Assembly (NCBI RefSeq): GCF_003285545.1
Contig: NZ_QLNV01000004.1
Span: forward strand, 248,001 to 312,000
Length of the DNA stretch: 64,000 nt
Direction: 5' to 3'
Source of the DNA: Sinomicrobium soli
GTDB taxonomy: Bacteria; Bacteroidota; Bacteroidia; Flavobacteriales; Flavobacteriaceae
The stretch's first letter is position 1, and each line of letters begins with the position of its first letter. This document shows, piece by piece, positions 1-64,000 of the stretch. The translations under genes and the position numbers were made by a program. The notes beneath the pieces are model-generated. The model worked only from the letters and a program-made list of their open reading frames with translations, ran no database searches and had not been told where the DNA came from.

Positions 1-87
1 GGGACCAATTCGATGATGAGTGATTTCATTACGGAACAGGAAAAGACGGTCTGGATGATGAAAGCCTGGCTGGACGAGAAGATATAA
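1..87 (+). CDS. C-terminal end of an unidentified protein (partial)
   Basis: The frame starting at base 1 stays open for 28 codons to a TAA at 85-87 and encodes a tail ending in WLDEKI. The start lies outside the window. A strong intrinsic terminator follows 30 bases later, which supports this being the end of a real plus-strand gene. Too little is present to name a family. Confidence 0.6.
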   Translation, partial: GTNSMMSDFITEQEKTVWMMKAWLDEKI

Positions 88-117
88 CCGTTGGGTTAGA
101 TATTGTTTAGGGGTGAA

Positions 118-148
118 CAGGGTACGGATTTCCGTACCCTGCTTTTTT
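118..148 (+). terminator. intrinsic terminator
   Basis: The arms CAGGGTACGG and CCGTACCCTG pair perfectly around a 4-base loop and are followed by a run of six T (143-148). It ends the partial plus-strand gene and lies just beyond the convergent DUF58 gene. Confidence 0.85.
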
Positions 149-175
149 GTTTGGGAGCGGAGCTGCCCGTTGCCG

Positions 176-1507
176 TTATAACAGCCCCCTTGCCTTTATT
201 TCCAGGTATTTGTTAATGGTATCTATGGTCAGGTTTTCGGGAGTGGTAAGAATGGAGTAGATGCCGTATTTTTTCAGTTCGTTGACGATAAGGCGTTTTT
301 CGAAATCAAATTTTTCGGCGATCACCTTGTCGTAAACTTCCTGGATGGTCCCGGCGGGATTGCCGATAAGCTGGTTCAGTTCGGTATTCTTAAAGAATAC
401 GGTGACCAGCAGGTGGTTTTTGGCGATACCCTTCAGGTATGGCAGCTGGCGGTGCAGGCCGTCCAGCGTTTCGAAATTGGTAAAGAGCAGGATCAGGCTT
501 CGCTGGGTAATATTGCGTTTGATATCGCCGTAGAGCCGGCTGAAATCAGACTCGAAAAAATCCGTCTCGATATTGTACAGGGTCTCCAGGATCAGTCCCA
601 TCTGGGAATTCCTTCTTTCCGCGACTACGATATTCTCTACTTTTCTGGAAAAGGTGAACATGCCGGCCTTGTCCTGCTTTTTCAGGATCACATTGCTCAG
701 TACCAGGGTGGCATTGATGGCATAGTCGAGCAGGCTGAGCCCTTCAAACGGCATTTTCATGACCCGTCCCTTGTCGATAACGGCATATACCGGTTGGGAT
801 TTTTCGTCCTGGAACTGGTTTACCATAAGCTGGTTCTTTTTGGCCGTAGCTTTCCAGTTGAGGGTGCGCAGGTCATCGCCCTGAACGTATTCCTTGATCT
901 GTTCGAATTCGAGGGTGTGGCCGATACGCCGGATCTTTTTGATGCCGTACTGGCTCAGGCGATTGGTAAAGGCCAGAAGGTCGTATTTCCTGAGTTGCAG
1001 GAAAGCGGGATAGGTGGGTACCATCACCTTGTCGCTGTACCGGTATCTCCGGGCTACCAGTCCGAGGGCAGACGAGATGTAGAGGTTCAGTTTCCCGAAA
1101 TGATATTCGCCCCGTTCCGTGGGCCTCAGGTCGTATTCCACCGTTCGGGACGAGGATGCCGGAAGCTTTCGTTCCAGGCGGAAATTACGTACCTGGAACT
1201 GCTCCGGGATCTCGTCGATGATCCGGGCATGTACCGGAAACGTATAATGGTTGTCGATAACGATCCTGACCGGATTTCGGTCGCCGTTGGAAAATTTCTC
1301 CGGGGCGGTCCGCTCCGCCCTGACGCCTGTCCTGGTGTAGAAAAGGATAAGACTGTCCATGACCGTGAAGGCCAGAAGGACAACCAGCCCGAGCTGGGCT
1401 ACAAAAAACAGCCTGTCCAGTACAAAACTTATGATAAACAGGACAATTACGGCGATACAGCCGTAAAAAAAGCGGTTTTGCAGGTATAAAGGTCTAAACA
1501 GTTTCAA
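176..1507 (-). CDS. DUF58 domain-containing protein
   Basis: 443 residues. Two hydrophobic segments near the N-terminus (about residues 14-50) anchor the protein; the rest is a long soluble domain. The DUF58 signature is visible around residues 205-240 (GDDLRTLNWKATAKKNQLMV), followed by the von Willebrand-like part. DUF58 proteins pair with MoxR AAA+ ATPases and are thought to act in assembling or maturing envelope or cofactor complexes; the substrate is unknown. It is the last gene of a six-gene minus-strand operon and lies 34 bases after the MoxR gene, as expected for this pairing. Confidence 0.92.
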   Translation of the reverse strand: MKLFRPLYLQNRFFYGCIAVIVLFIISFVLDRLFFVAQLGLVVLLAFTVMDSLILFYTRTGVRAERTAPEKFSNGDRNPVRIVIDNHYTFPVHARIIDEIPEQFQVRNFRLERKLPASSSRTVEYDLRPTERGEYHFGKLNLYISSALGLVARRYRYSDKVMVPTYPAFLQLRKYDLLAFTNRLSQYGIKKIRRIGHTLEFEQIKEYVQGDDLRTLNWKATAKKNQLMVNQFQDEKSQPVYAVIDKGRVMKMPFEGLSLLDYAINATLVLSNVILKKQDKAGMFTFSRKVENIVVAERRNSQMGLILETLYNIETDFFESDFSRLYGDIKRNITQRSLILLFTNFETLDGLHRQLPYLKGIAKNHLLVTVFFKNTELNQLIGNPAGTIQEVYDKVIAEKFDFEKRLIVNELKKYGIYSILTTPENLTIDTINKYLEIKARGLL

Positions 1508-1541
1508 TTTTCAGATGTTCTCGGATTATAGACAAAGCGCA

Positions 1542-2639
1542 CTATCTCGGGATCTCCACGGTCTGGATGATCTGTTGTATCACCTGTTTTGCCGTTACCC
1601 CTTCCATCTCTCTTTCGGGAGTTATGATAATGCGGTGTTGCAACACCGGGACAGCCACCTGTTTTATGTCTTCGGGCGTCACAAAATCACGTCCGTTGAT
1701 AGCGGCATAGGCTTTTGAAGCCTTTAATATGGCTATGGAGGCCCGGGGAGATGCCCCGAGATACAGGAAGGGGTTGTTCCTGGTGTTTATGATGATCTCT
1801 GCGATATATTTCAGCAGGTGGGGTTCTATTCGTACCTCGTTTACCAGTTTCTGATATCCGGAGACCTGTTCCCTGGAAAGGAACGGATCTATCTTGTCGG
1901 TTTTCGGAGTGTCCCCGAGCGTATGTTCGCGGGTGATGATCTCTATTTCTTCTTCAAGCGAAGGGTATTCCACATCGATCTTGAAGAGAAAACGGTCCAG
2001 CTGGGCTTCGGGAAGGCGGTATGTTCCTTCCTGTTCTACCGGGTTTTGCGTGGCGAGCACCATAAAGGGGGGAGGCAGCGGATACCGTTGTCCGTCCATG
2101 GTGATCTGCCGTTCTTCCATTACCTCGAACAGGGCGGCCTGGGTTTTTGCCGGTGCCCTGTTGATCTCGTCGATAAGGAGCATATTGGAGAACACGGGGC
2201 CTTTCCTGAACTCGAATTCCGATTTCTTGAGGTCGAATACCGAAGTCCCCAGGATGTCTGAAGGCATCAGGTCGGGGGTGAACTGTATCCTGCTGAAATC
2301 TACGGCCAGGGCTTTGGACAAGAGTTTGGCCGTGATGGTCTTGGCCACGCCGGGGACCCCTTCTATAAGTACATGGCCGTTTGCGAGCAGGGCGGTGATC
2401 AGCATGTCGATCATGTTGGTCTGGCCTACGATAACCCCGGAGAGCTCTTCCCGTGTTTGCGCTACGGCGGCCTGCAGGGCCGAAAGGTCTATCCGCGACC
2501 GGAATTCCAGGGTGTCCCCGGCAGGGGCCGCCTCTTTTTCCTGTTCCTGTACAGGAGTTGTATCAGGAGCCTGGTGTTGTGAAGGCTCCTGTTTTTCGTT
2601 TTCTTCGGGTATGTGGTCTTCCGTATTCATAGTTGTCAT
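1542..2639 (-). CDS. MoxR family AAA+ ATPase
   Basis: 365 residues. A charged, proline/glutamine-rich N-terminal stretch of about 45 residues precedes the AAA+ module. The Walker A motif is GVPGVAKT, Walker B is MLLIDEINR, and sensor motifs follow (ATQNP, PEAQLDRF). MoxR ATPases are chaperone-like and act with DUF58/VWA partners, which matches the genes on both sides. The start is two bases downstream of the DUF4350 stop codon, so translation is probably coupled. A second Met three codons later (MNTED) is an alternative start. Confidence 0.95.
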   Translation of the reverse strand: MTTMNTEDHIPEENEKQEPSQHQAPDTTPVQEQEKEAAPAGDTLEFRSRIDLSALQAAVAQTREELSGVIVGQTNMIDMLITALLANGHVLIEGVPGVAKTITAKLLSKALAVDFSRIQFTPDLMPSDILGTSVFDLKKSEFEFRKGPVFSNMLLIDEINRAPAKTQAALFEVMEERQITMDGQRYPLPPPFMVLATQNPVEQEGTYRLPEAQLDRFLFKIDVEYPSLEEEIEIITREHTLGDTPKTDKIDPFLSREQVSGYQKLVNEVRIEPHLLKYIAEIIINTRNNPFLYLGASPRASIAILKASKAYAAINGRDFVTPEDIKQVAVPVLQHRIIITPEREMEGVTAKQVIQQIIQTVEIPR

Positions 2640-2641
2640 TT

Positions 2642-3844
2642 TTATCTGGTATTGTTATTGGCGTGAAACTGTTCGATGGCCCTGTTGAGCCTCAGCAGGT
2701 CCTGCTCGGTATAGGTGGTGCGGCCTGCCAGGCGGGAGATCAGTTTTACGGTATGTGCTATGACCTTTTTTTCCTTTCCTGTCTTTGCGGCCAGGGTACG
2801 TACAAACTTTTCGTTCAGTTGTGTGGTATCCACGTAATACCGGTTTCGTATTCCTTCCAGGAAATAGGTGATCTTTTTTTCGATCAGGTTGGCGTGGTCC
2901 CCGGTCTCGTAATACAGGTTACTGATGGTCTTTACGAAGTCGACCGTAGTATTCGGTACAGGGGGGATAACCCTGATAATACGTTGTTTTCTCTTGGCGT
3001 TGAACAGGATGAATACCAACAGGGTAACCAGGCCGGTAAGCCATGCCCACCTCAGCGGGGGTTGGGAATTGATAAACCTCAGCGGAGAATTTCCCAGTAC
3101 AGCCGATTGACGGTCCTTGGCTTTAAAATACAGCTTCCCGGAAGGAAGATAGGAGAATACTCCTGCTGCGTATTCCATATTCCGGTCTTTCAGCAGGTAG
3201 TAATTGGTAAAGGCATAGGGATAGGTATGCAGGAGAAATGTTCCCTTCCCGAAGCGGACACTCACAAAGTTGATCTGTCTTTCTTTAAAATCCTGGTATC
3301 CGAGAACGGTGGTATTCAGGGAATCCAGGGCCGAAAAAAACATCCCGGTCGTGCTTTCTTTTACGGAAATGCTGTCTTTTTGCAGCTCCGGATTGGCCAG
3401 GTTCAGGCTGCCTTTCTGGTTGAAAGCGTAATTGTAACTCGTTTCAAGACCGAGTGTATCGGCCAGGACAACGGGGAAATTATGGCTGGAAATAAAGGCG
3501 GTATTGCCTGCTTCCACGTATTTGAGCAGTTCGGTGACAGAGGTTTCGTCCAGGTTGAAATGACTGTCTACATACACGAAATCCGGACCCCTGGAATAGA
3601 TCGTATCCATATAGGGCAATGTTGCCTGCAAGTACTCGTAAGGAGAAGTCCTGATGTCTTCCACCCCGTCTTCGAAAGCATCCTGAAGCTCTGTGTGCAG
3701 GACTTTCAGGGCATAGGGTTTGGTCTGGCTCTCGTTGAAGGTGGGGGTCCAGTCTACCGGTCTGGGCTGGGAGACCTCAAAGACTACCACTGCTGCCATG
3801 AGGAGGACCAGTATTGCTATGTATATTTTCAGACTGTTTTTCAT
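2642..3844 (-). CDS. DUF4350 domain-containing membrane protein
   Basis: 400 residues. An N-terminal membrane segment (about residues 8-25, IYIAILVLLMAAVVVFEV) precedes a periplasmic domain, and a second segment lies near residue 270 (WAWLTGLVTLLVFILFNAKRK), followed by a cytoplasmic helical tail. DUF4350 proteins are typically found in MoxR/DUF58 clusters; their fold resembles glutamine-amidotransferase-like binding domains and their role is unknown. The start overlaps the DUF4129 stop by four bases (ATGA), so it is translationally coupled. Confidence 0.88.
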   Translation of the reverse strand: MKNSLKIYIAILVLLMAAVVVFEVSQPRPVDWTPTFNESQTKPYALKVLHTELQDAFEDGVEDIRTSPYEYLQATLPYMDTIYSRGPDFVYVDSHFNLDETSVTELLKYVEAGNTAFISSHNFPVVLADTLGLETSYNYAFNQKGSLNLANPELQKDSISVKESTTGMFFSALDSLNTTVLGYQDFKERQINFVSVRFGKGTFLLHTYPYAFTNYYLLKDRNMEYAAGVFSYLPSGKLYFKAKDRQSAVLGNSPLRFINSQPPLRWAWLTGLVTLLVFILFNAKRKQRIIRVIPPVPNTTVDFVKTISNLYYETGDHANLIEKKITYFLEGIRNRYYVDTTQLNEKFVRTLAAKTGKEKKVIAHTVKLISRLAGRTTYTEQDLLRLNRAIEQFHANNNTR

Positions 3845-4572
3845 CCGGCTACCGATGTTATGAGCCGGGAAAAAGTCCCGGCGGCATTAGTATACTGGAG
3901 CTGGTCTATCTCAAACTCCCCGTACCATATATAGGTATAAAGATAGGCAGCGTACCTGAAGTCCCTACCGATAGGGTGTTGTTGCAGCTCTGCCTGGTAA
4001 TCGTTGTTGGTCTTTTCCACATCATAGGTAATGAGTGCCCTTTCCGAAAGTTCTTTTAACAGCCACAGGTAGTGGTACCTGATGGCCTCCCGGTATCTTT
4101 TTTCGGCTACGGCCTGCCGTACAAGGGCCTGAAAGTCGGTAACGTGAATATTGTTTTCGATGTCGCGTGCCACGATGATGCTGCGGTCGGTGTTCCTTCT
4201 GAATATCCATCGCCCTTCCCGGTTGATAATGGCTCTTATGATAAAATAGATAACAGCGAGTATGATCACTATGTAAAACACCTTGAGGGCGAAATCGGTT
4301 ATGTCTGCTGCCTTTTGACGGGACTCCATGCGGAACAGGTCCATCAGCTTTTGCACGAACCATTCCTTGAATCTGGAGAACCACCCGCTGGCGGCTTCGT
4401 ATTCGTAGGTGTATTCCTCCCCCTGGTATTTCTGTTGCGGGTTTTCGGTAAATACCCTTTTTTCCACGGGAGAACGGTCAATACGCAGGCTGTCCCCGCC
4501 ATCCTGTCCCGGAACGGGTGCCATATATATAAATGCGAGTATGAATGCTAACAGGTATCTTTTCAATGTCAT
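3841..4572 (-). CDS. DUF4129 domain-containing protein
   Basis: 243 residues. It has a signal peptide (about residues 1-22, ending APVPGQ), a periplasmic region, one transmembrane helix near residues 95-115 (VFYIVIILAVIYFIIRAII) and a C-terminal DUF4129 domain with the characteristic YHYLWLLKELSE and YIWYGEF stretches. The family always appears near MoxR/DUF58 genes and has no known activity. Its stop overlaps the start of DUF4350. Confidence 0.85.
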   Translation of the reverse strand: MTLKRYLLAFILAFIYMAPVPGQDGGDSLRIDRSPVEKRVFTENPQQKYQGEEYTYEYEAASGWFSRFKEWFVQKLMDLFRMESRQKAADITDFALKVFYIVIILAVIYFIIRAIINREGRWIFRRNTDRSIIVARDIENNIHVTDFQALVRQAVAEKRYREAIRYHYLWLLKELSERALITYDVEKTNNDYQAELQQHPIGRDFRYAAYLYTYIWYGEFEIDQLQYTNAAGTFSRLITSVAG

Positions 4573-4627
4573 GAGGTTTGAGAGACAGCGCTTCCGCCGG
4601 GATCCGTTCTTCTGTTTTCCGGTTCTT

Positions 4628-5572
4628 TCAGGACCCGGAAGCCCCGATCTGGTCGATCACCGAAGTAGTGTTGATATTTTCCGTTTCTTCCTTAAGGCTG
4701 AAATACACCACGCACTGATTTATCTGTATAAAGGTATTTCCTATAATGCCCAGTATGAATGAAAAGAGGTAGAACACCATCATGATCGTCATCATCAGCG
4801 CCAGACTTTCCTCCGAATTTCCCGATCCGGTGGTGGTTACCACAGATATGATTCCGGCCATATACGGTATGGTGGTAGCCAGTCCCTGAACGATCTGTAT
4901 CATGAAGTAGAACAATGCGACACTCCCCACACAGATCCAGAATTTTTTAAAGGTAAGCTTCATCCCGTATTCGAAGCAGTCAAAAACCCCCTTGTCCGAC
5001 CCGAGGTATTCCATCAGGGCATTGTTGTAGGTAAGGGTAATGGTTGCCAGCAGGAGCGGAAGGCAAAATATTCCTATAACGGTTATCACCATTACAAAAG
5101 CTACGATACCTGCCCCTATAAATACGGGAATGGACAACAGCAGGCATGCCAGGATAAAGATGATCAGCTTTCCGGCGTTGTCCTTGAGCATTTTTACGAT
5201 CTCTTTGCTTCCGAAACCGGCATTTCCCGATTGCGAATACAGCAACAGGTATATCGGGGTATAGGCATAGGTGATAAAACCTACCAGGCAGGCTACCAGG
5301 ACGAAGAGAATGCCAAAAACGGCCACAAGAGGTGCATTGTTGTTGATGTAGTTCTCTACCATGGTATCCGTGTCATATCCCGGTATGGTAGCACCCGTGA
5401 TCAGTGCGCTGTATACTTTTATGAAAAAATAGGCCAGTACCATCAATACCAGGATAAAAGCCCCGTTGATAAGCAGGAAGTTCCTGAAAAAATGCTTGCC
5501 GTTCTGCCTGATAAAGGCAAAGGTATCTGAAAAGAGTTCGCCGAACTCCCTTTTCTTATAGAGCTCTATCAT
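4628..5572 (-). CDS. multi-pass membrane protein of the SpoIIM/MoxR cluster
   Basis: 314 residues with about six transmembrane segments (roughly residues 35-55, 95-125, 150-200, 222-250 and 270-295). The N-terminus (ELYKKREFGELFSDTFAFIRQNGKHFFRNF) resembles proteins annotated with a glycerophosphodiester-phosphodiesterase membrane domain; no catalytic motif is seen. Its start overlaps the SpoIIM-like gene's stop by four bases. It is probably a membrane partner of the same system. The function is unknown. Confidence 0.75.
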   Translation of the reverse strand: MIELYKKREFGELFSDTFAFIRQNGKHFFRNFLLINGAFILVLMVLAYFFIKVYSALITGATIPGYDTDTMVENYINNNAPLVAVFGILFVLVACLVGFITYAYTPIYLLLYSQSGNAGFGSKEIVKMLKDNAGKLIIFILACLLLSIPVFIGAGIVAFVMVITVIGIFCLPLLLATITLTYNNALMEYLGSDKGVFDCFEYGMKLTFKKFWICVGSVALFYFMIQIVQGLATTIPYMAGIISVVTTTGSGNSEESLALMMTIMMVFYLFSFILGIIGNTFIQINQCVVYFSLKEETENINTTSVIDQIGASGS

Positions 5573-6537
5573 AATGAGTTAACAGTTTTGCGATGTATGA
5601 TAAAAGGGTATATGAGGTAGTAATACGATATGAAGCCCAGGGTGCCGAGTATGATGATCAGTGCGGCCATATCGGGCATGACCCCGGCATAGCGGGTAAC
5701 GAACCCTTCGAGGAAGCCGGCTGCGATAAAGAACGGAATGGTGCTCAGCAGTATCCTGATACCGTCCTTGAAGGCCATCTTGAAGGAGGTTTTCCTGGAA
5801 TATGTTTTCGGAAAGAGGATCCCTGCGCCGAGGATAAAGCCCGCAGCCCCGGTGACCACGATGGAAAAAATCTCCATGGCCCCGTGTATCCAGATACCCC
5901 TCACACTTTCCCACAATACGCCTTCGGCGTGGAACATATACTGGAAAGCCCCCAGCATGATACCGTTCTGGAGCAGTATCCATCCGGTTCCCAGGCCGCC
6001 GAAAATACCATATACAAAGGCCCGCATGCTGACGTAAATATTATTGAGGGTAATCCCGATAAAGCTGCCCCAGTTGCTCCCGCTTTTATATACCGCTACC
6101 GGATCGCCGTTTTTGATATTGTCCAGGGTCATGTTCACATATCCGTCGCCGAGAATTAACCTTACGAAGGTGTCGTCATGGGCAGCAGATACCACTCCGA
6201 TGGCCACAAAGATAAAAAACAGTGTAAAGGCATAGGCAAAATACCGGCGATGCTGATACACGGTGAGGGGGACTTCCGTGCGGAAAAAGTACAGCAGCCG
6301 GTTGGTGTCCTGTCGCCGGGTACGGTAAATGCTCTGAAAAGCCTTGGCAGCAAGCTGGTTCAGGTAAGCTATGACCCTGCTTTTGGGGTAATAGGTCTGC
6401 GCATACGACAGATCGTTGATGATATGAATATACAAGGTAGCCAGCTCATCCGGATCCTTGAACCGTCGGTGAAATATGGCCTGCTCAAAATTGAGCCATT
6501 TTTCCTTGTTTTGTGTGATAAAGGCGACTTCTCTCAT
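5569..6537 (-). CDS. stage II sporulation protein M (SpoIIM) family membrane protein
   Basis: 322 residues. A soluble N-terminal part (about 95 residues) precedes a conserved multi-pass domain with the family stretches NNIYVSMRAFVYGIFGGLGTG and WIHGAMEIFSIVV. In Bacillus SpoIIM acts in septal peptidoglycan remodelling, but non-sporulating Bacteroidetes carry this paralogue next to RDD, DUF4129 and MoxR genes, where its role is undefined. It is the first gene of the minus-strand operon and is divergent from the RDD gene. Confidence 0.9.
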   Translation of the reverse strand: MREVAFITQNKEKWLNFEQAIFHRRFKDPDELATLYIHIINDLSYAQTYYPKSRVIAYLNQLAAKAFQSIYRTRRQDTNRLLYFFRTEVPLTVYQHRRYFAYAFTLFFIFVAIGVVSAAHDDTFVRLILGDGYVNMTLDNIKNGDPVAVYKSGSNWGSFIGITLNNIYVSMRAFVYGIFGGLGTGWILLQNGIMLGAFQYMFHAEGVLWESVRGIWIHGAMEIFSIVVTGAAGFILGAGILFPKTYSRKTSFKMAFKDGIRILLSTIPFFIAAGFLEGFVTRYAGVMPDMAALIIILGTLGFISYYYLIYPFIIHRKTVNSL

Positions 6538-6768
6538 ACATTCCTTCTGAATTACCCCGGATAAAGCATGAAGGCCGACAACGGAGACATGTGGAAAATT
6601 AAGATATGTTTGAACTGTAAAGTTAAAAGAAAACCGATACTTTTATGCCCGGGATGTTGTAATTTTATGCAAAATCCCTGTTTTAAGGGATAGGGAAGTT
6701 ATTCGGGGAAACCCTAACTTGGCAACCCAACAGAGGGATGTCGCCGGGCATCCGGCAATGCAATATAT
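6538..6768. promoter_or_regulatory. divergent intergenic region between SpoIIM-like and RDD genes
   Basis: This 231-base AT-rich stretch must hold the promoters of both divergent transcripts. I do not see a clear TTG / TAnnTTTG promoter on either strand; the best near match on the minus strand is TAACTTTA. A small hairpin (ATCCC/GGGAT, about 6673-6690) and a GCCGG/CCGGC hairpin near 6741-6754 lie in the RDD leader. No gene is visible. Confidence 0.4.
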
Positions 6769-7512
6769 ATGGCAGAACTACAGATCAATACCACACAAAA
6801 CGTCAATATCAGTTTTACCGCTGCTTCCGTAGGGGAGCGTATACTCGCCTATGTGGTGGATATGCTTATCAAGATAGCCTATGTCATCGTCGTTTACCAG
6901 TTACTGTTCGTTGTACTGGGAATAAATGATGTATTAGAGGGAATGGACCAGTGGTCTTATGTAGCCGTCCTCCTGATCTTTTTCCTGCCGTTTATTTTTT
7001 ATACCCTTGTTTTCGAGTCCCTCCTGGAAGGGCAGACCCCGGGAAAAAGACTGTTAAAGATAAAAGTGGTAAAGATAGACGGCTACCAGGCTTCCTTCGG
7101 CGATTACCTCATACGCTGGTTTCTCCGGCTCGTGGATATCAACATGATGGGAGGGGTGATCGCCCTGATCAGTATCGTAAGCAGCAGCAAGAGCCAGCGG
7201 CTGGGAGACATGACTGCGGGAACTTCGGTAATCAGCCTGAAAGACCGGGTGACCATAAATCATACCATCCTTGAAAGCCTGCAGGAAGATTACCGGCCGG
7301 TCTACCCTTCGGTCATACGCCTGTCGGATAATGATATGAGGATTATTAAGGAAACCTATAACGCTGCCCGGAAATCGGGGGATAAGGTGTTGCTGTTAAA
7401 GCTTAAAAAGAAGGTGGAAAATGTGATACAGGTGTCTGCGGGAGAACCTACGGTGGGGGCATTCATAGACCGGGTGCTGAAAGACTATAATTATTTTACG
7501 CAAAATATGTAA
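6769..7512 (+). CDS. RDD family membrane protein
   Basis: 247 residues. The RDD domain spans about residues 18-160 and has the expected membrane pairs (YVVDMLIKIAYVIVVYQLL, YVAVLLIFFLPFIFYTLVF), the motif EGQTPGKRLLKIKVV and QRLGDMTAGT. A hydrophilic C-terminal tail of about 80 residues (predicted helical) follows. RDD proteins are small membrane proteins of unclear function, some linked to transport. It is divergent from the SpoIIM operon, an arrangement kept in many Bacteroidetes, so it probably belongs to the same system. Confidence 0.92.
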   Translation: MAELQINTTQNVNISFTAASVGERILAYVVDMLIKIAYVIVVYQLLFVVLGINDVLEGMDQWSYVAVLLIFFLPFIFYTLVFESLLEGQTPGKRLLKIKVVKIDGYQASFGDYLIRWFLRLVDINMMGGVIALISIVSSSKSQRLGDMTAGTSVISLKDRVTINHTILESLQEDYRPVYPSVIRLSDNDMRIIKETYNAARKSGDKVLLLKLKKKVENVIQVSAGEPTVGAFIDRVLKDYNYFTQNM

Positions 7513-7552
7513 TACCCGGCAGGTGCGGGTATGCGGCTAAACGGAAAGTGTC

Positions 7553-8176
7553 ATGTTTTATCAGGTTACAGACCTTCTGGGAGTGGTTTCTTTCGCCATA
7601 TCGGGCGTATTGGCTGCCTTGCAGAAGAAACTGGATATTTTCGGGGTTTTTATTATTGCCTTTGTAACGGCGGTGGGAGGCGGGACTATCAGGGATATCC
7701 TTCTCGGGGTAGAGCCGGTAACCTGGTTGCGGGACAATGTGTATATGTACACGATCATTGTTACCGTGGTCCTGGCGCTGCTGTTCCGCGAAAAGCTGAA
7801 ATACCTGAGAACCTCCCTTTTCCTGTTCGACACCATAGGTATCGGGCTATACACACTGGTAGGAGTGGAAAAGGGGATCGAAGCAGACCTGAGCGCCGTA
7901 ATGTGCGTTACCCTGGGCACCATTACAGCCTGTTTCGGCGGAGTGGTCAGGGATACCCTGTGCAACGAGATACCGGTCATTTTTCACCGGGAGATCTATG
8001 CTACGGCCTGTATCTCAGGGGCGGTGGCCTATCTCCTGCTTCGCATGCTTCCGGTCCCGGAGGATATAACCTTCCTGGCCTCGATTGTTATTGTCATATC
8101 GATAAGGCTCCTTGCCGTACGGTTCGGGCTGGCGCTGCCCGATATTTATAAAAGCGGGGCCAGGGGCGGGGATTAA
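7553..8176 (+). CDS. trimeric intracellular cation (TRIC/UPF0126) channel family protein
   Basis: 207 residues, the usual size. It shows the internal duplication typical of UPF0126: each half carries a glycine-rich turn followed by an RD pair (VGGGTIRD near residue 43 and FGGVVRD near residue 129). It has seven predicted transmembrane segments. Bacterial TRIC homologues are trimeric monovalent cation channels, and some members (YicG/YadS) are linked to glycine uptake. It starts 40 bases after the RDD gene and ends at a terminator. Confidence 0.92.
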   Translation: MFYQVTDLLGVVSFAISGVLAALQKKLDIFGVFIIAFVTAVGGGTIRDILLGVEPVTWLRDNVYMYTIIVTVVLALLFREKLKYLRTSLFLFDTIGIGLYTLVGVEKGIEADLSAVMCVTLGTITACFGGVVRDTLCNEIPVIFHREIYATACISGAVAYLLLRMLPVPEDITFLASIVIVISIRLLAVRFGLALPDIYKSGARGGD

Positions 8177-8195
8177 CGGGTTTTCCCGTTTTTTT
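8175..8195 (+). terminator. intrinsic terminator after the TRIC-like gene
   Basis: AACGGG-TTTT-CCCGTT followed by five further T. The hairpin begins inside the stop codon. It separates this transcript from the Mur-ligase-like gene. Confidence 0.75.
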
Positions 8196-8247
8196 AATGC
8201 CCATGTGTATATGCTTTTTTATCTTTACGTTATCAAATCGGAAGAAT

Positions 8248-9123
8248 ATGCGTTTACATTGTATCGGCCTCGCAGACCCCAGGCTTTTTGCCATTGCCCG
8301 TGTACTTGGTAATTCTGGTCATGAGGTGAGCGGGAGCGAGGAGAAGCTCAATTACGAAAAACAGGAAGAGCTTGTGGAGAGTAAGGTGGAAGTGCAGGGG
8401 GAAGGATGGTCTGATCGCCTTGTTTCGGGCAACCTGGACGGGGTTATCGCAGGAGCCGGAATAGGGGAGGAGAACCCGGAGCTGCAGCGCGCCCGGGAAC
8501 TGGATGTCAGGATATATACGGTGCCGGAGATCCTGTATGAACTGACCCGCGGCAAGACAAGAGTAGTGATCGCGGGAGGGGATTACAGCGGTACATTATT
8601 ATCGCTGGTATTGTATGTGATGGAATATCACAATAAACATACCGATGCGGTAAGGGAAAAGGATGGGGAAGTGCGGATACAACTTTCCGAGGATAATGAG
8701 TTTGTCATACTGGCGGGAAGCCACCTTCCTTATTCTGCACTCGATCCTGTGCCGCAGTTTTACCACTATCATCCCAATATCGTATGGCTGACCTCGCTTC
8801 CGGGGGGAGACCCTGAGATTGCCAGGGCATTTACAGACCGTGTCGTAAAAGGAGGTATTGTGGTCTATAATGAAGATGACCCGGGGCTGAAGGCAGTGGT
8901 GGAAGCTTCGGAAAACCCGGTGCGCAAACATCCGTATCACGTGTTGTCAGGCAACGGGGACGGCGGCAAGGTAGTGCTCGATACTCCCGAAGGACCCATG
9001 CCCCTGGATATGGACGATGCCCACCTTACCGGCCATATTTTGGGAGCTAAATGGCTGTGTCAGCACCTGGGCGTTGACGAAGAGGATTTTTACGAGGGAA
9101 TATACTCGTATGAAATTTCCTGA
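8248..9123 (+). CDS. Mur-ligase-like (Mpl-related) pseudoenzyme, short
   Basis: 291 residues. The protein follows the start of Mpl-type UDP-N-acetylmuramate ligases almost end to end: PEILYELTRGKTRVV, KGGIVVYNEDDP, VVEASENPVRKHPY, LDTPEGPMPL, GAKWLCQHLGVDEEDFYE. The nucleotide-binding loop, normally GxHGKTT, reads GGDYSGT (residues 110-116). The usual catalytic EGDEY region reads LAGSHLPYS (about 155-163), the SGIxWDH segment is changed, and the whole C-terminal domain (about 160 residues) is absent. No frameshift or internal stop explains this. The ATG at 8248 is chosen because homology begins there. It lies just upstream of radC. A full-length Mpl may exist elsewhere; the activity, if any, is unlikely to be ligation. 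Confidence 0.8.
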   Translation: MRLHCIGLADPRLFAIARVLGNSGHEVSGSEEKLNYEKQEELVESKVEVQGEGWSDRLVSGNLDGVIAGAGIGEENPELQRARELDVRIYTVPEILYELTRGKTRVVIAGGDYSGTLLSLVLYVMEYHNKHTDAVREKDGEVRIQLSEDNEFVILAGSHLPYSALDPVPQFYHYHPNIVWLTSLPGGDPEIARAFTDRVVKGGIVVYNEDDPGLKAVVEASENPVRKHPYHVLSGNGDGGKVVLDTPEGPMPLDMDDAHLTGHILGAKWLCQHLGVDEEDFYEGIYSYEIS

Positions 9124-9199
9124 CATTAGAAGTGAATTTATTTTATATTTTATTTGAAATAACGTCGGTTGAACGTATCTTTATAAGAAATTAAGACCG

Positions 9200-9895
9200 A
9201 TGGAACAAGCGTTATCCCTATCTATTAAAAACTGGAAAGAGGACGATCGTCCGAGAGAGAAACTCCTGAACAAGGGGAGACAGGCCCTGACCGATGCAGA
9301 ACTGGTAGCCATCCTGCTGGGCAGTGGTAACCGGGAAGAGAGTGCCGTAGGGCTTTCACAACGGATCCTGGGTGCGGCCAACAATAATCTGCACGAACTC
9401 GGCAGGTTTTCCATATCGGGGCTTATGCGTTTTAAAGGGATAGGAGAGGCCAAGGCCATTGCTATTGCCGCAGCGCTGGAACTGGGAAGGCGCAGAAGGG
9501 TGGAGGAAGCCCTTGAACGTTTCAGGGTAACGAGCAGTGCTTCGGTATTCGAGCTAATGCAGCCTGTGATCGGCGAACTGCCCCATGAAGAGTTCTGGAT
9601 CGTCTATCTCAATAATTCGAACAGGGTGATCCGGTATGTGCAACTGAGCAAGGGAGGCATTACCGGAACCCTGGTCGACATAAGACTGGCCATGAAAACG
9701 GCCCTGGAACTGGGGGCCACGGCCATAGTGCTTGCCCATAACCACCCTTCCGGAACCCTGACGCCCAGCGATGCCGATAAAAAACTGACACAAAAAATAA
9801 GGCTTGCCTCCGAAAGTCTGGATATTCGTGTACTGGATCACCTGATAATCACGGAAAAAAGCTATTTTAGCTTTGCAGACCACCGTATTTTGTAG
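9200..9895 (+). CDS. radC: RadC family JAB domain protein
   Basis: 231 residues. An N-terminal UPF0758/HhH region (REKLLNKGRQALTDAELVAILLGSG; FKGIGEAKAIAIAAALELGRR) precedes a JAB/MPN domain with the metal-binding signature HNHPSGTLTPSDAD. RadC was once thought to be a DNA repair factor, but its biochemical role is not settled. It is the expected length. It lies between the Mpl-like gene and the deacetylase-like gene. Confidence 0.95.
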   Translation: MEQALSLSIKNWKEDDRPREKLLNKGRQALTDAELVAILLGSGNREESAVGLSQRILGAANNNLHELGRFSISGLMRFKGIGEAKAIAIAAALELGRRRRVEEALERFRVTSSASVFELMQPVIGELPHEEFWIVYLNNSNRVIRYVQLSKGGITGTLVDIRLAMKTALELGATAIVLAHNHPSGTLTPSDADKKLTQKIRLASESLDIRVLDHLIITEKSYFSFADHRIL

Positions 9896-9969
9896 ATTTT
9901 TGTGGTCATACAATGATGGCCGGGACTTTCGCGGAAGGCTGCAAGACCGGGAAATTGAATATTGGATCC

Positions 9970-11331
9970 ATGCTATTAGTCTATACCCATAAAATAACTC
10001 CGAGGGTTACCTATATCATGAAGCACATCTTTGTGAACATGCTTCAGACCGAGGTGAAGATCACGGACAAGGTGGAAGATTTTATAGCTCATTCCGGGGC
10101 CAAGATCACCTATACCCGGCATCCCCTGCAGAATGAGTTTTTTGTCAGAAGTCACGATGTGCTTTTCGAACAGGGAATATCTGCTATGGATATCAATATA
10201 CAGATGTGGGACGATGTGCCGTGTTTCTTCGCCACGGGAGACAAGTCCAGTATTCCGTTTGATATTTTTGCTGCCGGATTTTACCTGTTGAGCCGTTATG
10301 AAGAGTATCTGCCCCATGTAAAGGATGAATACGGCAGGTATCCCGCCAGGGAAAGCCTCGCCTGGGAACACGGTTTCCTGGAGCTTCCGGTGGTAGACTT
10401 ATGGGTCAGGAAACTTGCTTCGGCGCTTCGGAAAAGATTTCCGGATGCCGGTTTCGGAAAACAGGAAACGAGGTTCGTATCGGTAGTGGATATAGCAGCG
10501 GCTTATGCATACCGCAAAAAAGGTATAATAAGGACCCTGGCCGGGACTGTCATGGATATGATTGCCCTGAAGCCGGGTAAGGTTCTGGAAAGGTATATGG
10601 TGCTTCTCGGGTTTAAAAAAGATCCTTACGATTTTTTTGGTGAACTCATCGATGTCCATAGAAAATACGGTGTTACGGCAGTTTTTTTCTTCCTGTTGGG
10701 AGACTATTCCGCCTATGATAAAAATATTCCGTACAACAAGGCCTCTTTTCGAACGTTAATAAAATCGGTAGCCGACTATCACGTGGTTTCGCTGATGTCA
10801 TCGTATTACGCCGTAAATAATGCCGTGGAGCTCAAGAAGGAGCGCCGGCGGCTCAGGGAAATCATCAACAGACCGGTAAAGAGGGTCAGGGCCCGTTATA
10901 ACCGTTCTTTTATCCCGGAGTCCTATAAGGCGGCCATAGAGGCGGGGTTTAACGAAGACTATACCATGGGATATTCCGATGTTCCCGGGTTCAGGGCGGG
11001 TACCTGTAGCCCGTTCCATTTTTACGATATTAGTTACGAAATACAATTGCCCCTGAAGATAAACCCTTTTTGTATTCAGGACTCGGCATTGCTCAGGTTG
11101 CCGGATGAAGATGAGGCCCTGAAGAAAATGGCAGAGCTGTACGGGTATGTGGAACGTACCGGCGGCGATTTTATCACGGTGTTCTCCAACGAACGATGGA
11201 CCGGGGAAATGTCGCTCGATCTGAAGAAAATATATTTCCGGTGGATTTCCGGATGGCGTGAAGAGACGCACCAATGGCCTCCGCAGGAAATTACGGAAAA
11301 AACAAACGACCGAAAAAATGAAAAACAGTAA
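9970..11331 (+). CDS. polysaccharide deacetylase-like protein with lost metal ligands
   Basis: 453 residues from the ATG at 9970, where the conserved start MLLVYTHKITPR begins; an ATG further upstream only adds an unconserved leader. It matches the large Bacteroidetes polysaccharide deacetylase family (DUF7033 N-terminal part, then NodB-like core) along its length, for example EDYTMGYSDVPGFRAGTCSPFHFYD. From memory of the family, the metal ligands are a DID, an HPS and an RQH triplet. Here these read D174-I-A, M276-S-S and R-A-R309, and the usual C-terminal WHN reads FSN (405-407). The fold looks kept while the catalytic residues are gone. It may be a carbohydrate-binding pseudoenzyme. Confidence 0.8.
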   Translation: MLLVYTHKITPRVTYIMKHIFVNMLQTEVKITDKVEDFIAHSGAKITYTRHPLQNEFFVRSHDVLFEQGISAMDINIQMWDDVPCFFATGDKSSIPFDIFAAGFYLLSRYEEYLPHVKDEYGRYPARESLAWEHGFLELPVVDLWVRKLASALRKRFPDAGFGKQETRFVSVVDIAAAYAYRKKGIIRTLAGTVMDMIALKPGKVLERYMVLLGFKKDPYDFFGELIDVHRKYGVTAVFFFLLGDYSAYDKNIPYNKASFRTLIKSVADYHVVSLMSSYYAVNNAVELKKERRRLREIINRPVKRVRARYNRSFIPESYKAAIEAGFNEDYTMGYSDVPGFRAGTCSPFHFYDISYEIQLPLKINPFCIQDSALLRLPDEDEALKKMAELYGYVERTGGDFITVFSNERWTGEMSLDLKKIYFRWISGWREETHQWPPQEITEKTNDRKNEKQ

Positions 11332-12022
11332 AACCGGCACTGTAAGGGTAACGGATATTTTTTTTGATCTCGATCATACGCTCTGGGATTTCGAGAAAAA
11401 TTCGGCCCTTGCCTTTGAACATATCCTGGGCAGGCACCGGGTGGAGATCGTACCATCAGATTTCATGAAGGCTTATACTCCCATTAACCGGGATTGCTGG
11501 AAAGCGTACCGGGAGAACAGGATCACGCAGGAAGAATTGCGCCGTTCCCGGCTCGAACTTACTTTTTCTGCGTTGGGCAAGGAGGTGGACAGCGAACTGG
11601 TGGGGGTGCTTATGGAAGATTATATGGCCCAGCTTACCGAAAACAATCATCTTTTTCTTCACGCCAGGGAGATCCTCGGGTACCTCAAAGGCAAATACAG
11701 TTTGCACATCATCACCAACGGTTTTGAAAAGGTACAGCACAAAAAGCTCGCAAATTCGGGGATAGCCCCTTACTTTACCCATGTGATAAGTTCTGAGCTT
11801 TCCGGGGTCAAAAAACCGGATCCCGGTATCTTTAACTACGCGCTGAAACGGGCCGGTATTACTGCCGGAAATGCGGTAATGATAGGAGATGACCTCGAAG
11901 CCGATATCTACGGGGCCCTGGGAGTGGGTATGGGGGCCATTCATTACAACACCCGGAAAGAAAAGGCGGAAGACCGTATCGTGACCATCGACAATCTGTT
12001 CGAAATAAAAAATCATCTGTGA
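11318..12022 (+). CDS. HAD family hydrolase (YjjG-like)
   Basis: 234 residues. It has all four HAD motifs: DLDHTLWD (motif I, nucleophile and acid/base Asp), IITNGF (motif II), KKPDPGIF (motif III Lys) and GDDLEADIYGA (motif IV). The cap domain and overall match point to the YjjG/noncanonical pyrimidine nucleotidase group. The ATG at 11318 gives a 14-base overlap with the upstream gene, and a longer start would only extend into that gene. The stop overlaps the next gene's ATG (TGATG). Confidence 0.9.
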   Translation: MKNSKTGTVRVTDIFFDLDHTLWDFEKNSALAFEHILGRHRVEIVPSDFMKAYTPINRDCWKAYRENRITQEELRRSRLELTFSALGKEVDSELVGVLMEDYMAQLTENNHLFLHAREILGYLKGKYSLHIITNGFEKVQHKKLANSGIAPYFTHVISSELSGVKKPDPGIFNYALKRAGITAGNAVMIGDDLEADIYGALGVGMGAIHYNTRKEKAEDRIVTIDNLFEIKNHL

Positions 12023-12687
12023 TGCCGGCCCGGAAAATATACCGTATACTGGTAATGGTATTCCTGTGCAGTGCCCCGGGGGCATGTATGAAAGATGTCG
12101 ACTTCGACCAGGTGAACGACCTTACGCTGACACCGGAGGTGGAAACGGGACTGGTATATGTGGATACGCTGACCACCTGTGATATGCTGGACGGGCTGGC
12201 CACGGAAAAGACATTATGTTCCCTGATCCCCGATGAGACCATCGGTATGGCTGAGCTCCATACACTGTTGGAGTTGTTGGGGGGTGAAAACCTTAATGGC
12301 CCTGCCGGTCGTATTAATGTGGTTGATGAGGAAGTGGGGTTTAATCTGTTCTCCGAACCTTATGTGATAGATCACCTGGAAGAAGCTTCCCTTGTTTTTG
12401 AAGTGGGCAGTACCTTAGATGTGGGAGGTAGACTTATTCTGATGATGAGGGATGAGAATGGTAACGATCTGGGCGAAGGTGTTGATATCGAACTGAAACC
12501 TTTATCGGCAGGGGAGGAATATATCGGCAGGGATACCCTGGAATATTCTTCGGAAACCATAGAACAACTTAAAAAGACAAACCGCATGTACATTCGTATT
12601 GATCTGGACGGGAGTGGTGAAATAGATAAGAATGCCTATCTCCGCCTGAAATCGATGGGCGTATTCGGGCTGAACATCAAAAAATGA
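12022..12687 (+). CDS. conserved hypothetical lipoprotein-like protein
   Basis: 221 residues. The N-terminus has a basic start, a hydrophobic segment (IYRILVMVFLCSAPGAC) and a Cys at about residue 22, so it is probably a lipoprotein, although the residue before the lipobox is Pro and therefore atypical. The mature part is acidic with no recognised domain; it looks all-beta. I recall similar small proteins with a C-KDVDF start placed next to DUF5723 proteins in flavobacteria. ATG 12022 overlaps the HAD stop and the end overlaps the DUF5723 start, so the three genes form a tight operon. Confidence 0.75.
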   Translation: MPARKIYRILVMVFLCSAPGACMKDVDFDQVNDLTLTPEVETGLVYVDTLTTCDMLDGLATEKTLCSLIPDETIGMAELHTLLELLGGENLNGPAGRINVVDEEVGFNLFSEPYVIDHLEEASLVFEVGSTLDVGGRLILMMRDENGNDLGEGVDIELKPLSAGEEYIGRDTLEYSSETIEQLKKTNRMYIRIDLDGSGEIDKNAYLRLKSMGVFGLNIKK

Positions 12688-14120
12688 GAGAGAGGATGAA
12701 ATTACAACATCTGCTTCTGTTACTGTGTATGCCTGTATTTTATATCAATGCCCAGAACAAGCCCCTGTTGTATGATTTTACAGCGATCCCCCAGTCGCTG
12801 CTGCTCAATCCTGCTGCCGGGGTAGACAACCGCTGGTATGCCGGGGTGCCGTTGCTGTCGGGAGTTCAGGCAGGAGCGGGGTCGAGCGGTTTTTCGGTGT
12901 ATGACCTCTTTGCAGACGATGAGGTGAGTTTTAACGATAAGGTGGGAAAGCTGGTACGCCGTATGTCTCCGGGAGATGTGGTTTCTACCAGCCAGCAGGC
13001 GGAACTGTTCAATATCGGTTTTAAGGGCGACTGGACGGGCAGGGATTATTACTCGTTCGGGATGTACCAGGAAACCGATGCTTTTGTGTACTGGCCTGGA
13101 GACCTCGCCGTGCTGGCCTATGACGGGAATAAGGGACATATAGGAGAAAAATTTGACTTGGGGCACCTGGATGTTACGGCAGAAATGCTTACCGTACTGC
13201 ACTTCGGGTGGCGAAGGAAAGTCAGTGACCGCCTGAAGGTCGGAGTGAGGGCAAAGTGGTATTCGGGAATGGTCAACATCCACGCTTCGGGGAACTCGGG
13301 GTATTTTGTTACTGAATACGACCCGGTCAATTTCTATGTGCACCGCATTCTCGCCGATGTGGCCCTTCGCACTTCCGGGTATCAGTCGCTGGAAGACATC
13401 CCGAGAGACGGTAATGAAGGGAAGGAAGTCTGGAAAGAACTGAGGAGCAGAATGCTGTTCAGCGGTAATTTCGGGCTGGGAATGGACCTGGGGCTTACTT
13501 ACCATCCGGCAAAGCAGTGGACGGTAACGGCCAGTTTGCTCGACTTCGGGTTTGTACGCCATACCGAAGATGTGAAGAACTATACACTCAAGGGAAGTTA
13601 TGACCTGGAAGGGGTAGAGCTGTTCCTGAACCCTGCCGAAGGAGAGAACCCCGAAGAGTACTGGGAAGATTTAAAGGACAAGATAGAGGATCAGTTGCCT
13701 TATGAAAAAAATGCCCGGAAATACACCACCCGGAGGGCCTACAAGATGTATGGCGCTGTAAATTACGCTTTCGGTATCAGAAGGAATAAAAAACGCTATT
13801 ACCTTACGGATTATGAGAATTATATCAATAATGTAGGCGCCCAGTTGTTTGTAGTAAACCGCCCGAAGGGGCCGCTGGCTTCTATAACGGCTTTTTACAG
13901 CAGGAAACTTACGGGATTTCTGGAGACGAAGGTAACCTATACCGCCGACCGCTATTCACAGACCAATATCGGGGGAGGGCTGGCCGCGCGGATGGGTAAT
14001 GTACAGTTTTACCTGCTGGCCGACGACATCCCCGGGCTTTTAAACCTTGCAAAAGCCAATTACGGGGCAGTACAGTTCGGGTTTAACTACATTTTCCCCC
14101 ATTCGGGAGGGCCTTTTTAG
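12684..14120 (+). CDS. DUF5723 family outer-membrane-like protein
   Basis: 478 residues. A signal peptide (about residues 1-23, ending YINAQ) precedes NKPLLYDFTAIPQSLLLNPAAGV, the start pattern of DUF5723 and related PorP/SprF-like beta-barrels. Many alternating hydrophobic strands and a terminal aromatic residue (GGPF) suggest an outer-membrane barrel. The function is unknown; the neighbouring lipoprotein may be a partner. A second Met (MKLQHL) five codons in is an alternative start. Confidence 0.85.
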   Translation: MRERMKLQHLLLLLCMPVFYINAQNKPLLYDFTAIPQSLLLNPAAGVDNRWYAGVPLLSGVQAGAGSSGFSVYDLFADDEVSFNDKVGKLVRRMSPGDVVSTSQQAELFNIGFKGDWTGRDYYSFGMYQETDAFVYWPGDLAVLAYDGNKGHIGEKFDLGHLDVTAEMLTVLHFGWRRKVSDRLKVGVRAKWYSGMVNIHASGNSGYFVTEYDPVNFYVHRILADVALRTSGYQSLEDIPRDGNEGKEVWKELRSRMLFSGNFGLGMDLGLTYHPAKQWTVTASLLDFGFVRHTEDVKNYTLKGSYDLEGVELFLNPAEGENPEEYWEDLKDKIEDQLPYEKNARKYTTRRAYKMYGAVNYAFGIRRNKKRYYLTDYENYINNVGAQLFVVNRPKGPLASITAFYSRKLTGFLETKVTYTADRYSQTNIGGGLAARMGNVQFYLLADDIPGLLNLAKANYGAVQFGFNYIFPHSGGPF

Positions 14121-14156
14121 GGGTAAGTTATTAGGTTAATGGGTTATTAAGTTATT

Positions 14157-14212
14157 TACTCACTACTCACTACTCAATACTCAATACTCACTACTCAATA
14201 CTCAATACTAAC
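14157..14212. repeat. heptanucleotide tandem repeat
   Basis: Eight consecutive 7-base units: TACTCAC, TACTCAC, TACTCAA, TACTCAA, TACTCAC, TACTCAA, TACTCAA, TACTAAC. They lie in the convergent gap between DUF5723 and DUF192, after a stretch (GGGTTATTAAGTTATT, about 14141-14156) that also occurs at 35749-35764. Confidence 0.9.
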
Positions 14213-14222
14213 AACAACACAA

Positions 14223-14711
14223 TCAATCCCGCCGGTAGCTGATGGAATCACCGGGTTGCAGGCCCCATTTTTCTGCCATACCGGCATTGACCTCCAGCAC
14301 GTACTGTGCCGGGTGCTCCGAAGGAATGGAATTTTCATTAAGAGGTTCCGCATCGGTCTTTATGCTTACGATCTTCCGCGCTGCATCGAGGTAAATGATA
14401 TCCAGCGGAATATTGGTATTTTTCATATAGAAATAGCGCGGTTCTTCATGGTCAAATACAAAAAGCATCCCCCTGTTTTCTGCCATTGCGCTGCGGTACA
14501 TCAGCCCGGTCTCTATCTTGTATTCGTCATCGGCAATCTCTATCTCGAGTTCCTTTACGGGAGTTGCATCAGCCTTGAACAGGGTTAATTCCCCGTCTTT
14601 GGTAAAACTGATCTCCTGTGTTTTTACTGTGTTGTTCTGCCGGTCGCCCTTGCAGGAAACACTTAGTGTCAATAGGGCTCCCAGCAGCAGGGAAACGGGT
14701 ATTCTAAACAT
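14223..14711 (-). CDS. DUF192 domain-containing lipoprotein
   Basis: 162 residues. A type II signal peptide with lipobox LSVSC (Cys at about residue 20) precedes a DUF192 domain with its signature EIETGLMYRSAMAENRGMLFVFD and the PLDIIYLD and INAGxAEKWGLQPGD-like segments. DUF192 proteins are small beta-rich domains of unknown biochemical role. It lies 12 bases downstream of lgt on the same strand; as a lipoprotein it would itself be an Lgt substrate. Confidence 0.92.
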   Translation of the reverse strand: MFRIPVSLLLGALLTLSVSCKGDRQNNTVKTQEISFTKDGELTLFKADATPVKELEIEIADDEYKIETGLMYRSAMAENRGMLFVFDHEEPRYFYMKNTNIPLDIIYLDAARKIVSIKTDAEPLNENSIPSEHPAQYVLEVNAGMAEKWGLQPGDSISYRRD

Positions 14712-14722
14712 GTCTTGTGTTT

Positions 14723-15553
14723 TTACGGGTTATCGGTCTGTACGGTCTTCCGGTTCCTGAATACGAGATAAAACCCGAAGAGAATAAAAGGTATGCTCAG
14801 CCATTGGCCCATATTCAGGGACAACTGATCTTCGAAGGCGACCTGGTTTTCCTTAAAGAATTCCACGATAAACCTTACCGTCCACAGCAGGATAAGGAAC
14901 ACACCGAATATATACCCGGCCTTTTTTCGTTTTTCGGTCTTCCAGTAGATATACCAGAGTATGAGAAATACCAGCAGGTATCCCGAGGCTTCGTATAACT
15001 GGGAAGGGTGTCTCGGGAAGCTTTCGTTTAGCTTTCCAAAGATGACCCCGTAATCGCTGTTCGTGGGCTTGCCGATGATCTCGGAGTTCATAAAGTTTCC
15101 GATACGCACAAATATTCCCCCGAGCGATACGGGAAGGACGATCCGGTCCAGTATCCAGAGTATGGGCTTATGAATGATCTTCCGGCTGTAGTAGAACATG
15201 GCGATGATAATGCCTATGGCTGCCCCGTGACTGGCGAGCCCGCGGAACCCTACGATACGGAATTTCGGACTGAACTCCACGGGCAGGAATATATGGAGCG
15301 GGTCTTTGATAAACATTTCAGGTTCGTAAAAGAGAAAGTGCCCCAGGCGGGCGCCGATCAGGGTGGCCAGTACCGTATAGATAAACAAAGGGTCCAGTTC
15401 CTTGACGGTCAGCCCCTCGCGATCGTATATTTTTTTCATGACAAACCAGCCGAGCACAAAAGCTACCACAAACATAAGGCTGTAATAACGAAGCATAAAA
15501 AAACCGAGGTCTATGCCCTCGCTGGGGTTCCAGTGTATACTTAAAAAATGCAT
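14723..15553 (-). CDS. lgt: prolipoprotein diacylglyceryl transferase
   Basis: 276 residues with seven membrane segments. Lgt transfers diacylglycerol from phosphatidylglycerol to the lipobox cysteine of prolipoproteins in the inner membrane. The family features are present: the essential H in GLASHGAAIG, the Lgt signature RIGNFMNSEIIGKPT, and RHPSQLYEA. The length is normal. It is co-oriented with the DUF192 lipoprotein gene. Confidence 0.96.
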   Translation of the reverse strand: MHFLSIHWNPSEGIDLGFFMLRYYSLMFVVAFVLGWFVMKKIYDREGLTVKELDPLFIYTVLATLIGARLGHFLFYEPEMFIKDPLHIFLPVEFSPKFRIVGFRGLASHGAAIGIIIAMFYYSRKIIHKPILWILDRIVLPVSLGGIFVRIGNFMNSEIIGKPTNSDYGVIFGKLNESFPRHPSQLYEASGYLLVFLILWYIYWKTEKRKKAGYIFGVFLILLWTVRFIVEFFKENQVAFEDQLSLNMGQWLSIPFILFGFYLVFRNRKTVQTDNP

Positions 15554-15714
15554 GTCCTTCTGTTATCAGGTTACGGACCAAAACCCGTTCTGCAACAGGC
15601 AGTAGGGGTATAAAACTCCGGAACCTTTAATTTACAGGTGTAAATATAGGGAAACCCGGGTGAAATGAATACAAACGGAAAACTAAATTAAAAGTATTAT
15701 TTTAACAGTGTTAA

Positions 15715-15741
15715 TGTCACGTTTGTGGTATCGGCATTGTC
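15715..15741 (+). promoter_or_regulatory. ECF41-type promoter of the sigma factor gene
   Basis: TGTCACG (15715-15721), a 16-base spacer, then TGTC (15738-15741). The same bipartite element with the same spacer precedes the partner gene at 16628. It resembles the reported ECF41 target promoter (TGTCACA-type -35, CGTC-type -10). The distance from TGTC to the ATG at 15775 is 33 bases, against 32 at the partner gene. Confidence 0.8.
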
Positions 15742-15774
15742 TTGTTTTATTGATATGATGTGATAAAAGACGGT

Positions 15775-16626
15775 ATGGACACTTTCAGACCTTTATTGGA
15801 AACGTATGCGTATAATATTCTCGGCTCTTATGAAGATGCCCGGGATGTGGTGCAGGATGTCTGGTTGAAACAGCTGGAGCACCCCGTACAGGACGTGCAT
15901 AATACCAGGGCTTACCTGGTAAGGTCTGTGATCAATCATGCGATCAATGTGAAGAAACGCCAGGACAGGTTCCGGAAAGACTATCCCGGGAGCTGGCTTC
16001 CGGAACCCGTAGCTACCGACCGTTCGGATATGGCCCTGGAAAGGACAGAGATATTGTCTTATTCATTGATGATATTGCTGGAAAAACTCGGTCCGAAAGA
16101 GCGGGCGGTGTTTATTCTGAAGGAGGGGTACCATTACTCTCACCAGGAAATTGCAGTTACACTGGATATTTCCGAAGCGCATTCCAGGCAACTTTTCCGG
16201 AGGGGGAAGGTCAAGCTCAGAGAGGAAGAGATATTTCCGGAAAAGGGAGGCGAAAGCCCGGAACACCTGGAAAAACTGTTGCAGGCCATTCAGGAAGGTG
16301 AAATGCCCCGGTTGGAAGCCTTGCTGCACGACGAGGTCAATGCCACTTCCGATGGCGGAGGCAAAGTATCTGCTGCGGTAAACGTGATTTCTGGAAAAAG
16401 GGACGTTTCGAGGTTTATCCTGGGAATTTTCAGGAAATTTTACGGGCATACTCCCGGAATGCGCCTGGTCCTGGCCGGTGTAAACCACCGTCCCGCTGTT
16501 TTTTACTATCGCGGGGAAGAACTGGTCAATTGTATGCCTGTGGAAATCTGCGGGGGGAAGATCAGGCGTATTTATTTTATCCGGAACCCCGATAAATTAA
16601 AAAATCTTCAGAAAGACCGGCTTTAA
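15775..16626 (+). CDS. ECF41-group RNA polymerase sigma factor (SigJ-like)
   Basis: 283 residues. Sigma region 2 (about 3-65, GSYEDARDVVQDVW) and region 4 (about 100-155, LGPKERAVFILKEGYHYSHQEIAVTLDIS) are followed by a SnoaL-like C-terminal extension. All three ECF41 hallmarks are visible: WLPEP in the linker (74-78), DGGGK in the extension (193-197) and NPDKL near the end (271-275). In this group the extension replaces an anti-sigma factor in controlling activity. The ATG at 15775 is preferred over the GTG at 15760 because it gives the same promoter-to-start distance as the partner gene. The likely target is the adjacent decarboxylase-like gene. Confidence 0.93.
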   Translation: MDTFRPLLETYAYNILGSYEDARDVVQDVWLKQLEHPVQDVHNTRAYLVRSVINHAINVKKRQDRFRKDYPGSWLPEPVATDRSDMALERTEILSYSLMILLEKLGPKERAVFILKEGYHYSHQEIAVTLDISEAHSRQLFRRGKVKLREEEIFPEKGGESPEHLEKLLQAIQEGEMPRLEALLHDEVNATSDGGGKVSAAVNVISGKRDVSRFILGIFRKFYGHTPGMRLVLAGVNHRPAVFYYRGEELVNCMPVEICGGKIRRIYFIRNPDKLKNLQKDRL

Positions 16627-16627
16627 A

Positions 16628-16654
16628 TGTCACGTTTGCTTCCGGTAGTTTGTC
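16628..16654 (+). promoter_or_regulatory. ECF41-type promoter of the carboxymuconolactone decarboxylase-like gene
   Basis: TGTCACG (16628-16634), a 16-base spacer and TGTC (16651-16654), the same as at 15715. The first 11 bases (TGTCACGTTTG) match exactly between the two sites while the rest of each spacer differs. It begins two bases after the sigma gene's stop codon. Confidence 0.82.
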
Positions 16655-16686
16655 TATGGGTATATAACTTTAAAAGATGAACTGTT

Positions 16687-17139
16687 ATGGAAAGAATAAA
16701 GTATGCGGAATTCCCGGAAGGAATGTACAAAGTAATGGTAGCCGTAGAGCATTACATACATGAGAGCGGTATCGACCTGCGTCTTGCGGAATTGCTGAAG
16801 TACAGGATATCACAGTTGAATCACTGCGCTTTCTGCCTTGATATGCATTACAAGGAAGCTGTATACCTGGGAGAAGACCCCCTGCGACTGTACTCTGTTG
16901 CAGCCTGGAGAGAATGCCCTTATTATTCGGAAAAGGAACGTGCCGCACTGGAATTTGCCGAAGCACTTACCGATTTGCCGCATCACCATATAGACGATAT
17001 GCTCTTTGAAAAGATGAAAACCTTTTTCAGTGTACAGGAGATTGCGATACTCACCCTGGCCATAGCCCAGATAAATTCCTGGAACCGGCTTCAGCAGGTG
17101 GTGAGGTCTACACCGGGAGAATATAAGGTAAGAGGGTAG
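16687..17139 (+). CDS. carboxymuconolactone decarboxylase / AhpD-like protein
   Basis: 150 residues, all-helical family. The AhpD-type redox motif HCAFCLDMH carries C47, C50 and H54, and a Glu-rich helix precedes it (RLAELLKYRISQLN). Members with this motif act in alkylhydroperoxidase-like or related small-molecule chemistry; the substrate here is unknown. Carboxymuconolactone decarboxylase genes are the typical partners of ECF41 sigma factors, and the shared promoter element supports direct control by the neighbouring sigma factor. Confidence 0.93.
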   Translation: MERIKYAEFPEGMYKVMVAVEHYIHESGIDLRLAELLKYRISQLNHCAFCLDMHYKEAVYLGEDPLRLYSVAAWRECPYYSEKERAALEFAEALTDLPHHHIDDMLFEKMKTFFSVQEIAILTLAIAQINSWNRLQQVVRSTPGEYKVRG

Positions 17140-17147
17140 TAGAGGAT

Positions 17148-17393
17148 CTATATTTCATCTTTTTCCGGTACCGGATCGTAGCCGGAGCCTCCCCAGGGAT
17201 GGCAACTGAAAATTCTCTTCAGGGCCAGTTTACCGCCTTTGAAGAGCCCGTGTTTCTGCAGGGCTTCTACGGTATAATGGGAGCAGGTAGGGCTGTACCT
17301 GCAGGTTGCCGGGGTAAGGGGAGATATGAGGTACTGGTATATTCTTACCAAAAATATAAACGGATAGGTGAGTATTTTCAGTAAAAGTTTCAT
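17148..17393 (-). CDS. yidD: membrane protein insertion efficiency factor YidD
   Basis: 81 residues. The family pattern is complete: [36 protein letters not shown] and [17 protein letters not shown]. YidD is a small membrane-associated protein that helps YidC-dependent insertion of inner-membrane proteins. It is 34 bases downstream of cysS on the same strand and convergent with the decarboxylase-like gene, eight bases away. Confidence 0.95.
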
Positions 17394-17427
17394 GTTTTTC
17401 CTGTTTCAGCAACGTGTCCCGCGAATA

Positions 17428-18915
17428 TCAGGAAACGGAGAAGGTGGTACCTTCTTTTCCGTCCTTAAGCTGAATTCCCATTACTGCGAGTTCGTCCCTT
17501 ATCCTGTCGGATGTGGCAAAATCCTTGTTGGCCCTCGCTTCTGCCCGGAGGCGGATCAGCAGTTCGACCACGCCCGGCAGTTTGTCTGTGTCGCCTTCGC
17601 CGGAAGCAGACGTGTCCACCAGTCCGAGAACATCAAATGTAAAAGCGTGTATAGCCTCTTTCAGCAACGTCAGGTCGGCTGCGGATATACCGGCCTTTCC
17701 TTCCCTGACCTGGTTGACGAATTTCACGGCTTCGAAGAGATGGGCGATAAGCACAGGGCTGTTAAAATCGTCGTTCATCGCATCGTAGCATTTCTGTTTC
17801 CAGCCGGCCGTATCAAATCCGCGGGTTTCCTGAGAGGCCTGGAGCTCATCCAGAAAATGAATGGCTTCCATAAGCCGGTTGAATCCCTTTTCCGAAGCGA
17901 GCAGGGCGTCGTTACTGAAGTCCAGAACACTTCTGTAATGGGCCTGCAGTATGAAAAAACGCACGACGGCAGGAGCAAACGGCTTGCTTAAAATCGTGTT
18001 GTCTCCCGTAAAGATCTCGTTGGGCAGAATGTTGTTTCCTGTCGATTTTGCCATTTTCTTGCCGTTGAGGGTAAGCATATTGGCATGCATCCAGTAATTT
18101 ACGGGCGAATGGCCGTTGCAGGCCTCGGCCTGTGCGATCTCACATTCGTGATGCGGGAATTTCAGGTCCATTCCCCCTCCGTGGATGTCGAATTTTTCAC
18201 CGAGGTATTTGGTACTCATGGCGGTACATTCGAGGTGCCATCCCGGGAAACCGTCGCTCCAGGGCGAAGGCCACCGCATGATATGCTGGGGTTCGGCTTT
18301 TTTCCACAGTGCGAAGTCCTGCGGACTTTTCTTGTCGCTCTGCCCGTCGAGTTCGCGGGTATTGTGGATCAGGTCCTCGATATTTCTCCCGCTGAGCTTT
18401 CCGTACCTGGTGGTTTTGTTGAACTTGATGACGTCGAAATATACCGAACCGTTGATCTCATAGGCAAATCCCTTGTCGAGGATCTCCTTAATGATATCGA
18501 TCTGTTCGATAATATGCCCCGTAGCCGTAGGTTCTATACTGGGAGGCAGGTTGTTGAAACGGTTCAGGGTATTGTGGAAGTCTACGGTATACCGCTGTAC
18601 CACTTCCATGGGTTCTATCTGTTCGAGCCTGGCCTTTTTTGCAATGCGGTCTTCGCCTTCGTCTGCATCGTTTTCCAGGTGACCGGCATCGGTGATATTC
18701 CTCACATACCTCACTTTATAGCCCAGGTGCCTGAGATACCGGAAAACCAGGTCGAAGGATATGAACGTCCTGCAATTCCCGAGATGTACATAATTATATA
18801 CCGTAGGGCCGCAGACATACATGCCTACATGGCCTTCGTTGATGGGTTCGAATACTTCCTTCTGTCCGTTAAGCGAATTGTATATCTTCAGCTTCTGGTC
18901 TCGGTATAGTTGCAT
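17428..18915 (-). CDS. cysS: cysteinyl-tRNA synthetase
   Basis: 495 residues, class I. The HIGH-like motif is HLGN (near residue 41), KMSKS is present as KKMAKS (near 281), and the zinc ligands are C29 in VCGPTVYN plus the HLECTAM and HHECEIAQ residues. It charges tRNA-Cys in the cytoplasm. The DALR anticodon-binding region follows. It lies 31 bases after folE and before yidD. Confidence 0.97.
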
Positions 18916-18946
18916 TTCGGGCTTGGTGATTTTACAGGGTGGGAAA

Positions 18947-19627
18947 CTAAAATTCGGTGTCCAGCTTTATGTAGTCCAGGAATTCTCTGCGTACGGCGGG
19001 ATCTTTGAACCTGCCCCCGAACTCTGCGGTAACGGTACTGCTTTCAATATCGCGTATTCCCCTGGAGTTTACACAGAGATGCTTGGCATCCACTACGCAG
19101 GCCACATCATCCGTACCCAGGGCCTTTTGGAGTTCCTGGACGATCTGCATGGTCATTCTCTCCTGTACCTGGGGCCTTTTGGCGTAATAATCCACGATAC
19201 GGTTCATTTTGGAAAGCCCTATGACATTGCCTTTGGAAATATAGGCTACATGGGCCCGTCCTACTATGGGCAAAAGATGATGTTCACAGGTAGAGTATAC
19301 CGTGATATTCTTTTCGACCAGCATTTCCCCGTACCTGTATTTGTTCTGAAAGGTGGATGCTTTCGGTTTCCTGTCCGGATGAAGCCCGCCGAAAATTTCC
19401 TTTACAAACATCTTGGCCACTCTTCGCGGGGTCCCTCTCAGACTGTCGTCGGTAAGATCCAGCCCGAGGGTCTCCATGATGTGGTATACATCCTGTTCTA
19501 TACGTTCCATTTTTTCATCGTCAGACAACTCAAAGGCATCTTCCCTCAATGGGGTGTCTGCCGAAGACGATACGTGGTTATCTCCAATCTCTTCAAACTG
19601 CTCTTCCAAGGCTTTGTCTATTTTCAT
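18947..19627 (-). CDS. folE: GTP cyclohydrolase I
   Basis: 226 residues from ATG at 19627; an upstream frame extension has no family similarity. It converts GTP to 7,8-dihydroneopterin triphosphate, the first step of folate and pterin synthesis. Zinc-binding CEHHLLP and the later [11 protein letters not shown] are present, as are the GTP-binding TPRRVAKM and QERMTMQI stretches. An acidic N-terminal extension of about 45 residues is usual in this group. It is followed by cysS. Confidence 0.97.
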
Positions 19628-19899
19628 CGGTTTGGAATTTATGTCTCCCGGTACAGCAAGCGCTGTAAACTGTATCGATGCGCTTGTGTTTGCCACTTTG
19701 TTGCAAATATAGGTATTTTCGGATAGGGAAGGCCGGATCGGTGTGTCCGGAATACCGCTTTCCGAAAATAAGCCTGCCAACTGGCGGCAAGGGGATGCAA
19801 AGATAGGGATTTCTGAGGGACAAATAATTTTTTGTTCTCCTTTTCCCGCCTGCACCCTGTCTCCGGTTATCATTCGGGAAAAGGAGGTTTTGTCCTGTG

Positions 19900-21402
19900 T
19901 TACAGGTTGAAGGTAAGCGACAGGGTCACGTTTGTATTTTTACTGTCTATATCTGCCGTATCGGTCAGTCCCTGTTCGTAGAGCTGTGACTTGTAGTCCC
20001 TCATATACTGTCCGAAAGCGGCATCGATCCTGGTAGCACCGAAGTCGTACCCGAGGCCGAACGAATACCCGTTCAGGTCGCCTATCATATCGCTGTCATA
20101 CGGGCTCTGTTCGTAGCGGTATCCGCCCCTCAGGCTAAAGCGTTTTATACGGTATTCGCCTCCCAGCCTTACGGTGGAGACAGCCTGCAGATTATCGCTT
20201 ATATAGTCGTTCTCTGCCCGGTAGGCTTCCACCGAAGCGGGTTTGAGCTTGGCATTACTCATGTCCTGGTAAGAATAGTCGAGGCTTACCAGTCCCTGCT
20301 GCCCGAATACCACGGCCATGCTCCCGGTGTATTTTGAGGGAATATGGATCTTGTAATCCTCGAAGATGTTGACGTAGTTAAAATCCACTTCCGCAATTCT
20401 CGGATCTTCATTGCTTGTCTCTATACGTTGAGACAGTTCGTCGTTGAGCCTGTACCAGGTAGGCGACTGGTAGGTAAGCCCTACGCGTACCATTTCGCCG
20501 ACCCTGGCTATACCACCCACGGCAAAGGAAAAGGCATTGCCCTGGGTGAGCAGCAGGTTGTCGAAAGCGATGTACTCCATGGCGGAAGAGGCATAGCCGT
20601 CTTCGTCCAGCTGGGTGTATTTCTCGTATTGCACGTCGTGGAAGTTAAGGGATGCCCCTATATAGAAATTATCAGTGTACTGCCCGGCCATGTTTACGGT
20701 AAACTTGTTGTTATAACCTGTGGTACTCTGAAGGAAATACTGGTTTACCGTGCCCTCGGGAACATTTGACAGGTATTGCGTATTGTTGTCGCCCGTACTT
20801 ACGGGATCGAATACCCCTCCGTAATATCCGAGGAATGCCTGTTGCGTCCTGAACCCGTATTCGGAGCCTATATCGAGATAGGCATCACCGAGGTGCTCGT
20901 CGGGGAACAGGCCGAGGTCACCCAGCGGGATACCGTCGGCAAAACTCAGGAAATAGCGGTCTACGGAGTTATTGCTGATCCCGGAAGCGATAAATTCGTT
21001 TTCAAAGTTGTTCGCCCTCTCAAAATTAAAGGCAAGGGAGAGTTTCCTCCAGTCCGATCCGTTACTGTTGTTGTGAAATACCAGTACGCCCCCCAGCTGG
21101 TTGAGGTCGAAATCGGAAGCGTCTGCAGCGGTCCGGTTACCGAAATACCCGGTTTTGTTTTTGGTGTTATAGCTGGTTCCCGACAGGGTAAGCATGCCGT
21201 TGTTGAAGACTGCCGATCCCGCAGGATTGTTGTTCAGTGCGGAGAGGTCACCTCCGAGGGCCCCGAAGGCCCCGCTCATGGATTGATACCGCGCTGTTCC
21301 CTGGATGTTTTCCGAACCGTACCTGAGAACGTCATTTATGGTCTGGGCCTTGATCTGAGTTGCGGTGCCCAGAACGGCCAGTGTGATCAGTACTTTTTTC
21401 AT
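19900..21402 (-). CDS. OmpP1/FadL family outer membrane transporter
   Basis: 500 residues from ATG at 21402, where a signal peptide begins (MKKVLITLAVLGTATQIKAQ). The mature start TINDVLRYGSENIQGTARYQSMSGAFGALGGDLSALNNNPAG is the OmpP1/FadL pattern: N-terminal hatch followed by the NPAG turn. The rest is a beta-barrel ending in an aromatic-rich strand (NVTLSLTFNL). FadL proteins move hydrophobic molecules across the outer membrane; the substrate here is unknown. Confidence 0.93.
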   Translation of the reverse strand: MKKVLITLAVLGTATQIKAQTINDVLRYGSENIQGTARYQSMSGAFGALGGDLSALNNNPAGSAVFNNGMLTLSGTSYNTKNKTGYFGNRTAADASDFDLNQLGGVLVFHNNSNGSDWRKLSLAFNFERANNFENEFIASGISNNSVDRYFLSFADGIPLGDLGLFPDEHLGDAYLDIGSEYGFRTQQAFLGYYGGVFDPVSTGDNNTQYLSNVPEGTVNQYFLQSTTGYNNKFTVNMAGQYTDNFYIGASLNFHDVQYEKYTQLDEDGYASSAMEYIAFDNLLLTQGNAFSFAVGGIARVGEMVRVGLTYQSPTWYRLNDELSQRIETSNEDPRIAEVDFNYVNIFEDYKIHIPSKYTGSMAVVFGQQGLVSLDYSYQDMSNAKLKPASVEAYRAENDYISDNLQAVSTVRLGGEYRIKRFSLRGGYRYEQSPYDSDMIGDLNGYSFGLGYDFGATRIDAAFGQYMRDYKSQLYEQGLTDTADIDSKNTNVTLSLTFNL

Positions 21403-21445
21403 AAGGATCTGTATTTTTGAGAAACTGAATATGTTATTGCCGGGC

Positions 21446-21480
21446 AAAAAATAACCATGACTGTGAAAAATCACGGTTAT
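21446..21480 (-). terminator. intrinsic terminator downstream of the repeat-rich lipoprotein gene
   Basis: Read on the minus strand, ATAACC and GTGA pair with TCAC and GGTTAT (with a six-base bulge), followed by a T run (21446-21451). It lies between the lipoprotein gene and the porin gene, so the porin should have its own promoter. Confidence 0.6.
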
Positions 21481-21584
21481 CCTTGTTTCCGTATATCAGG
21501 TTTTTGTTTTTGCGGTACTGGTTTCGGGGAAGCCGGATTAGCGGGGGGCAATGATGAATACTTTATTTCCGGCTTCTTCCCTTA

Positions 21585-22706
21585 CTATCTTCTTCCGCCG
21601 CTGCTGCGCGAGGTAGACCGTGTAGCTCCGCCTCCTGAAGACCTCGAAGGGCTCGAAGAACGCATAGACGGGCTGCTGCTCCTGGTCGTTCTTGAAGGCG
21701 TGCTGTACGACCTCCTGTAGGTGGAAGTCCGCGGTGCTGCATTCCGGGTGTTTCGGGAACTGTTGCTCCTGTACGACCTGTTGGTGTTGCCGGAATTACT
21801 GCTCCTGTAGGTACGGCGGTTTGTAGCATTTGAGTTGGAACTTCTGTACGTGTTTCTTCCTGCATTGACATTCGAACTGTTCCTGTAGGTCCTCCTGCTG
21901 GTACTGGCCTCACTGCTGTTGCGGTACGATCTCCGGTTGGTGCTCACATCTGAACTGTTCCTGTAGGAACTCCTGTTGGTCGATGTGCCTCTGTATGACG
22001 ACCTTCTGTCTGTACTGGTTACACCACTCCTGTTGTAATACCTTCTCGTATTCGTATAGGCATAAGTCCTTCTTCCGTAGTCGTAATAATACGGGCGATA
22101 GTGATGATAGTAGCCACCCCAGTAAGGATACATGCCCCAGTGGTTCCATCCGATGCCCCATCCCGGGCCGTACCATCCGCTGTAGTACCAGGAGTTGTAA
22201 CCCCAGGCTCCTCCCCAGTAGGGGTCGTACCATCCACCTCCCCAATAGGGACTGTGCCATCCGCCACCCCAGTAAGGGTTATACCATCCGCCCCAGGAAT
22301 TGTTGTAGATGTTTACCGATGTGGTCTGGGGGTTATCTCCCCATCCGGGGTATCCGCCCTCGTAATCGTAGCGATAATCACCGGCTACGACATCGGCAGA
22401 GTCGTTTACCTGGTTGCTGGAATATCCCTCGACGTCGGTAAAGATATAATCGTTGCTGGTCATGGCGTCGAATTCTTCCGATTTCCGGGAAAAATACGCC
22501 TGGTACCCGGAGGGTTGTGCTTCCCTGTTGCCACTGTATTGTTCCTGGGCCCTTCCGTAACTGTAATCGGTAGCCTCCCCGTAAATCCCGTCGGAGTCGT
22601 AATAGGAGGCCTGCTGGTAGGAACCGCAGGACGACAGGAATATCCCGGAGACTGCACCAGCAAGCAGAAAACGGAATTTTTTAATATGTTTTAAAGTATT
22701 CATCAT
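21585..22706 (-). CDS. low-complexity lipoprotein with W/G/Y-rich and S/R-rich repeats
   Basis: 373 residues. A type II signal peptide has lipobox FLSSC (Cys27). Residues about 130-200 are rich in Trp, Gly and Tyr with a repeated PYWGGGW pattern, then a Tyr/His-rich patch, then about 228-330 form a run of 13-residue repeats of the form R-x-YRNSS-xxxxxx. The last 50 residues are Ser/Arg-rich and end SSGGRR. It is highly basic in its second half. No domain is recognised. Flavobacterial genomes carry similar low-complexity proteins, sometimes misnamed vitellogenin-like; a surface or polyanion-binding role is only a guess. Confidence 0.8.
   Translation of the reverse strand: MMNTLKHIKKFRFLLAGAVSGIFLSSCGSYQQASYYDSDGIYGEATDYSYGRAQEQYSGNREAQPSGYQAYFSRKSEEFDAMTSNDYIFTDVEGYSSNQVNDSADVVAGDYRYDYEGGYPGWGDNPQTTSVNIYNNSWGGWYNPYWGGGWHSPYWGGGWYDPYWGGAWGYNSWYYSGWYGPGWGIGWNHWGMYPYWGGYYHHYRPYYYDYGRRTYAYTNTRRYYNRSGVTSTDRRSSYRGTSTNRSSYRNSSDVSTNRRSYRNSSEASTSRRTYRNSSNVNAGRNTYRSSNSNATNRRTYRSSNSGNTNRSYRSNSSRNTRNAAPRTSTYRRSYSTPSRTTRSSSPSMRSSSPSRSSGGGATRSTSRSSGGRR
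21720..22030 (-). repeat. 39-base coding repeat (13-residue tandem repeat)
   Basis: About seven degenerate copies of a 13-residue unit (for example RSYRNSSEASTSR, RTYRNSSNVNAGR, RTYRSSNSGNTNR) are encoded in tandem inside the lipoprotein gene. The period is visible in both protein and DNA. Confidence 0.8.
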
Positions 22707-22721
22707 TGCAAAATTTTATTG

Positions 22722-22749
22722 TTGAACATAACAAAAATAGTTAGTTTTG
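22722..22749 (+). promoter_or_regulatory. putative proS promoter
   Basis: TTG (22722-22724), 17 bases, TAGTTTTG (22742-22749), matching the Bacteroidetes TTG / TAnnTTTG promoter pattern. The start codon of proS is 54 bases further on. It lies in the divergent gap with the lipoprotein gene. Confidence 0.55.
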
Positions 22750-22803
22750 CCAAACTATTTTCTACTTTAACAGAAGTGCAATATTTGTGCCAAACTACAG
22801 ATA

Positions 22804-24279
22804 ATGGGTAAGAACTTAACGAAGCGAAGCGAAGATTATTCCAGGTGGTATAACGAACTGGTCATCAAGGCCGACCTTGCCGAAAACTCGGGAGTACGGG
22901 GGTGTATGGTTATAAAACCTTACGGCTATGCCATCTGGGAAAAGATGCAGGCTGAACTGGACCGCATGTTTAAGGAAACAGGCCATCAGAACGCCTATTT
23001 CCCCCTGTTTATTCCGAAATCATACCTGAGCAGGGAGGCCGATCATGTGGAAGGTTTTGCCAAGGAGTGTGCAGTCGTTACCCATTACCGGCTCAAGAAT
23101 GCCGAAGACGGTAGCGGCGTGGTGGTAGACCCCGAGGCGAAACTGGAGGAGGAGCTTATTGTACGCCCTACTTCGGAGACCATTATCTGGGATACCTACC
23201 GCAAGTGGATACAGTCGTACCGCGACCTGCCCGTGCTGGTCAACCAGTGGGCCAATGTGGTGCGCTGGGAGATGCGTACCCGGCTGTTTCTGCGTACTGC
23301 GGAATTTCTGTGGCAGGAAGGTCATACGGCACATGCTACGAAGGAAGAGGCCATAGCCGAGGCGGAGCAGATGATGGAGATATATGCCGATTTTGCCGAA
23401 AACTTTATGGGGGTTCCCGTCATCAAGGGAGTGAAATCTGAAAGCGAGCGTTTTGCCGGTGCGGTGGAGACCTATTGTATCGAGGCACTGATGCAGGACG
23501 GTAAAGCCTTACAGGCCGGGACCTCGCATTTCCTGGGGCAGAATTTTGCCAAGGCTTTCGATGTGAAGTTTGCAGGTAAGGACGGGCAGCAGGAATATGT
23601 ATGGGCTACTTCCTGGGGAGTATCTACCCGGCTGATGGGTGCCCTGATCATGACGCACAGTGATGATAACGGACTGGTGCTCCCCCCGAAACTGGCCCCC
23701 ATACAGGTGGTTATCGTGCCTATTTACAAGGGCGAAGACCAGCTGGAAGCTATTTCCGCTCATGTGGAACCCCTGGTAAAAACCCTGCGAAGCAAGGGGG
23801 TTTCCGTAAAATACGACAACAGGGATACACATAAGCCCGGGTGGAAATTCAACGAATACGAGCTTAAGGGGGTTCCGGTACGCCTGGCCATAGGGCCCAG
23901 GGACCTGGAGAACGGCACCTATGAGGTTGCGCGCCGGGATACCCTGGAAAAAGAAAGTGTAAAGGGAGAAGATGTCGTAGACCGAATCACATTCCTGCTG
24001 AACGAAATACAGGACAATATATACCGGAAAGCGCTGAACTACCGGGAAGCGCATATCACAAAAGTGGATTCTTTCGAAACGTTTAAAGACCTGCTGGAAT
24101 CTAAAGGCGGTTTCCTTTCCGCTCACTGGGACGGTACTTCGGAGACCGAAGAAGCCATTAAAGAGCAGACCAAGGCCACCATACGCTGTATTCCCCTGGA
24201 TGCCGGGGAGGAAGAAGGGCGCTGCATATACAGCGGCAAACCGTCAAAGCGAAGAGTGCTGTTTGCCAAAGCTTATTAA
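22804..24279 (+). CDS. proS: prolyl-tRNA synthetase (short, archaeal/eukaryote-like type)
   Basis: 491 residues, class II. The length and lack of a bacterial editing insertion mark the type-3 form common in Bacteroidetes. Motif 2 ([24 protein letters not shown]) and motif 3 ([26 protein letters not shown]) are intact; an anticodon-binding domain and a C-terminal zinc-type domain ending in AKAY follow. It charges tRNA-Pro. It stands alone and ends at a bidirectional hairpin. Confidence 0.97.
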
Positions 24280-24300
24280 AACTGTAATATCTTTAATATA

Positions 24301-24334
24301 CAAAGGCCATTTCCGGTTGCGGGAATGGCCTTTG
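24301..24334. terminator. hairpin between convergent proS and THX genes
   Basis: CAAAGGCCAT pairs with ATGGCCTTTG over 10 bases with a 14-base loop. It sits in the convergent gap after proS; the following T tract is weak on both strands, so termination is inferred from position. Confidence 0.6.
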
Positions 24335-24352
24335 TGCAATGTGTTGCTGAGG

Positions 24353-24490
24353 TTATGAGTTCCCCGGGTCCGGGGCCTCTGCCTTGACGTGCCTGGAACG
24401 CACTCTGAACTTACGGCGCCTGGGGCGTAATTTTCCGTATGACCCCATGATTATTTTTCCTCTTCTGGTCTTTTTGTCTCCTTTTCCCAT
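24353..24490 (-). CDS. 30S ribosomal protein THX (bTHX)
   Basis: 45 residues. The minus-strand ATG at 24490 begins [13 protein letters not shown], the diagnostic N-terminus of THX, followed by a very basic segment ([19 protein letters not shown]) and an unusual acidic tail [12 protein letters not shown] is a small peptide that sits at the top of the 30S head. It stands alone between proS and the trp operon. Confidence 0.92.
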
Positions 24491-24603
24491 TTGTTGAATC
24501 ATTTGGTTAAACTTCGCTACAAGTTAGGAAATTCCGTTCAAATGAACGAACGGGAAGCTTAAAGATTCAGTGTACAGGGCAAATCAGCCGTGTGGTTTCG
24601 GGG

Positions 24604-25371
24604 TTACCGGACCGAACTGATAAACCCGGGAATGGCGTCGACGCCCTTTTCGTTCAGGAACCTGATAAAAGCCGAACCGATGATGGCGCCTTTGGCCCTT
24701 TTGGTGGCTGCTTCGAAAGTGTCGGCATTGCTGATACCGAACCCGACGATCTGCGGGTTTTTCAGCTGTAAGTTATATATGCGTTCGAAATACTGTTTCT
24801 GTGTATCCCCGAAAGTATTTTTTGCCCCGGTAACACTGGCAGAACTGACCATATAGATAAACCCGCCGGATACGGAGTCGATATAGCGGATACGGTCGTC
24901 AGGGGTTTGTGGGGTGATGAGGAAGATATTGGCCAGCCCGTATTTTTCGAACAGCGGTTTATACTCTTCCTGATAGACATCGACGGGAAGGTCGGGAATA
25001 ATAAGTCCGTCAATCCCGGTTTCTGCGCATTTTGCACAAAAAGCCTCGACCCCGTATTGCATGACGGGATTGAAATATCCCATAATGATCAGGGGGATGT
25101 GTACGGTATTCCTGATGCCTTTCAGCTGTTCGAAGAGTTTACCGGTCGTCATGCCGTTTTTCAGCGCCTGCGTAGAGCTTTCCTGTATGGTAGGGCCATC
25201 TGCGAGGGGATCGCTGAAGGGCAATCCGATCTCCAGCATATCCGCTCCGCTGTCCTGTAGTTTTTCAATGATGGTTGCCGTATCTTCCAGGGCAGGATAG
25301 CCGGCGGTAAAATATATGGACAGGATCTTTTTGTCTTCCTGTAGTTTCTGGTGAATTCTGTTTGTGGTCAT
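24604..25371 (-). CDS. trpA: tryptophan synthase alpha subunit
   Basis: 255 residues, TIM barrel. TrpA cleaves indole-3-glycerol phosphate to indole and glyceraldehyde 3-phosphate, and indole is channelled to TrpB. The catalytic Glu lies in MLEIGLPFSDPLADGPTIQ and the second acid in GIDGLIIPDLPVDVYQEE; phosphate-binding GFGISN is present. It is the last gene of the trp operon. Confidence 0.97.
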   Translation of the reverse strand: MTTNRIHQKLQEDKKILSIYFTAGYPALEDTATIIEKLQDSGADMLEIGLPFSDPLADGPTIQESSTQALKNGMTTGKLFEQLKGIRNTVHIPLIIMGYFNPVMQYGVEAFCAKCAETGIDGLIIPDLPVDVYQEEYKPLFEKYGLANIFLITPQTPDDRIRYIDSVSGGFIYMVSSASVTGAKNTFGDTQKQYFERIYNLQLKNPQIVGFGISNADTFEAATKRAKGAIIGSAFIRFLNEKGVDAIPGFISSVR

Positions 25372-25433
25372 ATAGGTGTATGATTTGTCTGTAATACATG
25401 AGGAACAGGCCTTCGGGCCTGTCCGTACTGCGG

Positions 25434-26666
25434 TTAAAGGCTGAAGTGATCGATATAGGTATTCAGGTCTTTGTCGCCGCGGCCGGACAGGGCTACGACT
25501 ACAATATCGTCCTTACCGAATTCCCGCTGTTCAAAAACGGCCAGGGCATGGCTGCTCTCAATGGCGGGAATGATCCCTTCGAGCTGGCACAGTTCCAGTC
25601 CGGCTTTCATGGCATCGTCATCTGTTATGGCTTTGAATTCGGCCCTTCCCGAAGTAAACAGGTGGGCATGCATGGGCCCTACCCCCGGATAGTCCAGCCC
25701 GGCCGAAATGGAATACGGCTCCGTGATCTGTCCGTCTTCAGTCTGCATCAGCAGTGTTTTGCATCCGTGGATGATCCCTTTGTGCCCCAGTACCGAAGTA
25801 GCGGCACTTTCTCCGGAGTCAATTCCTTTACCCGCTGCTTCTACTGCGATGATGCCTACATTTTCTTCGTCGAGGAAGTGGTAAAAAGTTCCGGCTGCAT
25901 TACTGCCACCCCCTATACAGGCTACTACATAGTCCGGGTTTTCCCTGCCTTCGTGTTCGAGAAGCTGCGTTCTGATCTCTTCGGAGATCACACTCTGGAA
26001 GCGGGTCACCATATCGGGATAGGGATGCGGCCCTATAGCCGAACCGATAATGTAATGGGTGTCTACGGGATTGTTGATCCAGTCGCGTATGGCTTCGTTG
26101 GTGGCGTCTTTCAGGGTCCGGCTTCCGGAAAGTGCGGGGCGCACTTCAGCGCCCAGCATTTTCATACGGGCCACATTGGGCGCCTGCCGGGCAATATCGA
26201 TCTCGCCCATATACACCACACATTCCATTCCCGTAAGGGCACAGACGGTAGCCGTGGCCACCCCGTGTTGCCCTGCGCCTGTTTCGGCAATGATCCTTGT
26301 TTTCCCGAGGCGCCTGGCCATAAGGATCTGTCCTATGGTATTGTTGATCTTATGTGCCCCGGTGTGGTTGAGGTCTTCCCGTTTCAGGTAGATACGCGTC
26401 CCGTATTTTTCAGACATCCGCCTGGCGAAATACAGCGGGGAAGGGCGTCCTACATAATTTTTCAGAAGCTGGTTGAACTCTTCCTTAAAAGAAGGGTCAC
26501 TCATGATTTCAAGGTATTTCCGCCGCAGTTCTTCTACGTTCGGATATAGCATTTCCGGGATAAAAGCTCCCCCGAACTCGCCGTAATATCCCCGTTCGCT
26601 GACGTGATAGGCGCCTTTACCTGCATTTCCGCCGATCGGAGCAGAACTTTTTACTGGTGCTGACAT
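25434..26666 (-). CDS. trpB: tryptophan synthase beta subunit
   Basis: 410 residues. The PLP enzyme makes L-tryptophan from indole and serine. The PLP lysine is in [11 protein letters not shown], and the phosphate-binding GGGSNAAG is intact; catalytic Glu lies in [11 protein letters not shown] 20-residue N-terminal extension rich in Ala/Gly/Ser is slightly longer than usual. It overlaps the end of trpF by 16 bases. Confidence 0.97.
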
Positions 26667-27304
26667 AGTATTTTCGATTTAAATTCTTTTAGTTTTCCGG
26701 TGTTCTTATAACCGGGTGCTGTTTCAAACCTGCTGTTTACATCGACTGCATGGCACAAACCCGCTACATTACCGTATTCAGGGCTGCTGAGGAATTCCAG
26801 GACGTTATTCCCCTCTTCCGGCCCGATTCCCCCGCTCAGGAAAAAAGGCTTCCCGGAAGGGTAGTCTTTAAGCACCTTCCAGTCGAAGGTATACCCGTTT
26901 CCCCCGGGGTGTTTCCCCCTGGTGTCGAAAAGGAAATAGTCTGCAGTGTCCTCAAAAGGAAAGAGCTGCCCGAAATCGAACTTGTCCTTTACTGAAAAGA
27001 CCTTGATGATCTCCGTTCCCGGCAGGGCCTCCCGGAGTTCCCTGCAATATGCCGCGGTTTCCCCGCCGTGCAGTTGTACGGCCTGTAAGCCGAAGCGGCC
27101 CACCTTTTCGGCGATCTCGCGGACCGTCGCGTTTACAAATACCCCGGTCTTCTTTATTTCCCGAGGTACTTCCGGCATATCCCCTTCAAAATATCTCGGA
27201 GACCTGTCGTAAAAGATGAACCCGAGGTAATCCGGCTTTAATCCGGCGATTTCCCTGATATTGTCCGGGTATTTCATACCGCATATCTTGAGTTTTACGG
27301 GCAT
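26651..27304 (-). CDS. trpF: phosphoribosylanthranilate isomerase
   Basis: 217 residues, TIM barrel. It isomerises N-(5'-phosphoribosyl)anthranilate to the CdRP intermediate. The catalytic Cys is in KICGMK near the N-terminus and the catalytic Asp in [15 protein letters not shown] is the phosphate site. It is six bases from trpC upstream and overlaps trpB. Confidence 0.96.
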
Positions 27305-27310
27305 GGCTTG

Positions 27311-28099
27311 TCAAGTTGTTAGTTTCCTGATAAAAGCAGCTGCGCTTTCACCGGGATTACCGGTTTTCATAAAATTTTCTCCGACGAGGAATCCCCGGTA
27401 CCCGAAATCCCTTAGTCCCGTAATGGTATTGTGATCGCTGATCCCGCTTTCGGACACTTTTACGAAATCGTCCGGGATCAGGGCCGACAGTTTTTCACTG
27501 GTTTCTATGCTTACCTCAAAGGTTTTCAGGTTGCGGTTATTGACCCCCAGCATATCCAGTGAAGGCATTACCGATTTGTGCAGTTCTTCTTCATTGTGGA
27601 CCTCGAGAAGGACTTCCAGGGAAAGGCTGCGGGCCAGTTCGGAAAAGGATTTGATCTCTTCTCTGGTCAGTACCGATGCGATAAGGAGAATGACATCTGC
27701 CCCGTAGGCCCTGGCTTCTATGAGCTGGTATTCGTCGATAATGAATTCTTTCCGCAGCAGGGGCACGGAGGTGCTGGCCCTGGCGAGCCAGAGGTCTTCG
27801 GGAGAGCCTCCGAAGTATTTTCCGTCGGTAAGGACGGATATGCCGCAGACCCCGGCTTTCTCGTAACCCGCGGCTACGTCGTATACGCTGAGGTCGTGGT
27901 TGATGACGGCCCGGGAAGGCGATCGCCGTTTGTGTTCTGCGATAATTCCCGTAAGGCTTTCCCTGAGCCTGGAAGCCAGGGAGAGGGTGGGTCTTTCAAA
28001 CAGCGTCGAGGCTTCCAGCTGGGCGACCGGGATAAGTGCTTTTTTCAAGGCGACTTCCCTGCGTTTATCGGTGATGATCCTGTCCAGTATATCAGACAT
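27311..28099 (-). CDS. trpC: indole-3-glycerol phosphate synthase
   Basis: 262 residues, TIM barrel. It closes the indole ring from CdRP. Family motifs IIAEHKRRSPSRAVI (catalytic Lys and Glu), LRKEFIIDEYQ, GVNNRNLKTFEV and VSESGI are in order. It is encoded separately from trpF, unlike the enterobacterial fusion. It starts 39 bases after trpD. Confidence 0.97.
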   Translation of the reverse strand: MSDILDRIITDKRREVALKKALIPVAQLEASTLFERPTLSLASRLRESLTGIIAEHKRRSPSRAVINHDLSVYDVAAGYEKAGVCGISVLTDGKYFGGSPEDLWLARASTSVPLLRKEFIIDEYQLIEARAYGADVILLIASVLTREEIKSFSELARSLSLEVLLEVHNEEELHKSVMPSLDMLGVNNRNLKTFEVSIETSEKLSALIPDDFVKVSESGISDHNTITGLRDFGYRGFLVGENFMKTGNPGESAAAFIRKLTT

Positions 28100-28138
28100 T
28101 TTTTTCAGTTTTTTAAAGTTAACGATAAGATACCGGCT

Positions 28139-29134
28139 TTAATCGGCGGAGATGTCCCGGAGTTTTTTCAGGGCGTGGAGCGCCTTCCCGGATTCCAGGC
28201 TTTCCCGGGCCATACCGAGGGCCTGTTGCGGGGCGATCTGCCGGGTTGTGGCAATGGCCAGTGCGGCATTGGCACAGACGACATTGTTCTGTGCCTCTGT
28301 ACCTTTTCCCTGCAGTACATTCATGAAAATGGCAGCGGATTCCTCGATGGAGTTTCCGCCTTTTATGGCATCCTGTTGCAACGGCGCCAGTCCGAAATCA
28401 GACGGGGAAAGCATTTCTTCCGACTGGTTCCGGATCGCCTTGGCCGGACCGGTAAGCGACAGCTCGTCATAACCGTCCAGGGTATGGAGGATGGTGTAAT
28501 TCTTGTCCGTATTCTGGTACAGGTATCCGTACATCCGTGCCAGTTCCAGGTTGAATACGCCTACCATCTGGTTTTTCGGAAAGGCAGGATTAACCATCGG
28601 TCCCAGCATATTGAAAAACGTTTTCACGGCCAGTTCCTTCCGGATGGGGCCCACGTTTTTCATGGCCGGGTGAAACAGCGGGGCGTGAAGGACGCAGATG
28701 TTGGTTTCGTCCAGTGACCTCCGGAGAAAGTCCATGTCACTGGAAAACCGTATCCCGAGAAATTCCATGACATTGCTGGAACCACATTTTGAGGATACCC
28801 CGTAATTTCCGTGTTTGGCTACCGGCACCCCTGCACCGGCGGTGACAAAGGAAGCCAGGGTCGAGATGTTAAAAGTGTCTTTTCCGTCTCCCCCGGTACC
28901 GCAGAGATCAATAACCTCGGTGCCGTTGAGGTCTACTGCTATACACAGTTCCAGCAGGGCATCTCGGAAGCCTTCCAGTTCTTCCACGGTAATGCTGCGC
29001 ATCATATAAACCGTAAGAAATGCAGCGATCTGGCTGGTGTTGTACGCTCCCCCGGAGATATTTACCAGCACGTTCCTGGCTTCTTCCTTGGAAATGGTTT
29101 CGTGATTGATCAGTCTGTTTAGTATGGCTTTCAT
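28139..29134 (-). CDS. trpD: anthranilate phosphoribosyltransferase
   Basis: 331 residues. It transfers the phosphoribosyl group from PRPP to anthranilate. The PRPP loop DLCGTGGDGKDTFNIST and the anthranilate-site KHGNYGVSSKCGSSNVME and GPMVNPAFPKNQMVGVF are intact. It is a stand-alone enzyme, not fused to TrpG. The 120 bases between trpG and trpD hold palindromic repeats. Confidence 0.97.
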   Translation of the reverse strand: MKAILNRLINHETISKEEARNVLVNISGGAYNTSQIAAFLTVYMMRSITVEELEGFRDALLELCIAVDLNGTEVIDLCGTGGDGKDTFNISTLASFVTAGAGVPVAKHGNYGVSSKCGSSNVMEFLGIRFSSDMDFLRRSLDETNICVLHAPLFHPAMKNVGPIRKELAVKTFFNMLGPMVNPAFPKNQMVGVFNLELARMYGYLYQNTDKNYTILHTLDGYDELSLTGPAKAIRNQSEEMLSPSDFGLAPLQQDAIKGGNSIEESAAIFMNVLQGKGTEAQNNVVCANAALAIATTRQIAPQQALGMARESLESGKALHALKKLRDISAD

Positions 29135-29152
29135 GCTTGAAAGGGTTTATGT

Positions 29153-29216
29153 TGAGACGCATAATCATGCATCTTTACTTATCATGAGACGTATAATCAT
29201 ACGTCTTTACTTATCA
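29153..29216. repeat. two tandem 32-base palindromic repeats (REP-like)
   Basis: Units 29153-29184 and 29185-29216 differ at only three positions. Each forms a hairpin (AGACG[C/T]AT, loop AATC, AT[G/A]C[A/G]TCT). Two differences are compensatory (a C-G pair in unit 1 is T-A in unit 2), and the third turns a C-A mismatch into C-G. They lie between trpG and trpD. Confidence 0.88.
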
Positions 29217-29230
29217 GGATTGGGGTTACG

Positions 29231-29258
29231 GTAAGGGCGTATTGCAATACGCCCTTAC
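29231..29258. repeat. 28-base perfect palindrome at the trpG stop codon
   Basis: GTAAGGGCGTATTG is followed directly by its exact reverse complement. The trpG stop codon (29255-29257) lies inside the right arm. It resembles the short palindromes scattered in Bacteroidetes genomes; no T run follows, so it is not a typical terminator. Confidence 0.85.
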
Positions 29259-29836
29259 GGGGATGGGCGAAGCCAGTTCTCAAGTATCCTTTTCCCGTCC
29301 GGGGTGAGTACCGATTCGGGGTGGTACTGTACTCCCCTGACATCGAATTCCCGGTGGCGGAGCGACATGACCTGTCCGTTCTCGTCAAACGAAGTGGCTT
29401 CGAGGACTTCCGGAAGTTCGGGGTCCACGACCCAGGAATGGTAACGGCCCGCTTCGATCTCCCTGTCCAGGCCCCTGAAAAGCGGTTCGTCGTCTACGGT
29501 GATGGTCACCCTGGTGGCCACCCCGTGATATACCTTATTCAGGTTAATGATCTTTCCGCCGAAGACTTCGCCTATGGCCTGCTGGCCGAGACAGACCCCG
29601 AGAATGCTCTTGGTCGGGGCATATTTCCTGATGATGTCTTTGAGAAGGCCGGCTTCATCCGGAATTCCGGGACCGGGCGACAGCAGTATCTTGTCAAACC
29701 CTTCGGCTTCTTCCAGTTGAAGCTGGTCATTGCGCTTTACGGTAACTTCTCCTCCGAGGTCTTCGAGATAATGTACGAGGTTGTATGTGAAACTGTCGTA
29801 ATTATCGATAACCAGTATTTTCTGTGTTTTCATCAC
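29255..29836 (-). CDS. trpG: anthranilate synthase component II (glutamine amidotransferase)
   Basis: 193 residues, class I amidotransferase. The nucleophile Cys is in LGVCLGQQAIGE and the His/Glu pair in VQYHPESVL. It supplies ammonia to TrpE. The sequence may also serve para-aminobenzoate synthesis, as in some bacteria with a shared subunit; the location in the trp operon favours TrpG. It lies 29 bases after trpE. Confidence 0.95.
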   Translation of the reverse strand: MMKTQKILVIDNYDSFTYNLVHYLEDLGGEVTVKRNDQLQLEEAEGFDKILLSPGPGIPDEAGLLKDIIRKYAPTKSILGVCLGQQAIGEVFGGKIINLNKVYHGVATRVTITVDDEPLFRGLDREIEAGRYHSWVVDPELPEVLEATSFDENGQVMSLRHREFDVRGVQYHPESVLTPDGKRILENWLRPSP

Positions 29837-29865
29837 TTTGCTGTTCTTGTATTGGTAGGACGTGA

Positions 29866-31260
29866 TTAAATGCTTTCGGCCAGGTCCATGGCTTTGTTCA
29901 GGGCCCCGAGTTTGTTAAAGACCTCCTGTAATTCGCTTTCGGGGCTCGATTCGGATACGATCCCGGCCCCCGCCTGGTAATATAGTCTGTGGTTTTTGCT
30001 GAGAAAGGTCCGGATCATGATCGCATGGTTGAAGTTACCCTCAAAATCCATAAACCCTATGGCGCCGCCATAAAAGTCACGGTTACAGTTCTCATATTTA
30101 TCTATAAGCTGCATGGCCATGTGTTTAGGCGCTCCGCTGAGCGTACCCGCAGGGAACGTATCGGCGACGACCTGCATGGTAGAGGCCTGGTCATGAAGTT
30201 TGCCGGTTACTTTAGAGACAAGGTGGATGACATGTGAGAAGAACTGGACTTCGCGGTAGGTTTCTACTTTTACATGATGTCCGTGCCGGCTAAGGTCGTT
30301 CCGGGCGAGGTCTACGAGCATCACGTGCTCGGCATTTTCCTTGGCATCTTCGGCCAGTTGCCTGGCAAGTACGGTATCCTGTTCGTCGTTTCCGGTACGG
30401 CGGAAGGTCCCGGCTATGGGGTGTATTTCCGCTTTTCTGTCTTTAACCACGAGCTGGGCTTCCGGTGAAGAACCGAATATCTTGAAATTTCCGTAATCAA
30501 AAAAGAAGAGGTAGGGGGAAGGGTTAATGCTTCTCAGGGCACGGTACACGTTAAATTCGTCTCCTTTGAATTCCTGGGAAAATCTCCTGGACAATACCAG
30601 TTGAAATACATCGCCCCGGTAACAGTGTTTTTTAGCGTATTCCACACTCTTTTTGTACGCCTCGTCGGTCAGGTTGGAAACAGCTGTCCCGGTTTTGGTA
30701 AAATTGTAGGTGGCAAAGTTTTTGGAGCGGAGCAATTGTTCGATCTCCGGAATATTATTGGTGCCATCCGTACTGTGACAGAAAATATAAGCCTCGTTTT
30801 TAAAATGATTGATGGCTATGATGTTTTGATAAACCGCATAATAGATGTCCGGGATATCAAGCGTATCCTCTTTGCGGGAGATCTCGATATCCTCGAAATG
30901 GCGGACACCGTCGTAGGCGATATAGCCGAAAAGCCCTTTATTGATAAATTTAAACCCGTTGTCCTCCGTCCGGAACGCACGGGCAAAATCGTGTATGGCC
31001 TGTGGTACATCGGTACTTTTTTCGATGTTGGCCTGCTTGCTCCGGCCGTCGGGATAGGAAGTGGTAATAATTCCTTTTTTTACTTCTATGCTGGCTATGG
31101 GATTGCAGCATATATAAGAGAAACTGTTGTTGTTGGCGTGATAGTCACTACTCTCCAGCAGGAGGCTGCCGGGATACCTGTCGCGTATTTTAAGGTAAAC
31201 GCTGACGGGAGTTATGGTGTCTGCGAGTATTTGTTTGTAATGTGTGGTCAGGTGTATCAT
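29866..31260 (-). CDS. trpE: anthranilate synthase component I
   Basis: 464 residues from ATG 31260 (MIHLTTHYKQ). It makes anthranilate from chorismate with ammonia from TrpG. The tryptophan feedback-site motif LLESS is at about residues 34-38, and the chorismate-binding core is complete (FQLVLSRRF, IAGTFRRTGNDEQD, EHVMLVDLARNDL, PAGTLSGAPK, YYQAGAGIV). It is the first structural gene of trpEGDCFBA and is preceded by an attenuator. Confidence 0.97.
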   Translation of the reverse strand: MIHLTTHYKQILADTITPVSVYLKIRDRYPGSLLLESSDYHANNNSFSYICCNPIASIEVKKGIITTSYPDGRSKQANIEKSTDVPQAIHDFARAFRTEDNGFKFINKGLFGYIAYDGVRHFEDIEISRKEDTLDIPDIYYAVYQNIIAINHFKNEAYIFCHSTDGTNNIPEIEQLLRSKNFATYNFTKTGTAVSNLTDEAYKKSVEYAKKHCYRGDVFQLVLSRRFSQEFKGDEFNVYRALRSINPSPYLFFFDYGNFKIFGSSPEAQLVVKDRKAEIHPIAGTFRRTGNDEQDTVLARQLAEDAKENAEHVMLVDLARNDLSRHGHHVKVETYREVQFFSHVIHLVSKVTGKLHDQASTMQVVADTFPAGTLSGAPKHMAMQLIDKYENCNRDFYGGAIGFMDFEGNFNHAIMIRTFLSKNHRLYYQAGAGIVSESSPESELQEVFNKLGALNKAMDLAESI

Positions 31261-31290
31261 TGTGCTTTGAAAATTATAAGGTCCGGAAAA

Positions 31291-31323
31291 CAAAAAAGGC
31301 TTGTCGTGATTGACAAGCCTTAT
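31291..31323 (-). terminator. trp attenuator terminator hairpin
   Basis: In the minus-strand transcript AAGGCTTGTC pairs perfectly with GACAAGCCTT around a 6-base loop and is followed by a run of U (A run at 31292-31297). It lies 30 bases before trpE and 34 bases after the leader stop codon, the place expected for an attenuator. Confidence 0.93.
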
Positions 31324-31366
31324 ATATTTTTCTTAAAAAATACCTGTAAAGGGCTTAGCTCACGAC
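31303..31366 (-). promoter_or_regulatory. trp antiterminator pairing
   Basis: The end of the leader frame (31349-31366; GTCGTGA then AAGCCCTT in the transcript) can pair with 31303-31321 (AAGGCTT then TCACGAC), giving 7 + 7 base pairs with a small internal loop. This uses the 5' arm of the terminator, so the two structures exclude each other. A ribosome stalled on the Trp codons would leave the first segment free. Confidence 0.8.
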
Positions 31367-31417
31367 GTGTTGACGTAAGTTGCTCCACCACCAGATATTG
31401 TTTAATGAATTATGCAT
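31355..31417 (-). CDS. trpL: trp operon leader peptide with three consecutive Trp codons
   Basis: A 20-codon frame runs from ATG 31417 to TAA 31355. Residues 9-11 are WWW (three TGG in a row), preceded by MHNSLNNI. Trp is otherwise rare, so three in 20 codons just ahead of an alternative-hairpin region is strong evidence for ribosome-mediated attenuation: low charged tRNA-Trp stalls the ribosome, lets the antiterminator form and allows trpE transcription. There is no clear Shine-Dalgarno, as is normal in this phylum. Confidence 0.92.
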   Translation of the reverse strand: MHNSLNNIWWWSNLRQHVVS

Positions 31418-31433
31418 TGCTGTTATTTGGATA

Positions 31434-31463
31434 CAAATTTAGAAAGGAAAATGAAATGTGCAA
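31434..31463 (-). promoter_or_regulatory. trp operon promoter
   Basis: On the minus strand TTG (31463-31461), a 19-base spacer and TAAATTTG (31441-31434) fit the Bacteroidetes consensus exactly. The expected transcription start is about 10 bases before the leader ATG. Confidence 0.82.
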
Positions 31464-31713
31464 GAGGTTCTGCATTTTTATAACATTTTTTTATTGATAT
31501 ATGTTTAAAAAATAACAGGAACCGTCCTTCTGCAGGTCTGACCCCGGTATGTTTTCTTTTGGATTGTGATACTCCCGGTTTGAAACCAGGCCCCCTGGTC
31601 ATAGTTGTCGGAGTACAGTGATCAAGGAGTACAGTGATCAAAAAGAGAAGGGAGCCATAATATTACCGCTCCCTCCCGTGTTTTTCCCCTGGTAATTTTT
31701 TTCCTTTCCGGGT
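31464..31713. other. intergenic region upstream of the trp promoter
   Basis: No gene is supported. It holds a 16-base exact tandem duplication (GGAGTACAGTGATCAA at 31610-31625 and 31626-31641). The only longer reading frame across it overlaps the trp promoter and has no recognisable protein features. Confidence 0.6.
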
Positions 31714-32292
31714 TTAGAAATTGAGGTCTACCACCAGGTCGAACTCGTCGTAGATAGTCTTGTCGCCAAGATTGTCGAAAAAGCTACCGGACCCGTAGCG
31801 GACATCGTATTTGGTACGATCGATCTTTACGGCTCCCGTAGCCTTGTTTCCGTATACCGAAAGTTCGAAGGTCACGGGGTGGGTCTTGCCTTTAACGGTA
31901 AGGTCGGCAGTAACCTCGTAGGCATTTTTTCCTGCCGGTTTTACCTTGGTAAATGCCATGCTGGCCGTAGGATGTGTGCCGATACCGAAAAAATCGTCAG
32001 ATTTGAGGTGTCCGTCAAGGTTATCCTTGTTTTCCCCTTCGAGATCCGTGGAGCTGATTGAGGTCATATCCACAACAAACTCACCTCCGGTAAGCTGATC
32101 TCCGTCAAAGATGAGTGATCCCTTCTGGAGGGCTATGGTCCCTTCGTGGGAACCGGTAACCTTATATCCTTTCCAGGTGACCTTGCTTGTCTTTACATCG
32201 ACCTCTTTGGTTTCGTTGTTTTCAGTCGTAAATGCCGATGCTCCAAAGGCCACTACGAGGGTAAGCGCTGCTTGTACAAATTTATTTTTCAT
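31714..32292 (-). CDS. YceI family protein
   Basis: 192 residues. A signal peptide (about residues 1-21, ending FGASAFT) precedes a YceI lipocalin-like domain: VDVKTSKVTWKGYKVTGSHEGT, GGEFVVDMTSI, KSDDFFGIGTHPTASM and DRTKYDVRYGSGSFFDN. YceI proteins are periplasmic beta-barrels that bind isoprenoid-type lipids. It lies 45 bases downstream of the nitroreductase gene, in a MarR-nitroreductase-YceI set. Confidence 0.94.
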   Translation of the reverse strand: MKNKFVQAALTLVVAFGASAFTTENNETKEVDVKTSKVTWKGYKVTGSHEGTIALQKGSLIFDGDQLTGGEFVVDMTSISSTDLEGENKDNLDGHLKSDDFFGIGTHPTASMAFTKVKPAGKNAYEVTADLTVKGKTHPVTFELSVYGNKATGAVKIDRTKYDVRYGSGSFFDNLGDKTIYDEFDLVVDLNF

Positions 32293-32337
32293 GTTTTCGG
32301 AATTAAGAGTTTATATTAAAATAGTGTTTGTATCCGG

Positions 32338-32970
32338 TTATACTACGGTAAAAAAATCTTCTGCGGCCTGTCTTACCTTGGGCAGTCCCTGGAACGGATC
32401 GTTTTCGGAACGATACCCTATGGCGGCGATAACGGCAGCATTCAGTCCTTTTTCTTCCAGTTTGAGGATGCGGTTATACCCGTCGGGATCAAAGCCTTCC
32501 ATGGGGCAGGCATCTATACGTAACTGGGCGGCTGCAGAGAGCAGGTTGCCCAGGGCGATGTATGCCTGTTTGGCCGACCAGACGGCCTTGGTTTCAACAG
32601 GCAGGTTGACAACCTTGTCGTTGATCATGTCATTGAGGCCCGTCAGGTTCCCCGCCGGAATATTTCTCGTTTTGCTCACGTTGTTTACATAGGCTGTGGT
32701 ATCGCCGGCCGTGACATCCTTTTTACTGGCAAAGACGATCAGGTGAGAGGCGTCGGTGATCTGGGATTGTCCCCAGGAGGCCTCCCGAAGCTGTTTGCGG
32801 ATCTCCGGATCTTCTATGACAAAAACCTCATAAGGCTGCATTCCGTATGAAGATGCCGAAAGCCTGATGGCTTCTTTGAGGGTTTCGAGGTCTTCGGTGG
32901 ATATTTTCCGGGAAGCGTCGAACTGCTTGGTCGCATACCTCCACTGTAAGGATTCGAGTACTGGATTCAT
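32338..32970 (-). CDS. NAD(P)H-dependent nitroreductase family protein
   Basis: 210 residues, NfsB-like FMN enzyme. Near the N-terminus RYATKQFDASRK matches the FMN phosphate-binding R-x-x-x-R/K region; SSYGMQPYEVFVIEDPEIRKQL and the C-terminal IAAIGYRSENDPF follow the family pattern. It reduces nitroaromatics or quinones using NAD(P)H. It is between the MarR regulator and YceI, consistent with stress-inducible control. Confidence 0.93.
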   Translation of the reverse strand: MNPVLESLQWRYATKQFDASRKISTEDLETLKEAIRLSASSYGMQPYEVFVIEDPEIRKQLREASWGQSQITDASHLIVFASKKDVTAGDTTAYVNNVSKTRNIPAGNLTGLNDMINDKVVNLPVETKAVWSAKQAYIALGNLLSAAAQLRIDACPMEGFDPDGYNRILKLEEKGLNAAVIAAIGYRSENDPFQGLPKVRQAAEDFFTVV

Positions 32971-33139
32971 TGTTTAGTTTTTTAGTTTGTAGTTCTTAGT
33001 TGTCAGTCAGTTTCACGACTCTGAACTGGTCATAATTGTCATTCAGAACGCAGCGCAGCGGACTCCCGACTTCCTGCCATCTCGTCGTTTGCAAACTAAC
33101 AATACGGTATCTATTTGTTTTACGGTTCGATATTTGTGT

Positions 33140-33598
33140 TTATGGTTTCTGGCTTCTGAGCCGTGTAAGTGCGGTATTGAGGTCTTCGATTTCCCGGGGC
33201 GTAAGCCTGTCTGTGATTTCCTTTTCGACCGCGGTTACGGCGGTACTGGCCCTGTCCAGCAATTCCAGCCCTTCCGGGGTAATAAAGATCTCTACCTTTC
33301 TGCGGTTTTGCGGGCACTGCTTGCGGCGCACCAGCCCCTTGTCGATAAGCCTGTCTATGATCCGGGTAGTATTGCTCATCCTGGCGATCATACGTTCCTG
33401 GATGGTACACAGGTTGGCCGGCTGGCCTTTCCGGCCTTTCAGGATGCGCAGTACATTGAACTGCGGTATGGAAATATCATAAGGCTTTACCGCATCGGTG
33501 ATCCTGTTCTCAATTTCATGTGCGGTATAGATGACGTTTATGACCGTACGGGCATGATCCGGCATCTTTTGTGTTTTGATGATATTTTCAATTTCCAT
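33140..33598 (-). CDS. MarR family transcriptional regulator
   Basis: 152 residues with a central winged-helix domain: QFNVLRILKGRKGQPANLCTIQERMIARMSNTTRIIDRLIDKGLVRRKQCPQNRRKVEIFITPEG. MarR proteins are dimeric repressors relieved by small molecules or oxidation. A palindrome just upstream of its start suggests autorepression. The likely targets are itself and the co-oriented nitroreductase and YceI genes. Confidence 0.94.
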   Translation of the reverse strand: MEIENIIKTQKMPDHARTVINVIYTAHEIENRITDAVKPYDISIPQFNVLRILKGRKGQPANLCTIQERMIARMSNTTRIIDRLIDKGLVRRKQCPQNRRKVEIFITPEGLELLDRASTAVTAVEKEITDRLTPREIEDLNTALTRLRSQKP

Positions 33599-34138
33599 TG
33601 TCAGTACAATTATTGTATGTACAAATGTATAGAAATGAGATGAAATGGCTGTACGGAGGGAAGTATAAATTTTTGTTAAAATTGATATCGGTCAGGAAGA
33701 GGGATAGGGCGGTTTTCTGATCACTGATACAGGACAGGTAAAAACCCGGTTATTTAGTTTTGTGCTTTTATTCAAATTTAATGATTTTTATCGGAATTTG
33801 ATTTAATTTGTTTTTTACGTAGAACCTGCCTTGACTTTTTTCCATACTCACCCAAGTAGACGATGTACGGTATGACAGCTGATATTTCTTCTGGCTTGGA
33901 ATATTCAAAATATTGCTTTTCAGGATAAGGGTTTGTTCTTCTGAATACCCGGTTGGCTTATTGCAGATTTACTATTTGTTTCTTATACCATTTTAATAAT
34001 CCCCGCAAAACCGGTATTATGCAAAATCCTGACGAATTTTCAGATTGGAAACCGAATGTTGTCCTGCGTAGCGTAATGTTTTGTAAATTAGAGCCCGGGA
34101 AGGATAATATGTCGGAATTAGGTAAAAAAAGGATTGTT
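33599..34138. other. 540-base gene-free region
   Basis: It is AT-rich in its middle (about 33760-33840). Apart from the MarR-type palindrome near 33605 I see no gene, tRNA or repeat. Reading frames that extend the downstream thioredoxin gene into this region have no family similarity. Confidence 0.6.
33605..33624. promoter_or_regulatory. putative MarR operator
   Basis: TACAAT-T-ATTGTA (33605-33617) is a perfect inverted repeat, and TTGTA-TG-TACAA (33613-33624) is a second one overlapping it. They lie 7 bases upstream of the MarR start codon, where an autorepressor would bind. Confidence 0.6.
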
Positions 34139-34693
34139 ATGAAGTGGTGGAACGGGATAGTGTTTTGTATGGTCCTTGTGGCCTGTAAGACGGAAAAGGG
34201 TGGCCGGGAAAGTGCAGTGGCAGATAATGCTGTTCCGGAAGAGGGGATGCCGAAGCGGGTGATCGGGACGGATGACGGCCGTATCGGGGTATATGATTTT
34301 GCGGGCTTCGAGCCCTGGTTGTACCGGGGGGAGGATAAAATATATGTGATCAACTTCTGGGCCACCTGGTGTAAACCCTGTGTGGAAGAATTACCTTATT
34401 TTGAGCGTTTGTCAGGGAAGTATGATAAGGATGAAGTAGAGGTATTGCTCGTGAGCCTCGATATGCCTGGTACCCTGGAAGAGCAACTGCTTCCCTTTAT
34501 CCGTAAAAAGAAGCTGGAGTCGAGGGTAATAGTGCTGGACGACCCCAGGCAGAACGACTGGATACCCAAGGTGGACCCCGAGTGGTCGGGGGCTCTTCCT
34601 GCCACACTTATATATAAAGGGAACAACCGGGTTTTCCATGAAAATTCCCTGACGTATGAAGATCTTGAAAATCAACTTACCGTTTTTAAATAA
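34139..34693 (+). CDS. TlpA-like thioredoxin-fold lipoprotein
   Basis: 184 residues from ATG 34139, chosen because a lipoprotein signal starts there (MKWWNGIVFCMVLVACK, lipobox VLVAC, Cys16). The thioredoxin motif is WATWCKPCVEELP. TlpA/ResA-like proteins reduce periplasmic disulfides. Longer in-frame starts upstream add 62 unconserved residues. It is directly followed by another thioredoxin-like gene, 6 bases away. Confidence 0.92.
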   Translation: MKWWNGIVFCMVLVACKTEKGGRESAVADNAVPEEGMPKRVIGTDDGRIGVYDFAGFEPWLYRGEDKIYVINFWATWCKPCVEELPYFERLSGKYDKDEVEVLLVSLDMPGTLEEQLLPFIRKKKLESRVIVLDDPRQNDWIPKVDPEWSGALPATLIYKGNNRVFHENSLTYEDLENQLTVFK

Positions 34694-34699
34694 TAACCG

Positions 34700-35317
34700 A
34701 TGAAAATGAAAACCAACTTTTTTTTACTCGCCCTGCTGACCCTGATGCATTCTTTTGCCGCCAGTCCGTCTTATGACGATATCGGGTATAAGGTGGGAGA
34801 CCTTGCAGAAGATTTCAGCCTGAAGAGCACGGAGGGCAAAACCGTATCGCTGTCCGATTACAAGGAAGCCAGGGGCTACCTGGTGATCTTTACATGCAAT
34901 ACCTGTCCGTATGCCCGTGCCTATGAAGACAGGATCATTGCACTGGACAGGAAGTACCGCTCACAGGGTGTGCCGGTTATCGCCATAAATCCCAACAATC
35001 CTGAAAAATCGGAAGGGGATGGCTTTGAACAAATGAAGCAACGCGCTTCGGAAAAAGGCTTTACGTTTCCGTATCTGCTGGATGAGGGACAGAAAATATC
35101 GCCTAAATACGGGGCCTCACGTACGCCACATGTCTTTCTGCTGGAAAAGACCGGGCAGGGAAACCGGGTCCGTTATATCGGGGCTATAGACGATAATTAC
35201 CAGAATGCTGCCCTGGTGGAAACCCCTTATGCGGAAGAGGCCGTAAATGCCATGCTTGAAGGCAGGGAGATCAGTATTACCACAACCAAGGCTATAGGAT
35301 GTTCCATAAAAAGATAA
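34700..35317 (+). CDS. thioredoxin family protein (AhpC/TSA-like fold)
   Basis: 205 residues. A signal peptide (about 1-21, ending SFAAS) precedes a peroxiredoxin-like domain: GDLAEDFSLKSTEGKTVSLSDYK and the redox motif FTCNTCPYARAYEDR (CxxC). SRTPHVFLL supplies the cis-Pro. It is a periplasmic thiol protein of unknown partner, in an operon with the TlpA-like lipoprotein. Confidence 0.92.
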   Translation: MKMKTNFFLLALLTLMHSFAASPSYDDIGYKVGDLAEDFSLKSTEGKTVSLSDYKEARGYLVIFTCNTCPYARAYEDRIIALDRKYRSQGVPVIAINPNNPEKSEGDGFEQMKQRASEKGFTFPYLLDEGQKISPKYGASRTPHVFLLEKTGQGNRVRYIGAIDDNYQNAALVETPYAEEAVNAMLEGREISITTTKAIGCSIKR

Positions 35318-35329
35318 GGTTTGTTCTCC

Positions 35330-35377
35330 CATTGACCCATTTGCACATTGACTCATTGGCACATTGACCCATTGGTA
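35330..35377. repeat. 16-base tandem repeat, three copies
   Basis: CATTGACCCATTTGCA, CATTGACTCATTGGCA and CATTGACCCATTGGTA follow each other without gaps between the thioredoxin and rhodanese genes. The core ATTGGCACATT recurs at 63538-63548. Confidence 0.9.
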
Positions 35378-35418
35378 TATTTTTTACTTTTGTGTAATTT
35401 TGAAAAAAAATAACAATT

Positions 35419-35733
35419 ATGGCAGATTTGATTCAAGAGGAATGGGTGGAAGAGCTGGAAAATGATTCCAGTGCGGTGATCCTGGATGTGCGAACCGCGG
35501 AAGAATTCGAAGAAGGTTATATTCCCAACGCGATAAATATAGATATCCGGCAGGGACAGGGTTTTATAGATGAACTGGAAAAACTCGACAAGAGCAAGAC
35601 GTACTATGTGTATTGCCGTTCGGGAGCAAGGAGTGCCCAGGCGTGTTCGTTGATGGAGCAGCTCGGTTTTGAAGAGGCCCATAACCTGCTCGGGGGGATA
35701 CTCGAATGGGAGGGAGATATCGTGGAAGAATAG
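35419..35733 (+). CDS. rhodanese-like domain protein
   Basis: 104 residues, a single rhodanese domain. The active loop YCRSGARSAQA holds the catalytic Cys, and VILDVRTAEEFEEGYIPNAINI is the conserved N-terminal stretch. Such proteins carry sulfur as a persulfide. No signal peptide is present, so it is cytoplasmic. Confidence 0.95.
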   Translation: MADLIQEEWVEELENDSSAVILDVRTAEEFEEGYIPNAINIDIRQGQGFIDELEKLDKSKTYYVYCRSGARSAQACSLMEQLGFEEAHNLLGGILEWEGDIVEE

Positions 35734-35806
35734 GTTAATAAGTTACTGGGTTATTAAGTTATTCAGGCAACACTCAATAACTTAATAACCCAGTAACCTA
35801 ATAACC
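35733..35806. terminator. long inverted repeat between convergent rhodanese and creD genes
   Basis: Two 31-base arms (35733-35763 and 35776-35806) pair with about two mismatches around a 12-base loop. The sequence is AT-rich and holds a 16-base segment also found at 14141-14156. A bidirectional terminator is inferred from the convergent position. Confidence 0.6.
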
Positions 35807-35814
35807 CGGTAACC

Positions 35815-37236
35815 TCAGGCAACCGTTCCGGTTTCCCCCGGTTTATGCACGGGGATTGCGGACGAATTTTCCCAGTCTATTTTCCGTGAAATGAACATGA
35901 CAATGGCCAGGATAATAAACAGTCCTATGCTGCCGGTGATCAGGGCGTAGTTTTCCAGCTGAATGATAATAAATATAAAAGTGTAGAGGGCCGACAGGGA
36001 GAGCAGGATAAAGATGGGAAACTTTACCGATTTCAGAATGGTGTAGGAATATGCAGCGATCAGTAAAACTACCGAGGTACCCGAAATCAGATAGGCCCTG
36101 AAAAAATTGCTGTGCTCCGTTATGGAGACCAGTAAGGTGTAGAACATGATGAGTGCCAGACCTATCATAAAGTACTGGAAAGGATGTATGTTTATCCTGC
36201 TCATGGTCTGGATAAGGAAAAAGGCCAGGAAAGTAAGCGCGATGACCAGGAAACCGTATTTTACCGACCTTTCGTTCTGCTGGTATTCGTCTACGGGGAT
36301 CATGAAATTGACCCCGAATGCATATTTGCCCAGGTCGGGAGGGGTCTGAAAATACTGCTGAGGGAAAGGGCGGTTGATATCGAGGACCTTCCACAGGGCG
36401 TCAAAACCGTTTTCGTGAACCTTGTTGTCGTTATAAGGGAGAAACTCCCCGAAAAAATTGGCTGTTTTCCAGTCGGAGGAAACGGATGCCGTGGTTTCTT
36501 TGCCCAGGGGAACAAAACTTATCTGCTTGCTGCCCCGTATATCCAGGGTCATGCCGAATGTACTGTTTTCGGTTCCCGGAAGATCGGCGCGCTGAACGGG
36601 CTGGCTTTCGAGGACGTACAGCGGTACGGTAGCCTGGTAATTGTCAGTATTGTTTTCGTATGACGACTTAAAGAGGTATTCCCCCTTGTTCAGGCGCATT
36701 TTTACCTTATTGCTCACCCCTTTCTGGTTGGATATCTTTATCAGTATCCTGGCCTTGTCCCACAATATGTGTTCTTCGCGGATATCACCCTCTGAAAAAT
36801 CGGGTTTTGAAAAAGCTCCGGAAATATGTATCTGGCTGTCGAAAACGCTTGTCTTGTATATGCCGTAGTATTTTTCTTCAGGGGAGATCCCGGTGTCCAG
36901 GTCGAGTGTTTCGGGAAAAAAGTAGGCATAGGCCAGGTGTTCCGTAGTTTCGGTATATACCTTTTTTGTCTCGCGGTCGACCACGGTTTTTTCATTCAGG
37001 ATTTTATAGGGAACCTGTAGTACGGGGCCGTAAAACAATACTTCACCTCCCCATTTTTCACCTATTTCCCGCATGACTTCCTGTTTTCTGAAGGAGCGCT
37101 CGCGGATGAGGTCTTCGACAAAAGAGAGCGGGACCAGAAGAATAAGAGCCAATGTTCCCGTGATGATCATTCGGGTGGTAACGGATGTCCTGATCCAGTT
37201 GCCGAACCTGCCGCTGTTTTTCTGATGTTGTTCCAT
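35815..37236 (-). CDS. creD: cell envelope integrity protein CreD
   Basis: 473 residues. One N-terminal membrane helix (about 22-42), a large periplasmic domain, then about five helices from residue 325 to the end (VIALTFLAFFLIQTM, HPFQYFMIGLALIMFYTLLVSITEH). HPFQYFMIGLAL is the CreD signature. In enterobacteria CreD is part of the CreBC regulon and affects envelope integrity; in Bacteroidetes it is usually paired with a winged-helix regulator, as here. Confidence 0.94.
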   Translation of the reverse strand: MEQHQKNSGRFGNWIRTSVTTRMIITGTLALILLVPLSFVEDLIRERSFRKQEVMREIGEKWGGEVLFYGPVLQVPYKILNEKTVVDRETKKVYTETTEHLAYAYFFPETLDLDTGISPEEKYYGIYKTSVFDSQIHISGAFSKPDFSEGDIREEHILWDKARILIKISNQKGVSNKVKMRLNKGEYLFKSSYENNTDNYQATVPLYVLESQPVQRADLPGTENSTFGMTLDIRGSKQISFVPLGKETTASVSSDWKTANFFGEFLPYNDNKVHENGFDALWKVLDINRPFPQQYFQTPPDLGKYAFGVNFMIPVDEYQQNERSVKYGFLVIALTFLAFFLIQTMSRINIHPFQYFMIGLALIMFYTLLVSITEHSNFFRAYLISGTSVVLLIAAYSYTILKSVKFPIFILLSLSALYTFIFIIIQLENYALITGSIGLFIILAIVMFISRKIDWENSSAIPVHKPGETGTVA

Positions 37237-37254
37237 TTCTATATGGTTTTAAAG

Positions 37255-37273
37255 TACTTTGTTTTTCAAAGTA
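37255..37273. promoter_or_regulatory. palindrome upstream of creD (putative regulator site)
   Basis: TACTTTG-TTTTT-CAAAGTA is a perfect inverted repeat in the 52-base gap between the winged-helix gene and creD. Its TTTACTTTG edge overlaps a near match to a -7 box for creD. It shares the ACTTT/AAAGT half-sites with the palindrome at 38218. Confidence 0.5.
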
Positions 37274-37288
37274 AATGAATAAAAAAAA

Positions 37289-37585
37289 TTAAGTGTTTTT
37301 TCTGATCAGGGCCTCCAGGGCATCGATATGATCCTGAAATGCATTTTTTCCTTGTGTTGTAGCCATATACCTGGTGTTGGGTTTACGCCCGATGAACTGT
37401 TTCTGTACCGTGATATAACCGGCCTGCTCCAGGGCCCTGGCGTGGCTGGCCAGGTTTCCGTCGGTGACGTCGAGTAATTCCTTGAGTTTTCTGAAATCAG
37501 CGTATTCATTGACTACCAGTACAGACATGATACCCAGTCTCACCCGGTGGTCAAAGGCTTTATTGATATTGTCTATGATGCTCAA
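37289..37585 (-). CDS. winged-helix transcriptional regulator of the creD locus
   Basis: 98 residues, a single winged-helix domain (FDHRVRLGIMSVLVVNEYADFRKLKELLDVTDGNLASHARALEQAGYITVQKQFIGRKPNTRYMAT). This family commonly sits next to creD-type genes and acts as a repressor or activator of membrane-protein genes. It is three bases downstream of the membrane protein gene. Confidence 0.92.
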   Translation of the reverse strand: MSIIDNINKAFDHRVRLGIMSVLVVNEYADFRKLKELLDVTDGNLASHARALEQAGYITVQKQFIGRKPNTRYMATTQGKNAFQDHIDALEALIRKNT

Positions 37586-37588
37586 ACC

Positions 37589-38197
37589 TCAGGATTTATC
37601 ATATTTGAAATACATGACCAGGCCATAGACGATATGCATGATGCCGAAACCGGCTACCCACAGCCAGAAACCGTAGCCCGGGAGCAATGCACTGATGAGC
37701 CCCAGCACGATCTCGGTATAGCCCAGATAGCGAATGTCCCCGAGACTGTATTTTGAGGCATTTACCAGGGCCAGGCCATAAAATATGAGCATAAGGGCAC
37801 CGGTTTGCCCGTATTTTTGCTGATCGAGGATGATCAGGATATACAATCCTCCTGCTATCATCGGGATCAGGAAATTGACCACCAGTCTTTTTGAAGCGCT
37901 GTCCCATATCTTCTCCCCGTTTTTCCGGGCTTTCCGGGTGCTGAGATATATTGCTGTCCCGATGCTGAGCAGGGCTACAAGCAGCAGGTCGAGCAACACC
38001 ATCCTGAACGTATAGCCGTCCAGAATGAGGTAGGGCCTCCCGGAACTGGTGACCAGGATATAGGCTATGGCGGCTCCTGTGAGGGCATATATGCCTGCGA
38101 GTATCCCGGACAGGCCGCTGAGCGATATAAAACGCGATGACCGCTGCATCAGGTTCCGGATATCACTGATATCTCTAAGATATTTTTCTGACTCCAT
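37589..38197 (-). CDS. hypothetical membrane protein of the creD locus
   Basis: 202 residues with about six membrane segments (two near residues 25-85 and four from residue 105 on). No domain name is recognised; similar proteins precede winged-helix/creD pairs in other Bacteroidetes. It starts 13 bases after a likely promoter start and is translated together with the regulator. Confidence 0.75.
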   Translation of the reverse strand: MESEKYLRDISDIRNLMQRSSRFISLSGLSGILAGIYALTGAAIAYILVTSSGRPYLILDGYTFRMVLLDLLLVALLSIGTAIYLSTRKARKNGEKIWDSASKRLVVNFLIPMIAGGLYILIILDQQKYGQTGALMLIFYGLALVNASKYSLGDIRYLGYTEIVLGLISALLPGYGFWLWVAGFGIMHIVYGLVMYFKYDKS

Positions 38198-38216
38198 TAT
38201 AAAGTTCTTTGAAATA

Positions 38217-38246
38217 CAAAGTTAAACTTTAATCCGGTTCCTGCAA
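38217..38246 (-). promoter_or_regulatory. promoter of the creD-locus operon with overlapping palindrome
   Basis: Minus strand TTG (38246-38244), 19 bases, TAACTTTG (38224-38217). The palindrome AAAGTT-A-AACTTT (38218-38230) overlaps the -7 box, a natural repressor site for the winged-helix protein. Confidence 0.7.
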
Positions 38247-38525
38247 CTTTTTTATTGGTCTCAAAAAAAGTTTAAAACTATGCACTTCAGTGCATCTTCC
38301 TTTCAGGTCCTAAAAGTCTGCTACAAACATGTGTACTTCAGGAATATAGGAGTGGTTTGGTTAAAATTATAACCAGGGGTCGGGAACACTGACAGGTACT
38401 CAAGGGTGTCGGTGAAAAGTCAGGTGGCCCCGAAAGAGGGGGATATTTTTATTGTAGTAAATATTTTTCTATATTTATATGTTTTTTCTCTCTTATTAAA
38501 TATAGATTGGTTTTTGTTTCGGGCT
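38247..38525. other. gene-free region upstream of DUF2851
   Basis: This stretch contains a small palindrome (ATGCACTTCAGTGCAT, 38280-38295) and an AT-rich end. I see no gene in it. Codons upstream of 38526 in the DUF2851 frame have no family similarity. Confidence 0.55.
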
Positions 38526-39818
38526 ATGAAGGAGGAGCTTTTACATTATATATGGAGATTCCGGAAATGGGGAGCCCGTTCCCTGGTGACCACGGCAGGG
38601 GATGAAGTAGAGGTATTGAATACAGGGCAGTACAACAGGGATTCCGGACCTGATTTTTTTGATGCGAGGCTTCGCATCGGCGGACAGTTATGGGCGGGAA
38701 ATGTGGAAATACACCTGAAATCGTCCGACTGGTATGCACATCACCACGAAAGGGACCAGGCGTATGACAATGTGATACTTCACGTGGTCTGGAAAGACGA
38801 TATGCCGGTGTTCTATTCCGATAACACCCCGGTACCCGCTGTGGTCCTTAAGGGGGTGATCCCCGGCATTCTGGGCAGGCGGTACAATGATCTTCAGGCA
38901 GCGGATTATCATTTTATCCGGTGCGAACGGGAAATGACCGGTGCGGTGTCCCTCCTGGACAGGGATTTTACAGACCGTTTGTACTGTGAACGCCTGCAGC
39001 AGAAATCGGAGCGTATTGCCGGAAGGTTGTCGCGGTTGCGGAACGATTGGGAAGCGGTTTTTTTTGAAAGCCTCATGGGGAGTTTCGGGCTTTCTGTTAA
39101 CGGAGATGCATTTCGGAGCGTAGCCGGATCGGTCGGTTTTACCGTCATCCGGAAAGTACAGGAAAACCGGATAGCCCTGGAGGCCCTGCTGTTCGGGCAG
39201 GCAGGGCTGTTGCATACGGGAGAGGTCCGGGACTCTTATGAAAAAGAGCTCGTTCAGGAGTACCTGTACCTTAGGCACAAGTTCCGGCTGCACAATGAAA
39301 ATGTGGCCATACCCCGGTTTCACCGGCTTCGCCCGCCCAATTTTCCGACCCTGAGACTGTCGCAGATCGCTCATCTGTACCACAGGCGAAAATCGCTTTT
39401 TACTGCCGTAGTGGAAGCAAAAGATCTCGCCGAATTATACGATATGTTCGACGGAGAGGCTTCGGAATACTGGGATACCCATTACGTGTTCGGCAAGACA
39501 TCGCGATTTCTGAAAAAAAGGGTTTCGCAACAGTTCGTCAGCCTGTTGTTGCTGAATACCGTAATCCCTGTCAGGTACTGCTATCATTGCCACAGGGGGG
39601 AGGAAGGTGCAGACGGGGCGATGGCGATGACCCGGCAGATGGAGGCAGAGACGAACAGGGTGGTTTCGGGCTATGCCGCGCTGGGCGTTACAGCGGCCAA
39701 TGCCGCAGAAAGCCAGGCATTGCTCCGGTTGTACCATGCTTACTGTGAGCCGGGAAGATGCCTCGACTGCGCTGTCGGCAGGCAATTGTTGTCGGGGGCC
39801 GGGAACCGGGAGGTGTGA
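38526..39818 (+). CDS. DUF2851 family protein
   Basis: 430 residues from ATG 38526 (MKEELLHYIWRFRKW), the conserved family start. Typical segments are GPDFFDARLRIGGQLWAGNVEIHLKSSDWY and YDNVILHVVWKDDM. Near the C-terminus are paired cysteines (CYHC, CEPGRCLDC) that could bind metal. The function is unknown. It is followed by a PspC-domain gene, a conserved pairing. Confidence 0.92.
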   Translation: MKEELLHYIWRFRKWGARSLVTTAGDEVEVLNTGQYNRDSGPDFFDARLRIGGQLWAGNVEIHLKSSDWYAHHHERDQAYDNVILHVVWKDDMPVFYSDNTPVPAVVLKGVIPGILGRRYNDLQAADYHFIRCEREMTGAVSLLDRDFTDRLYCERLQQKSERIAGRLSRLRNDWEAVFFESLMGSFGLSVNGDAFRSVAGSVGFTVIRKVQENRIALEALLFGQAGLLHTGEVRDSYEKELVQEYLYLRHKFRLHNENVAIPRFHRLRPPNFPTLRLSQIAHLYHRRKSLFTAVVEAKDLAELYDMFDGEASEYWDTHYVFGKTSRFLKKRVSQQFVSLLLLNTVIPVRYCYHCHRGEEGADGAMAMTRQMEAETNRVVSGYAALGVTAANAAESQALLRLYHAYCEPGRCLDCAVGRQLLSGAGNREV

Positions 39819-39857
39819 ATAGCTGCATTCTTGCAGGAATTCCTTATCTTAGCCGCC

Positions 39858-40085
39858 GTGAAGACACTTAATAATATAAGGTATTTTTTTGAAAAACACG
39901 GTTTTGCCGTTTCCTCGCGCCTTGCCGACAGGCTTGGGATGAAAGCCAAGAACGTAAGACTGTTTTTTATATACGTCTCTTTTGCTACCCTCGGGATATG
40001 GTTTGCGGTTTATCTCACCCTGGCTTTTGTGCTCAAGCTCAAGGACATGATGTATACCAAAAGAACTTCCGTATTCGATTTATAA
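39858..40085 (+). CDS. PspC domain protein
   Basis: 75 residues from GTG 39858 (MKTLNNIRYFFEKHGF). The single PspC-type segment runs SSRLADRLGMKAKNVRLFFIYVSFATLGIWFAVYLTLAFVLKLKD and includes one membrane helix; it ends TKRTSVFDL. A TTG further upstream would add nine residues without support. Possibly an envelope-stress sensor fragment; the role is unknown. Confidence 0.85.
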   Translation: MKTLNNIRYFFEKHGFAVSSRLADRLGMKAKNVRLFFIYVSFATLGIWFAVYLTLAFVLKLKDMMYTKRTSVFDL

Positions 40086-40184
40086 GGAGTTGTTTTTTGG
40101 GAAAACCGTTTTTTTAGTCCTTTTTCCATAAGTATGCCGTAAAATCCGAACCAAAATTTGATTTAGCCCGTTTTTTTTTGGATA

Positions 40185-40217
40185 TTGCCTCCTTTTATTG
40201 ATTAAAACATAAATTTG
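40185..40217 (+). promoter_or_regulatory. putative promoter of the AGCS transporter gene
   Basis: TTG (40185-40187), 22 bases, TAAATTTG (40210-40217). It leaves a 5' leader of about 115 bases before the ATG at 40341. The rest of the gap 40086-40340 is AT-rich without a gene. Confidence 0.55.
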
Positions 40218-40340
40218 TTATAAAGCGGTTTTCCTGCTTTTTTTTAGAAACTGTTTAAATTTTGTTTTCGGAATATAAAAAGAACCGGAGCATAAAATTC
40301 GGATGGTTTCCCGAACTAACTGTAATCTCAAACTAAAATT

Positions 40341-42170
40341 ATGCCTTTTATGAGAAACGGATTTCTCTTTCTTTTTCTAACGCTTACATCATTTACATTA
40401 TTTTCACAGCAGCTTACCGTAAGGGAAGATCTTGTCAACCCGTCGAAGGTGATCAACGATGCCCGGATCGTGCTGAAGGTGGAAGGGGGGCAGGAGCCTT
40501 ATACCTATAAATGGAGTCACCCGGAAACCCCGCTGGGCTCGGCAGAGGCATCGGGACTTACGGAGGGCATACCTTATACTGTAAAGATCACTGATGCGAA
40601 GGGGCTTTCGGTCAGTAAGGAATACATTGTGCCGGCCAGTTCAATCACGGAAATTTTTAACGGAACCACTCAGCCTATAGTAGATGCGATTGGTTCCGTT
40701 TTGTTTTGGGACCCTTTTGCCGCACTGGGCATTTACGATCCTGTGATCTATGATGACGAAGGGCATGCCATGTTGTATCCGAATGGAGACCTGCGCACCA
40801 TTTCGGCTCCCTTTATTGTAATATGGCTTATTATAGGCGGGCTGTTCTTTACACTCCGCATGAAATTTATCAATATCAGGGGCTTTAAACACGCTTTGCA
40901 GCTGGCCAGTGGTAAGTATGACGAGCCAGATGCACCGGGGAGTGTAACCCATTTCCAGGCGCTTTCCACGGCGGTTTCCGGTACGGTGGGGCTCGGAAAT
41001 ATTGCGGGGGTGGCCATAGCCATTGCCATAGGAGGCCCCGGGGCTACCTTCTGGATGATCCTGGCCGGTTTTCTGGGAATGTCGTCCAAGTTCGTGGAGT
41101 GTTCCCTGGGAGTGAAATACCGGTATATCGCCGATGACGGCAGGGTATTCGGAGGCCCCATGAGTTACCTGGTAAACGGGTTGAAAGCCCGGGGAAAGGA
41201 AAAACTGGGGAAGGTACTGGCCGTGGTCTTTGCGGTGCTGTGTATAGGAGCGTCTTTCGGTTCGGGCAATATGTTTCAATCTAACCAGGCTTTCGACCAG
41301 TTACAGGGGCAGTTCCCCGTGCTGGAAGGCAACGGGTTCTGGTTCGGGCTCATTATGGCGCTGATGGTAGGGGCTGTTATTCTCGGCGGTATCAAAAGCA
41401 TAGCGAAGGTAACGGAGAAAGTCGTGCCTTTTATGGCTTCACTATATGTCTTTTTTGCGATTCTCGTACTGGTGATGAATATCAGTCATGTGGGAGAGGC
41501 TGTCCTGGCCATCTTTGACGGGGCGTTTAATCCCGATGCGCTTAAAGGCGGGGTTATCGGGGTGCTTATCCAGGGATTCCGGAGGGGTACCTTCTCCAAC
41601 GAGGCCGGAGTAGGCTCGGCGGCCATAGCGCACTCCGCTGCCAAGACAAAACACCCGGTGTCGGAAGGTTTTGTGGCCTTGCTGGAGCCTTTTATCGATA
41701 CTGTAGTAGTCTGTACGCTTACCGCCCTTGTACTTATTTTTACCGGGGTGTACCACGAAGCTGAAGGCCTTGGAGGGGCACAGCTCACTTCTGCGGCATT
41801 CGGCAGTATCATTTCCTGGTTCCCCTATGTGCTGGCCTTTGCGATCTTCCTGTTTGCTTTTTCCACCTCCATTTCCTGGTCGTATTACGGGATGCGTGCA
41901 GCCACTTTTTTATTCGGAAAAAGCAAAAGAGTGGAGTTTGTATACAAAATATTATTTTTAATGTTCGTAGTTTTGGGGGCTTCGATAAGTCTCGGTGCCG
42001 TACTGGAGTTTTCAGACATGATGCTTCTCGCTATGGCATTGCCCAATATTATAGGACTTTATATCATGTCGGGAGAAGTTCGGAGAGACCTTAAGGAATA
42101 TGTCAGGAAACTGAATGCGAATGAACTTTTCAGGAAACCGGTGAAAACAAAAGTAAAAACAACTAAATAG
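40341..42170 (+). CDS. alanine/glycine:cation symporter (AGCS) with an SprB-like N-terminal domain
   Basis: 609 residues, about 150 longer than a plain AGCS carrier. A signal peptide (about 1-22) is followed by an SprB-like repeat (about 38-97: [13 protein letters not shown], then [19 protein letters not shown]), then the carrier from about residue 145. AGCS signatures are present: [60 protein letters not shown] proteins import alanine or glycine with sodium or protons. A second sodium-coupled amino-acid transporter follows 33 bases later. Confidence 0.93.
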
Positions 42171-42203
42171 CGCATAACGGAGGTTGAACTATTGTAGATT
42201 AAT

Positions 42204-43877
42204 ATGACAAAGACTACAGAATCCTGGGGTTCCAGGGTTGGACTGATCCTTGCCATGGCTGGTAATGCCGTGGGCCTGGGGAATTTTTTAAGGTTTCCGG
42301 TACAGGCAGTACAAAACGGGGGAGGGGCTTTTATAATTCCTTACCTGGTATGTTTTCTTCTGATGGGGATCCCCCTGTTGTTTATCGAGTGGTCTTCCGG
42401 CCGTTACGGGGGAAGGTTCGGCAATCACAGTACGCCGTATATCCTGGATACCATGACCAAAGGCCGTATCCTGAAATATATCGGGGTATTCGGGATCTTT
42501 ACCAATATAGCCGTAGCGGCGTATTACGCCTATATCGAATCGTGGACCATGTCTTATGTGCTGCATTCCATAAAAGGGACTTTTGTGGGGATGGATCAGT
42601 CCCAGGTAGCAAATTTCTTTAATTCCTATGTCGATGTGCTTCACAGTACTACCGGGATTCCTTTCGAGGCAGTCATCTTTTACATTCTGTGTCTCTCTAT
42701 CAATGTATACGTGCTCTCCAAAGGGCTCGGAGGCGTGGAAAAGGTAGCCAAGATAGGAATGCCCCTGCTCATACTGTTTGGTGTGGTGCTGGCAGTGCGG
42801 GGAGTTACCCTGGGTACCGGCGGGGCCTCGGAAATATTTCCCGATGCCAATGCCTGGGACGGGTTGAACTTTCTGTGGACCCTTCAGTATGATTCCATAC
42901 TGGACCTGAAGGTGTGGATGGCGGCTGCAGGGCAGGTGTTCTTTACCCTGTCGGTGGGTATGGGAACCGTACATTGCTATGCGGCTTACGTGAAAAGCAA
43001 GGACGATATTGCGCTGAATTCGCTTTCGGCAGGTTTTATGAACGAATTTATTGAGGTGGTTATCGGGAGCTCGATAGTCATTCCCATCGCAGCCGGATAC
43101 CTCGGGCTCGACTGGGTGCTGGAAAATGCCGGTTTCGGGATGGCATTCCAGACCATGCCCTATCTCTTCCAGCAATGGGGCACCGTATTTGCAGCCATTG
43201 CCGGCGTCATGTGGTTCGGACTGCTGTTTTTCTCCGGGATTACCAGTTCCCTCGCTATGGGAACACCCTGTGTGAGCTTTATGCAGGATGAATTTGGCTG
43301 GGATCGTAAAAAGGGGGCGTGGGGATTTGGACTGGTCACCTTGCTGATGGGCCTTCCTACGGTGTTTTTCTTTCAGCAGGGAGTATTTGACGAATACGAT
43401 TTCTGGGCCGGAACGGTGAGCCTGGTGGTTTTTGCCATGATGGAAACCATCCTCTTCTCGTGGGTGTTCGGGCTTGATAAGGGATGGAGAGAGATCAATA
43501 TGGGGGCAGATATAAAGGTGCCGGGCATCTACAGGTATATCATAAAATATGTTACCCCCGTTATCCTGATCGTGGTTTTTCTCGGTACCGTCTTTGCGCC
43601 TAAGGACAATGACTGGTCCGGAAATGTCAGTAGCCTGTTTTCCGGGAACGGCTGGCCGCTGGATAATATGTCGATCATTAAAAAGATCACCAATGCAGGG
43701 CTTAACGAGCAGATTGCCAGTGCTACCGACCCCGCCGAGGTACAGCGGTTACAGGAAAACCTGGTTGCCGTAAATTCGGCCCGGGGCTTGCTTTTGGCAT
43801 TGCTTATCTTTATATTAGTACTGATTTATATATCTTACCGTAAAAGAGTAAGAGAAGGGAGGGTAACACGAATATGA
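42204..43877 (+). CDS. sodium-dependent transporter of the NSS (SNF) family
   Basis: 557 residues with about 12 membrane segments. The N-terminal sodium-site signature (WGSRVGLILAMAGNAVGLGNFLRFPVQAVQNGGGAFIIPYLV) and the unwound helix residues are typical of bacterial NSS amino-acid transporters. LLFFSGITSSLAMG is the helix 8 region. The substrate is probably an amino acid. The stop overlaps the start of a MetS-like subunit gene (ATGA at 43874). Confidence 0.95.
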   Translation: MTKTTESWGSRVGLILAMAGNAVGLGNFLRFPVQAVQNGGGAFIIPYLVCFLLMGIPLLFIEWSSGRYGGRFGNHSTPYILDTMTKGRILKYIGVFGIFTNIAVAAYYAYIESWTMSYVLHSIKGTFVGMDQSQVANFFNSYVDVLHSTTGIPFEAVIFYILCLSINVYVLSKGLGGVEKVAKIGMPLLILFGVVLAVRGVTLGTGGASEIFPDANAWDGLNFLWTLQYDSILDLKVWMAAAGQVFFTLSVGMGTVHCYAAYVKSKDDIALNSLSAGFMNEFIEVVIGSSIVIPIAAGYLGLDWVLENAGFGMAFQTMPYLFQQWGTVFAAIAGVMWFGLLFFSGITSSLAMGTPCVSFMQDEFGWDRKKGAWGFGLVTLLMGLPTVFFFQQGVFDEYDFWAGTVSLVVFAMMETILFSWVFGLDKGWREINMGADIKVPGIYRYIIKYVTPVILIVVFLGTVFAPKDNDWSGNVSSLFSGNGWPLDNMSIIKKITNAGLNEQIASATDPAEVQRLQENLVAVNSARGLLLALLIFILVLIYISYRKRVREGRVTRI

Positions 43878-44020
43878 ATACATCGGCTTTAATCACCATG
43901 ATCGCCGCCCAGGGAATAGTCACGGCGGTAGCAGCTTACTTTTTTTACAAGGTGCTGACTACACCACCCAAACCGGAACCCGATTCGTACTCGGACAATG
44001 ATGACGAACCGAGACCCTGA
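43874..44020 (+). CDS. small subunit of the NSS transporter (MetS-like)
   Basis: 48 residues. ATG 43874 overlaps the transporter stop by four bases. One membrane helix (about residues 5-27, ALITMIAAQGIVTAVAAYFFYKV) is followed by a Pro-rich, acidic cytoplasmic tail ending DDEPRP. Small single-helix partners directly after NSS genes (MetS family) are known to be needed for transport in some bacteria. The match is by position and shape. Confidence 0.82.
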   Translation: MNTSALITMIAAQGIVTAVAAYFFYKVLTTPPKPEPDSYSDNDDEPRP

Positions 44021-44048
44021 TGGTGCAGACGGTTTAATATATTTTGTT

Positions 44049-44900
44049 ATGACTTTAAGAAAAGCGCAGTCCCGTTTTCGTTTTGATCAAAAGGAACGAA
44101 ACGGGATTTTCTTTTTACTGGTTTTTATACTGTTGCTGCAGCCGGTTTTTCTCGGGATGGAAAGGGCTTTTCTGATAATGGCCCCGGAAGGGACGGCGGG
44201 ACCGGATACTACAGGTATTGATGACTATGCTGTTTATGCCGGGAAATATACGTATAACCCCAACTTCCTGACCGATTACAGGGGGTATGTATTAGGGATG
44301 ACCACCGAAGAAATAGACCGGCTTCACCGCTTCAGGTCTGAGGGGGCATATGTGGCAGATATCCGGGAATTTGCCCGGGTAACCGGTATGGAAAAAGAAA
44401 GATCGTGGAAAATGGAACCTTATTTGCGTTTCCCCGAAAAGAAGGCAAAGGAAAGCTTTTACCGGGCACCGGTATCCGGAGAAAGGGAATACCTGGAAAA
44501 AGCCGATCTTAACCTCGCTGATGAAATTGCTCTTGACAGGGTATACGGGATCGGCGAGACATTGTCCCGGCGTATTGTAAAATACCGCAGGCTTCTGGGT
44601 GGTTTCTCTCTCGACGAACAATTGTTTGAAGTGTACGGCCTTGATTCCGTAGCGGCCCGCCGGGTCCTGGAACGGTTTGAAGTGAGGTCCGTTCCCCGGA
44701 TCAGGAAACTCGATATCAACAAAGTTTCTGTAAGTGAATTGCAGTCACTGGCATATCTGAACCGGGAAGAAGCGATGAAGATAGTGGCCTATCGCACAGT
44801 GGCCGGGCATGTGAAAAGCGTGGATGAACTCCGTAAAATTGAAGATTTTCCGCCGGCGAAGATTGACAGAATTAAACTATATTTGACCGCTGAACCGTAG
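44049..44900 (+). CDS. helix-hairpin-helix (ComEA-like) protein
   Basis: 283 residues from ATG 44049. A membrane helix near residues 20-38 (GIFFLLVFILLLQPVFLGM) anchors the protein; the rest holds several HhH-type segments (LADEIALDRVYGIGETLSRRIVKYRRLLGGF; LDINKVSVSELQSLAYLNREEAMKIVAYR). ComEA proteins bind DNA non-specifically outside the membrane. A DNA-binding or scaffold role is plausible but not shown. It begins 28 bases after the MetS-like gene. Confidence 0.88.
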   Translation: MTLRKAQSRFRFDQKERNGIFFLLVFILLLQPVFLGMERAFLIMAPEGTAGPDTTGIDDYAVYAGKYTYNPNFLTDYRGYVLGMTTEEIDRLHRFRSEGAYVADIREFARVTGMEKERSWKMEPYLRFPEKKAKESFYRAPVSGEREYLEKADLNLADEIALDRVYGIGETLSRRIVKYRRLLGGFSLDEQLFEVYGLDSVAARRVLERFEVRSVPRIRKLDINKVSVSELQSLAYLNREEAMKIVAYRTVAGHVKSVDELRKIEDFPPAKIDRIKLYLTAEP

Positions 44901-45120
44901 GCGTCCATCAGTGTTTTTGTATGGAGGTTTCTGGTATACAGTTTGTTAAGGCGGAAAAGCATAGGGAAGGGAGTTCTGAAGCATTGGGGAGATATGTTTT
45001 CTGCCTGTTATTTTTAGATCGTATTTTAAACATTAATAGTTTGGTGATTACGTTTGAGTGTCGTAATTTTACCTGCTTTTATTGTTTGATTATCATGTAT
45101 TTAATTAAATAAAGAGATAG

Positions 45121-46287
45121 ATGGGTATCGATGTAATGGGCACTATGAACTTCGATTATTCCGAGACACAGGGAATGGTCAAGGCTTCTGCGAAAGACTT
45201 TGCAACACAATTTATAAAGCCCCATGTGATGGCATGGGACGAGGCCCAGGAGTTTCCTGTGGAGTTATTTAAAAAGGCAGGTGAGTTTGGTTTTATGGGG
45301 GTGTTGGTACCCGGGCAATACGGGGGCTCCGGACTGGGGTATCACGAGTATATCGCAATTATAGAGGAAATATCAAAGATCGATCCGTCTATCGGGCTTT
45401 CTGTGGCGGCACACAATTCTCTTTGTACCAACCATATACTGGAATTCGGGAATGAGGAACAAAAACAGCGCTGGTTGCCGAGGCTGGCTACCGGGGAGTG
45501 GATCGGCGCATGGGGGCTTACGGAACACAACACCGGTTCTGATGCAGGGGGGATGAATACCACTGCAGTGAAGGACGGAACGGAATGGGTGATCAACGGT
45601 GCCAAGAATTTCATTACCCATGGTAAGAGCGGGGATATTGCCGTGGTGATCGTTCGCACCGGAGAGAAAGGAGATTCGAAGGGAATGACCGCTTTTGCGG
45701 TAGAAAGGGGGACTCCCGGTTTCGGCAGCGGGAAAAAAGAAGATAAGCTCGGGATGAGGGCCAGTGAGACCGCCGAACTGATATTCGACAATTGCCGTAT
45801 CCCGGATGCCAACAGGCTGGGGGAAGTAGGGGAAGGCTTTGTGCAGTCGATGAAAGTGCTGGACGGAGGACGTATTTCCATTGGCGCCTTGTCGCTGGGT
45901 ATCGCCAAGGGAGCTTATGAGGCCGCGCTTAAATATTCCAAAGAGAGAAAACAGTTCGGAAAACCGATATGTGAGTTCCAGGGGATCTCGTTCAAACTGG
46001 CTGATATGGCTACCGAAATAGAGGCTTCCGAGCTCCTGTTGCACAAGGCGGCTTTCGGTAAGAATGCGGGAAGGCCGGTAACCCGGATCAGTGCGATGGC
46101 AAAGATGTATGCTTCGGAAACCTGTGTAAGAGCTGCCAATGAAGCGGTGCAGATCCACGGGGGATACGGGTATACCAAAGACTTTCCGGTAGAGAAGTTT
46201 TACAGGGATGCGAAACTGTGTACTATAGGTGAAGGGACCACGGAGATACAGAAAGTAGTTATTTCCAGGCATATCCTGAAAGGGTAA
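45121..46287 (+). CDS. acyl-CoA dehydrogenase
   Basis: 388 residues. It oxidises acyl-CoA to enoyl-CoA with FAD. Family motifs [44 protein letters not shown] and [36 protein letters not shown] are intact, with the catalytic Glu in GEGT. The alternative start MNFDYSETQ (8 codons in) matches homologues more closely. A TTTG-like upstream box and a TATTGTTTG near 45085 suggest its own promoter. Confidence 0.95.
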
Positions 46288-46399
46288 TCAATGCTTCCGG
46301 AGTTGTAAAGCCCGAAATACAGCGTCCCTGATTCAGTGATAGACTTGGCTATTATAGTACTAATAACTACGAACTAACCACTAAAAAAGAAATTTTCTG

Positions 46400-46430
46400 T
46401 TGTGTATGTAATACGGATACCGTACATTTG
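46400..46430 (+). promoter_or_regulatory. rpsU promoter
   Basis: TTG (46400-46402), 20 bases, TACATTTG (46423-46430), followed by CAGTCC. The 14 bases TACATTTGCAGTCC are identical to those of the tRNA promoter at 48077. Confidence 0.75.
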
Positions 46431-46443
46431 CAGTCCCAAAAGA

Positions 46444-46449
46444 GAGGAG
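46444..46449 (+). promoter_or_regulatory. strong Shine-Dalgarno sequence ahead of rpsU
   Basis: GAGGAGGTGG lies at about 46443-46453, 8 bases before the rpsU ATG at 46461. The core GGAGGT matches the anti-Shine-Dalgarno sequence, while nearly all other genes here lack one. Confidence 0.85.
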
Positions 46450-46460
46450 GTGGTTAAGAT

Positions 46461-46655
46461 ATGTTGATAATACCGATTAAAGAAGGAGAAAATATAGACA
46501 GGGCGCTGAAGCGCTTTAAGAGAAAGTTCGATCGTACGGGGACTATGCGTCAGTTGCGTTCAAGACAGCAGTTCACGAAACCTTCTGTACGAAAGAGAAC
46601 ACAGTTGCAGAAAGCGCAATACATCCAGCATTTGAGGGATGAGGAAGATATTTAA
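46461..46655 (+). CDS. rpsU: 30S ribosomal protein S21
   Basis: 64 residues. MLIIPIKEGENIDRALKRFKRKFDRTGTMRQLRSRQQF is the S21 pattern. S21 helps initiate translation and binds near the anti-Shine-Dalgarno end of 16S rRNA. Notably the leader holds a strong AGGAGG sequence, unusual in this phylum, where such sequences are rare; in some Bacteroidetes the S21 gene is known to have one. A terminator follows. Confidence 0.96.
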   Translation: MLIIPIKEGENIDRALKRFKRKFDRTGTMRQLRSRQQFTKPSVRKRTQLQKAQYIQHLRDEEDI

Positions 46656-46690
46656 GTCTTCTGTTGTCCTGGTCGGATGACCATAAAATA

Positions 46691-46727
46691 AAAAATCCTC
46701 CTGTGGTTTCGCAGGGGGATTTTTTTG
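46691..46727 (+). terminator. intrinsic terminator after rpsU
   Basis: AAAATCCTCCTG pairs with CAGGGGGATTTT (one G-T wobble pair) around an 8-base loop and runs into a T tract. Confidence 0.88.
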
Positions 46728-46749
46728 TTTCCTATCTTTACGTAAAAGA

Positions 46750-47649
46750 ATGAGGAGCATGTCTGTAAAGGCTTTTTTGGATTATTTAAAGCTCGAGAAG
46801 AAATATTCCGGGCATACCGTGAAGGCATATGGCAGAGACCTGTGTTTTTTTGCAGATTTCTGCAAAGCCCGGTTTGAACTTCCGGACATATCGGAGGCTT
46901 CCTATTCCCTGGTGCGGGCCTGGATCGTCAGTATGGTGGATGAAAAGATAAGCAACAGGTCTGTGAACAGGAAGGTGGCCGCGTTGAATTCCTATTACAG
47001 GTTCCTGGTCAGGACGGGAGAGAAGGAGGTCAACCCTCTTTCGGGCCACAAATCGCTCAAGGTATCCCGGAAGGTGGAGGTGCCTTTTTCTGAAGAGGAG
47101 ATGAGAAGGGTGCTGGACGACATATCGTATCCCGATACTTTTGAAGGTATACGCGATCGTTGTGTTATAGAGCTGTTATACGGCACCGGGATGCGAAGAA
47201 GCGAGCTCATAGGCCTGAGACTGGGCGATGTGGATATGAGTGCCGGGACCATAAGGGTTCTGGGCAAGCGGAACAAGGAACGCATAGTACCTGTACTGCC
47301 TCATCTCAGGACAGTGCTGGACGATTATGTAAGGGCGAGGCGTGAAGTAGCTACCGGGGCCTCGGGCGATGTCTTAATTTTAGTTAAAAACGGTAATAAA
47401 GTTTACCCTGCTCTTGTTTATAGGTTAATAAATAGTTACCTTAGTAAGGTGTCTTTGAAAGTCAAAAAGAGTCCGCATGTGCTTCGGCACACTTTTGCGA
47501 CTCATGTGCTTAACAAGGGCGCAGATCTGAATTCGGTAAAGGAATTGCTGGGGCATTCCAGCCTGGCCTCGACCCAGGTGTATACTCACAACAGTATAGC
47601 GCAACTGAAAAAGGTATACGGGGAGGCACATCCCAGGAATAAAAAGTAA
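46750..47649 (+). CDS. xerC: XerC/XerD-type tyrosine recombinase
   Basis: 299 residues. An N-terminal SAM-like core-binding domain (FLDYLKLEKKYSGHTVKAYGRDL) precedes the catalytic domain with R in LLYGTGMRRSELIGL, HVLRHTFATH (H-x-x-R) and the nucleophile Tyr in STQVYTH. It resolves chromosome dimers at dif and may be the only Xer of its kind nearby. The start could be the ATG at 46759 (MSVKAF). It lies between rpsU and hpf, a conserved order. Confidence 0.93.
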   Translation: MRSMSVKAFLDYLKLEKKYSGHTVKAYGRDLCFFADFCKARFELPDISEASYSLVRAWIVSMVDEKISNRSVNRKVAALNSYYRFLVRTGEKEVNPLSGHKSLKVSRKVEVPFSEEEMRRVLDDISYPDTFEGIRDRCVIELLYGTGMRRSELIGLRLGDVDMSAGTIRVLGKRNKERIVPVLPHLRTVLDDYVRARREVATGASGDVLILVKNGNKVYPALVYRLINSYLSKVSLKVKKSPHVLRHTFATHVLNKGADLNSVKELLGHSSLASTQVYTHNSIAQLKKVYGEAHPRNKK

Positions 47650-47730
47650 TTCTGCAGCCGTTAAAACTATGTTTAATCTATGGAAGCCCGTGTCTTTACA
47701 GGCAGGTGCTTTCGCAATACCCTAAGTGTT

Positions 47731-48033
47731 ATGAGAGTGAGCACGCAATCAGTGAATTTTGCCATCGATGCGAAATTAGTGGATTTTATTCAGAAGAGGA
47801 TGGATAAGCTGGATACTTACTACGACAGGATAGTGTCTTCTGATGTTTATCTCAAGGTGGAGAACACCAGTGTCAAGGAGAATAAGATCGTGGAGGTCAA
47901 GGTCCATGTTCCGGGCGATGAATTTATCGTAAAAAAACAGTGTAAAACCTTCGAGGAAGGAATTGATACTGCTGCCGGTTCCCTGGAGCGATTGCTGGTG
48001 AAAAGGAAGGAAAAACTCAGGGCTCATATGTGA
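47731..48033 (+). CDS. hpf: ribosome hibernation promoting factor / translation inhibitor RaiA
   Basis: 100 residues from ATG 47731 (MRVSTQSVNFAIDAKLVDFIQKRMDKLDTYYDRI). The single short-HPF domain carries the family KVEVKVHVPGDEFIVKKQCKTFEEGIDTAAGSLERLL segment and a basic end. It binds idle ribosomes in stationary phase. A longer start at 47680 adds unconserved residues. It lies upstream of the tRNA cluster. Confidence 0.94.
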   Translation: MRVSTQSVNFAIDAKLVDFIQKRMDKLDTYYDRIVSSDVYLKVENTSVKENKIVEVKVHVPGDEFIVKKQCKTFEEGIDTAAGSLERLLVKRKEKLRAHM

Positions 48034-48055
48034 TTAAAAAAAATGGAAAAATGTT

Positions 48056-48084
48056 TTGAATAAAAAAATAAATATATACATTTG
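48056..48084 (+). promoter_or_regulatory. promoter of the tRNA cluster
   Basis: TTG (48056-48058), 18 bases, TACATTTG (48077-48084), followed by CAGTCC, the same 14 bases as at the rpsU promoter. Confidence 0.8.
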
Positions 48085-48201
48085 CAGTCCGTTAGAAATA
48101 GCGGACTTTTTTTATGGTTTAAAGTTATCCGGCCATACCCGCCGGTCTCCGGAAAAGAGGGCGGTGACGGACGATAACTGTTGAAATTTTGAAACCGGTA
48201 C

Positions 48202-48283
48202 GGGGAGATACTCAAGCGGCCAACGAGGACAGACTGTAAATCTGTTGGTTTTACCTTCGCAGGTTCGAATCCTGCTCTCCCCA
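48202..48283 (+). tRNA. tRNA-Tyr (GTA)
   Basis: 82 bases, class II with a long variable arm. The acceptor GGGGAGA pairs with TCTCCCC; anticodon loop CTGTAAA gives GTA; T loop GGTTCGAATCC. CCA is not encoded. Confidence 0.95.
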
Positions 48284-48284
48284 C

Positions 48285-48348
48285 AAAGTTTCCGGATCGT
48301 TGGCGTCAAAAGCCAAAGGTTTTTGTAAGCCGACGATCCGGAAACTTT
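48285..48348. repeat. 64-base hairpin between tRNA-Tyr and tRNA-Gly
   Basis: Two 20-base arms (48285-48304 and 48329-48348) pair fully with one G-T wobble; the 24-base loop can form a second helix (CAAAAGCC with GGTTTTTG). It begins two bases after tRNA-Tyr. Confidence 0.85.
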
Positions 48349-48350
48349 GA

Positions 48351-48398
48351 GTAAGGGTCCCCCTTACGGATCACCGAGCGCAGCGAGGTAATCCTTTT
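48351..48398 (+). terminator. two small hairpins, the second followed by T
   Basis: GTAAGGG-TCC-CCCTTAC (48351-48367) is followed by GGAT-ACC paired with GGT-ATCC around 11 bases (48368-48394) and TTTT. A terminator or processing signal is inferred. From here to tRNA-Gly (48508) no gene is visible. Confidence 0.5.
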
Positions 48399-48507
48399 GT
48401 GGACAGGAGTTGAGCCGGAGTTTTTGTGGAGGTACAGGTCCTGGGGAAGATGATGAAGTGGAAGTTTGTTGTTTTCTTATCAGAAGAATGAAAATCTGAA
48501 ATAATAT

Positions 48508-48580
48508 GCGGGAGTAGCTCAGTTGGTAGAGCGTCAGCCTTCCAAGCTGAATGTCGCGAGTTCGAACCTCGTCTCCCGCT
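48508..48580 (+). tRNA. tRNA-Gly (TCC)
   Basis: 73 bases. Acceptor GCGGGAG pairs with CTCCCGC; anticodon loop CTTCCAA gives TCC; T arm GCGAGTTCGAACCTCGT is intact. Confidence 0.96.
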
Positions 48581-48613
48581 CTTGTCTTTCCCTGGAAACC
48601 AGGGGTTATAATT

Positions 48614-48685
48614 GCCGACGTAGCTCAGGGGTAGAGCGTTTCCTTGGTAAGGAAGAGGTCACGGGTTCAAATCCCGTCGTTGGCT
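48614..48685 (+). tRNA. tRNA-Thr (GGT)
   Basis: 72 bases. Acceptor GCCGACG pairs with CGTTGGC (with G-T pairs); anticodon loop TTGGTAA gives GGT; T arm CGGGTTCAAATCCCG. It directly precedes tuf. Confidence 0.95.
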
Positions 48686-48696
48686 CACGGAGAACT

Positions 48697-48704
48697 TAAA
48701 TTTG
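48697..48704 (+). promoter_or_regulatory. possible -7 box of a tuf promoter
   Basis: TAAATTTG (48697-48704) matches the -7 consensus and lies just after tRNA-Thr, but no TTG stands at the usual distance (the nearest, inside the tRNA, is 14 bases away). tuf may instead be read from the tRNA promoter. Confidence 0.4.
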
Positions 48705-48740
48705 AACACTAATATATAACTAAGATTAAATTATTGAATC

Positions 48741-49928
48741 ATGGCAAAGGAAACTTTTGATCGTTCCAAACCGCACCTCAATATCGGTACTATTGGACAC
48801 GTGGATCACGGTAAAACAACTCTAACCGCAGCTATTACCAAAGTTTTGGCGGATGCCGGTTTTTCTGAGGCAAGAAGTTTTGATCAGATTGATAACGCTC
48901 CGGAAGAAAAAGAAAGGGGTATCACTATTAATACATCTCACGTAGAATATCAGACAGCGAACCGTCACTATGCACACGTTGACTGTCCCGGTCACGCCGA
49001 CTACGTAAAGAACATGGTTACCGGTGCTGCCCAGATGGACGGTGCTATCCTGGTTGTTGCTGCTACTGACGGTCCTATGCCTCAGACACGTGAGCACATC
49101 CTTCTCGGACGTCAGGTTGGTGTTCCCCGTATTGTGGTTTTCCTGAACAAAGTTGACCTTGTTGACGATCCTGAGCTGCTTGAGCTCGTTGATATGGAAG
49201 TAAGGGATCTGCTGAGCTTCTATGACTATGACGGAGATAACGGTCCTGTTATCCAGGGGTCTGCTCTTGGTGCGCTTAACGGTGAGCAGGAGTGGGTTGA
49301 TACCGTACTGAAACTTATGGAAGCTGTAGATGAGTGGATCGAGCTGCCGCAAAGGGATGTGGACAAAGACTTCCTGATGCCTGTTGAAGATGTATTTACT
49401 ATTACAGGCCGTGGTACCGTAGCTACAGGACGTATCGAAACTGGTGTTGCCAAAACCGGTGACCCCGTTGAGATCATCGGTATGGGAGCTGAGAAACTGA
49501 CTTCTACCATTACCGGGGTTGAGATGTTCCGTAAGATACTGGACAGAGGTGAGGCCGGAGATAACGTAGGTCTTCTTTTGAGGGGTATTGAAAAGACCCA
49601 GATCAAAAGAGGTATGGTTATCTGTAAGCCCGGATCTGTAACTCCTCACGCCAAATTCAAGGCTGAGGTATATATCCTGAAAAAAGAAGAAGGTGGTCGT
49701 CACACACCATTCCACAACAACTACCGTCCCCAGTTCTACGTACGTACGACTGACGTGACAGGAACTATTTCCCTGCCTGACGGAGTTGAAATGGTAATGC
49801 CCGGTGACAACCTTACCATTACCGTTGAGCTGATCCAGCCTATCGCTCTTAACGTTGGTCTGCGTTTCGCGATCCGTGAAGGTGGTAGAACGGTAGGTGC
49901 CGGACAGGTTACCGAAATATTAGACTAA
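48741..49928 (+). CDS. tuf: translation elongation factor Tu
   Basis: 395 residues. The GTPase brings aminoacyl-tRNA to the ribosome. The P-loop GHVDHGKTT, switch region [26 protein letters not shown] and NKVD motifs are intact, followed by domains 2 and 3. Codon use is biased toward frequent codons (for example many GGT and GTT), unlike the neighbouring genes, as expected for a highly expressed gene. It is followed by a terminator-like hairpin and tRNA-Trp. Confidence 0.98.
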
Positions 49929-49953
49929 TTCCAGTCTTGGTTTTATATAAGTA

Positions 49954-49993
49954 AAAGCCGGAAGAGCTTGAATTTCCAAGCGCTTCCGGCTTT
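49954..49993 (+). terminator. hairpin between tuf and tRNA-Trp
   Basis: Two 17-base arms (49954-49970 and 49977-49993) pair with one A-G mismatch around AATTTC. The right arm ends in TTT directly before the tRNA. It may end the tuf transcript or separate tuf from the downstream tRNA-secE transcript. Confidence 0.75.
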
Positions 49994-49997
49994 ACCA

Positions 49998-50068
49998 ACG
50001 GGTGTAGTTCAAGGGTAGAATAGCGGTCTCCAAAACCGTTGATGGGAGTTCGAATCTCTCCACCCGTG
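49998..50068 (+). tRNA. tRNA-Trp (CCA)
   Basis: 71 bases. Acceptor ACGGGTG pairs with CACCCGT; anticodon loop CTCCAAA gives CCA; T arm GGGAGTTCGAATCTCTC. It is the tRNA sensed by the trp attenuator described at 31355-31417. Confidence 0.95.
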
Positions 50069-50082
50069 CAAATAAAGTAAAG

Positions 50083-50274
50083 ATGACAATAGTAGGTTAT
50101 ATCAAAGAATCCTTCGGGGAATTGAAGCATAACGTTACCTGGCCGTCCTGGGCCGAAGGGCAGAGACTGATGGTTGTGGTTGCGGTTTTTTCCATATTGT
50201 TTTCTTTGGCTATATGGGGGGTTGATCTGGCTTTCGGAGAGCTGATCAGTCTTTATTATAGTAGATTAAGTTAA
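50083..50274 (+). CDS. secE: preprotein translocase subunit SecE
   Basis: 63 residues with one membrane helix (about 30-55). IVGYIKESFGELKHNVTWPSWAEGQRLMVVVAVFSILFSLAIWGVD is the single-helix SecE pattern. SecE is an essential part of SecYEG. It lies between tRNA-Trp and nusG, the usual order. Confidence 0.95.
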   Translation: MTIVGYIKESFGELKHNVTWPSWAEGQRLMVVVAVFSILFSLAIWGVDLAFGELISLYYSRLS

Positions 50275-50291
50275 CATACGAACAGAGAGCA

Positions 50292-50843
50292 ATGGCAGAA
50301 GCGTTAGTGAAACAATGGTATGTGGTCAGAGCGGTCAGCGGCCAGGAAAATAAGGTGAAGTCGTACATAGAGAACGAGATCGCCCGCCTTGGCTATTCCG
50401 ATTATGTAGACGAAGTGCTCGTGCCTACCGAAAAAGTGGTTCAGATACGCAACGGAAAGAAAGTGAACAAGGAGCGTGTTTATTTTCCGGGATATGTAAT
50501 GGTGAAAGCCAATCTCGGGGGCGAGGTTGCTCATATTATCAAATCGGTTACCGGAGTGATCAGCTTCCTGGGTGAAGTTAAGGGAGGTGACCCCGTGCCA
50601 TTGCGCAAATCTGAAGTGAACAGGATGCTCGGAAAAGTTGACGAGCTTTCTGTTAAGACCGATAATGTGGTTATTCCCTATACGGTCGGAGAGACCGTAA
50701 AGGTTATAGACGGGCCGTTTAACGGCTTTAACGGTACAGTGGAAAAGGTGAACGAGGAAAAGCGGAAGCTCGAGGTGATGGTGAAGATCTTCGGACGCAA
50801 GACTCCGCTGGAACTGAGTTATATGCAGGTAGAGAAAATTTAA
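50292..50843 (+). CDS. nusG: transcription termination/antitermination factor NusG
   Basis: 183 residues. An NGN domain (WYVVRAVSGQENKVKSYIENE; PGYVMVKANLGGEVAHIIKSVTGVISFLG) precedes a KOW domain (VKVIDGPFNGFNGTVEKVNEEKRKLEVMVKIFGRKTPLELSYMQVEKI). It binds RNA polymerase and links it to Rho or the ribosome. It is 17 bases after secE. Confidence 0.97.
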   Translation: MAEALVKQWYVVRAVSGQENKVKSYIENEIARLGYSDYVDEVLVPTEKVVQIRNGKKVNKERVYFPGYVMVKANLGGEVAHIIKSVTGVISFLGEVKGGDPVPLRKSEVNRMLGKVDELSVKTDNVVIPYTVGETVKVIDGPFNGFNGTVEKVNEEKRKLEVMVKIFGRKTPLELSYMQVEKI

Positions 50844-50857
50844 ATGTTACATATACA

Positions 50858-50889
50858 GAAGTGTCTTGCTTCCTTGAATGAGACGCTTC
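50858..50889 (+). promoter_or_regulatory. hairpin in the rplK leader
   Basis: GAAGTGTCT pairs with AGACGCTTC (one G-T pair) around 14 bases, 20 bases before rplK. L1 represses the L11-L1 operon through a leader structure in several bacteria; this is a candidate site. Confidence 0.4.
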
Positions 50890-50909
50890 CTTACATTAAA
50901 TTCTGAACA

Positions 50910-51347
50910 ATGGCAAAAGAAGTTAGTAAAGTAGTTAAACTACAAGTCAGGGGAGGTGCTGCGAACCCGTCGCCACCGGTTGGACCCGCTTTAGGTGCTG
51001 CCGGCGTTAACATCATGGAGTTCTGTAAGCAGTTCAATGCGCGTACACAGGACAAACAGGGTAAGGTTTTACCTGTTGTTATCACGGTTTATAAAGATAA
51101 GTCGTTCGACTTTATCGTAAAGACACCGCCGGCGGCAGTTCAATTGAAGGAAGCGGCTAAGATTAAAAGTGGTTCCGGAGAGCCCAACCGTAAAAAAGTG
51201 GCCAGCATTACCTGGGATCAGGTAAAGGCCATAGCTGAAGACAAAATGCAGGATCTCAATGCATTTACCGTAGAGTCTGCCATGAGCATGGTGGCCGGTA
51301 CAGCGAGGTCTATGGGGATAACGGTTAGTGGTGAGAAGCCTTTTTAA
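50910..51347 (+). CDS. rplK: 50S ribosomal protein L11
   Basis: 145 residues. [36 protein letters not shown] is the proline-rich N-domain that contacts the factor-binding rRNA; the C-domain binds 23S rRNA. Expected length and place, followed by rplA after 19 bases. Confidence 0.98.
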
Positions 51348-51366
51348 ATCTTAAAAGACAAGGAAA

Positions 51367-52056
51367 ATGGCAAAATTGACTAAAAAGAAAAAAGAAGCTT
51401 TAGCTAAAATAGACAGGAACAAGCTGTACTCGGTAAATGAAGCTTCCGCCCTGGTAAAGGAGGTGACGAACGTTAAATTCGATGCTTCCGTAGATATCGC
51501 AGTACGGCTGGGTGTAGACCCGCGTAAGGCAAACCAGATGGTTCGCGGGGTGGTAACGCTTCCTCACGGAACCGGTAAAGACGTAAAGGTACTCGCCCTG
51601 GTGACTCCCGACAAGGAGGCCGAAGCCAAGGAAGCCGGAGCGGATTATGTAGGACTCGATGAGTACCTGCAGAAAATAAAGGAAGGCTGGACCGATGTGG
51701 ATGTGATCATCACCATGCCCAGTGTAATGGGAAAACTCGGACCTCTTGGACGTATACTGGGGCCACGCGGACTGATGCCGAACCCCAAGACAGGTACGGT
51801 AACCATGGATGTGGCCAAGGCAGTCGGTGAAGTAAAGGCCGGTAAGATCGACTTTAAGGTAGATAAGACCGGTATCGTTCATGCAGCTATAGGAAAAGCA
51901 TCGTTCACCCCGGAAAAACTTGCCGGTAATGCGAACGAGCTTATTCAAACATTAATCAAATTAAAACCTACTGCAGCAAAAGGTACCTATATCAAGAGTA
52001 TTCATATGTCCAGTACTATGAGTCCGAGTGTACCTGTTGACCCTAAGGCAGTATAA
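51367..52056 (+). CDS. rplA: 50S ribosomal protein L1
   Basis: 229 residues. The family signature [32 protein letters not shown] and two-domain layout are intact. L1 forms the mobile L1 stalk and is a translational repressor of its own operon in other bacteria. It is followed by rplJ after 23 bases. Confidence 0.98.
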
Positions 52057-52079
52057 GGTAGTTAATAATTCCCTTAATC

Positions 52080-52601
52080 ATGACAAGAGAAGAAAAAGCA
52101 GCGGTAATCAGTGATCTGACCTCACAGTTGGCAGATAATACCAATATCTACCTTGCGGACATATCCGGCCTGGATGCGACAACTACCTCCAACCTGCGTA
52201 GGGCGTGTTTCAAGGCAAATATTAAGCTTGCAATAGTAAAGAATACATTGCTGGCCAAGGCCATGGAGGCCTCTGATAAGGATTTCGGTGAACTGCCTGA
52301 GATACTGAAAGGTAACACCTCACTGATGTTTTCAGAGACCGGAAACGGCCCGGCAAAACTGATAAAGGAGTTCCGCAAAAAATCGGATAAGCCCCTGCTG
52401 AAGGGCGCTTTTATCGAGGAGGCCATCTATGTTGGTGATGAGCAGCTGGACGCACTGGTAAGTATCAAGTCCAAGGAAGAGGTTATCGGAGATATCATTG
52501 CATTGCTGCAATCTCCGGCCAAGAATGTTATTTCCGGCCTGAAGTCAGGTGGCGGAAAACTGGCCGGTATCCTGAAAACCCTGTCCGAAAAAGGAGAGTA
52601 A
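52080..52601 (+). CDS. rplJ: 50S ribosomal protein L10
   Basis: 173 residues. The N-terminal rRNA-binding part (VISDLTSQLADNTNIYLADISGLDATTTSNLRRACFKANIKLAIVKNTLLAKAME) is followed by the C-terminal helix that binds L7/L12 dimers. Expected length. It precedes rplL by 51 bases. Confidence 0.97.
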   Translation: MTREEKAAVISDLTSQLADNTNIYLADISGLDATTTSNLRRACFKANIKLAIVKNTLLAKAMEASDKDFGELPEILKGNTSLMFSETGNGPAKLIKEFRKKSDKPLLKGAFIEEAIYVGDEQLDALVSIKSKEEVIGDIIALLQSPAKNVISGLKSGGGKLAGILKTLSEKGE

Positions 52602-52652
52602 AACGAACGCACTTAATAACAATTATATTTAAATTTTTTAAAAACGATAGAA

Positions 52653-53033
52653 ATGGCAGATTTGAAAGATTTTGCAGAACAATTGGTTAACCTTACTGTT
52701 AAGGAAGTAAACGAATTAGCCGACATACTGAAGGAGGAATACGGTATCGAGCCCGCTGCTGCAGCTGTAGCTGTTGCTGGTGGTGGAGCTGCTGCCGGAG
52801 GCGGAGAAGCTGCTGAGGAAAAATCTGAATTTGATGTGATCCTGAAAGCTGCAGGAGGTTCCAAACTGGCTGTTGTAAAGCTGGTTAAAGAACTTACCGG
52901 TCTTGGGCTGAAAGAAGCCAAAGAGATCGTAGACAGTGCTCCCAAAGCTGTTAAAGAGGGAGTATCTAAAGATGAGGCAGAAGGAATCAAATCTTCATTA
53001 GAAGAAGCAGGAGCAGAGGTTGAACTTAAATAA
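52653..53033 (+). CDS. rplL: 50S ribosomal protein L7/L12
   Basis: 126 residues. A dimerising N-domain, an Ala/Gly hinge (about residues 35-52) and a C-domain ([44 protein letters not shown]) are all visible. It forms the stalk that recruits translation factors. The gene ends at a strong hairpin before rpoB. Confidence 0.98.
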
Positions 53034-53055
53034 GTTCCCGACGTCTTAAAGCCTT

Positions 53056-53118
53056 GGTTTAGGTCTTTTCGCTATATGCGAATTAGGCCTAAACCCTTTT
53101 GCATATATGGTTATATGC
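53056..53118 (+). terminator. attenuator-like hairpins between rplL and rpoB
   Basis: GGTTTAGG (53056-53063) pairs with CCTAAACC (53088-53095), enclosing TTCGC-TATAT-GCGAA, and CTTTTGC follows. A second hairpin (GCATATA-TGGT-TATATGC) lies at about 53101-53118. The weak T tract suggests partial termination, lowering rpoBC relative to ribosomal proteins. Confidence 0.65.
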
Positions 53119-53158
53119 AGTATATATATCTATATTTTAATCAAAATTTTGTCCATTG

Positions 53159-56100
53159 ATGTTCACAAATCAGACTGAAAGAATAAGCTTCGCCTCAGCC
53201 AAGAACACTCCGGATTACCCGGATTTCTTGGACATTCAGATCAAGTCGTTCCAGGATTTCTTTCAACTGGAGACCAAGTCTGAAGAGCGGGGACGTGAGG
53301 GTTTGTACAATACCTTCATGGAAAACTTCCCGATTACTGATACACGCAATCAGTTTGTATTAGAGTTTTTAGATTACTTTGTGGACCCTCCGAGGTATAC
53401 GATACAGGAATGTATAGAGAGAGGGTTAACGTACAGTGTGCCCCTGAAAGCAAGGCTCAAGCTGTACTGTACCGACCCGGAACACGAGGACTTTGAAACT
53501 ATCGTACAGGACGTTTACCTGGGAACCATTCCCTATATGACGCCCAGTGGTACCTTTGTAATTAACGGGGCTGAAAGGGTTGTCGTTTCCCAGCTGCACC
53601 GTTCTCCAGGAGTATTCTTTGGGCAATCTTTTCACGCTAACGGAACAAAACTGTATTCTGCCAGGGTTATTCCCTTCAAGGGGTCCTGGATCGAATTTGC
53701 CACCGATATCAACAGTGTGATGTACGCCTACATCGACCGGAAGAAAAAATTACCGGTAACCACCCTGTTCCGCGCTATCGGATATGAAAGGGACAAGGAT
53801 ATCCTGGAAATATTCGATCTGGCCGAAGAGGTCAAGGTCTCCAAAACAGGGCTTAAAAAAGTCCTCGGGCGCAAGCTTGCCGCAAGGGTGCTGAATACCT
53901 GGCACGAAGACTTTGTGGATGAAGATACCGGGGAAGTGGTATCCATTGAACGTAACGAAATTGTACTCGACAGGGATACCGTACTGGAGAAAGATCATAT
54001 CGACGAGATTATCGATGCCGATGTAAAGACCATTCTCCTGCATAAGGAAGACAGCCAGACTGCCGATTATGCCATTATTCACAATACACTGCAGAAAGAC
54101 CCTACGAACTCCGAAAAGGAGGCCGTAGAACACATATACAGGCAATTGCGTAATGCCGAGCCGCCCGATGAGGAAACTGCAAGGGGCATCATAGACAAGC
54201 TCTTCTTCTCCGACCAGAGGTACAACTTGGGGGATGTGGGAAGGTACAGGATGAACAAGAAGCTCGGACTGGATATCGATATGGACAAGCAGGTGCTTAC
54301 CAAGGAAGATATCATTACCATAATCAAATATCTGATAGAACTTATCAGTGCCAAGGCGGAAGTGGACGATATAGACCACCTGTCCAACAGGCGTGTAAGG
54401 ACCGTCGGGGAACAGCTGTCTGCACAGTTCGGTGTGGGGCTTGCACGTATGGCAAGAACCATCAGGGAACGGATGAATGTAAGGGACAACGAGGTGTTTA
54501 CCCCGATAGACCTGATCAATGCCAAGACGCTGTCGTCGGTGATCAATTCCTTCTTCGGGACCAATCAGCTGTCACAGTTTATGGACCAGACCAATCCGCT
54601 GGCGGAAATTACGCATAAAAGACGCCTGTCTGCCCTCGGGCCGGGAGGACTTTCCAGGGAAAGGGCAGGGTTTGAGGTACGTGACGTACACTATACCCAC
54701 TATGGCCGTCTTTGTCCTATCGAAACCCCGGAAGGGCCCAATATCGGGCTTATATCGTCGCTGAGCGTTTTTGCGAAGGTGAATAATATGGGCTTTATAG
54801 AAACCCCTTACCGCGAGGTGAAGGACGGGAAGGTAGACCTGTCTGAATTCAGGTACCTGAGCGCAGAAGAAGAAGAAGAAAAACTCATAGCACAGGCCAA
54901 TATCCCGATGGATAAGGAGGGAAATGTACTTACGGATAAGGTAATTGCCCGTGAAGAGGGTGATTTCCCCGTGGTAGAACCTGCCCAGCTGGATTATACC
55001 GATGTGGCGCCAAACCAGATCGCCTCGATCTCGGCTTCGCTCATTCCGTTCCTGGAACACGATGATGCGAACCGTGCCCTGATGGGGTCGAACATGATGC
55101 GCCAGGCCGTGCCGATCCTCAAGCCGGAGGCCCCGGTAGTAGGTACCGGGCTGGAGCGGCGTGTCGCTTCAGACTCAAGGGTACTTATCAATGCGGAAGG
55201 AAACGGAGAGGTAGAGTATGTCGATGCGAACAGGATCGTGATCAAATACGACCGTACCGATGAGGAAAGGCTGGTGAGCTTTGACAATGATTCCAAGACC
55301 TATGAGCTGATCAAGTTCCGCAAGACGAACCAGGGAACTTCGATAAACCTGAAACCCATCGTACGCAAGGGAGACCGTGTGGAAAAAGGACAGGTGCTCT
55401 GTGAAGGATATGCCACGGAACAGGGAGAACTCGCACTCGGAAGAAACATGCAGGTGGCTTTCATGCCCTGGAAAGGATATAACTTTGAAGATGCCATTGT
55501 GATCTCGGAAAGAGTGGTGCGTGAGGATATCTTTACCTCCATCCATATCGACGAGTATTCTCTGGAAGTACGGGATACGAAACTGGGGGCGGAAGAGCTC
55601 ACCAACGATATTCCCAATGTTTCCGAAGAGGCTACCAAAGACCTTGACGAACAGGGAATGATCAGGATCGGTGCCGAGGTTAAACCCGGGGATATCCTTA
55701 TCGGTAAAATCACTCCCAAGGGAGAATCCGATCCTACCCCAGAGGAAAAACTGCTCAGGGCGATCTTCGGTGACAAGGCGGGTGATGTGAAGGATGCTTC
55801 GCTGAAAGCTTCTCCGTCACTCCGGGGAGTGGTCATCGACAAGAAACTGTTCGCAAGAGCGATCAAGGACAAGCGCAAAAGGGCAAGGGATAAGGAAGAC
55901 ATCGCCAAACTCGACCTTCAGTACAATACGAAGTTTGAGGAACTGAAAGATGTACTGGTAGAAAAACTCTTTAACCTGGTCAACGGAAAGACATCGCAGG
56001 GTGTACTTAACGACCTCGGGGAAGAAGTACTGCCCAAAGGGAAGAAGTACACGCTCAAGATGCTCAACGGGGTGGATGACTTTGCACATCTCGTCGGGGG

Positions 56101-56968
56101 GACCTGGACTACGGACGACCATACCAATGCGTTGATCGCCGACCTGTTGCACAATTACAAGATCAAACTGAACGACCTTCAGGGGGCGCTCCGCAGGGAC
56201 AAGTTTACCATTTCGGTGGGAGACGAACTTCCTGCAGGGATCATGAAGCTTGCTAAGGTATATATCGCCAAGAAGCGAAAGCTTAAAGTAGGAGACAAGA
56301 TGGCCGGGCGTCACGGGAACAAGGGTATCGTAGCGCGTATCGTTCGTCAGGAAGACATGCCTTTCCTGGAAGACGGAACGCCGGTGGATATCGTACTCAA
56401 CCCGCTCGGGGTACCTTCCCGTATGAATATCGGACAGATTTACGAGACTGTTCTCGGATGGGCCGGTAAGAAAATCGGAAGAAAGTTTGCCACGCCGATC
56501 TTTGACGGGGCATCTCTCGAAGAGATCAATAAGTATACCGATGAAGCCGGAATACCGCGTTTCGGGCATACCTACCTGTATGACGGGGGTACCGGGGAAC
56601 GCTTTGACCAGCCTGCCACGGTCGGGGTGATCTATATGATCAAACTCGGTCACATGATCGACGACAAGATGCACGCGCGTTCTATCGGACCGTACTCCCT
56701 TATCACCCAGCAGCCGCTCGGAGGTAAGGCGCAGTTCGGAGGACAGCGTTTCGGAGAGATGGAGGTATGGGCACTGGAAGCTTACGGGGCATCCAGCACA
56801 TTGAGAGAGATACTCACTGTGAAATCGGATGATGTGATAGGCCGTGCCAAGACCTATGAAGCTATTGTAAAAGGAGAGGCCATGCCCGAACCGGGACTGC
56901 CCGAATCCTTTAACGTGTTGATGCACGAACTCAAAGGTCTGGGGCTCGATATCAGACTGGAGGAATAA
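53159..56968 (+). CDS. rpoB: RNA polymerase beta subunit
   Basis: 1269 residues from ATG 53159 (a TTG one codon earlier adds nothing). It holds the catalytic core with beta-prime. The rifampicin region (about 463-495: [31 protein letters not shown]) has the usual sensitive residues. Conserved [19 protein letters not shown] and [15 protein letters not shown] segments are present. It is followed by rpoC after 81 bases that hold a hairpin. Confidence 0.98.
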
Positions 56969-56981
56969 TTTACAGGGTGTA

Positions 56982-57011
56982 TTCCGGTTCGCTGTGCTCA
57001 GCGGACCGGAA
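56982..57011 (+). terminator. strong hairpin between rpoB and rpoC
   Basis: TTCCGGT and CGCTG pair with CAGCG and ACCGGAA, with a single T/G mismatch, around TGCT. No T run follows, so it may be a processing or stability element and not a terminator. Confidence 0.7.
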
Positions 57012-57049
57012 CTCACCAAATTACACTTAATTCATTATCACCATACATC

Positions 57050-61351
<4,302 letters not shown>

Positions 61352-61366
61352 AAACAGATATTTTTT

Positions 61367-61400
61367 AAAAGGCCGGAAGAAATTTTCCGGCCTTTTTTTT
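61367..61400 (+). terminator. intrinsic terminator after rpoC
   Basis: AAAAGGCCGGAA pairs with TTCCGGCCTTTT and continues into a run of T. It ends the ribosomal protein/rpoBC transcript. Confidence 0.93.
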
Positions 61401-61447
61401 ATTTTAGCATGGAACTCACCGAAACGGGTTCGTAAATAGATACCATC

Positions 61448-61762
61448 ATGAGCGATCAGAACAACCCGAAAAGGGAGCAAATAGATATAGAACTGGATGA
61501 AAATGTTGCCGAAGGAACCTATTCCAACCTGGCGATTATCAATCACTCCGTTTCCGAATTTGTGGTCGATTTTATCAGTATGATGCCGGGGACCCCCAAG
61601 GCCAAGGTCAAAAGCCGTATTATCCTGACCCCGCAGCACGCCAAGCGTTTTCTCAAGGCACTTGCAGATAATGTACATCGCTTTGAATCGGCCCACGGGG
61701 AGATCAAGGATTATGAACAGCCTCCCGTACCGCTTAATTTCGGCCCTGCCGGAGAGGCGTAA
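61448..61762 (+). CDS. DUF3467 domain-containing protein
   Basis: 104 residues. The family segment EGTYSNLAIINHSVSEFVVDFISMMPG and the later RIILTPQHAKRFLKALADNVHRFE are intact; the tail is short and acidic. The small cytoplasmic protein has no known function and commonly follows rpoC in Bacteroidetes. Confidence 0.94.
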   Translation: MSDQNNPKREQIDIELDENVAEGTYSNLAIINHSVSEFVVDFISMMPGTPKAKVKSRIILTPQHAKRFLKALADNVHRFESAHGEIKDYEQPPVPLNFGPAGEA

Positions 61763-62001
61763 TCACGCACAGGCCCCCCGTTTCTTCAGTCCGGGTTTTT
61801 TACGGCCTTCCCTTCTCCCGCATAAACATAAATTCGCAGGAGGTGATGGATATTTGAACAGAATTTCGGAAATTAGCAAAAACTGAATTCTTTGTGCCTG
61901 CCGGGTATATCTGTATAAAACTCCGGGAAGTTGCGGAAGACATGAAGATGTTCTGTTCACCGGGTAAGATTTAAAATGCCCTTGACTCTTAAAAATCTGT
62001 A
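61763..62001. other. intergenic region after DUF3467
   Basis: These 239 bases show no gene, tRNA or clear repeat. No consensus promoter for the following gene is obvious. Confidence 0.5.
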
Positions 62002-62781
62002 ATGATGAAAAAAATATTGACTGTTCTTATTGCCGTTTTCAGTATATCCTGTGTCCTGGGGCAAAGCAGTGTTAACGGGTATAAGTATGTTATAGTCCCT
62101 AAAAAGTTTGATTTTTTGAAAAAGGAAAACCAGTACCAGGTCAATGCGCTGGTCAAATTCCTGTTTGAGAAATACGATTTTACCGCGGTATATGCCAATG
62201 AACTGAATGCGGATATCGAGGAAAACAGCTGCCTGGCACTGAAAGCGGATGTCAGGGACGATTCCAATATGTTTACTACCAAGCTGAAGGTGGAGCTGAC
62301 CAATTGCAGGGGAGAGGTGGTCTTTCTTTCGGAAGAAGGGAAAAGCAAGGAGAAAGATTACAAAAAAGCATACCACGATGCCCTGAGGAAAGCTTTTCTT
62401 TCGGTGGAAGAGCTGGGTTACCGTTATGACCCTTCACAGGCCATAGTAGCTCCGCGCAGGTCTGTGGCGGCTGCACCGGCCGCTACAGCAACACCGGTGC
62501 TCGCTGCCGAAAGCAAGGCCCCGGACAATACTCCTGTGCCTGTGGCAAGGCAGACCGGTACGGTATCCGGAGAAGTGCTGTATGCCCAGCCTGTAGAAAA
62601 CGGGTATCAGCTCGTAGATCAGTCGCCCAAGGTTGTTTTTGTATTGCAGAATACGAGTGTGGATAATGTGTTTATCATTAAGGACAAGAATGGGATGCTC
62701 ACCCTCAAGGATGGCAAATGGATGGCAGAGTACTATGAAAACGGGGAACGCGTGCTCCGGGAGCTGGAGATCAAGTTTTAG
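62002..62781 (+). CDS. hypothetical secreted protein
   Basis: 259 residues. A signal peptide (about 1-20, ending CVLGQ) precedes an N-terminal domain (about 24-135; YKYVIVPKKFDFLKKENQYQVNALVKFLFEKYDF) that is alpha/beta and resembles a conserved flavobacterial hypothetical family. A Pro/Ala/Thr-rich linker (about 150-190) leads to a C-terminal beta-rich segment. ATG 62005 is one codon later. Function unknown. Confidence 0.75.
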   Translation: MMKKILTVLIAVFSISCVLGQSSVNGYKYVIVPKKFDFLKKENQYQVNALVKFLFEKYDFTAVYANELNADIEENSCLALKADVRDDSNMFTTKLKVELTNCRGEVVFLSEEGKSKEKDYKKAYHDALRKAFLSVEELGYRYDPSQAIVAPRRSVAAAPAATATPVLAAESKAPDNTPVPVARQTGTVSGEVLYAQPVENGYQLVDQSPKVVFVLQNTSVDNVFIIKDKNGMLTLKDGKWMAEYYENGERVLRELEIKF

Positions 62782-62817
62782 ATACCGGTAACAGCGCTGC
62801 AGGTATTGTGGTGTTAG

Positions 62818-63516
62818 CTATGATACGGGGTCTTCTTCATCCTCCTGTGAGGGAGGATTTTCCACAAAATTTCCCTCGTCGTCAAAATGCCTCAGGAAGG
62901 GGTCGTTTTTCTCGTCGTAATCCTCTTTTTCCCATTCGTATTTATGGGGAACGGGCAAACTTCCTTTGATACATATCGCCAGGATCAGTCCGCTTAAAAA
63001 ACCGGACAAATGGCCTTCCCACGAAATCTCCTCATCAATGGGAAATACATACCACAGCATGCTGCCGTACACAAAGACGACAAGCAGCGAAAGTGCTACC
63101 AGTCTGTAGTGCCGTGTGAATATACCTTTAAAGAATATAAAGGCGAACAGCATATAGATGAGTCCGCTGGCTCCGATGTGATAGGCCGGTCTGCCTATGC
63201 CCCAGGTGAGTAGCCCGGAGAGCAGTGTGCCGTACAACAGGACTTTCAGGCTTTGTTGCCTGTAAAAATGGAGTAGCATGCTGCCCAGTATCAACAGGGG
63301 AAGGGAATTGTTATACAGGTGCTTTACGGACCCGTGAAGAAAGGGGCTGCATACAATGCCTGCCAGCCCCGGTAACTTCCGCGGGAGAATGCCATAACCG
63401 GTAAAGTCGTATGCGAATCTTATCTGTATCCAGTATATGGTCCATACCAGTACCACGAAGAGAAACGGGTAAAGTACCGTAGTCAGTGAGAAGCGAAAAT
63501 CCTTATGATCCTGCAT
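62818..63516 (-). CDS. rhomboid family intramembrane serine protease
   Basis: 232 residues with about six membrane helices. The catalytic Ser is in GASGLIYMLFAF (near residue 118) and the catalytic His in WEGHLSGFLSG (near residue 171). An HGS-x-KHLYNN motif lies before. It cleaves membrane substrates within the bilayer; the substrate is unknown. A long acidic C-terminal tail rich in Asp/Glu follows. It is divergent from rarA. Confidence 0.93.
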   Translation of the reverse strand: MQDHKDFRFSLTTVLYPFLFVVLVWTIYWIQIRFAYDFTGYGILPRKLPGLAGIVCSPFLHGSVKHLYNNSLPLLILGSMLLHFYRQQSLKVLLYGTLLSGLLTWGIGRPAYHIGASGLIYMLFAFIFFKGIFTRHYRLVALSLLVVFVYGSMLWYVFPIDEEISWEGHLSGFLSGLILAICIKGSLPVPHKYEWEKEDYDEKNDPFLRHFDDEGNFVENPPSQEDEEDPVS

Positions 63517-63528
63517 TTTTCTTAATTA

Positions 63529-63555
63529 ATTATCGAATTGGCACATTATCGAATT
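63529..63555. repeat. short direct repeat between rhomboid and rarA genes
   Basis: ATTATCGAATT occurs at 63529-63539 and 63545-63555, a 16-base period. The overlap ATTGGCACATT matches the three-copy repeat at 35330-35377. Confidence 0.75.
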
Positions 63556-63575
63556 AAATATAGTAATTTTACGGT

Positions 63576-64000
63576 ATGAACGAACCACTTGCAGAACGAA
63601 TACGCCCCAAGAGCCTTGAAGAGTATATCAGCCAGGCCCACCTTGTCGGGGAAACCGGATCGCTTACGCGGCAGATCAGGCGGGGACTGATTCCTTCCCT
63701 GATTTTATGGGGGCCGCCCGGTACCGGAAAAACGACATTGGCCAATATTATCGCTTGTGAAAGTGACAGGCCTTTTTATACCCTCAGCGCTATCAACAGT
63801 GGTGTCAAGGATGTGCGTGAGGTCATTGAAAAGGCCAAACAGGGAGGCGGACTTTTTACAGCTAAAAACCCCATACTTTTTATAGATGAGATACACCGGT
63901 TCAGCAAATCGCAGCAGGATTCGTTGCTCGGGGCCGTGGAAAAAGGATGGGTGACCCTGATAGGGGCCACTACCGAGAACCCCAGTTTCGAGGTCATTCC
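63576..64000 (+). CDS. rarA: replication-associated recombination protein A, 5' part
   Basis: The first 141 residues of an AAA+ ATPase of the RarA/MgsA/WRNIP1 family, cut by the window end. The N-terminus MNEPLAERIRPKSLEEYISQAHLVGE, Walker A GPPGTGKTT, Walker B ILFIDEIHRF and ATTENPSFEV are intact. It acts at stalled replication forks. The start is clear from homology and the divergent neighbour. Confidence 0.95.
   Translation, partial: MNEPLAERIRPKSLEEYISQAHLVGETGSLTRQIRRGLIPSLILWGPPGTGKTTLANIIACESDRPFYTLSAINSGVKDVREVIEKAKQGGGLFTAKNPILFIDEIHRFSKSQQDSLLGAVEKGWVTLIGATTENPSFEVI

Follow-up and report, generated by a model that had tools for sequence, protein, structure and literature searches.

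A Bacteroid-trp leader ahead of trpEGDCFBA in Sinomicrobium soli and a candidate antiterminator helix between its stop-codon box and the terminator loop

The trp operon and its leader region

The window, the whole stretch of 64,000 nucleotides from Sinomicrobium soli that was analysed, carries the operon trpEGDCFBA on its minus strand. The matches of trpG, trpD and trpC were above the NCBIfam cut-offs, and those of TrpE and TrpF were the best of their kind, yet under them; TrpE and TrpA were above the Pfam cut-offs, and TrpB was called from a Pfam PALP match and its position adjoining TrpA. TrpE shares 97% identity with its Sinomicrobium oceani counterpart, in agreement with the flavobacterial assignment made by the first-pass annotation. 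A gene for a YceI-like protein (31714-32292, minus strand; NCBIfam match under the cut-off) precedes the trp promoter in the same orientation, and four tRNA genes are located at 48202-50068 on the plus strand. A leader on the plus strand was ruled out, since the operon and the Rfam match described below are both on the minus strand. The features of the locus are as follows:

24604-31260, minus strand: operon trpEGDCFBA
29866-31260, minus strand: trpE, the first gene of the operon
31291-31463, minus strand: whole Trp leader region, upstream of trpEGDCFBA
31434-31463, minus strand: promoter-like element TTG-N19-TAAATTTG (from the sequence)
31312-31437, minus strand: RF01692 match, containing the 1:2 stem and ending with the terminator 5' arm
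31355-31417, minus strand: leader peptide frame of 20 codons, ATG to TAA, encoding MHNSLNNIWWWSNLRQHVVS and then a stop
31385-31393, minus strand: Trp sensor, TGG TGG TGG
31360-31366, minus strand: box A, GUCGUGA, candidate 5' strand of the outer antiterminator helix (from comparison and folding)
31355-31357, minus strand: leader stop codon
31349-31357, minus strand: UAAGCCCUU, predicted inner antiterminator strand with its partner at 31314-31321 (from the stalled-ribosome fold)
31324-31343, minus strand: predicted A/U hairpin of 8 bp inside the antiterminator (from the stalled-ribosome fold)
31312-31321, minus strand: terminator 5' arm, AAGGCUUGUC
31303-31309, minus strand: UCACGAC (terminator loop and top of the 3' arm), candidate 3' strand of the outer antiterminator helix (from comparison)
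31296-31305, minus strand: terminator 3' arm, GACAAGCCUU, followed by the T run

The promoter-like element, the 20-codon frame with three consecutive Trp codons (WWW) and the 10-bp terminator, which the first-pass annotation had read from the letters, are all present in this order. We take the promoter-like element to be of the Bacteroidetes -33/-7 type; TAnnTTTG occurs within ~40 nt upstream of the leader ATG in 161 of 179 leaders, as a raw count uncontrolled for the chance level. The terminator, AAGGCTTGTC-AATCAC-GACAAGCCTT (31296-31321), forms a perfect hairpin of 10 bp around a 6-nt loop, with T's after it, placing an intrinsic terminator between the leader frame and the first gene. Box A begins 18 nt past the last Trp codon and ends 2 nt ahead of the leader stop codon.

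Membership of the Bacteroid-trp family and distribution among relatives

The leader (31437-31312) matches the Rfam family RF01692, Bacteroid-trp, over model positions 1-131 of 131 with 61.5 bits against a cut-off of 49 (E = 4.3e-5 for a search over the whole window), and this is the single match in the genome. Its score, the trp genes downstream and the consecutive Trp codons are all those of a "Bacteroidete tryptophan peptide leader RNA", as the family is described. RcsR1, the trpB motif and other Rfam matches on the same stretch were each under their own cut-off. The Bacteroid-trp motif was tabulated as a probable cis-regulatory RNA of Bacteroidetes by Weinberg et al. in 2010 (PMC2864571), and the present leader resembles it in its full-length match, its frame with Trp codons, its position before trp genes and its occurrence in Bacteroidetes. 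In Flavobacterium psychrophilum, a 2019 study describes Bacteroid-trp as conserved ahead of a trp operon that is co-transcribed with an elastinolytic protease gene, and compares it to attenuation in E. coli (PMC6414381); the same element thus stands before the trp operon in both organisms. The leader is therefore a member of a catalogued family and ordinary in kind, and the suggestion that it was probably unannotated, a gap in knowledge, was mistaken in view of RF01692 and of these reports from 2010 and 2019. The 131-position model of RF01692, however, stops at the terminator 5' arm and has no room for a helix in which the box pairs with the loop and 3' arm of the terminator, since these lie beyond it, and the passage on F. 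psychrophilum (PMC6414381) gives no structure for the flavobacterial antiterminator. None of the papers listed by our literature searches dealt with a trp antiterminator of Bacteroidetes, though the supplementary alignments of PMC2864571 may already draw such a helix. The complete antiterminator is the sole part of the finding that may be new.

RF01692 was found in all six genomes of the genus, including that of the window (five above the cut-off), in 141 of 199 genomes of a family sample (123 above the cut-off) and, with strict filters, in 42 of 395 genomes across the phylum. For comparison with the family of the window (f1), four other groups were each sampled around a known RF01692 match, and the element was present in 26 of 40 genomes of f12, 15 of 41 of f11, 8 of 41 of f3 and 6 of 40 of f2. 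Out of the 141 RF01692 matches of the family sample, 30 loci and 60 further ones, mostly the weakest, supplied leaders, together with matches that were in the comparison set before; after duplicate places were dropped, 181 leaders gave 180 distinct ones. A tblastn search with the seven Trp proteins of the window found a trp gene downstream of all 118 leaders that have at least 900 bases downstream; this test detects trp genes only, so that an unrelated gene in between would escape notice. The first trp gene found was trpE in 65 of 65 cases in f1, trpE in five and trpB in one in f2, and trpD in seven of seven in f3. In f11 and f12 (L087, L092, L113, L120, L128-L165), it was trpB instead of trpE in 40 of 40; the element keeps its position before trp genes in these two groups though the first recognised gene differs.

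The sensor and the terminator are well kept. WWW followed by the arm GGCTTGTC is present in 81 of 81 trpE upstream regions, comprising the window and the best 80 of 566 loci, a mostly Flavobacterium set used only for this count and for a hairpin scan. Our hairpin scorer detected a hairpin resembling a terminator in 80 of these 81, and the missed row, L042, carries identical terminator arms and loop; for several rows, the longest hairpin in its output was a different one at a more upstream position. Of the 180 leaders, 175 have a frame starting with ATG that contains two or more Trp codons, and the script found no frame in five; the longest Trp run is three in 154 leaders and two in 21. The terminator stem shows strong covariation, pairing in 99.4% of cells with double changes at 8 of 10 pairs, and a single leader of the 180, L255, yielded no terminator.

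Covariation between the leader box and the terminator loop

Box A is complementary over 7 bp to UCACGAC in the terminator loop and upper 3' arm. In the window alone, an equally good helix was reached by 182 of 20,000 shuffles, and the case for the helix therefore rests on comparison. When positions 10-30 nt past the last Trp codon were scanned, the best partner of the loop started at 16-21 nt in 162 of 168 leaders. We then made one alignment of the leader segments and another of the terminator segments, which kept the pairing from steering either of them, and gave a score to each of the 780 seven-pair windows that the two can form (179 rows, 174 distinct). The seven best windows by two-sided covariation (1.141 to 0.822) all lie on the box:loop register, against 0.708 for the best elsewhere, and so do the four best by fraction paired (0.891, 0.888, 0.787 and 0.778, against 0.765 elsewhere). 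With their own partners, 85.8% of cells pair over all leaders versus 80.6% with swapped partners, and none of 2000 swaps was as good; the same holds within f1 (86.1% versus 84.5%, 0 of 2000) and within f12 (96.5% versus 94.3%, 0 of 2000), while the observed pairing was reached by 130 of 2000 swaps in f11 and by 46 of 2000 in f2. At least six contiguous in-register pairs are formed by 110 of 121 leaders of f1, the other 11 having fewer than six, by 15 of 15 of f11 and 25 of 25 of f12, by 2 of 5 of f2, which is mixed in this respect, and by none of the 8 of f3. The helix is absent from f3, with 19 of 58 cells paired and 1307 of 2000 swaps as good.

In a further alignment (A1), made jointly over 64 diverse rows hand-picked for variety of box and loop, 90.9% of cells pair versus 85.4% when shuffled; since deviating rows were left out, this is an upper figure, the unselected one being the 85.8% given above. 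The rows absent from A1 are those of f3, the f2 rows L121, L177 and L179, and f1 rows with a deviating box, including L122, L124, L127, L209-L211, L235, L239, L248 and L265. Sliding the partner by 1-3 columns lowered the pairing to at most 58.2%. In total, 33 cells of A1 are changed on both sides, compared with a shuffled mean of 8.3 and 0 of 500 shuffles reaching the observed number, and the double changes fall at 5 of 8 pairs, a number reached by 5 of 500 shuffles. Distant variants still pair, such as GUUGGUUC:GAACCGAC in f2, GUCGCAAU:AUUGCGAC and UCGUAAA:UUUACGA in f1, and GUCGUAAG:CUUGCGGC in f12. The box may also touch the intact terminator loop in a kissing contact; in L149 and L175, a box starting with A faces an arm ending in U (AUUGUGAG:CUCACGAU), and these boxes favour a helix that would extend into the terminator 3' arm. 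L174 and L243, in which box and loop are strongly altered with the pairing kept, are good natural test cases. On the strength of the seven-pair scan, the swapped partners and A1, chance complementarity of box and loop was rejected. Kinship among the sequences inflates the shuffle tests; the separate alignments, the slid controls and the recurrence of the helix in f1, f11, f12 and two f2 leaders nevertheless argue against an artefact of kinship, though they do not take the place of a species tree. A plain terminator would have no need of a conserved loop; capture by the box would explain this conservation.

The box also bears a particular relation to the leader frame. In 152 leaders (28 of 180, having no box pattern or no frame, were left out, and the simple pattern may mark the wrong place in some rows), the box pattern lies in the three frames relative to the leader ATG in 112, 30 and 10 cases, the window being in a minority frame. 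The stop codon starts 3 nt after the first conserved T of the box in 98 of the 152 and 8 nt after it in 28, including the window. That the box is kept across different reading frames points to selection on the RNA, not on the peptide, and the position of the stop codon means that a ribosome finishing the peptide would cover the box, while one on any Trp codon would not.

Predicted switch and competing explanations

In the constrained folding, the ribosome was represented by a mask that, counted from the first base of the codon in the A site, runs 18 nt back (window) or 15 nt back (relatives) and 12 nt forward; the extent of the mask is an approximation. With the RNA of the window grown to the upper 3' arm of the terminator, the antiterminator is predicted with P 0.99-1.00 when the ribosome is on any Trp codon, with P at most 0.09 when no ribosome is present, and with 0 when the ribosome is at the stop codon, where the terminator forms. 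In the stalled-ribosome fold, UAAGCC(C)UU pairs with AAGGCUUG with one bulge and encloses the 8-bp A/U hairpin, so that the box helix, the UAAGCC:GGCUUG helix and the A/U hairpin are nested. The alternative pairing of 7+7 bp proposed in the first-pass annotation does exist in this fold, but makes up no more than the inner half of the antiterminator; it omits the outer 7 bp formed by 31360-31366 and 31303-31309, which show the highest covariation. With the full-length RNA, the terminator wins when the first (P 0.999) or the second (0.854) Trp codon is stalled, and the antiterminator wins only with the third (0.676). Since the folding is an equilibrium calculation whose result varies with the cut point of the RNA, and since the terminator regains the lead at full length, the switch would have to be kinetic, as it is in other attenuators.

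Folding was also run over the relatives, with 11 of 179 leaders skipped. When the A site holds the last Trp codon, the antiterminator exceeds 0.5 in 109 of 118 leaders of f1, 8 of 15 of f11, 11 of 23 of f12, 0 of 4 of f2 and 7 of 8 of f3; with the first Trp codon stalled, 90 of 118 f1 leaders switch. In ribosome-free folds, the antiterminator wins in 14 of 118 leaders of f1 and never in the other four groups. When the stop codon is occupied, the terminator exceeds 0.5 in 114 of 118 f1 leaders, and masking the box in the stalled fold restores the terminator in 116 of 118 (f1), 15 of 15 (f11), 20 of 23 (f12), 2 of 4 (f2) and 7 of 8 (f3). Since the mask lies over the box, the antiterminator is lost largely by construction in these masked folds, and what they can tell is confined to the predicted return of the terminator; the f2 and f3 results say little on the box helix, the helix chosen by the script often being another one. 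Comparison and constrained folding thus point to an antiterminator that is mutually exclusive with the terminator and would be freed by a stall on a Trp codon.

Three other explanations were weighed against the box:loop helix and the attenuator built on it. An antiterminator of the classical 2:3 kind, in which a pairing with the 5' arm (UAAGCC:GGCUUG or GUGAGCU:GGCUUGU) is active and the box:loop helix is incidental, is unlikely. Such pairings are present in many of the leaders listed, 76.5% of cells pair in the best 5'-arm window, and L125 and L126 (f3) and L121 (f2) seem to depend on this type (GGCAGCCU:GGGUUGCC, UCAAAGUCUU:AAGACUUUGA). Two-sided covariation in that window is nevertheless only 0.308 versus 1.141 for box:loop, masking the box brings the terminator back in nearly all f1 leaders (though the mask also hits part of GUGAGCU), and covariation of the terminator loop with the leader would be left unexplained if the antiterminator used the 5' arm alone. 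In the window, the 5'-arm pairing is found nested in the loop/3'-arm helix, not standing alone as in the E. coli type.

It is very improbable that the box is kept as leader-peptide coding or stop-codon context with the loop match as a by-product. The stop codon does lie 3 nt into the box pattern (UCG-UGA or UCG-UAA) in the majority of leaders counted above, and a G/A change at one pair therefore also swaps UGA and UAA; the pattern, however, stands in the other two frames in 30 and 10 of the 152 leaders, including the window and two others of the genus, and selection on peptide or stop cannot account for the matching changes in the terminator loop. Still less credible is a match by chance or a non-functional remnant that no longer regulates in this organism, given the recurrence of RF01692 in every genome of the genus and in most of the family sample, and the intact WWW, terminator and box of the window.

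In f3 (L125, L126, L166-L168, L170-L172), the RF01692 matches are without the box:loop helix, and trpD is next in the seven with downstream DNA. The leader of L125 and of L126 has the 5' arm of the terminator as its partner instead (GGCAGCCU:GGGUUGCC), which seems to be a different antiterminator within RF01692.

Sequence, conservation, covariation and constrained folding agree in supporting the Trp attenuator reading of the first-pass annotation, which had proposed looking for the Trp codons and an alternative pairing in relatives, where both are indeed kept. We consider it highly probable that trpEGDCFBA is under the control of a ribosome-mediated transcription attenuator belonging to the Bacteroid-trp family; the start of transcription, the stalling, the termination and the response to Trp are steps that we infer. 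When charged tRNA-Trp is ample, the ribosome would pass WWW and reach the stop codon, covering box A, and the 10-bp terminator would form. When it is scarce, the ribosome would stall on WWW and leave box A, 18 nt past the last Trp codon, free to capture the terminator loop and upper 3' arm as they emerge; the box helix and the inner UAAGCC:GGCUUG helix would together make up the antiterminator, and the polymerase would continue into trpE. With no ribosome on the leader, the 1:2 stem of the Rfam model would compete for the box, and the terminator would form.

The trpL leader of E. coli has a Trp-rich leader peptide, the 1:2, 2:3 and 3:4 logic and a U-run terminator, all of which recur here. In contrast to trpL, the antiterminator here is not confined to the 5' arm of the terminator: its outer helix takes in the loop and the upper end of the 3' arm. 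The box that does the capturing also overlaps the leader stop codon or lies next to it. We lean, with some reserve, towards an undescribed antiterminator geometry common to several Bacteroidota families, in which a box near the end of the leader frame, at the stop codon and in most cases 16-21 nt beyond the Trp run, is gated by the ribosome and captures the terminator's loop together with the upper part of its 3' arm. A simple test of the box:loop helix by compensatory mutations is possible in cultivable flavobacteria, and the helix could extend the RF01692 model. On paper, it completes the switch, and it accounts both for the conservation of the terminator loop and for where the leader stop codon lies.
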